From contig JADLAB010000364.1 in NCBI GenBank assembly GCA_020848455.1, positions 1 to 34,303 on the forward strand: a stretch of 34,303 nucleotides of DNA, written 5' to 3'. This document shows, piece after piece, positions 1-34,303 of the stretch; the stretch's first letter is position 1, and every line of letters starts with the position of its first letter. The notes under the pieces were generated by a model that worked only from the letters and a program-made list of their open reading frames with translations, ran no database searches and was not told the origin of the DNA. Source of the DNA: Polyangiaceae bacterium (GTDB lineage Bacteria > Myxococcota_A > Polyangia > Polyangiales > Polyangiaceae). Both the position numbers and the translations under genes were made by a program.

Positions 1-690
1 ATGGTCGCGCTCCTCGGCCTCGTCGGCCTGTCCATCGCCGCGTGCGTGCTCGCCATCGCCGCGGGCTGGGTCGACATGGAGACGCTGAAGCGCCTCGTGG
101 CCGACCGCTCGCCCGCGTCGATGGCCACCTACGTGGTCACGGTCTTCGTGCTCGAGATGCTGTGGTTCCCGCGCGCGTGGGGGCTGCTCGTCGGCGGGCT
201 CGCGTTCGGGCCGCTGCTCGGCGCCGCCCTGTCGATCATCGCGGACATGGCGACGGCGGTCACCTGCTACGTCGTGGCGCGGGGCTCGGGGCGGGCGTGG
301 GTGGCGCACAAGATGCAGCGCACGCCGAGGCTGCGCAACGTCGTCGAGGTGCTGGCGCGCGAGCGCGGAACCGTCACGGTCTTCCTGCTGCGCGTGATGC
401 CCGTGCACTACACGGCGGTGGGCTACGCGGCCGGGCTCTCCGGCGTCGCGCCACGCCCGTACCTGCTCGGCTGCCTGCTCGGGGTGCTGCCGACCGCCCT
501 GCTCTACACCTTCGTCGGCGACGCGGCGCGCGAGCCCGGCAGCCCGATCTTCATCGCTGGCGTCGCGGTCGTCGTGGTGCTCGGGCTCGGCGGCATCCTC
601 TACGTGCGCCGGCTGTGGAAGTCGCAGGCGCGCCCGACCCCGACGCCGCTCGACGCCGGGCCCGCGGCCGAGCCGGCCGCGGTGGAGTAG
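1..690 (+). CDS. TVP38/TMEM64 (DedA-like, VTT domain) membrane protein
   Basis: This predicted inner-membrane protein of 229 residues begins exactly at the window edge with ATG, so a longer N-terminus outside the window cannot be excluded. Hydrophobic segments lie near residues 2-22, 43-65, 70-90, 140-170 and 182-203. The central part, with the Gly-rich 'GLLVGGLAFGPLLGA' helix and the 'FLLRVMPVHYTAVGYAAGLSGV' stretch, is typical of the VTT/SNARE-associated family (TVP38/TMEM64, DedA relatives). Members of that family are linked to lipid scrambling or membrane homeostasis; the substrate here is not known. The C-terminus is a hydrophilic Pro/Ala tail. The gene ends 8 bp before a convergent gene, leaving no room for a terminator. 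The family call is fairly safe and the precise function is not. Confidence 0.8.
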   Translation: MVALLGLVGLSIAACVLAIAAGWVDMETLKRLVADRSPASMATYVVTVFVLEMLWFPRAWGLLVGGLAFGPLLGAALSIIADMATAVTCYVVARGSGRAWVAHKMQRTPRLRNVVEVLARERGTVTVFLLRVMPVHYTAVGYAAGLSGVAPRPYLLGCLLGVLPTALLYTFVGDAAREPGSPIFIAGVAVVVVLGLGGILYVRRLWKSQARPTPTPLDAGPAAEPAAVE

Positions 691-698
691 CGGATCGC

Positions 699-2540
699 TC
701 AGGGGCTCGGAGCGGGGGCCGGCACGAGCTGGCCCATGGAGCTCATCTTCACGAGCACGGCGAGCTCGACCAGGCGCTGGAGCTGCTCGGCGGGCGCGTC
801 GAGCACGAGGCTGAGCGCGCCGTCCTTGGCGCCCACGCTGAGCGCCACGCCCGCCTTCGACGGCGGCAGGAGCGAGAGGCCGTCCTTCACGCGCTTGGCG
901 CGCGGATCGGTCTGCGCCTGGGCGAGCGCCTTCACGAGCTCGAGCGGCTGCGCGTAGAGGAACAAGAGCGGCGCGGGCACCCCGCGCTCGCGCGCCCGCG
1001 CGACGGCGGGATCGGCCTCGAAGCCGCCGGCGAGCTTGCCGCCGACGAGCGCCTCGAGCGCCGCCTTCGCCTTCGGCCCGTACGCGAGGTACGCGCGCTC
1101 CTTTCCCACGCCAAAGTGCAGGGTCATGAGGTCCGCGAGCGCGCCGGCGGCCGGACCGAGCTCGGCCGCCTTGGCCGGGTCGAGCTTGGCCTCGAGCGTG
1201 TCGAAGGCGATGGCACCGAGCTTGTAGGCGGCCTTCTTGCGCTCGAGCGCGATGCCGAGCTTGGCGTACACCGCGGCGAGGCGCCGGTCGGCGAGCGCGT
1301 CGCCCCAGGCGGCGAGCGCCTTGCTCGCCTGGGCGGCGTCCTTGACCACCATGCTCGCCGTGAGCCCGAGCCCGTCGCCATCGGGCACCCCGTGGGCCGC
1401 GAGCACCATCTCGCCGGTGAGGGCCGAGAGCAGCTTCTGGCTCGCGTCGAGCAGGGGACCGCGCACCTCTGGCGGGTACGGCAGCATGCGCGTGAGCACG
1501 CGCCCGAGCTCCTCGTGGAGGGGCGCGACCCGCGAAGCGTCGAGGTGCGTCGCGAGCACGAAGGGGACGAGCGCCGGGTAGCTCGCGAGCAGCGACTGGG
1601 CCGGCGGCTCGAGGGCCACGAGGCCGCCGACCGTCTTCTCGAGCGCGCTGCCGCGGGCCGGCACCACCTCGACCCGCACGAGCGCCCCGTCGGCGAAGCT
1701 CGCCGTCGCCGCCACGTGATCGAGGTCCTTGGCCGCACCGACGACCCAGTCGAGCACCGCGCCGAGCGACGCCGCCGCACCGCCGAGCTCCGCGCTCGCC
1801 TCGGCCCGCCCGGCGAGCGCACGCCGGAACGCGCCGACCGCGCGTTCGAGATCCGGCCCCATGCCCGTGACGAGGTTCTTCACGGCGAGCGTCACCGCGA
1901 GGTCGCTCGGCAAGCTCGCACCCGCGAGGCGCGCGAGGAAGTCGCGGTGCCGGGCGAAGGTGTCCGGCGCGTGGGTGAAGACCGCGTGGCCGCCGACGAA
2001 GTTGACGAAGGCGTCCCCGACCTTGCCGTACGCGTAGGCGTTGCCCTGCACGTTCGCCTGGCGCGACGCGGGCAGGGTCTGCACGAAGGCCTCGCGGCTC
2101 TTGAGCCCGAAGACGAACACCGACGGATCCTTGCCGTTCGGGTTGAAGAGCGCGAAGTGGATGGGCTGGCCGAAGTCGAGCCCCGACGGACCGGAGAGCC
2201 CGAGGCGCTGCGCCACCGCGGGACCGGCGGCGGCGAGGGGCGTCGTCGCGCCCGGGGCGATACCCGCGACGATCGCCTGCGCCGCCCTGGCGAGCCGGTC
2301 GACGCTCTGGATGCCGCCGACGAGATAGATCTCGGGCGGTGCCACGAGCTCGGCGAAGGAGCCGGCGACGAGCGGCGTGTCCGGGACCGCCGGGGCGGCC
2401 TCACGCGCCGCGGCGCTCGCCGAGGCGCCCGGCGCGGCGGCGCGGTCCCCGCACGTGCAGGCAGGGCCGGCGCCGACCCCGGCGACGAGCGCAAGACCGA
2501 CGGCGAGGCGACGGATTCGGTGCGAGGAGGCGGACGGCAT
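699..2540 (-). CDS. Large putative lipoprotein, function unknown
   Basis: This protein of 613 residues starts at the ATG whose next residues (MPSASSHRIRRLAVGLALVAG) form a basic n-region and hydrophobic core. A Cys at about residue 28 (GAGPAC) could be lipidated, although the lipobox is not canonical, so a plain secreted form is possible. An Ala-rich linker follows to about residue 55, then a long soluble domain with repeated phrases such as 'FVFGLKSREAFVQTLP' and 'LAYGPKAKAALEALVGGKLAG'. These resemble large periplasmic proteins of unknown role in Deltaproteobacteria and Myxococcota. The open frame continues far upstream, but that part is Arg-rich, low in hydrophobicity and has no plausible signal, so I start at 2540. 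It is transcribed divergently from the small lipoprotein at 2735. I do not recognise a catalytic motif. Confidence 0.75.
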   Translation of the reverse strand: MPSASSHRIRRLAVGLALVAGVGAGPACTCGDRAAAPGASASAAAREAAPAVPDTPLVAGSFAELVAPPEIYLVGGIQSVDRLARAAQAIVAGIAPGATTPLAAAGPAVAQRLGLSGPSGLDFGQPIHFALFNPNGKDPSVFVFGLKSREAFVQTLPASRQANVQGNAYAYGKVGDAFVNFVGGHAVFTHAPDTFARHRDFLARLAGASLPSDLAVTLAVKNLVTGMGPDLERAVGAFRRALAGRAEASAELGGAAASLGAVLDWVVGAAKDLDHVAATASFADGALVRVEVVPARGSALEKTVGGLVALEPPAQSLLASYPALVPFVLATHLDASRVAPLHEELGRVLTRMLPYPPEVRGPLLDASQKLLSALTGEMVLAAHGVPDGDGLGLTASMVVKDAAQASKALAAWGDALADRRLAAVYAKLGIALERKKAAYKLGAIAFDTLEAKLDPAKAAELGPAAGALADLMTLHFGVGKERAYLAYGPKAKAALEALVGGKLAGGFEADPAVARARERGVPAPLLFLYAQPLELVKALAQAQTDPRAKRVKDGLSLLPPSKAGVALSVGAKDGALSLVLDAPAEQLQRLVELAVLVKMSSMGQLVPAPAPSP

Positions 2541-2734
2541 GGTCGGCGGGCGCGCGGCGGGGCGGGCGCGCGACGGGGCACAGGCTACCGCCACCCGGCC
2601 GACGGCGCACCCGGGTCGGACGGCTCGGACTCGTGTTTCGCCCTTTCGGGCGAGGCACTCGGGGCTTCGGGCCAGCCGGCTTCGGGCTACAGTGGGTCGC
2701 GGCATGAGCCGGGAACACCGGCTGAGGGACGACC
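2541..2734. other. Divergent intergenic region between two lipoprotein genes
   Basis: These 194 bp separate two divergent genes and should hold both promoters. The most AT-rich element is TACAGT near 2691-2696, a possible -10 box for the rightward gene, but no convincing -35 precedes it. A GCTTCGGGC 9-mer occurs twice between about 2660 and 2690, and a small CGCCC-TTTC-GGGCG hairpin lies just before it. Nothing else stands out. Confidence 0.3.
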
Positions 2735-3100
2735 ATGAAGAGACCCTGGCTCGGCATCTTGCTCGCGGTCCTCGTCGGCACCGCGGCCTGCTCGCGCGGC
2801 AAGCGCGACAAGTGCGCGCGCGGCTTCGATCAGATGAAGGAGATCCGCGTCTCGATGGCCAGGGCGTTCCTCCAGGGCGACGACGACTCCGCGAGGAAGC
2901 TCGACACCCTCGGCGCCGAGCTCGACGCCGAGCGCAAGGACTTCCTCGACCTCTGCGAGACCCTGCCGGCCGAGGCGGTCGCTTGCCTCGCCAGCCCCCT
3001 GTCGAGCATGACCGAGCCACACTGCCAGGACGTGCTCGGCAAGCTCGACCTCGGCGGTCGGTCCCTGCCTTTCGGCATGACGCCGAGCGCCTCACCCTGA
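2735..3100 (+). CDS. Small lipoprotein, function unknown
   Basis: This protein of 121 residues has a clear lipoprotein signal: MKRPWLGILLAVLVGTAAC, with Cys19 as the lipidation site. The mature part is charged and probably helical, running from 'KRDKCARGFDQMKEIRVSMARAF' through 'DDDSARKLDTLGAELDAERKDFLDLCETLP' to 'SMTEPHCQDVL'. It has several Cys residues (C27, C73, C84 and C97 by my count) that could form disulfides in the periplasm. This pattern, a helical mature part of about 100 residues with paired Cys, is common among uncharacterised myxobacterial lipoproteins that count or sense small residues. I do not recognise a named family. The gene stands alone, divergent from the large lipoprotein gene on its left and followed by about 390 bp without a gene. 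Confidence 0.75.
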   Translation: MKRPWLGILLAVLVGTAACSRGKRDKCARGFDQMKEIRVSMARAFLQGDDDSARKLDTLGAELDAERKDFLDLCETLPAEAVACLASPLSSMTEPHCQDVLGKLDLGGRSLPFGMTPSASP

Positions 3101-3493
3101 CGGGCGCAGACGTCGCGCGATCGCTCGCGCAAGGCTTGCGCACCGCCGATCGTCGCGACGCAAGTCCTGCGCCGCCGGCTGCTCGGGTGGAGGCACGGCT
3201 ATGGCCCGGCGCGATCGCGCGGGCGCTTCGTCCGCCGCGCGGGGGGTGGCCCCGCATTCCCTGCGCCCCCGTTGCACGACGCCGCGGCGCCCCGCCGCGT
3301 CGGCACAACCCCGCGCCGTTGTTGCGGCTTCGGGCCCTCGACGCGCCAGGACCGGGCGCGGCGCGACGCCTGTCGACCTCGGGCGGAGCCCCCGCGCCCC
3401 GACGCAGGGCCCCGCGACGCGCGTCGCAGCGGTCGCGGGGCACGGGCCATGCACGCCTCGCCCGAAGTCGTTCTCGAAGCAGGCAGGTGAGTC
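3101..3493. other. Gene-free stretch upstream of the 57-residue membrane protein
   Basis: I see no credible gene in these 393 bp. Open frames on both strands are Arg/Pro/Ala-rich artefacts of the GC content. The sequence contains GC-rich palindromes, including GCGACGCGCGTCGC at 3414-3427 nested in a CCCCGCGAC/GTCGCGGGG stem at 3410-3440. It probably carries the promoter and leader of the small gene at 3494, but no clear -10 or -35 box can be named. Confidence 0.4.
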
Positions 3494-3667
3494 ATGGGGG
3501 GATGGGCGTACGCCGGCATCGCGGCCGGTGTCAGTCTGGTCGTGGCGCTGGTCTTTGCGGTGTTCTTTCGCAACCAGGGTGACGACCCGGTGGCGCACCG
3601 TGTCGGCGCGGGCGCGAGCGGTGGCGGCGCGGGGGCGCGCCACGACGACGTGAAACCCGAGTCCTGA
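3494..3667 (+). CDS. 57-residue single-pass membrane protein
   Basis: This short gene begins at ATG 3494 with an AGGTGA ribosome-binding match 4 nt upstream and ends at TGA 3665-3667. The product has one strong transmembrane segment (about residues 5-25, 'AYAGIAAGVSLVVALVFAVFF'), then a polar tail 'RNQGDDPVAHRVG', a Gly/Ala/Ser linker and a charged C-terminus ending in KPES. The layout recalls small accessory subunits of membrane redox complexes such as CcoQ-like proteins, and a respiratory module follows, but there is no sequence motif that proves this. A GC-rich hairpin lies 24 bp after the stop, so it may be transcribed separately from the NrfD operon. The ribosome-binding site, hydrophobic segment and sensible codon use support a real gene. 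Confidence 0.6.
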   Translation: MGGWAYAGIAAGVSLVVALVFAVFFRNQGDDPVAHRVGAGASGGGAGARHDDVKPES

Positions 3668-3690
3668 GCCTTCGGTGACGGGTCTCGCGC

Positions 3691-3714
3691 GGCCGCGGCC
3701 CCACCGCCGCGGCC
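3691..3714 (+). terminator. GC-rich hairpin after the 57-residue protein gene
   Basis: A perfect 9-bp stem (GGCCGCGGC / GCCGCGGCC) with a 6-nt loop (CCCACC) starts 24 bp after the stop codon at 3667. No T-run follows, so it is at best a GC-hairpin terminator or an mRNA 3' stabiliser. Confidence 0.35.
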
Positions 3715-3810
3715 TGCGCCGAGCTGCGTCCGGAGCCAGCCCCCGCCCCGTCGGCGGTGGTCCCCCGTCTTGTCGCTCGTCACCCCACGAGCTGCCGGCG
3801 CGCACGAGGT

Positions 3811-3826
3811 TGGCACGCCTCGTGCT
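3811..3826 (+). promoter_or_regulatory. Candidate sigma-54 (RpoN) promoter of the NrfD operon
   Basis: The sequence TGGCACGCCTCGTGCT matches the sigma-54 -24/-12 consensus TGGCACG-N4-TTGCW at every defined position except one (G for the first T of TTGC). The GG and GC dinucleotides have the exact 10-nt separation needed. A transcript would start near 3837 and read into the NrfD gene at 4014. The element lies inside an 8-bp inverted repeat, which might allow competition by a repressor. Confidence 0.5.
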
Positions 3827-4013
3827 CAGACCGTGGAATCGGCATGGCGGGGCGGGCGGACGTCAGCATCGCGGGCTCGGCAGAGTGGCTGCCGGCGCCG
3901 CCACCGCGACGAGCCGCCTCGCCCGGCGGGGCGCGCCGCCGCGCAGAGCAATCGCGGCCGATCGGGTGCGCTCCACGCACAGCGCAGGCACGGGTGGGAG
4001 GAAGAAACCTCGC

Positions 4014-5231
4014 ATGAGCGTCTTCTCGGGACTGGGAACCGCCGCCAAGGAAGTCGTCCGGGGGGGCCGCATCTACTACGCCTGGGTGGCGCTGTTGCTG
4101 GTCTTCATCTCGCTCGGCCTCGTGGCCTACCTCGGCCAGCTGCGCAACGGCCTCGGCGTGACCAACATGCGCAACCAGGTCGCGTGGGGCTTCTACATCT
4201 CGAACTTCACGTTCCTGGTCGGCGTGGCCGCCGCGGCCGTCCTGCTCGTCATCCCGGCCTACGTCTACAACTTCAAGCCCATCAAGGAGATCGCCTTCCT
4301 CGGCGAGCTCATGGCCGTGACGGCCATCGTGATGTGCATTCTCTTCGTCGCGGTCGACGTCGGCGGCCCCGGCAACCTGTGGCACCTCATCCCGTTCATC
4401 GGCCGGCCGAACTTCCCGGTGTCGCTGCTGACGTGGGACATCGTGGTCCTCAACGGCTACCTCGGGATCAACGGCTTCATCTTCTTCTACGTCCTCTACA
4501 AGGTCTCGCGCGGCCAGAAGTACAGCCGCATCCTGCCGCTCATCCTGCTCAGCATTCCCTGGGCGGTCGGCATCCACACGGTCACGGCGTTTCTCTACAA
4601 CGGCCTGGTGGCGCGGCCCTTCTGGAACGCCGCGATCCTGGCACCGCGATTCCTCGCGTCGGCCTTCTGCTCGGGGCCGGCGCTCATGATCCTCGTGCTG
4701 CAGCTCGTGCGCCGTCAGTTCCGCATCGACATCGACGGCCGGGCCCTCACCAAGATCGCCGAGCTCGTCGCGTACGCCCTCGCCTTCAACCTGTTCCTCC
4801 TCGGCGCCGAGGCGTTCAAGGAGTTCTACGGGCAGAGCGAGCACATCGCGCCGATGAAGTACCTCTACCTCGGCCTGCACGGACACCACGCGCTCGTGCC
4901 GTTCATGTGGACCGCGCTGACGCTCAACGTCACCGCGCTGATGCTGTTCCTCGTGCCGAGGTTCCGCAACAACGGGAAGCTCCTCAACGTCGGCTGCGTG
5001 TTCATCCTGTGCGGCGTCTACATCGAGAAGGGCCTCGGCCTGGTCGTGCCGGGCTTCACGCCCGACGCCCTCGGCGAGATCTACGAGTACGTGCCGTCGG
5101 TCACCGAGCTCGCCGTGTCGCTCGGCATCTGGTCGAGTGGCGCGCTGTGCTTCACCCTGCTCGCCAAGTTCAGCATCCCGGTGTTCATCAAGGCCAAGCA
5201 GTTCACCCTGCTCGGCGAGCCAAGCGAATGA
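4014..5231 (+). CDS. NrfD/DsrP-type quinone-interacting membrane subunit
   Basis: This 405-residue integral membrane protein shows about ten hydrophobic helices and the general look of the NrfD/PsrC/DsrP family, which exchanges electrons between menaquinone and periplasmic iron-sulfur or haem subunits. Conserved-looking pieces include 'RIYYAWVALLLVFISLGLVAYLGQL', 'VAWGFYISNFTFLVGVAAAAVLL', 'LLTWDIVVLNGYLGING' and 'GHHALVPFMWTAL'. The length is near that of DsrP, the long form of the family. The start at ATG 4014 is set by the GGGAGGAAG ribosome-binding site; the open frame extends further upstream but that part is Arg-rich and not membrane-like. Its stop overlaps the next start (ATGA at 5228-5231), so it is translationally coupled to the cytochrome gene. 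No catalytic subunit is seen beside it. Confidence 0.88.
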   Translation: MSVFSGLGTAAKEVVRGGRIYYAWVALLLVFISLGLVAYLGQLRNGLGVTNMRNQVAWGFYISNFTFLVGVAAAAVLLVIPAYVYNFKPIKEIAFLGELMAVTAIVMCILFVAVDVGGPGNLWHLIPFIGRPNFPVSLLTWDIVVLNGYLGINGFIFFYVLYKVSRGQKYSRILPLILLSIPWAVGIHTVTAFLYNGLVARPFWNAAILAPRFLASAFCSGPALMILVLQLVRRQFRIDIDGRALTKIAELVAYALAFNLFLLGAEAFKEFYGQSEHIAPMKYLYLGLHGHHALVPFMWTALTLNVTALMLFLVPRFRNNGKLLNVGCVFILCGVYIEKGLGLVVPGFTPDALGEIYEYVPSVTELAVSLGIWSSGALCFTLLAKFSIPVFIKAKQFTLLGEPSE

Positions 5232-5791
5232 GCGGCAAACAACCTCACCCCACGTGGGTCGTCGCTGCGGGGCTCGCCTGGGCCCTCGGCGCTCCAACGG
5301 GCTGCGACGAGCACGACCGGCACGCCTATCCCGAGCCCCCCGCGTCGGTCGCGCCGGAGACCGTGACGGTGGAGCCGCGCACGCAGCTCTTGCCGACCTT
5401 CCCCTGCAGCTCGAAGTGCCACGCGGCGCGCGCGCCCCAGCCGGAAAAGCGCCTGCTCACGGAGTTCCACACCTTCAGGAACGCCGAGTTCCACCACGGC
5501 GACCCCGCCGGCTGGTGCTACCAGTGCCATTCGCAGGAGAACATCGACCGGCTGGTCATCGCCAGCGGCGAGCTCGTGACCTTCGACGAGGCGTACCTGC
5601 TCTGCGGCGGCTGTCACGGCGACAAGCTGCGCGACTGGCGGCTCGCCGTCCACGGCAAGACGATGGGCCACTGGACCGGCAACAAGATCCGCCGCTCCTG
5701 CACCGGCTGCCACAATCCCCACAACCCCACGTTCCCCCACCTGGTGCCCGAGGCCCCTCCCGTGAGCCCGGAGCACGGGGAGCGCATGTGA
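5228..5791 (+). CDS. Multihaem cytochrome c lipoprotein (DsrJ/NrfB-like role)
   Basis: This protein of 187 residues carries four haem c attachment candidates: C60-SSK-CH, C97-YQ-CH, C126-GG-CH and C158-TG-CH. The first is CX3CH, not the usual CX2CH. The N-terminus is a weak signal with a possible lipidated Cys26 (APTGC), placing the protein in the periplasm on a membrane anchor. Additional His residues (for example H81, H89, H90, H142, H147, H165, H171) could serve as distal ligands. It is coupled to the NrfD gene by an ATGA overlap and is followed after 13 bp by the ferredoxin. By analogy with DsrJ in DsrMKJOP or NrfB in NrfBCD it should pass electrons between the ferredoxin/NrfD pair and a periplasmic partner. 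The partner is not encoded here. Confidence 0.85.
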   Translation: MSGKQPHPTWVVAAGLAWALGAPTGCDEHDRHAYPEPPASVAPETVTVEPRTQLLPTFPCSSKCHAARAPQPEKRLLTEFHTFRNAEFHHGDPAGWCYQCHSQENIDRLVIASGELVTFDEAYLLCGGCHGDKLRDWRLAVHGKTMGHWTGNKIRRSCTGCHNPHNPTFPHLVPEAPPVSPEHGERM

Positions 5792-5804
5792 CGGAGGGCG
5801 ACAC

Positions 5805-6770
5805 GTGAAGAACGACGGCTGTACGCCACGCGCCTGTCCCTCTGGCGAGCCCTCGGGCTCCGCGCCCGCGGAGCGCGGCGCTCCGCTGCTCCAGCTCGGG
5901 CGCCGGCCGCCGGATCGCCGCGCCATTCTCGGGGCCTCGGTGGCGGCGGTCGCCGGCGTCGCGACCGGCAGCGGTTGCGGCAATCACCACTTCGACGCCC
6001 ATTACAAGGAGCTCACCGACGAGGACAAGCGGCGCATCTTCGAGCGCATCGAGGCCGAGACGCGCCACAAGACGGGCGTGGACGTCAAGATCTCGGCGCC
6101 ACAGCCCATGGACGGCGTCGAGTTCGCCTATGCCCTCGACCTGTCCTTGTGCAACGGCAACCGGCGCTGCGCCGAGGCCTGCGCGCGCGAGAACAACCTG
6201 CCGGACGTGCCGAAGTTTCGGTACATCCAGGTGCTCGAAATGGACCGGGGCACGCTCGACTTCGAGAACGCCAATGCGTACTACGAGCACGACGAGGTGC
6301 CGGTCCCGGGCAAGGTGTACCTGCCCGTGCAGTGCCAGCACTGCGCCAATCCCCCGTGCGTCAAGGTGTGCCCCGTGACCGCCACCTGGCGCGAGCCCGA
6401 CGGGCTCGTGGTCGTCGATTACAACTGGTGCATCGGCTGCCGGTACTGCATCGCTGCCTGTCCCTACTTCGGGCGACGCTTCAACTTCCACGAGCCCACC
6501 GTCAGGCCGCGCAACATCAACCCCGACATGGGCTACATCTCGAATCGGCTGCGCCCGGTCGGCGTCGTCGAGAAGTGCACCTTCTGCCTGCAGCGCACGC
6601 GCGTCGGGCGCTACCCGGCTTGCCTCGAGGCCTGCCCCACCGGTGCGCGCAAGTTCGGCAACCTCGCCGACCCGAATGGCGAGGTGCGGATCATGCTCGA
6701 GCGCAAGCGCGTCTACGTGCTGAAGGAAGAGCTCGGGACGCTGCCGCGCTTCTACTACTTCTACGGCTGA
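5805..6770 (+). CDS. Tat-exported four-cluster ferredoxin subunit (DsrO/NrfC-like)
   Basis: This protein of 321 residues has a twin-arginine signal (PDRRAILGASVAAVAG, R38-R39) followed by a lipobox-like TGSGC (C58), so it may be a Tat lipoprotein. The Cys groups are C116-N119-C122-C126, C177-C180-C185-C189, C209-C212-C215-C219 and C258-C261-C273-C277. This is the arrangement of DsrO/NrfC/HybA proteins with four [4Fe-4S] clusters, except that Asn119 replaces one expected ligand Cys. It starts with GTG at 5805, preceded by GGAGG, and lies 13 bp after the cytochrome gene. It should sit on the periplasmic face of the NrfD subunit and transfer electrons to or from the cytochrome. A strong hairpin follows at 6817. 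Fold and role are clear; the terminal electron donor or acceptor is unknown. Confidence 0.9.
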   Translation: MKNDGCTPRACPSGEPSGSAPAERGAPLLQLGRRPPDRRAILGASVAAVAGVATGSGCGNHHFDAHYKELTDEDKRRIFERIEAETRHKTGVDVKISAPQPMDGVEFAYALDLSLCNGNRRCAEACARENNLPDVPKFRYIQVLEMDRGTLDFENANAYYEHDEVPVPGKVYLPVQCQHCANPPCVKVCPVTATWREPDGLVVVDYNWCIGCRYCIAACPYFGRRFNFHEPTVRPRNINPDMGYISNRLRPVGVVEKCTFCLQRTRVGRYPACLEACPTGARKFGNLADPNGEVRIMLERKRVYVLKEELGTLPRFYYFYG

Positions 6771-6816
6771 GCCTGCCCCGCGCCCGACCGTGGCGAGCGC
6801 CACGGAGTGACCGGGA

Positions 6817-6849
6817 CACGGCGTCGGAGGGGGTCCCCCCGACGCCGTG
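6817..6849 (+). terminator. Strong hairpin after the NrfD operon
   Basis: A 15-bp stem with one A-C mismatch and a GGT loop lies 46 bp after the ferredoxin stop (left arm CACGGCGTCGG, right arm CCGACGCCGTG). No T-run follows. It is the most stable hairpin close to the end of this operon and is a plausible terminator. Confidence 0.5.
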
Positions 6850-6952
6850 GTCGTCGCTCGCCGAGCACGCGGCGCGGGCTGCTACCCGATGCCGGTAGCC
6901 GCGCGAGCCCGGAGCCTTCGCGCTCGGGCGAAGTCCGGGCCGGCGGCGGCGT

Positions 6953-7585
6953 CTACGGCCGAGCCGAGCCGGCGGCGGGCGGCGCACCGCTCGGCTGCTG
7001 CGACGCGTGAGGCAACGCCTCGAGCGCCGGCGAGCCGCGTACCAGCGAGTCGATGCGGATGGGGCAGCGCCGCGCCGAGAAAGTGCCCTCGACGCAGCTG
7101 CCCGTCGCGTCGCCGAAGCAGACCGAGAGCCGCCCGTCGGTTCCGTTCATGGCGACGAGCGCGGCCGCGTGTCCATTGCCCGACCAGTTGCCGTTCTGGA
7201 AGACCTCGTAGTGCGCCTCCCAGGGCGAGTCGTCGCCGGGCGCGAACCGCACCGTCTCGCTCTCGGGCGCGTGGGCGCCCGTGCGACGGAGCCAGACCGT
7301 GGTCGCCCGCAGCGGACCGAGGTCGCCGCAGTGGTCGGTGCTCGCGCCGGCCGAGAGCACGATGTCCGTCTTCTCGTGCTCCGGTCGCTCGTCGACGTAG
7401 ACGCGCGCCTCGGCGATGGCGAAGGGCTGACCGCCGAGCGTACCGGTCACGGGTACGTCGCGGATGGCCTCCACCGCGGCGGCGACCGGCTTCGGCTCGT
7501 ACGACTGCGGGGGTGGCTCGGCGCTGCAGGCGGCGAGCGAGAGGGGCGCGAAGAGGACGACGGTGCGAATCGAGACGTGGGTCAC
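6953..7585 (-). CDS. Putative lipoprotein, function unknown
   Basis: This protein has 210 residues if translation starts at GTG 7585, which places a good signal right at the N-terminus: VTHVSIRTVVLFAPLSLAAC, with lipobox LAAC. An upstream in-frame ATG at 7642 would add 19 polar residues before the signal and is less likely. The mature part is a single soluble domain with mixed beta-strand character ('PVTGTLGGQPFAIAEARVYVDERPE', 'TTVWLRRTGAHAPESETVRFAPGDDSPWEAHYEVF'). It contains Cys residues in 'DHCGDLG', 'SVCFGDATGSCVEGTF' and 'RRCPIRI' that may form disulfides. The C-terminus is Pro/Ala-rich. I do not recognise the family; it resembles lineage-specific myxobacterial lipoproteins. It is divergent from the basic protein at 7708. 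Confidence 0.65.
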   Translation of the reverse strand: MTHVSIRTVVLFAPLSLAACSAEPPPQSYEPKPVAAAVEAIRDVPVTGTLGGQPFAIAEARVYVDERPEHEKTDIVLSAGASTDHCGDLGPLRATTVWLRRTGAHAPESETVRFAPGDDSPWEAHYEVFQNGNWSGNGHAAALVAMNGTDGRLSVCFGDATGSCVEGTFSARRCPIRIDSLVRGSPALEALPHASQQPSGAPPAAGSARP

Positions 7586-7707
7586 GCCCGCGCCGCTGCA
7601 AGCATCGTGCCGCCAGAGGCCCCGGGATGCGCGGGAGGTCACGCGCTCGCGCTAGCGGTGCACGATGAACCGCGCCATGATGCGACTCCCCCAACCGAGG
7701 AGGACCC

Positions 7708-8064
7708 ATGGCGACGAAGGCCGAGAGGTTCCGTGCCGCAGAAGAGCGCACCAAGGCGAAGAAGCCCAAGAGCGCCCCGCGGCCCCGCCGCGACGAGCCG
7801 GTCGACACGTCCGAGCCAGGCGTGACCGCCACCGACCGCAAGGCCGGGGCAGAGTCGACCGCCGCTCGCAACCGCAAGGCGCGGGCCGGCAGGCGCGGGG
7901 GCGTCAAGCTCGAGGACAGCAAGAACGGCAAACCGTCGCGTAAATCGACCCGGGGCAGCGCGGACCGCACGAAGGCGACGAGCAACCTGCAGCGCCGCCA
8001 CACGCGCGCCATCACTTCGCCCGACTCGCAGGCCCGGCGCGCGAAGGCCGCCCGCCGCCCCTGA
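7708..8064 (+). CDS. Small highly basic, probably disordered protein
   Basis: This product of 118 residues is extremely rich in Lys, Arg, Ala and Ser and almost devoid of large hydrophobic residues (MATKAERFRAAEERTKAKKP at the start, ending in RRAKAARRP). It has no signal peptide, so it is cytoplasmic. Such a composition suits a disordered nucleic-acid-binding or ribosome-associated protein, but no known histone-like repeat is present and I assign no function. The start is well supported: an AGGAGG ribosome-binding site lies 5 nt upstream of ATG 7708. It reads divergently from the lipoprotein at 7585 and stands 61 bp before the methyltransferase, with a TTGACT hexamer but no good -10 in that gap. 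Confidence 0.7.
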   Translation: MATKAERFRAAEERTKAKKPKSAPRPRRDEPVDTSEPGVTATDRKAGAESTAARNRKARAGRRGGVKLEDSKNGKPSRKSTRGSADRTKATSNLQRRHTRAITSPDSQARRAKAARRP

Positions 8065-8125
8065 GGCGGACGGGACCGGACGCGGGGCGCTTGACTCGGC
8101 GCGCCCCCCTTTCGAGGCTTGGGGC

Positions 8126-8764
8126 ATGAAGCTCTTCGTGCCCCCCGAGATCGACGCCTACGTCGAGGCGCACACGCGCGCCCGGCCGCCGCTCTTCGAG
8201 GAGCTGCGCGCGCGCACCTACGCCGAGGTCCCGAGCCCGCAGATGCAGGTCGGCCGCGTCGAGGGCACGCTCCTCAAGCTCCTCTGCGCGCTCGTGGGTG
8301 CGCGGCGCGTGCTCGAGATCGGCACCTTCACGGGCTACTCGGCCCTGTGCATGGCCGAGGCGCTGCCGGACGACGGCGAGGTCGTGACCTGCGACCTCGA
8401 CCCGACGTCCACGACGCTGGCGCAGTCGTTCTTCGACCGCAGCGAGCACGGGCGCAAGATCCGCCTCGTGCTCGGCGACGCCCGCACCACCTTGCGCGCG
8501 CTCGACGACCGCCCCTTCGACCTCGCGTTCCTCGACGCGGACAAGACGGGCTACCCCGAGTACTACGAGCTCGTGCTGCCGCGCCTGCGTCAGGGCGGCC
8601 TGCTCGTCGCCGACAACGTGCTCTGGAGCGGCGAGGTGTTGGCCCCCGAGACCGACGACGCGCGCGCGCTCGTCCGCTTCAACGCTCGCGTCCAGGTCGA
8701 CGAGCGCGTCGAGAACGTGATGTTGCCGGTGCGCGACGGCATCATGCTGGCGCGCAAGCGCTAG
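8126..8764 (+). CDS. SAM-dependent O-methyltransferase (caffeoyl-CoA OMT-like)
   Basis: This 212-residue protein has the full Methyltransf_3 pattern. The SAM-binding motif I is E64-IGTFTG-YS, the acidic end of beta-2 is 'VVTCDLDP' near residues 87-93, the metal- and catalysis-linked segment is 'LDADK' at 136-140, and 'VADNVLWSGEV' at 161-171 follows. These place it with bacterial class I O-methyltransferases related to catechol and caffeoyl-CoA OMTs, which transfer a methyl group from SAM to a hydroxyl on a small molecule in a divalent-metal-dependent way. Length is normal for the family and there is no signal peptide, so it is cytoplasmic. The acceptor cannot be deduced. It lies 31 bp before coaX on the same strand and may be co-transcribed with it. 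Confidence 0.88.
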   Translation: MKLFVPPEIDAYVEAHTRARPPLFEELRARTYAEVPSPQMQVGRVEGTLLKLLCALVGARRVLEIGTFTGYSALCMAEALPDDGEVVTCDLDPTSTTLAQSFFDRSEHGRKIRLVLGDARTTLRALDDRPFDLAFLDADKTGYPEYYELVLPRLRQGGLLVADNVLWSGEVLAPETDDARALVRFNARVQVDERVENVMLPVRDGIMLARKR

Positions 8765-8795
8765 CGACAGCCGAGCGCAAGGAGCGGACCCGAGC

Positions 8796-9581
8796 GTGCT
8801 ACTCGCCATCGACACCGGCAACACCAACACGAGCTTCGGCGTGTTCGAGGGAGCGGAGCTCGTGCACCACGTGCGCGCCGAGAGTGCGCGCAACCGCACG
8901 CCCGACGAGTACGCCGTGCTCGTGCGCCAGATGCTGGCCCTGCGCGGCGTCGAGGCGAGCTCCATCGACGCGGCGATCATCGCGAGCGTGGTGCCCACGC
9001 TCACGCCCACCATGGTGGAGCTCGTCAGGCGCGGCTTCGGCACCACGCCCCTCGTGGTCGGCCCCGGCATCAAGACCGGCATCAGCATCCTCTACGAGGA
9101 CCCGCGCGCCGTCGGCGCGGACCGCATCGTCAACGCGGTGGCGGCCCACGCCTGGGTGGGCGAGCCGGACAAGGGCGTCATCGTGGTGGACTTCGGGACG
9201 GCGACCACCTTCGACTGCGTGACGCCGAACGGCGACTACCTCGGCGGCGTCATCGCCCCCGGGATCAAGATCAGCGCCGAGGCGCTGTTCGCCCGCGCGG
9301 CGCGCCTGCACCCGGTCGACGTGCAGCGCCCCGAGCGCGTCGTCGGGCGCAACCCGGTGCAGTCGATGCAGTCGGGCATCGTGTTCGGATATGCCGGCCT
9401 CGTCGACGGGCTGTGCGACCGCCTGCGCGACGAGCTCGACTACCCGTGCCGCGTCGTGGCGACCGGCGGACTCGCGCGGCTCATCGCGCCGGAGACGCGC
9501 GCGATCGAGGCCGTGGACGACAACCTGACGCTCACCGGGCTGCGCATCATCCACGAGCGCAACCAGCGTGTCCGCGGCTGA
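8796..9581 (+). CDS. coaX: Type III pantothenate kinase
   Basis: This 261-residue cytoplasmic enzyme phosphorylates pantothenate, the first committed step of coenzyme A synthesis. It belongs to the ASKHA kinase fold and carries the CoaX signatures: phosphate-1 motif D6-TGNTNT near the N-terminus, the pantothenate/catalytic segment 'VGADRIVNA' with D109, and the phosphate-2 motif 'VDFGTATTFD' at 131-140. Length is typical. The start is GTG 8796; the residues after it (LLAIDTGNTNT) fit the usual CoaX N-terminus exactly. CoaX enzymes are insensitive to CoA feedback and replace CoaA in many Deltaproteobacteria. Its 3' end overlaps the next gene by 14 bp, so translation of the permease is probably coupled. 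Confidence 0.95.
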   Translation: MLLAIDTGNTNTSFGVFEGAELVHHVRAESARNRTPDEYAVLVRQMLALRGVEASSIDAAIIASVVPTLTPTMVELVRRGFGTTPLVVGPGIKTGISILYEDPRAVGADRIVNAVAAHAWVGEPDKGVIVVDFGTATTFDCVTPNGDYLGGVIAPGIKISAEALFARAARLHPVDVQRPERVVGRNPVQSMQSGIVFGYAGLVDGLCDRLRDELDYPCRVVATGGLARLIAPETRAIEAVDDNLTLTGLRIIHERNQRVRG

Positions 9582-10611
9582 CGCCCCCCGAGTGCGCGCC
9601 GCGCGGCGCGCCGCCGTGGCGCTCGCCTGCGCGGTGCTCGCGGCGAGCTTCGCGCTCGCCCTGCTGTTCGGCAGCGAGGACGTGTCGCTCGCCGCCGCGC
9701 TGCGCGCGCCCGGCCTCGACCGGACCATCCTCTTCGAGCTGCGCCTGCCGCGCGCGGCGCTCACGGTGCTCGCCGGGGGCGGGCTCGGCCTCGTCGGCGC
9801 GGCCTTCCAGGCCATCCTGCGCAACCCGCTCGCCGAGCCCTACGTGCTCGGGGTGTCGGGCGGGGCGGCCCTCGGCGCGACCACGGTCATCGCGCTCGGG
9901 CTCGGCACGGGCAGCGTGCTCGGCGCCGCGCTGACGCCGCTCTCCGCTCTCGCTGGCGGCCTCGGCGCGACGCTGCTCGTGTACGGCGTGGCGCGGCGCC
10001 CGGCGACCGGCCACGGCGGCGCGACCTCCGGGGCGTCCATCCTGCTCGCCGGCGTGATGGTCAACGCCATCGCGGCGGCGCTCGTCACCTTCGCCAAGAG
10101 CCTGGTCCCGCCGGCTCGCGCCCAGCAGATGCTGCGCTGGCTCACGGGCTTCATCGAGCTGCCGAACGCGCCCGCGCTCGCCGCGACGGCCCTCTACGTG
10201 CTCGCGGGCGCGCTGCTCCTGTGGCGCGACGCCGCGCGCATGAACCTGCTCGGGCTCGGCGCGGAGAGCGCCGAGCTCGTCGGCGTGGACGTACGCAGCC
10301 TCGAGCGGCGGGTCTTCGTCGCCGCCTCGGCGGTGGTGGGCGCCATCGTGTGCCTCACCGGGCTCATCGGCTTCGTCGGGCTGCTCGTGCCGCACGCGGC
10401 CCGGAGGCTCGTCGGGCCGGACCACCGCGTGCTCCTGCCCCTGTCCTTCCTGGGTGGCGGCGCGATGCTGCTCCTGTGCGATCTCGGCGCCCGCCTCGCG
10501 TTCCGCTGGCTCGGGAGCGAGCCCCCGGTCGGCGCCGTGACGGCGCTGCTCGGCGGACCGCTGTTCCTCGCGCTGCTCGCCCGCCGACCCGACCCGCACG
10601 CGACGGGTTGA
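9568..10611 (+). CDS. FecCD-family ABC transporter permease
   Basis: This 347-residue membrane protein has nine or ten hydrophobic helices and typical FecCD/BtuC phrases: 'LRLPRAALTVLAGGGLGLVGAAFQAILRNPLAEPYVLGVSGGAALGA', 'LLGLGAESAELVGVDV' and 'GLIGFVGLLVPHAARRLVGPDHR'. The last contains the loop that contacts the ATPase. Family members form the dimeric membrane channel of importers for iron-siderophore, haem or cobalamin. The start is GTG 9568, inside the 3' end of coaX. The ATPase and substrate-binding genes normally next to such a permease are absent on both sides, so its substrate cannot be inferred and partners must lie elsewhere. The short 16-kDa-type fused forms are ruled out by length. 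Confidence 0.9.
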   Translation: MSAADAPRVRAARRAAVALACAVLAASFALALLFGSEDVSLAAALRAPGLDRTILFELRLPRAALTVLAGGGLGLVGAAFQAILRNPLAEPYVLGVSGGAALGATTVIALGLGTGSVLGAALTPLSALAGGLGATLLVYGVARRPATGHGGATSGASILLAGVMVNAIAAALVTFAKSLVPPARAQQMLRWLTGFIELPNAPALAATALYVLAGALLLWRDAARMNLLGLGAESAELVGVDVRSLERRVFVAASAVVGAIVCLTGLIGFVGLLVPHAARRLVGPDHRVLLPLSFLGGGAMLLLCDLGARLAFRWLGSEPPVGAVTALLGGPLFLALLARRPDPHATG

Positions 10612-10669
10612 GCCCGCCGCGGCCGGTTTGCGCGCGCGCGGGCAGGTTGTAGTAGTGTGGGGCGTCGTC

Positions 10670-11713
10670 ATGTCGTTCCGCCTCGTCCTCGCGGCGCTCG
10701 CGCTGCCCGTCGTGCTCGCGTGGTCGGGCGCGACGGCGCACGCACAGCCGGCGCGCCCCACCGACGCACCCTCCGAGGAGGAGCTGCTCGCGGCGCGCCA
10801 GCTGTTCGAGGACGCCATCAAGCGCGAGGAGGCGGAGGACTGGGCCGGAGCGCTCGCGATCCTCGAGCGCGTCGCCCAGGTCAGGCTCAGCCCCAACGTG
10901 CGCTACCACATCGCGCTCTGCCACGAGTGGCTCGGGCGGCTCGTCGAGGCGGTGAACGGCTACGAGCTCGCCGCCCAGGAGGCGAAGAACGCCGGCAAGG
11001 AGGCCGCGAAGGTCGCGGCCAACGCGCCCAAGCGCGCCGCCGAGCTGCGCAAGCAGCTCGGGCAGATCGAGATCGTCGTGACGGGCGAGCTGCGCACCTC
11101 GCGCGTGCTGCTCGACGGCAAGAACGTGCTCCGGGCGCTGCTCGGCAGCGCCCTGCCGGTCAACCCGGGCGCGCACACCATCGAGCTCGAGACGGGCGGC
11201 AAGGTCGTCACCGAGCGCGCCGTCACGCTCGAGAAGGGCGGGCTCGAGCGCGTGGAGCTCGAGGTGCACGACCCCGAGCCACCGCCCGACCCCGTGCCCC
11301 AGCCGCAGCCCCTGCCGAAGCCGGGCACGCCCGAGCCCGACACGGGCGAGGGTGCCGGGCGCATCGCGGCGTACGTGGTCGGCAGCGTGGGGCTCGCGTC
11401 CCTCGCGACCTCGGCCATCCTCTGGGGCCTGCGCGAGAACGCGATCGCGGAGGTGCGCGCGAGCTGCGACGCCAACGACGGTCACTGCGACCCCGCGCTC
11501 CAGCCGACGGAGGACCAAGCGTACACCTTCCAGAACGTCTCGTTCGCGCTGCTCGGGGTGGGCGCCGCGAGCCTCACGACGGGGATCGTGCTCTTCTTCG
11601 CACTTCCTCCCGACGAGGAGCCGTCCGACGGCGACGAGCCTGCCCCCGCGCCGTCGCCCGAGGTCACGCTGCGCGCCGCACCCTTCGGCCTGCGGCTCGA
11701 CGGCCGCTTCTGA
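10670..11713 (+). CDS. Exported TPR protein with PEGA-like domain and membrane-spanning tail
   Basis: This 347-residue protein has a cleavable signal peptide (MSFRLVLAALALPVVLAWSGATAHA, ending AHA). A helical TPR-like region follows (about residues 34-125: 'AARQLFEDAIKREEAEDWAGALAILERVAQVRLSPNVRYHIALCHEWLGR'), then a beta-rich PEGA-like segment of about 85 residues ('IEIVVTGELRTSRVLLDGKNVL', 'LPVNPGAHTIELETGGKVVTERAVTLEKG'). Next come a Pro-rich linker (about 215-240) and two hydrophobic helices (about 248-270 and 302-322) flanking a loop with two Cys. This layout is very common in Polyangia; the role is unknown, probably in the envelope. I start at ATG 10670, since the 14 residues upstream do not fit a signal. 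TAGTAG at about 10649 might be a -10 box. It ends 6 bp from a convergent gene. Confidence 0.75.
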   Translation: MSFRLVLAALALPVVLAWSGATAHAQPARPTDAPSEEELLAARQLFEDAIKREEAEDWAGALAILERVAQVRLSPNVRYHIALCHEWLGRLVEAVNGYELAAQEAKNAGKEAAKVAANAPKRAAELRKQLGQIEIVVTGELRTSRVLLDGKNVLRALLGSALPVNPGAHTIELETGGKVVTERAVTLEKGGLERVELEVHDPEPPPDPVPQPQPLPKPGTPEPDTGEGAGRIAAYVVGSVGLASLATSAILWGLRENAIAEVRASCDANDGHCDPALQPTEDQAYTFQNVSFALLGVGAASLTTGIVLFFALPPDEEPSDGDEPAPAPSPEVTLRAAPFGLRLDGRF

Positions 11714-11719
11714 CGCGGG

Positions 11720-12484
11720 TCACAGCAAGCAGACGCCGTACTCGGTGCCGTCGAACATCACCTTCGGCGTGAGCGCGTAGCACCAGTTGATCCCGCCGCA
11801 CCCCTGACCGACGGGCGTGCACCAGGCCTCGCAGGTGGACGGAGAGCCCTGGACGCACAGGAGGCCAGCGGCGCAGTCCATCGAGTTGACGCACTCGGTC
11901 CCCACGTTGGCGTTGGCGGTCGACGCGCAGGTGAAGTCGCCGTCGGCCCCGAGCAGGCAGTTCGTGGCGCCGAAGGTCTGCACGCAGCCGCCCGTGTCGG
12001 TCGGGCCGCAGTGCGAGGTGCAGACCTCGAGACCCGGGATGTCGACGCCGCCGGAGGTCGCGGGCACGCACTGCGCGCCGGCGTCGCAATCGTTGCCGTT
12101 GTCGCACACCCGCCGGCACACGCCCGTCACGGCGACGTCGCACCACAGGCCGTCGTCGCACTCGGCGTCGTCGAGACAGTGGGCGTCCTCGGGCCGGGGG
12201 CCCTTCTCGACGCAGCCGCGCGTGCCGAGCAAGGGGTCGACGACGCTGCACTTCTCGAGCGGCGTGCACACGTCCTGGCTCGGCCCGCAACCGTTCGGGA
12301 CGCCGCCCGTACCCCCGGAGCCGCCGGCCGAGCTGCCGCCCGTGCCACCGGCGCCACCGAGACTCGAGGTCGTGGTGGTCGTGGTCGTCGGGCTGCGATA
12401 CTCGAAGGTCGGGAACTCGCACGCGCCGAGCGTGACGCCTACGCCGCCCACGAGCGCGAGGCCAAGCCAGACGAAGCGCCCCAT
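11720..12484 (-). CDS. Cys-rich surface lipoprotein with Gly/Ser/Thr linker
   Basis: This 254-residue protein starts at ATG 12484 with a lipoprotein signal (MGRFVWLGLALVGGVGVTLGAC, C22). A low-complexity linker follows: a run of Thr (SPTTTTTTTSS), then Gly/Ser repeats up to about residue 62. The mature domain has roughly 25 cysteines, arranged in short disulfide-rich modules such as 'CLDDAECDDGLWCD', 'CDNGNDCDAGAQCVP' and 'CVNSMDCAAGLLCVQGSPSTCEAWCTP'. These resemble the Cys-rich (Dickkopf/EB-like) repeats that are abundant in myxobacterial outer-surface proteins. No catalytic function is suggested; adhesion or sensing is only a guess. The upstream open frame to 12844 overlaps the Nudix gene and is spurious. 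It lies 47 bp downstream of the Nudix gene on the same strand. Confidence 0.8.
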   Translation of the reverse strand: MGRFVWLGLALVGGVGVTLGACEFPTFEYRSPTTTTTTTSSLGGAGGTGGSSAGGSGGTGGVPNGCGPSQDVCTPLEKCSVVDPLLGTRGCVEKGPRPEDAHCLDDAECDDGLWCDVAVTGVCRRVCDNGNDCDAGAQCVPATSGGVDIPGLEVCTSHCGPTDTGGCVQTFGATNCLLGADGDFTCASTANANVGTECVNSMDCAAGLLCVQGSPSTCEAWCTPVGQGCGGINWCYALTPKVMFDGTEYGVCLL

Positions 12485-12531
12485 GGGCTTCAAACTACAG
12501 GATCTCGGGGCGCTTGCCCACTCGGCCCGCC

Positions 12532-12987
12532 TCAAGGGTGCGGCAGCTCGGCGAGCCCGAGCAGCGCGGTCATGCTCGACTCGTCGGCAGGCGTGAACGG
12601 GTAGGCGTCGAAGTCGGCGCTCTGCACCCAGCGGAACGCGTGCACGGCGCGCGCCTCCGGATCGCCACCGACGATGCGGCAGTCGTAGAGGTAGAGATCG
12701 ACGACGTAGTGGTCGTAGCGGTGGTTCACGAACGAGATGAGCTGGCCGACGGCCACCTCGACCCCGAGCCGGTAGTGGATCTCGCGCGCCAGCGCCCGCG
12801 CGTCGCTCTCGCCCTCCTCGACGCGGCCGCCCGGAAACTCCCACAAGAGCGGCAGGGCCGCGGCGGGACGCCGCTGCGTGATGAGGTACTCGATGCCGGG
12901 CCCCGCGCCGCGGCCCGGGCCCGGCGACGCGGTCGCCTCGCGGGCGATGACCGCGGCCACGACGCGGATGGTCGGCAGGTTCTTCAT
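12532..12987 (-). CDS. Nudix-fold protein (MutT-like) with a degenerate Nudix box
   Basis: This 151-residue cytoplasmic protein has the Nudix fold: 'IRVVAAVIARE' as first strand, 'EYLITQRRPAAALPLLWEFPGGRVEEGE', and later 'RYDHYVVDLYLYDCRI' and 'AFRWVQSADF', as in MutT-type 8-oxo-dGTP hydrolases. The Nudix box G54-x5-E60-x7-R68-E69-I-H-Y72-R73-L-G75-V is intact except that the two metal-binding glutamates of REUXEEXGU are replaced by Tyr72 and Arg73. I read this directly in the DNA (CAC TAC CGG on the coding strand). The enzyme may be inactive, use other ligands, or have a binding role. The start at ATG 12987 is the first residue before a typical N-terminus. It sits 43 bp downstream of the FHA gene. 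Confidence 0.85.
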   Translation of the reverse strand: MKNLPTIRVVAAVIAREATASPGPGRGAGPGIEYLITQRRPAAALPLLWEFPGGRVEEGESDARALAREIHYRLGVEVAVGQLISFVNHRYDHYVVDLYLYDCRIVGGDPEARAVHAFRWVQSADFDAYPFTPADESSMTALLGLAELPHP

Positions 12988-13030
12988 GGCACTCCGGCCG
13001 GCAGCGTGCGGAGCTCGCCCGCGCCCTGCC

Positions 13031-14005
13031 TCACAAAGAGACGCGGAACAGCTGCTGCCCCATGAGCAGGATGTCGCCGTTCGCGAGCTGCTCCTCGCCG
13101 ATGAGCCGGATGAAGCTGCCGTTCGAGCTGCCGAGGTCGGTCACGTAGAGCTGGCCGTCCTCGTAGCTCAGCCGGCAGTGGAGCCCCGACACGTAGCCGT
13201 CCTCCGAGAACAGCACGTCGCCGCGCTCGCGCCCGAGGTTGATCCCGGTCTCCGGGATCGGGAACGTCGGGCCGGTGGTGTTGCGGCCGAGCACGAGGGC
13301 GATGCGCCCGACGTAGCCGTCGACCGGCGAGCCCATCGCCTCGACGCCGTCCGGGTCGGTGCCCTGGCTCTCGAGCAGCTCGAAGCGGATGAGCTCCTGC
13401 CCGATGCGGAAGATCTGGCTGGGCGCGACGGGGTAGCGCTGGTCGGGGGTGAGCTTGCGGAACACGCCGTTGAGCGAGCCCTCGTCGCGCACGAACACGG
13501 CCCCGGCGCGCACCGTGAACGTCGCGTGGCGCGGCGACAGGAACGTGTCGGCGGCGAAGATGTCCCCGGTCTCGCGGCCGATGGTCGCGCCGCCCCGCGG
13601 CAGCGTGTACGCGCCGGACTCGGTGCCGTCGGGGTTGAGCGCCGTGAGCGTCACGCCGCCGGCGGCCTCCTTGGCCGCCGGGGTTCCGCCCCCGCGCGTC
13701 GTGCGGGCGAGCTTGAAACCGCAGGACGCGCAGAAGCGGTTGGCCGGCGGGTTGTCGTGACCGCACTGCGGGCACACGCCCGCGGTCTCGACGGCGGCGG
13801 CGGCCGCGGGGGCACGCCCCTGGTCCCAGCCCGTGCCGAGCGAGGTCGTCTCGTCCTCGATGATCGGCGTGGGCTGTGCCCGCGGCGCCGGCGCGGTCAG
13901 GTCGCTCGCGGCCGGCGGCACGTCACGCGGGAGCTCGGCGCCGCAGCCGAGACAGAACTTGTAGTGGTCCTGGTTCTGCTTGGAGCAACTCGGACAGGTG
14001 ATCAC
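13031..14005 (-). CDS. Double-FHA protein with two zinc ribbons
   Basis: This 324-residue cytoplasmic protein has two zinc-ribbon motifs (C4-C7-C18-C21 and C78-C81-C92-C95) separated by a Pro/Ala linker, then two forkhead-associated domains. FHA1 (about residues 118-210) shows G143-R144, S157-PRH and N179-G180. FHA2 (about 234-324) shows G258-R259-E260, H276 and the 'DLGSSNGSF' loop at 290-298. FHA domains bind phosphothreonine peptides made by Ser/Thr kinases, so this is a likely reader of Hanks-type kinase signals; FHA1 is less canonical in the SxxH region. Such zinc-ribbon/FHA proteins are frequent in myxobacteria. A minus-strand promoter candidate lies about 85 bp upstream. No kinase is adjacent; the nearest is at 22543-24168. 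Confidence 0.85.
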   Translation of the reverse strand: MITCPSCSKQNQDHYKFCLGCGAELPRDVPPAASDLTAPAPRAQPTPIIEDETTSLGTGWDQGRAPAAAAAVETAGVCPQCGHDNPPANRFCASCGFKLARTTRGGGTPAAKEAAGGVTLTALNPDGTESGAYTLPRGGATIGRETGDIFAADTFLSPRHATFTVRAGAVFVRDEGSLNGVFRKLTPDQRYPVAPSQIFRIGQELIRFELLESQGTDPDGVEAMGSPVDGYVGRIALVLGRNTTGPTFPIPETGINLGRERGDVLFSEDGYVSGLHCRLSYEDGQLYVTDLGSSNGSFIRLIGEEQLANGDILLMGQQLFRVSL

Positions 14006-14091
14006 GTTATCTCCGTCGCGGAAGGGCGCGGCGTACGCCGTGCAGGCCGTGCAGCCACGCGTGCCCCACAGGCAGGCTGGGGCCGGCGGCT

Positions 14092-14121
14092 ATCGTAGTA
14101 AGGGTGGGGGCGTCGCAGCAA
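14092..14121 (-). promoter_or_regulatory. Candidate sigma-70-type promoter of the FHA gene
   Basis: On the minus strand TTGCTG (14121-14116) and TACGAT (14097-14092) are separated by 18 bp, close to a vegetative -35/-10 pair. A transcript would start near 14085 and read into the FHA gene at 14005. Confidence 0.35.
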
Positions 14122-14171
14122 CAAGGTCGCCGCGAAATCGGAGACCGCCCCGCAGGGCCTGCTCCGGGACC

Positions 14172-14759
14172 TCAGCGCGCCAGCACCGCCAGGGCGTCGC
14201 GCACGAGCTCGCCGAGCGGCCGGTCGCAGTCGCCCAGGCTCGCCACGGCCCGCTCGGCCTCCGCCGGCCGGAACCCCATGCGGACGAGCGCCTCGAGGAG
14301 CACGGTCGCCTGTCCGGCCGGCCTGCGCAGCGCCACCGGCGTCGGGCCAGTGGGCAGCGTGAGCTTGTCCTTCAGCTCGAGGACGAGGCGCTCGGCGGTC
14401 TTGCGCCCGACCCCGGGCACCTTCGCGAGCCGCGCCACGTCGCCCGCCCCGACCGCCGCGGCGAGCTCGGCGACACCGAGCGCCCCGAGCGCCGCCAGCG
14501 CGAGCTTGGGGCCGACCTTCACGACCGAGTTCAGGGCCCGGAACGCCTGGCGCTCGGCCAAGGTCGCGAAACCGTAGAGCACGAACGCGTCCTCCCGCAC
14601 GTGGGTGTGGACCCACACCGTCGCCTGGCCGTCCGTGTCCGCCGTGAGGCGGCCCAGCGTGCCGAGCGGCGCCGAGACCTCGTAGCCCACGCCCCCCACG
14701 TCGACGAGGAGCGTGCCGTCGCCGCTGTCGCTGACCTGTCCGCGGAGGAGTCCTATCAC
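14172..14759 (-). CDS. ruvA: Holliday junction DNA helicase subunit RuvA
   Basis: This 195-residue protein binds Holliday junctions as a tetramer and loads the RuvB motor for branch migration. It starts with GTG 14759 to give VIGLLRGQVSDSGDGTLLVDVGGVGYEV, the usual OB-fold N-terminus. The helix-hairpin-helix pair follows in the middle ('LGALGVAELAAAVGAGDVARLAKVPGVGRKTAERLVLELKDKL'), then a variable linker, then the RuvB-binding C-terminal helices ('ALVRMGFRPAEAERAVASLGD'). Length is close to the E. coli protein. The frame remains open upstream to 14909, but that extension is Arg-rich and unlike RuvA. Neither ruvB nor ruvC is next to it, so the usual ruv operon is split here. Confidence 0.95.
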   Translation of the reverse strand: MIGLLRGQVSDSGDGTLLVDVGGVGYEVSAPLGTLGRLTADTDGQATVWVHTHVREDAFVLYGFATLAERQAFRALNSVVKVGPKLALAALGALGVAELAAAVGAGDVARLAKVPGVGRKTAERLVLELKDKLTLPTGPTPVALRRPAGQATVLLEALVRMGFRPAEAERAVASLGDCDRPLGELVRDALAVLAR

Positions 14760-14918
14760 CCGTACGCCCCGAGCTCGGTCCCTCGAATAGCGCAGCGGGG
14801 CGGCGGCAGCGACCGGGAAGCGCAGCGCCGCGCCCTTCGGGTCGGGCTGACCGGGCGTCCGGACCCGACCGCCGCGATGTTGGCCGCGGCGAGGTGCCGC
14901 ACGTACCATGGCCGGGCC

Positions 14919-15389
14919 ATGAGGCTAGCCAGTCCGTTCCATCCGCTCGCGGCCGCCCTGTTGTCCCTGACTGCCCTCGGCGGCGCCGCCGGCTGCGCGG
15001 CCAGCAAGGACCAGCTGTCCGAGGAGCTCACCAAGCTCCAGACGGAGGTGGCGCGCCTGCGCGCCGAGTCGATCACGCTCGGCGACCGGCTCGAGGCCCT
15101 CGAGCAGGGCGCGCCGGCCGACGGCGCGCGCAGCAGCAGCGACGGAGCGGGCAAGCCGGCCGGCGAGCCGCGCCCCTCGCTCGCCGTCGTGCGGCTGACG
15201 CCGCTCGGCGCGGAGGCGGCGGGCGGCGCGGGCCCGGCCCCCGAGGACGAGTCGGTCGACGAGCCGCGCCCGCTCCTGCGGGGCGACGGGCGGGGTGCTA
15301 CCATCGAGACGGTCGGCCCGGGCGACAAGGCCGCGACCGCGCCGAAGAGCGGCGGCGCACCCGGCAAGAGCGGCAGCGGAGCCAAGTAG
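14919..15389 (+). CDS. Lipoprotein with N-terminal coiled coil, function unknown
   Basis: This 156-residue protein has the signal MRLASPFHPLAAALLSLTALGGAAGC, with Cys26 as lipidation site. A short heptad-like coiled coil follows (about residues 29-62: 'KDQLSEELTKLQTEVARLRAESITLGDRLEALEQ'), then a long disordered Ala/Gly/Ser/Pro region. The beginning resembles the coiled-coil front of CpoB/YbgF-like cell-envelope lipoproteins, but the TPR part is missing. It lies 2 bp before the LysM-domain gene on the same strand, so the two are very likely one operon. A joint job in peptidoglycan or envelope organisation is a reasonable inference. It diverges from ruvA over a 159-bp spacer. Confidence 0.75.
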   Translation: MRLASPFHPLAAALLSLTALGGAAGCAASKDQLSEELTKLQTEVARLRAESITLGDRLEALEQGAPADGARSSSDGAGKPAGEPRPSLAVVRLTPLGAEAAGGAGPAPEDESVDEPRPLLRGDGRGATIETVGPGDKAATAPKSGGAPGKSGSGAK

Positions 15390-15391
15390 TC

Positions 15392-16666
15392 ATGCGGACG
15401 GCGTCGAGCTTCACGGTCCTCGCCCTCGGGCTCGTGTGCGGTGGGGCGGCCCACGCCCAGGATCAGGGCGGTGGCACCGAGGGCGGCGAGCCCCAGGTCG
15501 TCGTCGTGCCGCAGCCTCCACCGCCGCAGCCTCCGCCGCCCCCCGACGTGAACGCGCACCTGCCGTCGAGCTCGCGCGCCACGGGCGACATCAACAAGGG
15601 CGACGGCTTCGACCTCGGGCGCCAGAGCAGCTACGGCGGTGCCGTGCGCGGCAGCGCCGGCGGGGCCTACATCACCGGCACGGGCGGCGACAGCGTGCCC
15701 GATCTGCACACCGTCAAGCGCGGCGACACCCTCTGGGACATCTCGCAGCGCTACACCGGCAACCCGTACAACTGGCCGCGGCTCTGGTCGTACAACAAGC
15801 AGATCCAGAACCCCCACTGGCTCTACCCCGGCGACCACCTCAAGCTGCGCGGCGACTACGGCGTGCGCCAGACGGGCAGCGGCGTCGGCTTCTCGAACCT
15901 CCGGCCGACGGTGGCCCCGGACACGGTGTTCCTGCGCGAGGTCGGCTTCATCGAGGACGGCGAGAACCCGGCGTGGGGCACCATCGTGGGCAGCCCCGAG
16001 GACCAGATGCTCCTGTCCGAGCACGACCAGATCTACATCCAGCTCGAGAGCGACCGGGAAGTGTCGCTCGGCGAGGTGCTCACGGTGTTCGAGTCCAAGG
16101 ACGTCAAGTCCATGCAGGACGAGAACATCGTCTTCATCAAGGGCTCGGTGCGCGTCAACCGCTACAACGCGAAGACCGGGATGGTGCGCGCCCAGGTGAT
16201 CGAGGCGCTCGACATCGTCGAGCGCGGCATGCAGGTCGGGCCGGTGGAGCGGCGCTTCATCACCGTCGCGCCGCGCGAGAACCAGCAGGCGCTGCAGGCC
16301 CACATCGTCGGCTCCTTCTACCCGTACCAGTTCTACGGGCAGCACCAGCTCGTGCTCATCGACAAGGGCACGGACGACGGCGTCGAGATGGGCAACCGCT
16401 TCTTCGCCGTGCGGCACGGCGACCCGTGGGCGCAGAGCCTCGACGACGCGGGCAGCATGACCGACGACCGCGGCGTCACCGAGGACGACCGCGACGCGCG
16501 CACCGAGGACACGCCGAGCGACGCCGACAACGACGACTACCCGACCGAGACCTACGCCGAGATCCTGGTGGTGCGCCTGCGCAAGAAGTCGGCGACCTGC
16601 ATCGTCACCGGCAGCAAGCACGAGATCCCGCGCGGTGCGGTGGTCGTCGCGCGCCAGGGCTACTGA
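15392..16666 (+). CDS. Exported LysM-domain protein
   Basis: This 424-residue protein has a cleavable signal (MRTASSFTVLALGLVCGGAAHA) and a Pro/Gln linker (about residues 36-52). One LysM domain lies at about 105-152 ('LHTVKRGDTLWDISQRYTGNPYNWPRLWSYNKQIQNPHWLYPGDHLKL'), a peptidoglycan-binding module. The remaining 270 residues form a beta-rich region with an acidic insert ('DDRGVTEDDRDARTEDTPSDADNDDYPTE', about 362-390). The extended form of the LysM motif with 'NPYNWPRLWSYNKQIQNPHWLYPGD' is typical of Deltaproteobacterial LysM proteins of unknown role. It should act in the periplasm on the cell wall. Its start is 2 bp after the preceding lipoprotein's stop. The 3' end overlaps the convergent gene by 7 bp, which is unusual. 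Confidence 0.85.
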   Translation: MRTASSFTVLALGLVCGGAAHAQDQGGGTEGGEPQVVVVPQPPPPQPPPPPDVNAHLPSSSRATGDINKGDGFDLGRQSSYGGAVRGSAGGAYITGTGGDSVPDLHTVKRGDTLWDISQRYTGNPYNWPRLWSYNKQIQNPHWLYPGDHLKLRGDYGVRQTGSGVGFSNLRPTVAPDTVFLREVGFIEDGENPAWGTIVGSPEDQMLLSEHDQIYIQLESDREVSLGEVLTVFESKDVKSMQDENIVFIKGSVRVNRYNAKTGMVRAQVIEALDIVERGMQVGPVERRFITVAPRENQQALQAHIVGSFYPYQFYGQHQLVLIDKGTDDGVEMGNRFFAVRHGDPWAQSLDDAGSMTDDRGVTEDDRDARTEDTPSDADNDDYPTETYAEILVVRLRKKSATCIVTGSKHEIPRGAVVVARQGY

Positions 16667-18414
16667 GCCGGCGGCACGAGCTTCTGGCGCAGCGCGCGCG
16701 CGATGGCGCTGACGGTCGGCGTGTAGGCGAAGCCCGGCTGCCCGCTCGGGACGCCGGTGTCGGCGCAGATCGAGCCGAGCACCGCCCCCGCCCCGAGCTC
16801 GTGCGCCACCTCGAGCAGGCGCACCGGCGGCTGGGCGTGGGCCGCGCGCTGCACGGTCGCGTAGCTGCCGTCCGGCGCCTGGCACACCGGGTTCGTGTCG
16901 ACCGATCCGGGGCCGTTGCACTCGCACGCCGCCACGCTGCCGCAGTCGAGCGGCTGCGGCAGCCGGTAGATGCAGCTGTACTGCAGCGCGTCGCCGAGGC
17001 CGTGCTCGTGCCCGTTCACCGGGTTCGCCGTCGGGCTCGAGGCATCGGGCGGCGCGAGCGCGGCGCCCGTCGTCGGGCTCGTGCCGACGCGCGGCTCGCG
17101 CGACTCGCGCAGCAAGGGGTCGCCGGGCACGCCCGTGCCGTCGTCGAGCAGCAGGCCCCAGTCGGCGTGGGCCGCGGCCACGAAGCCCGAGCCGAGCGAG
17201 CTCGGGTCGACGGCGATGTCCTGCCAGGGGACGCCCACGATCGCGGCGAAGGTGACGAGCGACGGCGCACGCCCCCCGGCGAACAGGGGGTTCGCGACGA
17301 GCTCACCCGCACGGTCGGGCACCTTCGCGGCCGTGAGGCCCGTCACGTAGCGGTCGACCGGCCACAAGAAGTCGATGCCGAAGCGCCGCTTCTGCTCGAA
17401 GCACCGCAGGTTCACGGGGTCGCTCTGGGCGTCGAGCGGGGGCCCGTCGCAGCTCGGATCCGGCCCGCACCCGGGTGGATCGACCTGCCCGCAGGAGGCG
17501 CAGCACGGGTCGTCGGGGCTCGTGGCGCACGCGGCCCGCGGGCGCGGCAGGTGGAAGGGCTGACCGCTTTGCGCGGCCTGGTTCGAGAAGTAGTACTGTC
17601 CCCCGTCGCGCGTGGAGCAGTCGTTCTCGTCCGTGAGGACCACGACGACCAAAGCCGAGTCGGGCCGCAGGAACGCCGCGCGCTGGGCGAGGATCGTGTC
17701 GTCGGTTCCCACGAGCACCGCCGATTGGTCCTGGATCTGGATGAAGCTCCACGGGTCCGGGTCGACGAGGAAGCGGTACATCGCCTCGAGCGGCGCCTCG
17801 AAGCCGCAGCCCTTGCCGCCCGCGCCGCGCACGAGCGCGCGAAGGTCGAGCGACAGCTCGGCAGGATCGTCGAGGCCGGGCGGCACCTGCTTCTGCCCCG
17901 GGTCCCACGCGAGGAAGCCGAGGCCCTGGTAGGTGGGCACGACGGCGCCGCTCGGCGAGCGCGCCAGCAGGTGCGCGTTGTCCTCCTGCATCGGGTGGTA
18001 GGCCCCGCTCGCGGGGCTGCAGCTGTCTGCGCCGTGGCCGCCGATGCTGGTCGTCGTCAGCCCGATGTGGATGTCGGAAAGTGGCGCGAACTCGCGCGTG
18101 CCTACCGGACAGGGCGCGCCCTCGGGGGGGTTGGACACCACCTCACCGAAGCCGTTCACGCACGGCGGGTTGGTGAGCCGGTCGAGCAGGTGCGGGATGG
18201 TGTCGGCGAGGATCGGCTGGGCGAACGTCGCCGTGATCGTGTTGTCCACGACGAACAAGACGTCGAGCTTGTCGGCGCGCAGCGTGGGCATGCCACCGCC
18301 CTCGCCACCCGCGCCGGCGTCGGCGTCGATCACGGGCAGCAGCCCGTCGGTCCGCCCGCCGCAGGCGGCGAGCGAAGCGAGGGCGACCGAGAAGAAGAGG
18401 TGTGCGCGCGTCAT
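16660..18414 (-). CDS. Large lipoprotein with von Willebrand A-like domain
   Basis: This 584-residue protein has the signal MTRAHLFFSVALASLAAC (Cys18, lipobox LAAC) and an acidic/Gly linker. The segment 'KLDVLFVVDNTITAT' resembles the first strand and MIDAS of VWA domains, with D57-N-T59-I-T61 in place of the standard DxSxS. The later strand 'SALVVVVLTDENDCS' fits the VWA strand with an acidic residue. The rest contains many Cys (for example 'CCASCGQVDPPGCGPDPSCDG'). Proteins of this layout are frequent in Polyangia and their role is unknown; metal-dependent adhesion is possible. It reads toward the LysM gene, overlapping it by 7 bp, and is divergent from yacG. The family assignment is a resemblance, not a proof. 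Confidence 0.75.
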   Translation of the reverse strand: MTRAHLFFSVALASLAACGGRTDGLLPVIDADAGAGGEGGGMPTLRADKLDVLFVVDNTITATFAQPILADTIPHLLDRLTNPPCVNGFGEVVSNPPEGAPCPVGTREFAPLSDIHIGLTTTSIGGHGADSCSPASGAYHPMQEDNAHLLARSPSGAVVPTYQGLGFLAWDPGQKQVPPGLDDPAELSLDLRALVRGAGGKGCGFEAPLEAMYRFLVDPDPWSFIQIQDQSAVLVGTDDTILAQRAAFLRPDSALVVVVLTDENDCSTRDGGQYYFSNQAAQSGQPFHLPRPRAACATSPDDPCCASCGQVDPPGCGPDPSCDGPPLDAQSDPVNLRCFEQKRRFGIDFLWPVDRYVTGLTAAKVPDRAGELVANPLFAGGRAPSLVTFAAIVGVPWQDIAVDPSSLGSGFVAAAHADWGLLLDDGTGVPGDPLLRESREPRVGTSPTTGAALAPPDASSPTANPVNGHEHGLGDALQYSCIYRLPQPLDCGSVAACECNGPGSVDTNPVCQAPDGSYATVQRAAHAQPPVRLLEVAHELGAGAVLGSICADTGVPSGQPGFAYTPTVSAIARALRQKLVPPAQ

Positions 18415-18509
18415 CGTTGCCTCGGGGGAGCCGGGCGAGCCGAGGCCAGCATGGCCCGGACCACGCTGAAGGCTACATGGGAACGCGGGGCACTGCTACG
18501 CTAGCCGCC

Positions 18510-18788
18510 ATGCGCACCGAGAGAGAGCCCGGGTCCGGGCGCGGCGCGGCACGCGCCGCCGCCGGCGGCTCGGCCGAGGTGGAGGGCGTCGTCGCGCGGC
18601 CTCGCCCCTGCCCGACCTGCGGCCGCGACACGGTCCGCCAGGACCCTGCGTCGGGCGAGTCGCGGCCCTTCTGCTCGCGGGCCTGCAAGCTCGCCGACCT
18701 CGGCGCGTGGCTCGGCGGCAGCTACCGCCTCGCCGGCCCGCCCGGTGAGCTCGACGCGCCCCTCGGGGAGGACGAATGCGGCGCGTAG
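18510..18788 (+). CDS. yacG: Zinc-ribbon DNA gyrase inhibitor-like protein YacG
   Basis: This 92-residue protein has the YacG (DUF329) zinc-binding pattern: C34-PTC37-GRDT and FC55-SRAC59-K-LADLGAWL. The following Trp-containing stretch is also conserved in the family. In E. coli YacG binds GyrB and inhibits supercoiling. Here the N-terminal 30 residues are an Arg/Ala/Gly extension not seen in short YacG proteins; an internal start might shorten it, but none is clearly better. It overlaps the Pro-rich lipoprotein gene by 13 bp, suggesting a transcription unit of yacG, the lipoprotein and the PrsW-like gene. Its promoter should lie in the 95-bp spacer before 18510, where TACGCT is a possible -10. 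Confidence 0.85.
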   Translation: MRTEREPGSGRGAARAAAGGSAEVEGVVARPRPCPTCGRDTVRQDPASGESRPFCSRACKLADLGAWLGGSYRLAGPPGELDAPLGEDECGA

Positions 18789-19915
18789 CGCGCGCCGGGC
18801 TCCTCGCCGGCGTCGCCGGGCTGTCCTTGCTCGCTGCCGCCTGCGCCGGAGCGCAGAGCGGCGAGCAGAACGCCTGGCAGATGCCCGGGCAGCTGCCGCC
18901 CCCGGGTGTGCCGCCCGGCGCGCAGCCCCTGCCCCCGCCGGGGCTACCCCCCGGCGCGCAGCCCTTGCCTCCGCCGGGGCTACCCCCCGGCGCGCAGCCC
19001 TTGCCCCCCCCGGGGCTGCCCCCCGGCGCGCAGCCCTCGCCTCCCCCGGGTATGCCGCCCGGCGTTCCCCCGCTACCCCCGCCGGGACAGCCGCCCGCGC
19101 CCGGCGCGCAGCCGCCCGCACAGCCCCCGGCGCTCCCCGCGCAGCCGACGGCCCTGCAGCCCCTGCCGGTCCCGGGTCAGCCCGCGCCCGTGCCGACGGG
19201 CTTCGACCGCCCGGTCCGCGCCGGGGGCCTCGAAGCGCCACCCCCACTCGATCCGGCGACGATGGAGCCGCCGAAGTCGCCGACCGCGGCCCGGCTCGAC
19301 CAGGCGAAGGCGGACTCGGCCGACCGCACTCTCGAGTGGTTCTGGCTCGACGTCGCGGGCGGCTACGCGTTCGCGAGCCTCGCGGGCCTGCACGCGAGCG
19401 CCGAGCCGCTGACGCAGGATTTTCTGACCGACAAGGTGCACGGCGGGTTCATCGGCGCCGGGCTCGGCGCGCGCGTCCTGTTCTTCACCGTCGGGCCGCG
19501 CGGCCGCATCGGCTTGTTCAAGGACTGGCAGCTCTTCGACATCGGCGGCGAGCTCGGCTTCCACATCCCGGTCGGCGCCATCGAGCCGTACTTCACCTTC
19601 CAGGCCGGCTACGCGGCGCTCCGCTCGACGGTGCCCGAGCTCCTGGGCGTCTCGAACCCCATCCGGGTGCGCGGCGCGGACGTGCGTTTCGGCGCGGGCT
19701 TCGACGGCTTCGCGACGAGCTGGCTCTCGTTCGGCGCCGCGCTCGACTGGGACGTGCTCGCGCTCGGGCGCCCCGCGGTCGACGCGGGCACCGTGGCGGC
19801 CATGCAGGCCCACGCGAACGGCAGCGACGCCGTGAGCGCGGGCAAGCTCGGCGCGGACGGCTCGAGCGTGGGCACCGCCGTCACGCTGGCGGCGAAGGTC
19901 GGATTGCACTTCTGA
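18776..19915 (+). CDS. Pro-rich-repeat outer-membrane lipoprotein
   Basis: This 379-residue protein has a lipoprotein signal (MRRVARAGLLAGVAGLSLLAAAC, C23). A Pro-rich linker built from a 12-residue repeat (consensus PLPPPGLPPGAQ) spans about residues 38-100 and continues as a degenerate Pro/Ala region to about 145. The C-terminal 210 residues alternate polar and hydrophobic residues ('DVAGGYAFASLAGLH', 'GGFIGAGLGARVLFFTVGPRGRIGLF', 'IGGELGFHIPVGAIEPYFTFQAGYAAL') and end in 'AAKVGLHF', typical of a small outer-membrane beta-barrel ending in Phe. It is thus a likely lipid-anchored barrel with a flexible spacer. It starts 13 bp inside yacG and ends one base before the PrsW-like gene. No substrate or partner is evident. 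Confidence 0.8.
   Translation: MRRVARAGLLAGVAGLSLLAAACAGAQSGEQNAWQMPGQLPPPGVPPGAQPLPPPGLPPGAQPLPPPGLPPGAQPLPPPGLPPGAQPSPPPGMPPGVPPLPPPGQPPAPGAQPPAQPPALPAQPTALQPLPVPGQPAPVPTGFDRPVRAGGLEAPPPLDPATMEPPKSPTAARLDQAKADSADRTLEWFWLDVAGGYAFASLAGLHASAEPLTQDFLTDKVHGGFIGAGLGARVLFFTVGPRGRIGLFKDWQLFDIGGELGFHIPVGAIEPYFTFQAGYAALRSTVPELLGVSNPIRVRGADVRFGAGFDGFATSWLSFGAALDWDVLALGRPAVDAGTVAAMQAHANGSDAVSAGKLGADGSSVGTAVTLAAKVGLHF
18890..19069 (+). repeat. 36-bp in-frame tandem repeat in the Pro-rich lipoprotein gene
   Basis: Five units of exactly 36 bp start at 18890, 18926, 18962, 18998 and 19034, each encoding a variant of PLPPPGLPPGAQ; units 2-4 are almost identical at DNA level. A shorter sixth copy follows. 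The exact 36-bp phase keeps the reading frame, so copy-number change would alter linker length without a frameshift. Confidence 0.9.
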
Positions 19916-19916
19916 C

Positions 19917-21104
19917 ATGGACGCCGCGCGGTGGGTCGTCGCGGCGCTGGCGCTCTCTGCGCCGATCGCCCTGCATCTGTGGCTGATCGGGCGCTCGATC
20001 TACCTGCGCCTGCATCTGTGGTCGTGGCTCGGCGCCGGGCTCGCGGGGGCCGCGCTCGCCCTGCCCGCGATCTTCGTCGAGCGCTGGCTCGAGCGCTGGA
20101 CCGAGATCGACCCGGCGGCCGGCACCGGCGCGTCGGCGATCCAGCTCGTGTACGCGTTCCTGGTGGCCGCCCCCTTCGAGGAGGCCCTGGTCGTCGGCGC
20201 CGTGGCCCCGTTCTGGCACCTGCGGCGCGTGCGGCTGCGGTCGGGGCTGTCGCAGCGGCTCGAGATCCTCGAGGGCACGGCGTTCGCGGCCTCGGGCGCG
20301 CTCGGCTTCACGGCCTCGAAGTGCGCCACCTACCTGTGGCTGCAGGGCTCGGGCTGGCTCTCGGTCGGGCGCGTCGCCCTCGCGCTGCCGACGCACGTGC
20401 TGCTGTCGTGCCTCTGGGGCTACATGCTCGGGCGCAACGCCAGGCGTGGCATCGGCGGTCGACGCTTCAGCCTCGCATGGCTCGGCGCGGTCGTGTTCTC
20501 GGCGGTGAGCGACCACCTGCTCTTCCAGCGCGGGCCGGGCGGCCTCTTCGCGCTCGGCCCGCTGCTCATGTGCATGCTGCTCGTCGCGCTCGTGCTGTGG
20601 CGCGACGTGCGCGGCGTCGGCGCTGCGACGAGCGGGCGCGCGATGAGCCTGCTCGCCTCGGCGCCCGCCCCGTCGCTGGCGGCGATCCGCGCCGCGTTCC
20701 GCCAGCAGGACCGCCCCGTCACGCTGCGGTGGATCTCGTTCGGCGCGCTCGTCACGACCGGGATGATCACCACCGGCATCGCGCTCGCCGTCTTCGTCGG
20801 CAACAAGATCGGCCTCGACTTCAGCGCCGTCGACCGCCCCGACGCCGGCAGCGAGTCGGTCGGTCCGCTGGCGCTGCTCGTGGCGGGCGTGCTCGTCGCC
20901 TTTCCGTTCTCGGGCTACCTGCTCGCGCGCGCATCCGGCACCCACAGCGTGCTCGAGCCCGCCATGAGCTCTGCCCTCGCGATGGCGCTCGTCCTGGTCT
21001 TCATGGGCATGGTCGCGCCCCTGTCGGTGGTGTTCGCGATCGCGTTCGCGCCCATCGCCTTCGGCCTGTCGTGCGCCGGCGCGTGGGTCGGCATCGGCAG
21101 CTGA
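19917..21104 (+). CDS. PrsW-like intramembrane metalloprotease family protein
   Basis: This 395-residue membrane protein has about nine or ten helices. It shows, in the right order, the marks of the PrsW/CPBP-like family: 'AAPFEEALVVGAV' (E88-E89), 'ILEGTAFAASGALGFTASKCATYL' (E120), 'LPTHVLLSCLWGYMLGRN' (H160) and 'FSAVSDHLLF'. In other bacteria PrsW cleaves anti-sigma factors in the membrane. The usual Lys of EExxK is Val here, so activity is not certain. It starts at ATG 19917, one base after the previous stop, so it belongs to the yacG-lipoprotein unit. A second, less conserved membrane half (about residues 250-395) adds four helices. The heptad repeat at 21111 begins 6 bp after its stop. 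Confidence 0.65.
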   Translation: MDAARWVVAALALSAPIALHLWLIGRSIYLRLHLWSWLGAGLAGAALALPAIFVERWLERWTEIDPAAGTGASAIQLVYAFLVAAPFEEALVVGAVAPFWHLRRVRLRSGLSQRLEILEGTAFAASGALGFTASKCATYLWLQGSGWLSVGRVALALPTHVLLSCLWGYMLGRNARRGIGGRRFSLAWLGAVVFSAVSDHLLFQRGPGGLFALGPLLMCMLLVALVLWRDVRGVGAATSGRAMSLLASAPAPSLAAIRAAFRQQDRPVTLRWISFGALVTTGMITTGIALAVFVGNKIGLDFSAVDRPDAGSESVGPLALLVAGVLVAFPFSGYLLARASGTHSVLEPAMSSALAMALVLVFMGMVAPLSVVFAIAFAPIAFGLSCAGAWVGIGS

Positions 21105-21110
21105 GGGAAG

Positions 21111-21138
21111 TTTTCAGTTCTCAGTTCTCAGTTGTCAG
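21111..21138 (+). repeat. Four AT-rich heptads (TTNTCAG)
   Basis: TTTTCAG, TTCTCAG, TTCTCAG and TTGTCAG follow each other without a gap, 6 bp after the PrsW-like gene stop. The base composition is sharply different from the surroundings. I recall similar TTTCAG/TTCTCAG strings from intergenic regions of other bacterial genomes, but I have not checked this. Confidence 0.7.
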
Positions 21139-21167
21139 CTCGAGCGACTCGCTCGCTTCGGCGCGCT

Positions 21168-21220
21168 CGGACCGTCGGACCCTCCACCCAGCATCACACC
21201 CTGGCCGCACCGTCGGTCCG
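21168..21220. terminator. Imperfect hairpin between convergent PrsW-like and dnaJ genes
   Basis: CGGACCGTCGG (21168-21178) and CCGTCGGTCCG (21210-21220) pair at ten of eleven positions, with a 31-nt loop. It lies in the 240-bp spacer between two convergent genes and could end transcripts from either side, but it has no T-tract. Confidence 0.3.
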
Positions 21221-21344
21221 CGCTCCGCGCGCGTCGGGCCGCGCGGCAACCCGCCGGCGACGCTCGGCGCGCGCCCGCGTCGAGCTTCCGTCATGGCAAC
21301 CCGCGAGCCGCACTCGCGCGGGCGCCGACGAGCTCAGCGGTGGC

Positions 21345-22445
21345 TCAGGCCGTCTTCGTCGTCGCGGACTCGGTCTCGGGCTCGAGGCCGAGCTCGTCGT
21401 CGAGCTCCTTCAGGAGCTTCTTCGCGCGCTTCGACAGCTTGGTCGGGACGGCCACCTGCACGACGACGCGCAGCGCGCCCGCCCCGCGCCCGTCGAGCCG
21501 CGGCACGCCCTTGCCGCGCACCGTGACGACGTCCCCGGGCTGCGTGCCCTGCGGCAGCTCGACCTCGAGCGTCGTGCCGTCGAGCATCTCGATGGGCGCC
21601 CGCGTGCCGAGCACGGCCTCCGGGAAGGAGATGACGACGCGGGTCGCCAGATCGCTCTCGTGCCGCTCGAAGCGCTCGTGCGCCGCGACCTCGACGTCGA
21701 CGTAGAGGTCGCCCGGCGGCGCACCCTGGTCGCCCGGCAGCCCCTGGCCGGTGACGCGCAGGCGGTGCCCGTTGTCGATGCCCGCCGGGAAGTTCACGAC
21801 GACCTTGCGCGGCCGCTCCTCCCAGCCCGCGCCATGGCAGGTCGGGCACGGGTCCGAGATCACCCGCCCCTCGCCGCGACAGGACGGGCAGGTCTGCGAG
21901 AACATGATGAAGCCGCGCGAGGTCGACACCTGGCCGCCCCCACCGCAGGTGGTGCAGGTCGACGGCTGCGCCCCCTCGCGCGAGCCCGACCCCTCGCACG
22001 CCGAACAGCGCGCCGGGGCCTGGATGGTGATCTCCTTCTTGCAGCCGGCGACGGCCTCCTCGAGCGTGAGCTCGCGCCCGACGCGCATGTCCTGACCGCG
22101 CCGGGCCGCGCGCCGCCCCCGCCCGCCGCCGCGCCCGAAGCCGCCGAAGCCGCCGAACAGCTCGGAGAAAATGTCCTGGAAATGCGAGAAGATGTCGCCG
22201 CCCATGTCGACCGAGCCGGCCACGCCCTCGTGGCCGAAGCGGTCGTAGCGGGCGCGCTTGTCGCCGTCGCTCAGGACCTGGTAGGCCTCGGTCGCCTCCT
22301 TGAAGCGCGCCGTCGCCTCCTCGCAGCCCTTGTTCCGATCGGGGTGGTGCTGGAGCGCGAGCTTGCGGTACGCCTTGCGTACGTCGTCGGCCGAAGCGTC
22401 ACGGGCCACGCCCAAGACTTCGTAGTAGCAGCGTTTCTCACTCAT
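21345..22445 (-). CDS. dnaJ: Chaperone DnaJ (Hsp40)
   Basis: This 366-residue cytoplasmic co-chaperone stimulates DnaK ATPase and binds unfolded proteins. The J domain (residues 5-70) has the HPD motif at 34-36, followed by a Gly/Phe region (about 75-110). The zinc-finger domain (147-208) has all four CxxCxGxG repeats, although some Gly positions vary (C147-SACEGSG, C164-TTCGGGG, C186-PSCRGEG, C200-PTCHGAG). A C-terminal peptide-binding domain follows. Length is typical. DnaK and GrpE are not adjacent, so this is an isolated dnaJ copy and could be a paralogue. The start at ATG 22445 lies 97 bp after the Ser/Thr kinase gene on the same strand, so the two may share a transcript. Confidence 0.95.
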
Positions 22446-22542
22446 CTAGCGGGGCCCCGCAGCCTCCGAAGGTAAGTCGCCGCACCGGGTCCGTCAACCG
22501 CGTCCCGAAGACGGGCGCAGCGTCGGGCGCTCCGCCTGCGGC

Positions 22543-24168
22543 TCATCCCGACTTCTCGGTGGACAGGGCGGCGAGACGCCCACCCCCCTGCGACGCGGGG
22601 CTCGCCTCGACGCCCGCCTGCGACGGCGGGCTCGACCGCAGCCCGCCCGAGGGCCTGCGCTGGCTCATGTCGACCGTGAGCGTCCGCTGCCCCTTGACCG
22701 CGGGCTCGTTGCTCGGGCTGCGCAGGCGGGGGTCGTCGTGCTCCCGCCACCAGCGCCGCGCCTGCGCCTCGTCCCAGAGCGAGGTGCAGGCGCAGGTGCG
22801 CAGGCGCGCCATGAACGCCTGGGCCGTCTGGGGCCGGTCCGCGCGGGACTTCGCCAGGCAGTCGAGGATGAGCTCCTCGAGGTCCGCGGGCACCTCCGCG
22901 TCGGTGCGCTGGGAGGGGGGCGTCGGCGTCGTGTTGAGGTGGTGGTTCGAGACCGCGATGAACGTGCTGCCCTGGAACACGTGCTGGCCGGTGACGAGGT
23001 AGTAGCCGAGCGCGCCGAGCGAGTAGATGTCGGCCTGCTCGCCCACCTCGCCGGGCGACTGGATCGACTCGGGCGACATGAAGAGCGGCGTGCCCATGAT
23101 CTCGTCGATGCCGGTGAGCGTCTGGTGCGGGCGGGTCGCCATCTCCTTGACGAGGCCGAAGTCGAGGACCTTGGCGACGTCCGCCACGCCACCGCGCTCG
23201 CACAGCATCACGTTGGCCGGCTTGATGTCGCGGTGGATGAGGCCGACGCCGTGCGCCTCGGCGAGCGCCCCCGCGACCTGCAGGAGGATGTGGGCGGCGC
23301 GGGCGGCGGGCAGCGGCCCGGTGAGCTCCACGACCCGCTGCAGCGTGGGGCCCTCGATGAGCTCCATCGCGTAGTAGAAGATGCCCTGCGGCGTGCGCCC
23401 GTAGTCGAAGACCGTCACCGTGTTCGGGTGCGTGAGCCGCGCGGTGAGCTGGACCTCGAGCTCGAAGCGCCCGAGGATGCGCTTGCTGGTCTTGTCCGGC
23501 AGCAGCAGCTTCACGGCGGTGGGGCGGCGCAGCATCGCGTGGCTCGCGCGGTACACGACGCCCATGCCGCCCTCGCCGATCTTCTCCTCGAGGGTGTACT
23601 GGCCGAGCTGGCTCGTGCGGATGAGCCGCGCGAGCACGATGATGCCGCAGATGCCGAGCAGCATCGCGAGCCCGGTGACGAGCACCACGTTCGTGACCGA
23701 GGCCCAGGTGGTCGCCTCGACCCAGCGCGTGGACACGCCGAGGTGCACGGTGCCGAGCACGCCGTTCGCGACCGGCGTCGGCAGATCCCGCACCGCCCCT
23801 TCCTCGACCAGCAGCGTCGTCGGCGTGGTGCGCCGAGCCACCTTCAAGAGGTCCGCCGGGAAGCCGTCGGCGGTGAAGGAATGGTCGGTCACTTCCCCGT
23901 CCGGAGAGGTCACGAACACGTAGGCCACGTCCGGATTGGCGCTGCGCGCGTTCTGGAGCTGCCGGCCGACGGCCAGGCGGTCGCGGTACGCGAGCGGCTC
24001 GCTCAGCTGCACGGCGAGCGTGCTCGACAGGGTCTCGCCGGCGCGATCCGCCGACGCCGCCAGCGCCCGCGAGAGCGTGCGGTTGAGCAGGCCCGTCGAG
24101 ATCGCGGCGCCGACCACCATCAGCACGCAGAAGCTGAGGATGATGCGGGTGTGGGTGTTCTTCAACAT
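22543..24168 (-). CDS. Transmembrane Hanks-type Ser/Thr kinase with periplasmic sensor domain
   Basis: This 541-residue protein has TM1 (about 8-28), a periplasmic PAS/Cache-like domain (about 29-156), TM2 (about 157-182) and, immediately after, a complete Ser/Thr kinase (about 191-460). Catalytic residues are present: Gly loop G198-x-G200-G201-x-G203, Lys220, H312-R313-D314 with K316 and N319, D336-F-G, and S365-P-E. The C-terminal 80 residues are disordered. Most bacterial Hanks kinases are N-terminal kinases with a C-terminal sensor; here the order is reversed as in histidine kinases. Residues 1-183 align gaplessly with the histidine kinase at 26915 (about 60% identical by hand). The start ATG overlaps the stop of the binding-lipoprotein gene (TGATG), so they are coupled. 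The signal and substrates are unknown. Confidence 0.92.
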   Translation of the reverse strand: MLKNTHTRIILSFCVLMVVGAAISTGLLNRTLSRALAASADRAGETLSSTLAVQLSEPLAYRDRLAVGRQLQNARSANPDVAYVFVTSPDGEVTDHSFTADGFPADLLKVARRTTPTTLLVEEGAVRDLPTPVANGVLGTVHLGVSTRWVEATTWASVTNVVLVTGLAMLLGICGIIVLARLIRTSQLGQYTLEEKIGEGGMGVVYRASHAMLRRPTAVKLLLPDKTSKRILGRFELEVQLTARLTHPNTVTVFDYGRTPQGIFYYAMELIEGPTLQRVVELTGPLPAARAAHILLQVAGALAEAHGVGLIHRDIKPANVMLCERGGVADVAKVLDFGLVKEMATRPHQTLTGIDEIMGTPLFMSPESIQSPGEVGEQADIYSLGALGYYLVTGQHVFQGSTFIAVSNHHLNTTPTPPSQRTDAEVPADLEELILDCLAKSRADRPQTAQAFMARLRTCACTSLWDEAQARRWWREHDDPRLRSPSNEPAVKGQRTLTVDMSQRRPSGGLRSSPPSQAGVEASPASQGGGRLAALSTEKSG

Positions 24169-25157
24169 CAGGGGCGGACGGCGTCGGCCGAGGGCGCGGG
24201 GAGCACGCCGAGCTCACGCCAGCTCTGCGCGATCGGGTCATATGCTGCATCCGGCAGCTTGACGAAGCCACTGATTCCGAGGTCCTTCAGCACCTCCTTG
24301 CCCGCCGGGTCGGAGGGCATGCCGCCGAGCACGCGCGCGAGATCGTCGGCGAGATCCTGCGACGCGTGCGGCGACACGACGACCGGGTTGCTCGGGAACT
24401 CGCCGGAGCTGTCGATGATCACGAGCTTGTCCTTGATGGCCGGGCTCTCGCGCACGAGGTCGTCCCAGATGAGGCTGTCGACGGAGCCGGCGTCGGCGAT
24501 GCCGTCGCGCACCGCCTGGATCGTGTTGTCGTGGCTGTAGGTGAAGAGCGTGCGCTCGAAGAACGCGGCCGGCGTCGTGCCGAGCGCGCGGAGCGCCGCG
24601 GCCACGTGGCGGTAGCCGCCGTTCGAGAGCGGGTCGGAGAACGCGAAGACCGTGCCGCGCAGGTCCTCGAGCCGCGTGCGACCGGAGTCCTTGCGTGTGA
24701 GGACGAGCGCCCGGTAGGTCGCGCTGTCGGCCACGGTCGGCGTGACGAGCGCCCGCAGCCCGAACTGCGCGCGCCCGACGGTGTACGCGCCGGCACACAC
24801 GAGGCCCGCCTCCGCGCTGCCGGTGCGCAGGAGATCGTTCAGCTCCGCGTACGTCTTGCGGCGCACGATCTCGACGCGCCGCTTCAGCCGGCCCATGAGG
24901 TAGCTCGCGAAGCGCGACGCCGGGAGCGTGCTGCGCTCGGGCGACAGCACGCTCGCGAACACGAACCGGAGCGGCGCCTCGTCGACGCCGACCTCGGCTC
25001 CGGCCACCACCTTGGGCCCGCTCGTCAGGCGCACGACGATCTCGGGGTCGTCGGTCGCCGCGCACGACAGCGCCAAGAGCGCCCACCACACGAGCCACAC
25101 GCGCTGCAGCCGGCTGCGAGGGGCCACTGCACCGCTCGGACGCCTGCTCGGTCCCAT
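24168..25157 (-). CDS. PhnD-like periplasmic binding lipoprotein (Ser/Thr-kinase arm)
   Basis: This 329-residue protein has a signal with lipobox LALSC (Cys32) and a PhnD/SBP-type body (about 38-320): 'LRFVFASVLSPERSTLPASRFASYLMGRLKRRVEIVRRKTYAELNDLLRTGSAEAGLVCAGAYTVG', 'GTVFAFSDPLSNGGYRHVAAAL' and 'TYSHDNTIQAVRDGIADAGSVDSL'. PhnD-type proteins bind phosphonate, phosphite or phosphate analogues for ABC import. No permease or ATPase is nearby; instead the gene is coupled to a sensor kinase, so a receptor role is more likely. A paralogue in the opposite arm (25934) is clearly over half identical, especially near 'TYSHDNTIQAVRDGIAD' and 'DLGISGFVKLPDAAYD'. The gene is 49 bp downstream of the small membrane protein gene, in the same direction. 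Confidence 0.88.
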   Translation of the reverse strand: MGPSRRPSGAVAPRSRLQRVWLVWWALLALSCAATDDPEIVVRLTSGPKVVAGAEVGVDEAPLRFVFASVLSPERSTLPASRFASYLMGRLKRRVEIVRRKTYAELNDLLRTGSAEAGLVCAGAYTVGRAQFGLRALVTPTVADSATYRALVLTRKDSGRTRLEDLRGTVFAFSDPLSNGGYRHVAAALRALGTTPAAFFERTLFTYSHDNTIQAVRDGIADAGSVDSLIWDDLVRESPAIKDKLVIIDSSGEFPSNPVVVSPHASQDLADDLARVLGGMPSDPAGKEVLKDLGISGFVKLPDAAYDPIAQSWRELGVLPAPSADAVRP

Positions 25158-25206
25158 GCCTACCCCCTCACTCTGCGCCGCGTGCGACGCGCGCCGTCCT
25201 CGGGGA

Positions 25207-25545
25207 CTAGTCCTTCTGCGGGGCGCGGTTGCCCTTCACCACCGCCGCGATGACGACGCCGACCGCGCCGGCGAGCGAGCCGACGACGGCCCCGAAGAGC
25301 GCGCCCATCGGATCCCACACGAGGCCGCCCACCGTCACGCCCGCGACCGTCGAGGCGGAGCACCAGTAGAAGAGTGCCCGCGCGAGCGCGGTCTCCTCGG
25401 CGACGGTGGCCTGCGAGGTCCGGACGTCGACCGCGCCGGCGGGGACGGACGGGCTCGGGCGCACGCGCAGGCGGACCGCGCTGTTGGCCACCTCGGCGGT
25501 TTCGCTCTGGACGACCGGACTGTGCTTGAGCTGCTGAGCCTTCAT
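25207..25545 (-). CDS. 112-residue membrane protein heading the Ser/Thr-kinase arm
   Basis: This protein has a polar N-terminal half (about 1-55, 'MKAQQLKHSPVVQSETAEVANSAVRLRVRPSPSVPAGA') and two hydrophobic helices (about 57-78 and 82-104) with Gly-rich faces ('AGVTVGGLVWDPMGALFGAVVGSLAGAVGVVIAAVV'). It ends in a Lys/Arg tail. The open frame continues to 25743 but ATG 25545 is supported by a GGAGG ribosome-binding site. It is the first gene of the minus-strand arm after the divergent spacer, and a sigma-54-like promoter lies about 90 bp upstream. It could be an accessory of the binding protein or kinase, but no family is recognised. Its counterpart is missing from the plus-strand arm. Confidence 0.7.
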   Translation of the reverse strand: MKAQQLKHSPVVQSETAEVANSAVRLRVRPSPSVPAGAVDVRTSQATVAEETALARALFYWCSASTVAGVTVGGLVWDPMGALFGAVVGSLAGAVGVVIAAVVKGNRAPQKD

Positions 25546-25633
25546 GACGGACCCCTCCAGGGTGGATCGAGTGCTGCGCGCGTCGCGCGGGCCACCTGCC
25601 CCAGCGGGGGTGGTGGAGCCTGGTGACGCCTTG

Positions 25634-25649
25634 AGCAAGGGCCGCGCCA
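25634..25649 (-). promoter_or_regulatory. Candidate sigma-54 promoter of the Ser/Thr-kinase arm
   Basis: Read on the minus strand the sequence is TGGCGCGGCCCTTGCT. It matches TGGCACG-N4-TTGCW with one change (G for A in TGGCAC) and has the correct GG-to-GC spacing of 10 nt. Transcription would begin near 25624, about 80 nt before the start codon at 25545. Because the plus-strand arm encodes a sigma-54 activator, this promoter could link the two arms. Confidence 0.5.
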
Positions 25650-25749
25650 GCGCGGTCCCGCACCCGGAAACCGAGGCCTCGACTGCACTTGCGCTCGCCG
25701 ACGAGGGCACGGGGTGGCGAGACCTGTGCCGAGATCTCGTCACCGCGCG

Positions 25750-25763
25750 TGGTCATCTGACCA
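25750..25763. promoter_or_regulatory. Inverted repeat TGGTCA-TC-TGACCA, possible activator site
   Basis: The two 6-bp arms are perfectly complementary with a 2-bp spacer. It lies about 100 bp upstream of the leftward sigma-54-like promoter, the distance usual for enhancer sites of NtrC-type activators, and about 115-120 bp upstream of the rightward TATATT box. Confidence 0.4.
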
Positions 25764-25879
25764 TAGCTCGTCAGGCCGGCCGCGGCGCCGCCCCGCTCGG
25801 GAACTCGACCCGCCGGGCGCGCCTCGACTATCTTCGGCGCCGATCGCCTCGAGCCGGGTGCATCCGCTTGCGCGGCGGT

Positions 25880-25885
25880 TATATT
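25880..25885 (+). promoter_or_regulatory. Possible -10 box of the two-component arm
   Basis: TATATT is one of very few AT-only hexamers in this GC-rich spacer and lies about 50 bp before the start of the rightward binding-lipoprotein gene. No good -35 hexamer is seen 16-18 bp upstream, so this is tentative. Confidence 0.25.
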
Positions 25886-25933
25886 GGGGCGCGGGTCGCA
25901 GCGGGCGTACCGAGGGGGGCTCGGAGTGATGAC

Positions 25934-26905
25934 GTGACGATGACCAACATGCGGATCTGGGCGCTCGCCCTGCTCCGGCTGTGTGGTTTGGCGGCGTTCG
26001 TCGCGTGCGCCGCCCTCACGTCCTCTTGCAGCTCCGACGAAGACACGATCGTCGTGAGGCTCCAGAGCGGGCCCCTGGCCACCGTCGCGCCCGACACCCA
26101 CGTCGACGACCCCCCGCTGCGCTTCGTGCTCGCGGGGGGCCTGGCCGCGGAGCGCAGTGCCTTGCCGTACGCCCGGTTCGCCAACGCCCTGACGGGCGCG
26201 CTGCGCCGCCACGTCGAGATCGTGCGACGCCGGACGTACGCCGAGCTGAACGAGCTCCTGCGCACCGGCCGTGCCGAGGCGGGCATCCTGTGCCCGGGCG
26301 CCTTCGCCGTGGGCCGGGAGGAGTTCGGCCTGCGCGCCGTGCTGACGGCGACGGTGGACGACAAGGCGACCCACCAGGCGCTCGTGGTCGTGCGGCGCGA
26401 CTCGGGGCGCAAGAGCCTCGACGAGCTGCGCGGGGCGGTCTTCGCGTTCACGGACCCGCTGTCGGCGAGCGGCTACCAGTACGTGGCCACGACGCTGCTC
26501 GCCCGCGGGACCAACGCCGCGGCCTTCTTCAAGCGCACCATCTTCACCTACAGCCACGACAACACCATCCAGGCGGTGCGCGACGGGATCGCAGACGGCG
26601 GCTCGGTGCACAGCCTCGTCTGGGCGAGCATGTTGAGCGAGACGCCGAGCCTCGGCGAGGCGCTCGTGGTCGTCGAGAGCTCGCCCGACCTGCCGAGCAA
26701 CCCCGTGGTCGTGTCGCCGCAGGCGCCCGCGGGTCTGGCCGAGGCGCTGTCGCACGCCCTGCTCGACATGCCGTCGAGCAGCGCCGGCCGTGGGGTGCTA
26801 ATGGATCTGGGCATCTCCGGTTTCGTCAAGCTGCCCGATGCCGCCTATGACTCGGTCGTACGAAGCTGGCGCGAGCTCGGAGTGATCCCCGCTCCGCCCC
26901 CGTGA
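25934..26905 (+). CDS. PhnD-like periplasmic binding lipoprotein (two-component arm)
   Basis: This 323-residue product has a lipoprotein signal ending in LTSSC (Cys32 if GTG 25934 is used). GGAG lies 7 nt before GTG 25934; ATG 25940 and ATG 25949 are alternative starts in frame. The mature body matches the opposite-arm lipoprotein throughout ('EIVRRRTYAELNELLRTGRAEAGILCPGAFAVGREEFGLRAVLTATV', 'DPLSASGYQYVATTLLARGTNAAAFFKRTIFTYSHDNTIQAVRDGIADGGS'). It belongs to the PhnD-like solute-binding group for oxyanion-type ligands. There is no transporter nearby, and 9 bp later the histidine kinase begins, so it is probably a ligand receptor feeding that kinase. Differences from its paralogue are concentrated near the N-terminus and the last third, so the two could have different ligands. 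Confidence 0.88.
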   Translation: MTMTNMRIWALALLRLCGLAAFVACAALTSSCSSDEDTIVVRLQSGPLATVAPDTHVDDPPLRFVLAGGLAAERSALPYARFANALTGALRRHVEIVRRRTYAELNELLRTGRAEAGILCPGAFAVGREEFGLRAVLTATVDDKATHQALVVVRRDSGRKSLDELRGAVFAFTDPLSASGYQYVATTLLARGTNAAAFFKRTIFTYSHDNTIQAVRDGIADGGSVHSLVWASMLSETPSLGEALVVVESSPDLPSNPVVVSPQAPAGLAEALSHALLDMPSSSAGRGVLMDLGISGFVKLPDAAYDSVVRSWRELGVIPAPPP

Positions 26906-26914
26906 CCAGCCCGG

Positions 26915-28684
26915 ATGTTCAGGCGCTTCGACTCGAAGATCATCGTCTCCTTCTGTCTGCTGATGCTGGCGGGCGGGGTGGTGACCACCACGGTCCTCAG
27001 CCGGAACCTCTCGCGCGAGCTCGTCGGCGCGGTGGAACGCAGCGGCACCGCGCTGTCGCGGGCGCTTGCCACGGGTCTCGCCGAGCCGCTGTCGCACCAC
27101 GACCACGTCGCCGTGCGGCGCGACCTCGTGCAGGCGCAGAGCGGCAACCCCGACATCGCCTACGTCTTCGTCGCCTCGGACGAGGGTCAGGTGAGCGACC
27201 ACTCGTTCGCGATCGACGGCTTCCCCGCGGACCTCTTGCCGCTGGCGGAGCGCTCGACGCCGACCACGCTGCGGGTCGAGGACGGCCTCGTGCGCGACCT
27301 GCCGCAGCCCATCGCGGAGGGGGCGCTCGGCACGGTGCACGTGGGCGTGTCGCTGCGCTGGGCCAGCGCGACGACCTCGGCTTCGGTCACGAACGTGCTC
27401 CTCGTCACGGGCCTCGCGATGCTGGTCGGCATCGTCGGGATCCTCCTCTTGGCCCGGCTGATCACGCGACCGATGCTGGGCCTGGTGGGGGCTGCCAAGC
27501 GCCTCGGCCGCGGCGACTACGGGACGCCGGCGCGGGTGGCGGGTCGCGACGAGGTCGCGAGCCTGGCCAACACCTTCAACACGCTCGCCTCGCAGATCCG
27601 GGCGCGCATGGCCGAGAGCGAGGAGCTGCGCTCCTACGTCGAGCGTATTCTCGACCACATGGACGCCGAGGTCTGCGTCATCTCGGAGGACGGCGTCATC
27701 GACTACGCCAACCGCATGGCGATCGAGCGGCGCGGCGTGGCGGCCGGCGAGAAGTGCGCCACGGCGCTCGGAAGCGAGCGCCCGTGCGCCACCTGCTCCG
27801 TCGCCGAGGTGCTCGAGACCGGCCGCGTCCTGAACCGCTCGCACGTCTCCCCCTCGGGGCGGCACTACGAGCTCACCTACTTCCCCATGACCGGGCGCGA
27901 CGGCCGCCGTGCGGTGGTCGAGAGCGCGCTCGACGTGACCGAGCAGCGCAAGCTCGCCCTTCGGGTCCACCGCGCCGAGCGGCTCGCCGTCGCGGGCTCG
28001 GTCGCCGCGGGCGTCGTGCACACCATCAACAACCCGCTCGACGGCGTCACGCGCGCGCTCGGCCTCGCCGAGAGCCGGCTCACCGACAACCCGGAGCAGG
28101 CGCGCAAGATGCTGGCCCTCGCGCGTGAGGGGACCGAGCGCATCGCCGCCGTGACGCACCGCTTGCTCGTGCTGGCACGCGCCGAGGAGCCGAGCGAGCA
28201 CACGCCGGTCACGCTCGACGCCATCGTCGCACAGGCTACCGAGGTCGTGCAGCTGAAGGCGCAGGCGACGGGCGCGCGCGTGGAGCTCGCGCTCGCGCCC
28301 GAGCTGCCCGCGGTGAGCGTCGACCCGCACGGCATCACCGAGGTGCTCGTGAACCTGCTCATGAACGCCATCGACGCCTGCGGCAAGGGCGGAACGATCA
28401 CCGTGGCGACGCGCCTCGCGGACGCCGCCACGGTGGAGCTCAGCGCGAGCGACGACGGTCCGGGCATCGCGCCCGAGCACCTCGATCGCGTCTTCGAGCC
28501 CTTCTTCACCACCAAGGAGGTGGGGCGCGGCACGGGTCTCGGCCTGTCGGTCGCGCGGCGCATCGTCGAGGCGCACGGCGGCGAGATCGAGGTGACGTCG
28601 ACCCCGGGCAGCGGCGCGACGTTCCGGGTGCGACTGCCGATCGCGACGCCGCCGCTCGCGAGCGCCGGGAGGGCCGACGCATGA
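26915..28684 (+). CDS. Membrane sensor histidine kinase (NtrB-type)
   Basis: This 589-residue protein has TM1 (about 8-28), a periplasmic PAS/Cache-like domain (about 29-156), TM2 (about 157-182), HAMP (about 180-232) and a PAS domain (about 235-345). The PAS domain has a Cys-rich loop (C281, C291, C294). The phosphoacceptor helix ('VAAGVVHTINNPLDGV', His369) follows, then the ATPase domain with N box 'LVNLLMNAIDACGKG', D-box 'DDGPGIAP', 'VFEPFFTTK' and 'GTGLGLSVARRI'. The H-box HTINNPL is of the NtrB/AtoS kind that pairs with NtrC-like regulators, and such a gene overlaps its stop by ATGA at 28681-28684. The first 183 residues are paralogous to the Ser/Thr kinase at 22543. The domain set is complete and it should be active. 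Confidence 0.95.
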   Translation: MFRRFDSKIIVSFCLLMLAGGVVTTTVLSRNLSRELVGAVERSGTALSRALATGLAEPLSHHDHVAVRRDLVQAQSGNPDIAYVFVASDEGQVSDHSFAIDGFPADLLPLAERSTPTTLRVEDGLVRDLPQPIAEGALGTVHVGVSLRWASATTSASVTNVLLVTGLAMLVGIVGILLLARLITRPMLGLVGAAKRLGRGDYGTPARVAGRDEVASLANTFNTLASQIRARMAESEELRSYVERILDHMDAEVCVISEDGVIDYANRMAIERRGVAAGEKCATALGSERPCATCSVAEVLETGRVLNRSHVSPSGRHYELTYFPMTGRDGRRAVVESALDVTEQRKLALRVHRAERLAVAGSVAAGVVHTINNPLDGVTRALGLAESRLTDNPEQARKMLALAREGTERIAAVTHRLLVLARAEEPSEHTPVTLDAIVAQATEVVQLKAQATGARVELALAPELPAVSVDPHGITEVLVNLLMNAIDACGKGGTITVATRLADAATVELSASDDGPGIAPEHLDRVFEPFFTTKEVGRGTGLGLSVARRIVEAHGGEIEVTSTPGSGATFRVRLPIATPPLASAGRADA

Positions 28685-30099
28685 CGACCCGCATCCTCAT
28701 CGTGGACGACGAGAAGCTCACCCGGCAGACGCTCGAGCTGCAGCTCACCGACGAGGGTTTCGAGGTCGAGAGCGCGGAGAACGCCTTCGTGGCGCTCGAG
28801 CTCCTCGGGCAAAAGGAGGTGGACCTCGTCCTCAGCGATCTGCGCATGCCGTCGATGGACGGGCTCGAGTTCCTGCGGCGCATCCGCGAGGGCTGGCCCG
28901 AGACGGCGGTCGTGCTCATGACCGCCTACGGCACGGTCGCCACGGCGGTCACGGCGATGCAGGCGGGCGCGGCCGACTACCTCACGAAGCCGCTCCACAC
29001 CGAGGAGCTGCTCATCCGTGTCCGGCGCGTGCTCGAGCGCCGGGCGGACGTCGCCGAGATCCGGAAGCTCCGCCAGGACGCGGCGCGGCAGCGCCAGTTC
29101 GGCGGGCTCGTCTTCCGCTCGAGCGCCATGGCCGCGGTCGTCGACCGGGTGCTCGCCACCGTGGACACGGACGCGAGCGTGCTCATCGAGGGCGAGACCG
29201 GCACCGGCAAGGGCGTGCTCGCCAAGGCCCTGCACGACGCGAGCTCGCGGGCGAGCGCACCGTTCGTCATCGTCGGCTGCGCCGGGCTCAACCCCAACCT
29301 CGTCGAGAGCGAGCTGTTCGGCCACGAGGCCGGCGCGTTCACCGGGGCGGCGCGCCAGCGCAAGGGTCGGCTCGAGGCCGCCAACGGCGGCACCGTGCTC
29401 ATCGACGACGTCGACGACCTGCCGCTCGAGGTGCAGGTGAGCCTCCTGCGCTTCTTGCAGGACCGCTCCTTCGAGCGCGTCGGGAGCAACACGACGCGCC
29501 GGAGCGACGTGCGCGTCGTGTGCGCGACGAAGAAGGCGCTGCCCGAGCTCGTGCGCGCGGGACGTTTCCGCGAGGACCTCTACTACCGGGTCAACACGGT
29601 GGTGGTCGCCCTGCCACCGCTGCGCGCGCGGCGCGGCGACATCGCGCCGCTCGCCGAGCACTTCGCGAGCGGCTTCTGGGCCGCGCGCGGCTACTCCCCG
29701 CCGCCCGTGCTCCTGCCCGAGACGCTCGCCACGTTGCTCGCGCACGACTGGCCCGGCAACGTGCGCGAGCTCGTCCACGCCGTGGAGCACGCCGTGATCT
29801 TCGCCCGCGGCGCGCCGATCGAGCCGCGCCACCTGCCGCCGACGCTCGCGCCGAAGGCGACCGCACCGCTCGTCGAGCTGCAGCTCGGCGAGGCCGCGGT
29901 GTCCTTCACCGAGATCATGACGCGCTGCGAGCAGCAGCTGTTCGAGTGGGCGCTCACGCGCGCGGGTGGCAACCAGGTCCAGGCGGCCGAGCTGCTCTGC
30001 CTGCCCCGCACGACCTTCCGGAGCCGGCTCGCGGCGCTCGGCGGGCGTGTGGCCGGCGCACGCGACGACGAGCCCCCGTCGTCGAAGAGCCGGGGCTAG
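28681..30099 (+). CDS. NtrC-family sigma-54-dependent response regulator
   Basis: This 472-residue regulator has a receiver domain (1-120) with D9/D10, phosphoacceptor D53 in 'LVLSDLRMP', T81 and K103. The AAA+ domain (about 140-380) has Walker A G171-ETGTGKG, sigma-54 contact loop GAFTGA (218-223), and Walker B 'GTVLIDD' with D242-D243 in place of the usual D-E, plus 'GRFREDLYYRVN'. A C-terminal Fis-type helix-turn-helix (about 418-455) contains 'GNQVQAAELLCLPRTTFRSRL'. Its ATG overlaps the kinase stop, so the two are a cognate pair. It should activate sigma-54 promoters by ATP hydrolysis after phosphorylation; a near-consensus one faces the opposite arm at 25634-25649. The stop overlaps that of a convergent gene by 4 bp. 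Confidence 0.95.
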   Translation: MTTRILIVDDEKLTRQTLELQLTDEGFEVESAENAFVALELLGQKEVDLVLSDLRMPSMDGLEFLRRIREGWPETAVVLMTAYGTVATAVTAMQAGAADYLTKPLHTEELLIRVRRVLERRADVAEIRKLRQDAARQRQFGGLVFRSSAMAAVVDRVLATVDTDASVLIEGETGTGKGVLAKALHDASSRASAPFVIVGCAGLNPNLVESELFGHEAGAFTGAARQRKGRLEAANGGTVLIDDVDDLPLEVQVSLLRFLQDRSFERVGSNTTRRSDVRVVCATKKALPELVRAGRFREDLYYRVNTVVVALPPLRARRGDIAPLAEHFASGFWAARGYSPPPVLLPETLATLLAHDWPGNVRELVHAVEHAVIFARGAPIEPRHLPPTLAPKATAPLVELQLGEAAVSFTEIMTRCEQQLFEWALTRAGGNQVQAAELLCLPRTTFRSRLAALGGRVAGARDDEPPSSKSRG

Positions 30100-31199
30100 A
30101 CCTGTTCGGTGCTCCAGGCGCGCGACGTGCGGCGCCGCTCGAGCAGGGCAGCGGGCGCGCCCTTGCCGGCCTTGCTCTTGGGCTTGCCCTTGACGGGCTT
30201 GCCCTTCGGCTTGGCGGCCGCGGGCTCGCCCCAGCGCGGCTTGACGTGCGCGGCGAGCACGTCGCGGAAGAGCCCGATGTGGGCGCAGTGATCCATCTTC
30301 GCGTTGCCGGCGAAGCCGCGCACGTGGAAGCCGCCGCGGTCGAAGTGGTCGAGGAGCTCGAGGCCCATCGGGTCGCTCGCGCGGGCGCGGCCCGCCCGCG
30401 GGCGGCCGCCGAGCATCGCCACGAGGTAGTTCGAGGTCTCGGTGGTCGAGGCGTACCCGGGCGGGATGATCGACGAGTGGCTGACGAACATGAGCTTGTC
30501 GCCCGCCGCGGCGCGCCGCGCGAACGACAGGAAGGGCGCGAGCTCCCCCGGGTCGACCGCGTCGCCGACGTAGCCCGCGTGCAGGCCGTCGAGCAGCACC
30601 ACCGTGTCGACGGCGCGCGCCACCTCGGACCGCGCGAGGAGCTCGCCGACGGCGCCGTAGCCAGCGCTCCACGCGCTCAGGCCGAGGTGGCGCACGTGGG
30701 CTCCGGCGTCGCCGCTCGCCTCCGCCACCGCGCGCTCCACGCTCGCGACGAGCTCGCGGAAGCGCTCGGGCGACTGGAACGGCGGCCGGTAGGCGGTCGA
30801 GCCGATCCCGAGATCGATGCCGACCAGGATCGCGCGGTCCATCACCTGCACCCATTCCTTGCGCACGGCCTCGTGGCCGTGGAAGTGGATGACGAGATCG
30901 AAACCGTGGTCGGCGCCGACCGCGCGGCGCGCGTCGCGCGGCACGATCATCTGGCCCATCGAGGGAGCGCGGCTCCACGGCCCGTAGGAGCCCAGCCCGG
31001 GATCGCGGGTGTTGCAGGGGTTCACGCCGCCCCGGAGCGCGGGCTCCTTCTGCACCTGGGTGTCGGGCCCGGGCTTCTCCTTCGCCCAGTCGGGCAGCTC
31101 GGCCCGGCCCGGCGCGGCGCCGAGCGCGAGCGCGAAGAACGTGGCGAGCGCGGCGCCGAGGCGCGCGCGGCAGAGGGCGGGCGAGGCGGCGCGTGACAT
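30096..31199 (-). CDS. Secreted alpha/beta-hydrolase-like protein with Lys-rich tail
   Basis: This 367-residue protein starts at ATG 31199 with a cleavable signal (MSRAASPALCRARLGAALATFFALALGAAPGRA). A GTG six codons upstream is possible. The body has an oxyanion-like 'DLVIHFHGHEAVRKEW' (about 101-116), a nucleophile elbow 'LSAWSAGYGAV' with S178 (A-W-S-A-G, the first Gly of GxSxG being Ala), 'VVLLDGLHAGY' (D204) and 'FVSHSSIIPPGYASTTET'. A late His ('DHCAHIGLF') could complete the triad. The last 35 residues are a Lys/Gly/Pro repeat ('AAKPKGKPVKGKPKSKAGKGA') that may bind acidic polymers. It is therefore likely an exported esterase- or lipase-like protein of unknown substrate. Its stop overlaps the response regulator stop (CTAG, 30096-30099). 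Confidence 0.75.
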   Translation of the reverse strand: MSRAASPALCRARLGAALATFFALALGAAPGRAELPDWAKEKPGPDTQVQKEPALRGGVNPCNTRDPGLGSYGPWSRAPSMGQMIVPRDARRAVGADHGFDLVIHFHGHEAVRKEWVQVMDRAILVGIDLGIGSTAYRPPFQSPERFRELVASVERAVAEASGDAGAHVRHLGLSAWSAGYGAVGELLARSEVARAVDTVVLLDGLHAGYVGDAVDPGELAPFLSFARRAAAGDKLMFVSHSSIIPPGYASTTETSNYLVAMLGGRPRAGRARASDPMGLELLDHFDRGGFHVRGFAGNAKMDHCAHIGLFRDVLAAHVKPRWGEPAAAKPKGKPVKGKPKSKAGKGAPAALLERRRTSRAWSTEQV

Positions 31200-31394
31200 G
31201 CCCGAGCCATGCTTCACTTCGCGGCCCGGTGACAAGTTTCCCGTCGGCGCCGAGCAGCTTTGCGTCGCGAGGGCCCCGATCCGGGGCGAAGGAGCAAGCT
31301 TGTCGGAGTCGCCGATCCGCTGCCACGCGGGTGAAGCACCTCCGCCGGCGCAGCGCAGCAACCCGGCCGCCGGATTGGGGAAGAGAGAGGCGAC
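31200..31394. other. Divergent spacer upstream of two lipoprotein genes
   Basis: These 195 bp separate the hydrolase-like gene from the rightward lipoprotein gene. A GAGAGAGG ribosome-binding-like run lies just before 31395. No clear promoter, hairpin or other element could be named. Confidence 0.3.
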
Positions 31395-32816
31395 TTGCGC
31401 GAGGCGCGCGGGCGTGGCTCGATGCGGCGAACGCTCGCGATGTCGCCACCGCACCCGCCCCGCCCCGCCACGCCACGCCCGCGCCGCGCCCTGGCGTGGA
31501 GGGTCACGCTCGCGCTGCTCGCTCCGCTCGCGCTCGGCGGCTGCCGCGAGCGCGCGAGCGCGGGCGCGACGACCGAGACGCGCGCCGCGCCGAGCGCCCA
31601 CGGCCCGACGCGCTCGACCGGCGCGAGTCTCGTCGCGAGCGCGGCGGTGAGCGCGGTCGCGAGCGCCAGCCCGTCCGCGCCAGCGAGCGGCTCCGCCGCC
31701 GCGAGCGCAGCGTCGGGGAGCGCGTCGAGCGTCGGGGACGGCGGCACTCCGCTCACCGAGGTCCCGGAGGAGTGCCGACTGCTGCGGCGTCCGCAGCGGC
31801 TGGCGCACGTCGGCCCCGCGACGTTCGCCTTCGCGCGCGACCACGGCGATCCGGCGACGGTCTTCAACCTGCGCGGCACCCCGGCGGCGGCGCCGCTCGC
31901 CACGGCCTCGGGCGGGGCGGGCCCGGGGCTGCTCGCGCCGCCGGGCGGCGATGCCCCGGAGGCGGCGGCGCCCAACCCGTGCGCCGTCGCAGGCGCCTGG
32001 GTGTACTGCATGGATGCCGAGGGAGCCGTCCGCCGACGCCGGCTCGGCGAGGAGGGCGGCGTCGTGGTGGCGAGCGCGATCCCCGGCTCGCCCATCGCGG
32101 CAGCCGCCGTCGGAGAGCGCGCCGTGCTCGCGTTCCTGGCGCCACGCCGCACGAGCGAGGGGCTCGTCCGGCACGCCTTCGCGGTGCTCGACGACGGCGC
32201 CCCCGTGCAGCTCTCCGAGGAGGGCAGCGGCGCGACGAACGTGGCGCTCGCGGCGCGCGGCACGGAGCTGTTCGCGATGTACATCGACGCGCGTGTCGCC
32301 TTGACGCCGGTGCACGTGCGACGGCTCGAGGTCCGCGGCACGCTCGAGCCAGGCGTCGACGCGGTGGTGCTCATCGCGGGCGGCGCGGACGGCAGCCAGA
32401 CCGGCGCGCTCGGCACGGTGGCGCACGGGCCGGTCTTCGTGCTCGTCCCGACGACCACCGAGGACGGCGGCTTCGGCCTCGCCGTCGTGCGCATCGCCGA
32501 CGAGCCGAAGGACGACATGCCGGTCGTGTGGTCGCGCTACCCGGCGGAGCTCCGCGGCGCACCCGTCGCGGCCACGCAGGGGCGCGGCTCGGTCGCGGTG
32601 CTGCGCGTGCGACCCCAAACGGCCCCGGCGGGCGATCGCCAGCTGCTCGAGCTCGGTCGGCTCGACGACGCCGGCGAGCACCAGGCGCTCTGCGAGATCG
32701 CCGACTCCGCACGCTTCCAGCACGTCACCCTCGCCGTCGGGGCGAAGGACACGCTGTGGCTCGGCTACGCCACGCCGGACGGCACCTTCGTGGAGCAGCG
32801 GGGCAAGGCGCCATGA
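31395..32816 (+). CDS. Large lipoprotein, function unknown
   Basis: This frame gives up to 473 residues. The start is uncertain: TTG 31395 has a GAGAGAGG run 4 nt upstream, while ATG 31422 and ATG 31440 are in frame with poorer ribosome-binding sites. All give a long basic n-region before the hydrophobic core and lipobox 'WRVTLALLAPLALGGC'. A Ser/Ala-rich low-complexity linker follows, then a beta-rich body with repeating strands ('VFNLRGTPAAAPLATASGG', 'VLAFLAPRRTSEGLVRHAFAVLDDGAPVQLSEEGSGATNVALAARGTELFAMYIDARVAL'). The repeats recall a propeller-like fold, but this is not proven. Homologues of this style, with exported repeats and no catalytic motif, are typical of Polyangia. It is followed by a coupled gene (ATGA overlap). 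Confidence 0.75.
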   Translation: MREARGRGSMRRTLAMSPPHPPRPATPRPRRALAWRVTLALLAPLALGGCRERASAGATTETRAAPSAHGPTRSTGASLVASAAVSAVASASPSAPASGSAAASAASGSASSVGDGGTPLTEVPEECRLLRRPQRLAHVGPATFAFARDHGDPATVFNLRGTPAAAPLATASGGAGPGLLAPPGGDAPEAAAPNPCAVAGAWVYCMDAEGAVRRRRLGEEGGVVVASAIPGSPIAAAAVGERAVLAFLAPRRTSEGLVRHAFAVLDDGAPVQLSEEGSGATNVALAARGTELFAMYIDARVALTPVHVRRLEVRGTLEPGVDAVVLIAGGADGSQTGALGTVAHGPVFVLVPTTTEDGGFGLAVVRIADEPKDDMPVVWSRYPAELRGAPVAATQGRGSVAVLRVRPQTAPAGDRQLLELGRLDDAGEHQALCEIADSARFQHVTLAVGAKDTLWLGYATPDGTFVEQRGKAP

Positions 32817-33427
32817 GCCGAAGACAGGCGCCCCGGCCCCGCGGCGTGCCCTCCGCCGTGGCCGTCCTCGCACTGCTCGCGGCGTGCGCCCGAGGTGCCG
32901 CGACCACGCCGCCCGTGTCGTCCCGGCCGAGCGTGCAGATCGACGCGCCGGTCGCACCACCGCCGCCGGGCACGACGGCTGCGAGCGCCGACACCACGCC
33001 GCACGACGCCGCGTCCGCGGCCACGCGCAGCAAGGCGACCGCGAGCGAGCGCACCGCCGAGGTGCGCGCCTTCGCGCGCGCCTTCGCGCGCGCGCTCGAG
33101 CGCCACGACTACCCGGCCGCCCTCGCCTTCTTCGCGCCCGACAACTACGCCGGCCAGCGCGCGCTCGGCGTCCGGCCGCTGCAGTACATCGCCGAGGGGA
33201 TCGGCCTCGGCACGGCCTCGCAGCACCGCTCGGGCCCCGAGATCCACCCGCCCCTCGACGTCGCGCTTGCAAGCCTGCAAGAGGTCGTCGTCGAGCACGT
33301 CGAGCGGGTGGACGACTACTGGCACGTGACCGGGCGGCTCGTGGCCGGCGCGAGCGTGTACGCGCTCGATCTGATGGTGTACCTCGGCGCGGGGCAGCGC
33401 CTCGAGATCCGCCCGCCGGTCGGCTGA
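32813..33427 (+). CDS. Lipoprotein translationally coupled to the preceding one
   Basis: This 204-residue protein begins at ATG 32813, overlapping the previous stop as ATGA. The signal MSRRQAPRPRGVPSAVAVLALLAAC ends at Cys25 (lipobox LAAC). A Pro/Thr/Ala linker follows to about residue 80, then a compact domain of about 120 residues: 'AFARAFARALERHDYPAALAFFAPDNYAGQRALGVRPLQYIAEGIGLG' and 'LQEVVVEHVERVDDYWHVTGRLVAGASVYALDLMVYLGAGQRLEIRPP'. The helix-then-beta-sheet order and the 'HDYPAALAFFAPD' phrase resemble NTF2-like or SnoaL-like folds, as in DUF4440-like periplasmic domains. The function is unknown. It lies 15 bp before the long palindrome at the convergent junction with plsX. Confidence 0.75.
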   Translation: MSRRQAPRPRGVPSAVAVLALLAACARGAATTPPVSSRPSVQIDAPVAPPPPGTTAASADTTPHDAASAATRSKATASERTAEVRAFARAFARALERHDYPAALAFFAPDNYAGQRALGVRPLQYIAEGIGLGTASQHRSGPEIHPPLDVALASLQEVVVEHVERVDDYWHVTGRLVAGASVYALDLMVYLGAGQRLEIRPPVG

Positions 33428-33430
33428 ACC

Positions 33431-33544
33431 CCGAGCGAACCACGGAGGCACGGAGACGCGGAGAGCTGCACGGAGGAGACAGGGTTCAGAGGCTCCTCCG
33501 TGTCACGCTCCGAGGCTCGTGCCTCCGGTGTTCGCCTCGCTCGG
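33431..33544. repeat. Long imperfect palindrome at the plsX convergent junction
   Basis: Arms pair in blocks: CCGAGCGA (33431-33438) with TCGCTCGG (33537-33544), CGGAGGCACG (33443-33452) with CGTGCCTCCG (33518-33527), CGGAG (33459-33463) with CTCCG (33508-33512), and CACGGAGGAG (33469-33478) with CTCCTCCGTG (33493-33502). The last pair is separated by a 14-nt loop. The plsX stop (33503-33505) lies in the right arm. The CACGGAG-type wording repeats inside the left arm as well. It may act as a two-way terminator, or be a mobile-repeat remnant. Confidence 0.75.
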
Positions 33545-34303
33545 CCCCGAGTCACTGCCCTGTGCCTCGAGCGCGGACCGGATCTGCTCCCCGAGGCCGC
33601 GCTCCACCGCCTTCGCCGCGACCTTGAGCGCGTTCCGGATGGCCTGCGCGTTCGAGCGGCCGTGCGCCTTGATGACCACGTGGTCGAAACCGACGATGGG
33701 CGCGCCGCCGTACTGCTTCCAGTCGGTGAGCGTCTGGAGCTGGCGCAGCCCACGCGACAGCATGCCGAGCCCGAGCCGCCACAAGAGGCGCCGCTCGTAG
33801 GCCTTGCGCGCGAGGTCGAGCGCGACGGCGGCGACGCCCTCGAGCATCTTGAGGACGATGTTGCCGACGAAGCCCTCGCACACGACGACGTCCACGGTGC
33901 CACGCGGGATGTCCACCCCCTCGACGTTGCCCACGAACTCGATCGACGGCAGGCGCGCGAGGGCCGCGTGGGCGGCGACCACCGCCGGCGTGCCCTTCTG
34001 CGGCTCGGTGCCGTTCGAGAGGAGCGCGACCCTCGGCCGCTCGATCTGCGAGACGACGCGCGAGTAGGCGCTGCCCATGACGGCGAAGCCCACGAGCTCC
34101 TCGGCGGTGCAGGCGAGGGTCGCGCCCACGTCGAGCATGAGCGCGAAGGGGTCGCGGCGCGGACCGTGCCGCAGCGCGGTCGGGTAGACCGCGGCGAGGG
34201 CCACGCGCCGGATGCCCGGGATGCGCGCGAAGCTCCGCGCGGCGGCGAGGATGACGGCGCCGGTGTTGCCCGCGGACACGAGCGCGTCGGCCTGGCCGTC
34301 GCG
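33503..34303 (-). CDS. plsX: Phosphate acyltransferase PlsX (5' part outside window)
   Basis: The visible 266 residues are the larger C-terminal part of PlsX; the reading frame runs off the right edge, so the true start is not in the window. PlsX makes acyl-phosphate from acyl-ACP for phospholipid synthesis at the membrane. Typical segments are 'LVSAGNTGAVILAA', 'MLDVGATLACTAEELVGFAVMGSAYSRVV', 'RVALLSNGTEPQKGTPAVVAAH', 'FVGNVEGVDIPRGTVDVVVCEGFVGNIVLKMLEGV' and 'YGGAPIVGFDHVVIKAHGRSNAQAIRNAL'. The family usually has about 330-350 residues. The last residues ('SEANTGGTSLGA') are encoded in and beside the palindrome at the 3' end, and may be lineage-specific additions. plsX genes commonly neighbour fab genes, which here would lie to the right. 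Confidence 0.95.
   Translation of the reverse strand, partial: RDGQADALVSAGNTGAVILAAARSFARIPGIRRVALAAVYPTALRHGPRRDPFALMLDVGATLACTAEELVGFAVMGSAYSRVVSQIERPRVALLSNGTEPQKGTPAVVAAHAALARLPSIEFVGNVEGVDIPRGTVDVVVCEGFVGNIVLKMLEGVAAVALDLARKAYERRLLWRLGLGMLSRGLRQLQTLTDWKQYGGAPIVGFDHVVIKAHGRSNAQAIRNALKVAAKAVERGLGEQIRSALEAQGSDSGPSEANTGGTSLGA

Follow-up and report, generated by a model that had tools for sequence, protein, structure and literature searches.

A duplicated ArrX/AioX-type receptor and sensor with adjacent histidine kinase and Ser/Thr kinase outputs in a Polyangiaceae genome

Periplasmic receptors, PhnD-like or other, feed histidine kinases that control anaerobic respiration in systems such as TtrSR and TorT-TorS, and we know of no Ser/Thr branch in systems of this type. 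AioX, ArxX, and ArrX, periplasmic receptors for arsenic oxyanions (arsenite or arsenate), form a signaling branch of their receptor family and, together with a histidine kinase (S) and a regulator (R), control molybdoenzymes (PMC5908839). The AioX pocket consists of Y88, C106, Y131, S161, S163, H192, and D210, a set conserved across AioX, ArxX, and ArrX (PMC5908839). For bacterial Ser/Thr kinases, the stimuli of which are an outstanding question (PMC6069109), the actinobacterial GlnH-GlnX-PknG system establishes that a receptor lipoprotein can control such a kinase (PMC9769921, PMC6069109), and Ser/Thr kinases that carry solute-binding or CHASE2 domains have been catalogued (PMC1262709).

The window analyzed here, a 34,303-nucleotide stretch of a Polyangiaceae genome (G000), holds two divergent arms at 22543-30099, the left on the minus strand and the right on the plus strand. 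The left arm runs from a small membrane protein with a Gly-zipper-like segment (25207..25545, −; weak, below-cutoff Pfam matches to Gly-zipper_YMGG and C19orf12) through lipoprotein A (24168..25157, −) to a Hanks-type Ser/Thr kinase of 541 aa, here STK (22543..24168, −; Pfam Pkinase, 1.5e-43). Neither the small gene nor the sigma-54-like element before it appeared in the preliminary description of this DNA. A DnaJ gene (21345..22445, −) lies 98 bp behind STK on the same strand, holds the same position in G001, a second genome of the same genus, and is a possible further member of the left-arm operon. The right arm is contiguous on one strand and consists of lipoprotein B (~25949..26905, +), a sensor histidine kinase, here HK (26915..28684, +; TM1 - sCache - TM2 - HAMP - PAS_4 - HisKA - HATPase_c, Pfam), and an NtrC/AtoC-type response regulator (28681..30099, +) with a receiver, a sigma-54 activator AAA+ domain containing GAFTGA, and HTH_8. 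As previously claimed, no ABC transporter was found adjoining either arm; a FecCD permease is located at 9568-10611, about 12 kb away.

Lipoproteins A and B are 61% identical (184/301 with one gap, BLASTP E 1e-130), and both are called Phosphonate-bd by Pfam and PhnD-like by NCBIfam. Their nearest solved relatives in phmmer searches were ArrX (1.3e-42) and AioX (4e-34 and 2e-31), whereas PtxB, which is a phosphite receptor, gave about 3e-13 to 1e-14 and PhnD gave ~1e-3 to 1e-4. Foldseek comparison of the AF2 model of lipoprotein B (pLDDT 83.7) returned only ArrX and AioX at PDB ranks 1-11, with ArrX best and AioX following. By both sequence and predicted fold, we assign the pair to the ArrX/AioX oxyanion-sensor subfamily and not to PhnD/PtxB. 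The receptor role first proposed for these lipoproteins stands, but the phosphonate- or phosphate-like ligand proposed with it does not; a phosphonate/phosphate uptake receptor was rejected because ArrX/AioX are far closer and the arms lack an adjoining transporter.

Since both its X-S-R gene order and its receptor class fit, the right arm is classified as an XSR system like AioXSR, ArxXSR, and ArrXSR. Several relatives carry XSR arms adjoining molybdoenzyme operons: in L056 beside NrfD and an ArrA/ArxA-type enzyme (1146 bits), in G223 beside an FeS - PhsA/ArrA-type - chaperone - NrfD operon, and in G082 beside a pair similar to that of G223. Sigma-54-like elements read into the molybdoenzyme operons of relatives. 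Among the scanned window genes no arsenic molybdoenzyme (Aio, Arx, or Arr) was found, and neither G000 nor G001 contained an ArrA/ArxA-level match (best ArrA score in the genome 103 bits, cutoff 1600); arsenic itself is therefore not implied, the gene context does not point to a particular ligand, and arsenic respiration was rejected as a direct target.

The sensor front ends of STK and HK (residues 1-183; 23620..24168, −, in STK) have TM segments of equal length and align with zero gaps at 60% identity in MAFFT, and BLASTP likewise found 116/209 identical residues without a gap (E 2e-73). Their output domains are wholly unlike (BLASTP, Pfam), with Pkinase in one and HAMP, PAS_4, HisKA, and HATPase_c in the other. 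These results agree with the preliminary description, which had reported paralogous divergent arms, about 110 gapless identities over residues 1-183, and entirely different outputs. The front end common to both kinases was modeled with AF2 (pLDDT 84.6) as a single Cache domain between two TM helices, and its best structural matches were the sensor domains of WalK, CitA, and DctB. The Pfam family sCache_3_2 scored above cutoff in the L054 ortholog (34.0 vs. 28.4 bits) and below it in the window copies of STK and HK. On the modeled fold, we consider the front end to be a single-Cache (sCache) sensor.

STK is organized as TM1 - sCache - TM2 - 8-residue linker - kinase domain (residues 191-452; 22813..23598, −) - Ser/Pro-rich tail. 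HAMP and PAS are missing, such that ∼8 residues separate TM2 from the kinase domain, and among the systems compared we know of no precedent for signaling from TM2 to a kinase over 8 residues without a HAMP domain. The catalytic motifs GEGGMGVV, AVKLL, HRDIKPAN, DFG, and SPE are intact (at 198, 218, 312, 335, and 364), and the G-loop, lysine, HRD, DFG, and APE-like motifs identify the protein, by sequence, as Hanks-type. The closest match to its kinase domain in the same genome was the Hanks kinase C44 (51% over 372 aa), with dense similarity from the junction onward, right behind TM2 (RTSQLGQYTL in STK, RARQLGQYTL in C44). The N-terminus of C44 is a multi-TM region unrelated to the STK front end, and a C44-like kinase is a candidate source of the STK kinase domain. 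No third copy of the arm was found in the window genome, where C44 was the best other kinase. The H-box of HK (HTINNP) lacks the usual acidic residue (H-E/D), and its nucleotide-binding boxes are intact; because the acidic residue is missing throughout the HK clade, the change is a subfamily trait and not decay.

The best explanation for this locus, to which we give a probability of about 0.6, is that an XSR system was duplicated, that a Hanks kinase was swapped into one copy, and that the resulting Ser/Thr arm came under the control of its parent. The proposed control rests on a sigma-54-like −24/−12 element, TGGCGCGGCCCTTGCT (25634..25649, −), located some 89 bp ahead of the small gene and oriented toward small protein - lipoprotein A - STK. 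No other exact match exists in the 34 kb window, where 0.04 are expected (intergenic Markov P about 0.001); the element has the canonical GG-N10-GC spacing and is kept, beside an indel, in G001, where the site scores 10/12. About 94 bp upstream of it, the palindrome TGCCGAGATCTCGTCA (25727..25742) is a candidate regulator binding site on sequence grounds; G000 and G001 each have a single copy, which lies between the arms. Neither G223 nor G145 contains the exact sequence; the palindrome was thus rejected as a family-wide binding site and is unusable beyond the genus. Because the regulator of the right arm is a sigma-54 activator with an intact GAFTGA motif, it is plausible that the two-component arm switches on the Ser/Thr arm via sigma-54.

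The rival account that survives best, although we judge it unlikely, is that the arms are parallel, unlinked sensors of common ancestry that respond independently to different ligands. Divergent transcription provides each arm with its own upstream region, and the receptor pockets described below also indicate different ligands. The sigma-54-like element would then be due to chance or belong to another activator, and weaker look-alikes do exist elsewhere in the window; however, the one exact match in 34 kb stands just where the Ser/Thr arm begins, and its canonical spacing, its conservation in G001, and the adjoining sigma-54 activator gene all argue against this account.

The duplication and swap at the center of the preferred explanation were traced through related genomes. 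Among 145 relatives, both arms occur together only in G000 and in G001, which public records list as a Myxococcales MAG from groundwater (L053); the parts of the two are 89-98% identical (93-97% for receptors and kinases, 90% for the small gene). The closest other relatives, namely L054/G223 (another Myxococcota lineage), L055/G145, and L056 and L057 (Gemmatimonadota MAGs), have single LP-HK-RR arms with lipoproteins 47-58% identical to those of the window and with no Ser/Thr kinase in the arm, and more distant single arms are spread across Polyangia and other phyla. A class-wide search found the front end in 14 of 318 genomes; in the genomes other than G000 and G001, every output examined was a histidine kinase, and the front end was never found joined to a Ser/Thr kinase domain. 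In a phylum sample of 379 genomes, the window genome was likewise the only one with a Ser/Thr fusion, and some distant front ends in the sample belong to chemoreceptors or cyclases. In phylogenetic trees, lipoproteins A and B were sisters (support 100/99), as were the front ends of STK and HK (92/89), although an alternative grouping of the front ends was not rejected (p-AU 0.094). These sister relationships do not support independent acquisition of the front ends. Because the trees make the copies sisters and the other close relatives end in a histidine kinase, an ancestral two-component output and a derived Ser/Thr output are well supported by the sequence comparisons. Duplication and re-plumbing of one sensory module had been proposed at the outset with its direction left open; the proposal is borne out by the co-occurrence of both arms in G001 and by the sister placement of front ends and lipoproteins, and the histidine kinase outputs of the relatives fix the direction as two-component to Ser/Thr. 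The occurrence of the Ser/Thr arm in two genomes of one genus is the weak point of the finding.

Every gene of both arms is under purifying selection, with dN/dS between G000 and G001 of 0.07-0.28 over all genes: 0.125 for STK (0.078 for its kinase domain alone), 0.28 for lipoprotein A, 0.105 for lipoprotein B, 0.13 for both HK and the response regulator, 0.25 for the small gene, and 0.07 for DnaJ. This bears on a less probable rival, ordinary domain shuffling, in which one Hanks kinase happened to gain a Cache front end and has no special tie to the neighboring two-component arm. The genome is kinase-rich, with >150 kinase matches, another of its Hanks kinases (C35) carries a fused PhnD-like domain, and sensory domains common to histidine and Ser/Thr kinases are known (PMC1262709). 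A stray fusion, however, would not require the partner receptor to be copied as well and then maintained as a neighbor, under purifying selection, in both genomes.

Pocket residues were placed in the lipoproteins using the published AioX contacts and the alignment. Lipoprotein A keeps six of the seven (Y88, C106, Y131, S161, H192, and D210) and has Gly in place of S163, a position held by Thr or Ser in relatives. Lipoprotein B keeps Y88, C106, S161, and H192 and carries Y131H and D210H, along with N162A. Y131 and D210 are kept in nearly all relatives; the presence of C106 in L053-L073 owes something to the pattern used in the scan. Both G001 lipoproteins have pocket states identical to those of their window counterparts. 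Neither window copy thus has the full seven-residue AioX-type pocket, and by the aligned residues the receptor of the Ser/Thr arm kept a near-canonical oxyanion-type pocket whereas that of the histidine kinase arm changed. These differences make it probable that A and B see different ligands, contrary to the single shared ligand of the preliminary description. With one Cys and three His at contact positions, lipoprotein B may accommodate a metal or another oxyanion. The least likely rival is a branch point at which one oxyanion drives both a slow transcriptional (two-component) and a fast post-translational (STK) response, possibly through mixed HK-STK front-end dimers, which the similar front ends with equal TM lengths and the four contacts common to both receptors would allow but which is hard to reconcile with the changes in lipoprotein B at two contacts kept in almost all relatives, and at N162, in a pocket set conserved across AioX/ArxX/ArrX (PMC5908839).

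Under the preferred explanation of duplication, kinase swap, and parental control, the XSR receptor and sensor front end were duplicated in the common ancestor of a single genus of Myxococcota, with one copy retaining the two-component output and the other having its HAMP, PAS, and histidine kinase replaced by a C44-like Hanks kinase domain directly after TM2. Ligand-bound lipoprotein B would dock on the HK sCache domain and set its autokinase activity, and the phosphorylated regulator would bind in the region separating the arms and act with sigma-54 RNA polymerase to transcribe small protein - lipoprotein A - STK and perhaps also DnaJ. Lipoprotein A, once bound to its own ligand, would dock on the sibling sCache domain and dimerize or reorient STK, which would then phosphorylate Ser/Thr substrates. 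More tentatively, and we regard this extension as possible but doubtful, the locus may be a two-stage circuit in which a retuned two-component receptor (Cys106, His131, His192, and His210; possibly metal-type) triggers the Ser/Thr arm via sigma-54, such that two phosphorylation chemistries built on one ancestral input module respond, one after the other, to two different ligands.

The pair amounts to a natural domain swap, in which the same receptor and Cache sensor stand side by side with histidine kinase and Hanks kinase outputs and the junction can be placed to within a few residues. It offers a direct route to the mechanism by which a bacterial Ser/Thr kinase is switched on by its membrane sensor and to the role of HAMP, and for STK the class of stimulus is predictable, a small ligand received via an ArrX/AioX-type receptor. 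The arrangement also suggests that control by an XSR regulator has shifted away from a respiratory molybdoenzyme and onto a kinase. In a partial literature search, AioX together with a Ser/Thr protein kinase gave no match, and within that partial coverage no described case was found in which an XSR receptor and sensor had been copied and the copy linked to a Hanks kinase next to the parent system. What is new is the Ser/Thr arm, together with its proposed link to the parent; the earlier suggestion of an undescribed signaling system holds for that arm and not for the histidine kinase arm, which is of the described XSR kind.

Compared with known systems, the locus resembles TtrSR and TorT-TorS in coupling a periplasmic receptor to a histidine kinase, and TtrS, in which the receptor domain is fused to the kinase, is a weak match of lipoprotein A. 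GlnH-GlnX-PknG is similar in that a receptor lipoprotein passes a periplasmic signal via a membrane protein to a Ser/Thr kinase; however, the GlnX sensor and PknG kinase are separate, whereas STK is both in one protein and its sensor is the sister copy of that of the neighboring HK. Kinases with fused solute-binding or CHASE2 domains share the principle of sensory domains common to histidine and Ser/Thr kinases, but are one-protein fusions or cases of scattered sharing (PMC1262709), whereas here both receptor and sensor are duplicated side by side. The nearest counterparts are AioXSR, ArxXSR, and ArrXSR, which have in common with the right arm the X-S-R gene order and receptor subfamily and, in AioR and ArxR, an AtoC-type sigma-54 regulator. 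This locus differs from them in having no molybdoenzyme adjoining its arms, in a genome where no ArrA/ArxA was found, in the altered pocket of receptor B, and in its second copy of receptor and sensor, joined to a Ser/Thr kinase.

The coupling of a PhnD-like receptor fold to a Ser/Thr kinase also occurs elsewhere in the window genome, independently of the window arms. There, on contig C35 (locus L011:193-2445(+)), another Hanks kinase carries the PhnD-like domain at its own C-terminus, so that both lie in one protein (Pkinase, 9.9e-31; Phosphonate-bd, 1.6e-47 by domain search). Throughout the clade of the window histidine kinase (26915-28684, with loci L054-L057 and L083), the acidic residue following the phospho-His is replaced by T, A or S, the H-box reading VVH[TAS][IV]NNPLDG or a close variant.

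Behind the Ser/Thr kinase of the left arm, a DnaJ gene (window 21345-22445(-)) follows on the same strand after 98 bp, in G000 (the window genome) and in its congener G001 alike; it may be a member of the kinase operon or an unlinked housekeeping gene. Approximately 16 kb from the arms, the window encodes a respiratory membrane module made up of DsrP (3675-5231(+)), whose score exceeds the NCBIfam cutoff, and an Fe-S protein resembling DsrO (5805-6770(+)); no catalytic subunit for this pair is visible, and the pair is apparently also present on the G001 contig (L099).

Small membrane proteins weakly similar to the window Gly-zipper-like protein are found in relatives G125 and G102 (L045:11304-11831(+) and L046:14707-15192(+)), with single XSR arms and NrfD-like genes nearby. 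A second arm of the XSR type (receptor lipoprotein, histidine kinase and response regulator, as in AioXSR, ArxXSR and ArrXSR) is present in G001, next to a molybdoenzyme at C181:141289-142872 (locus L047), and apparently absent from G000.
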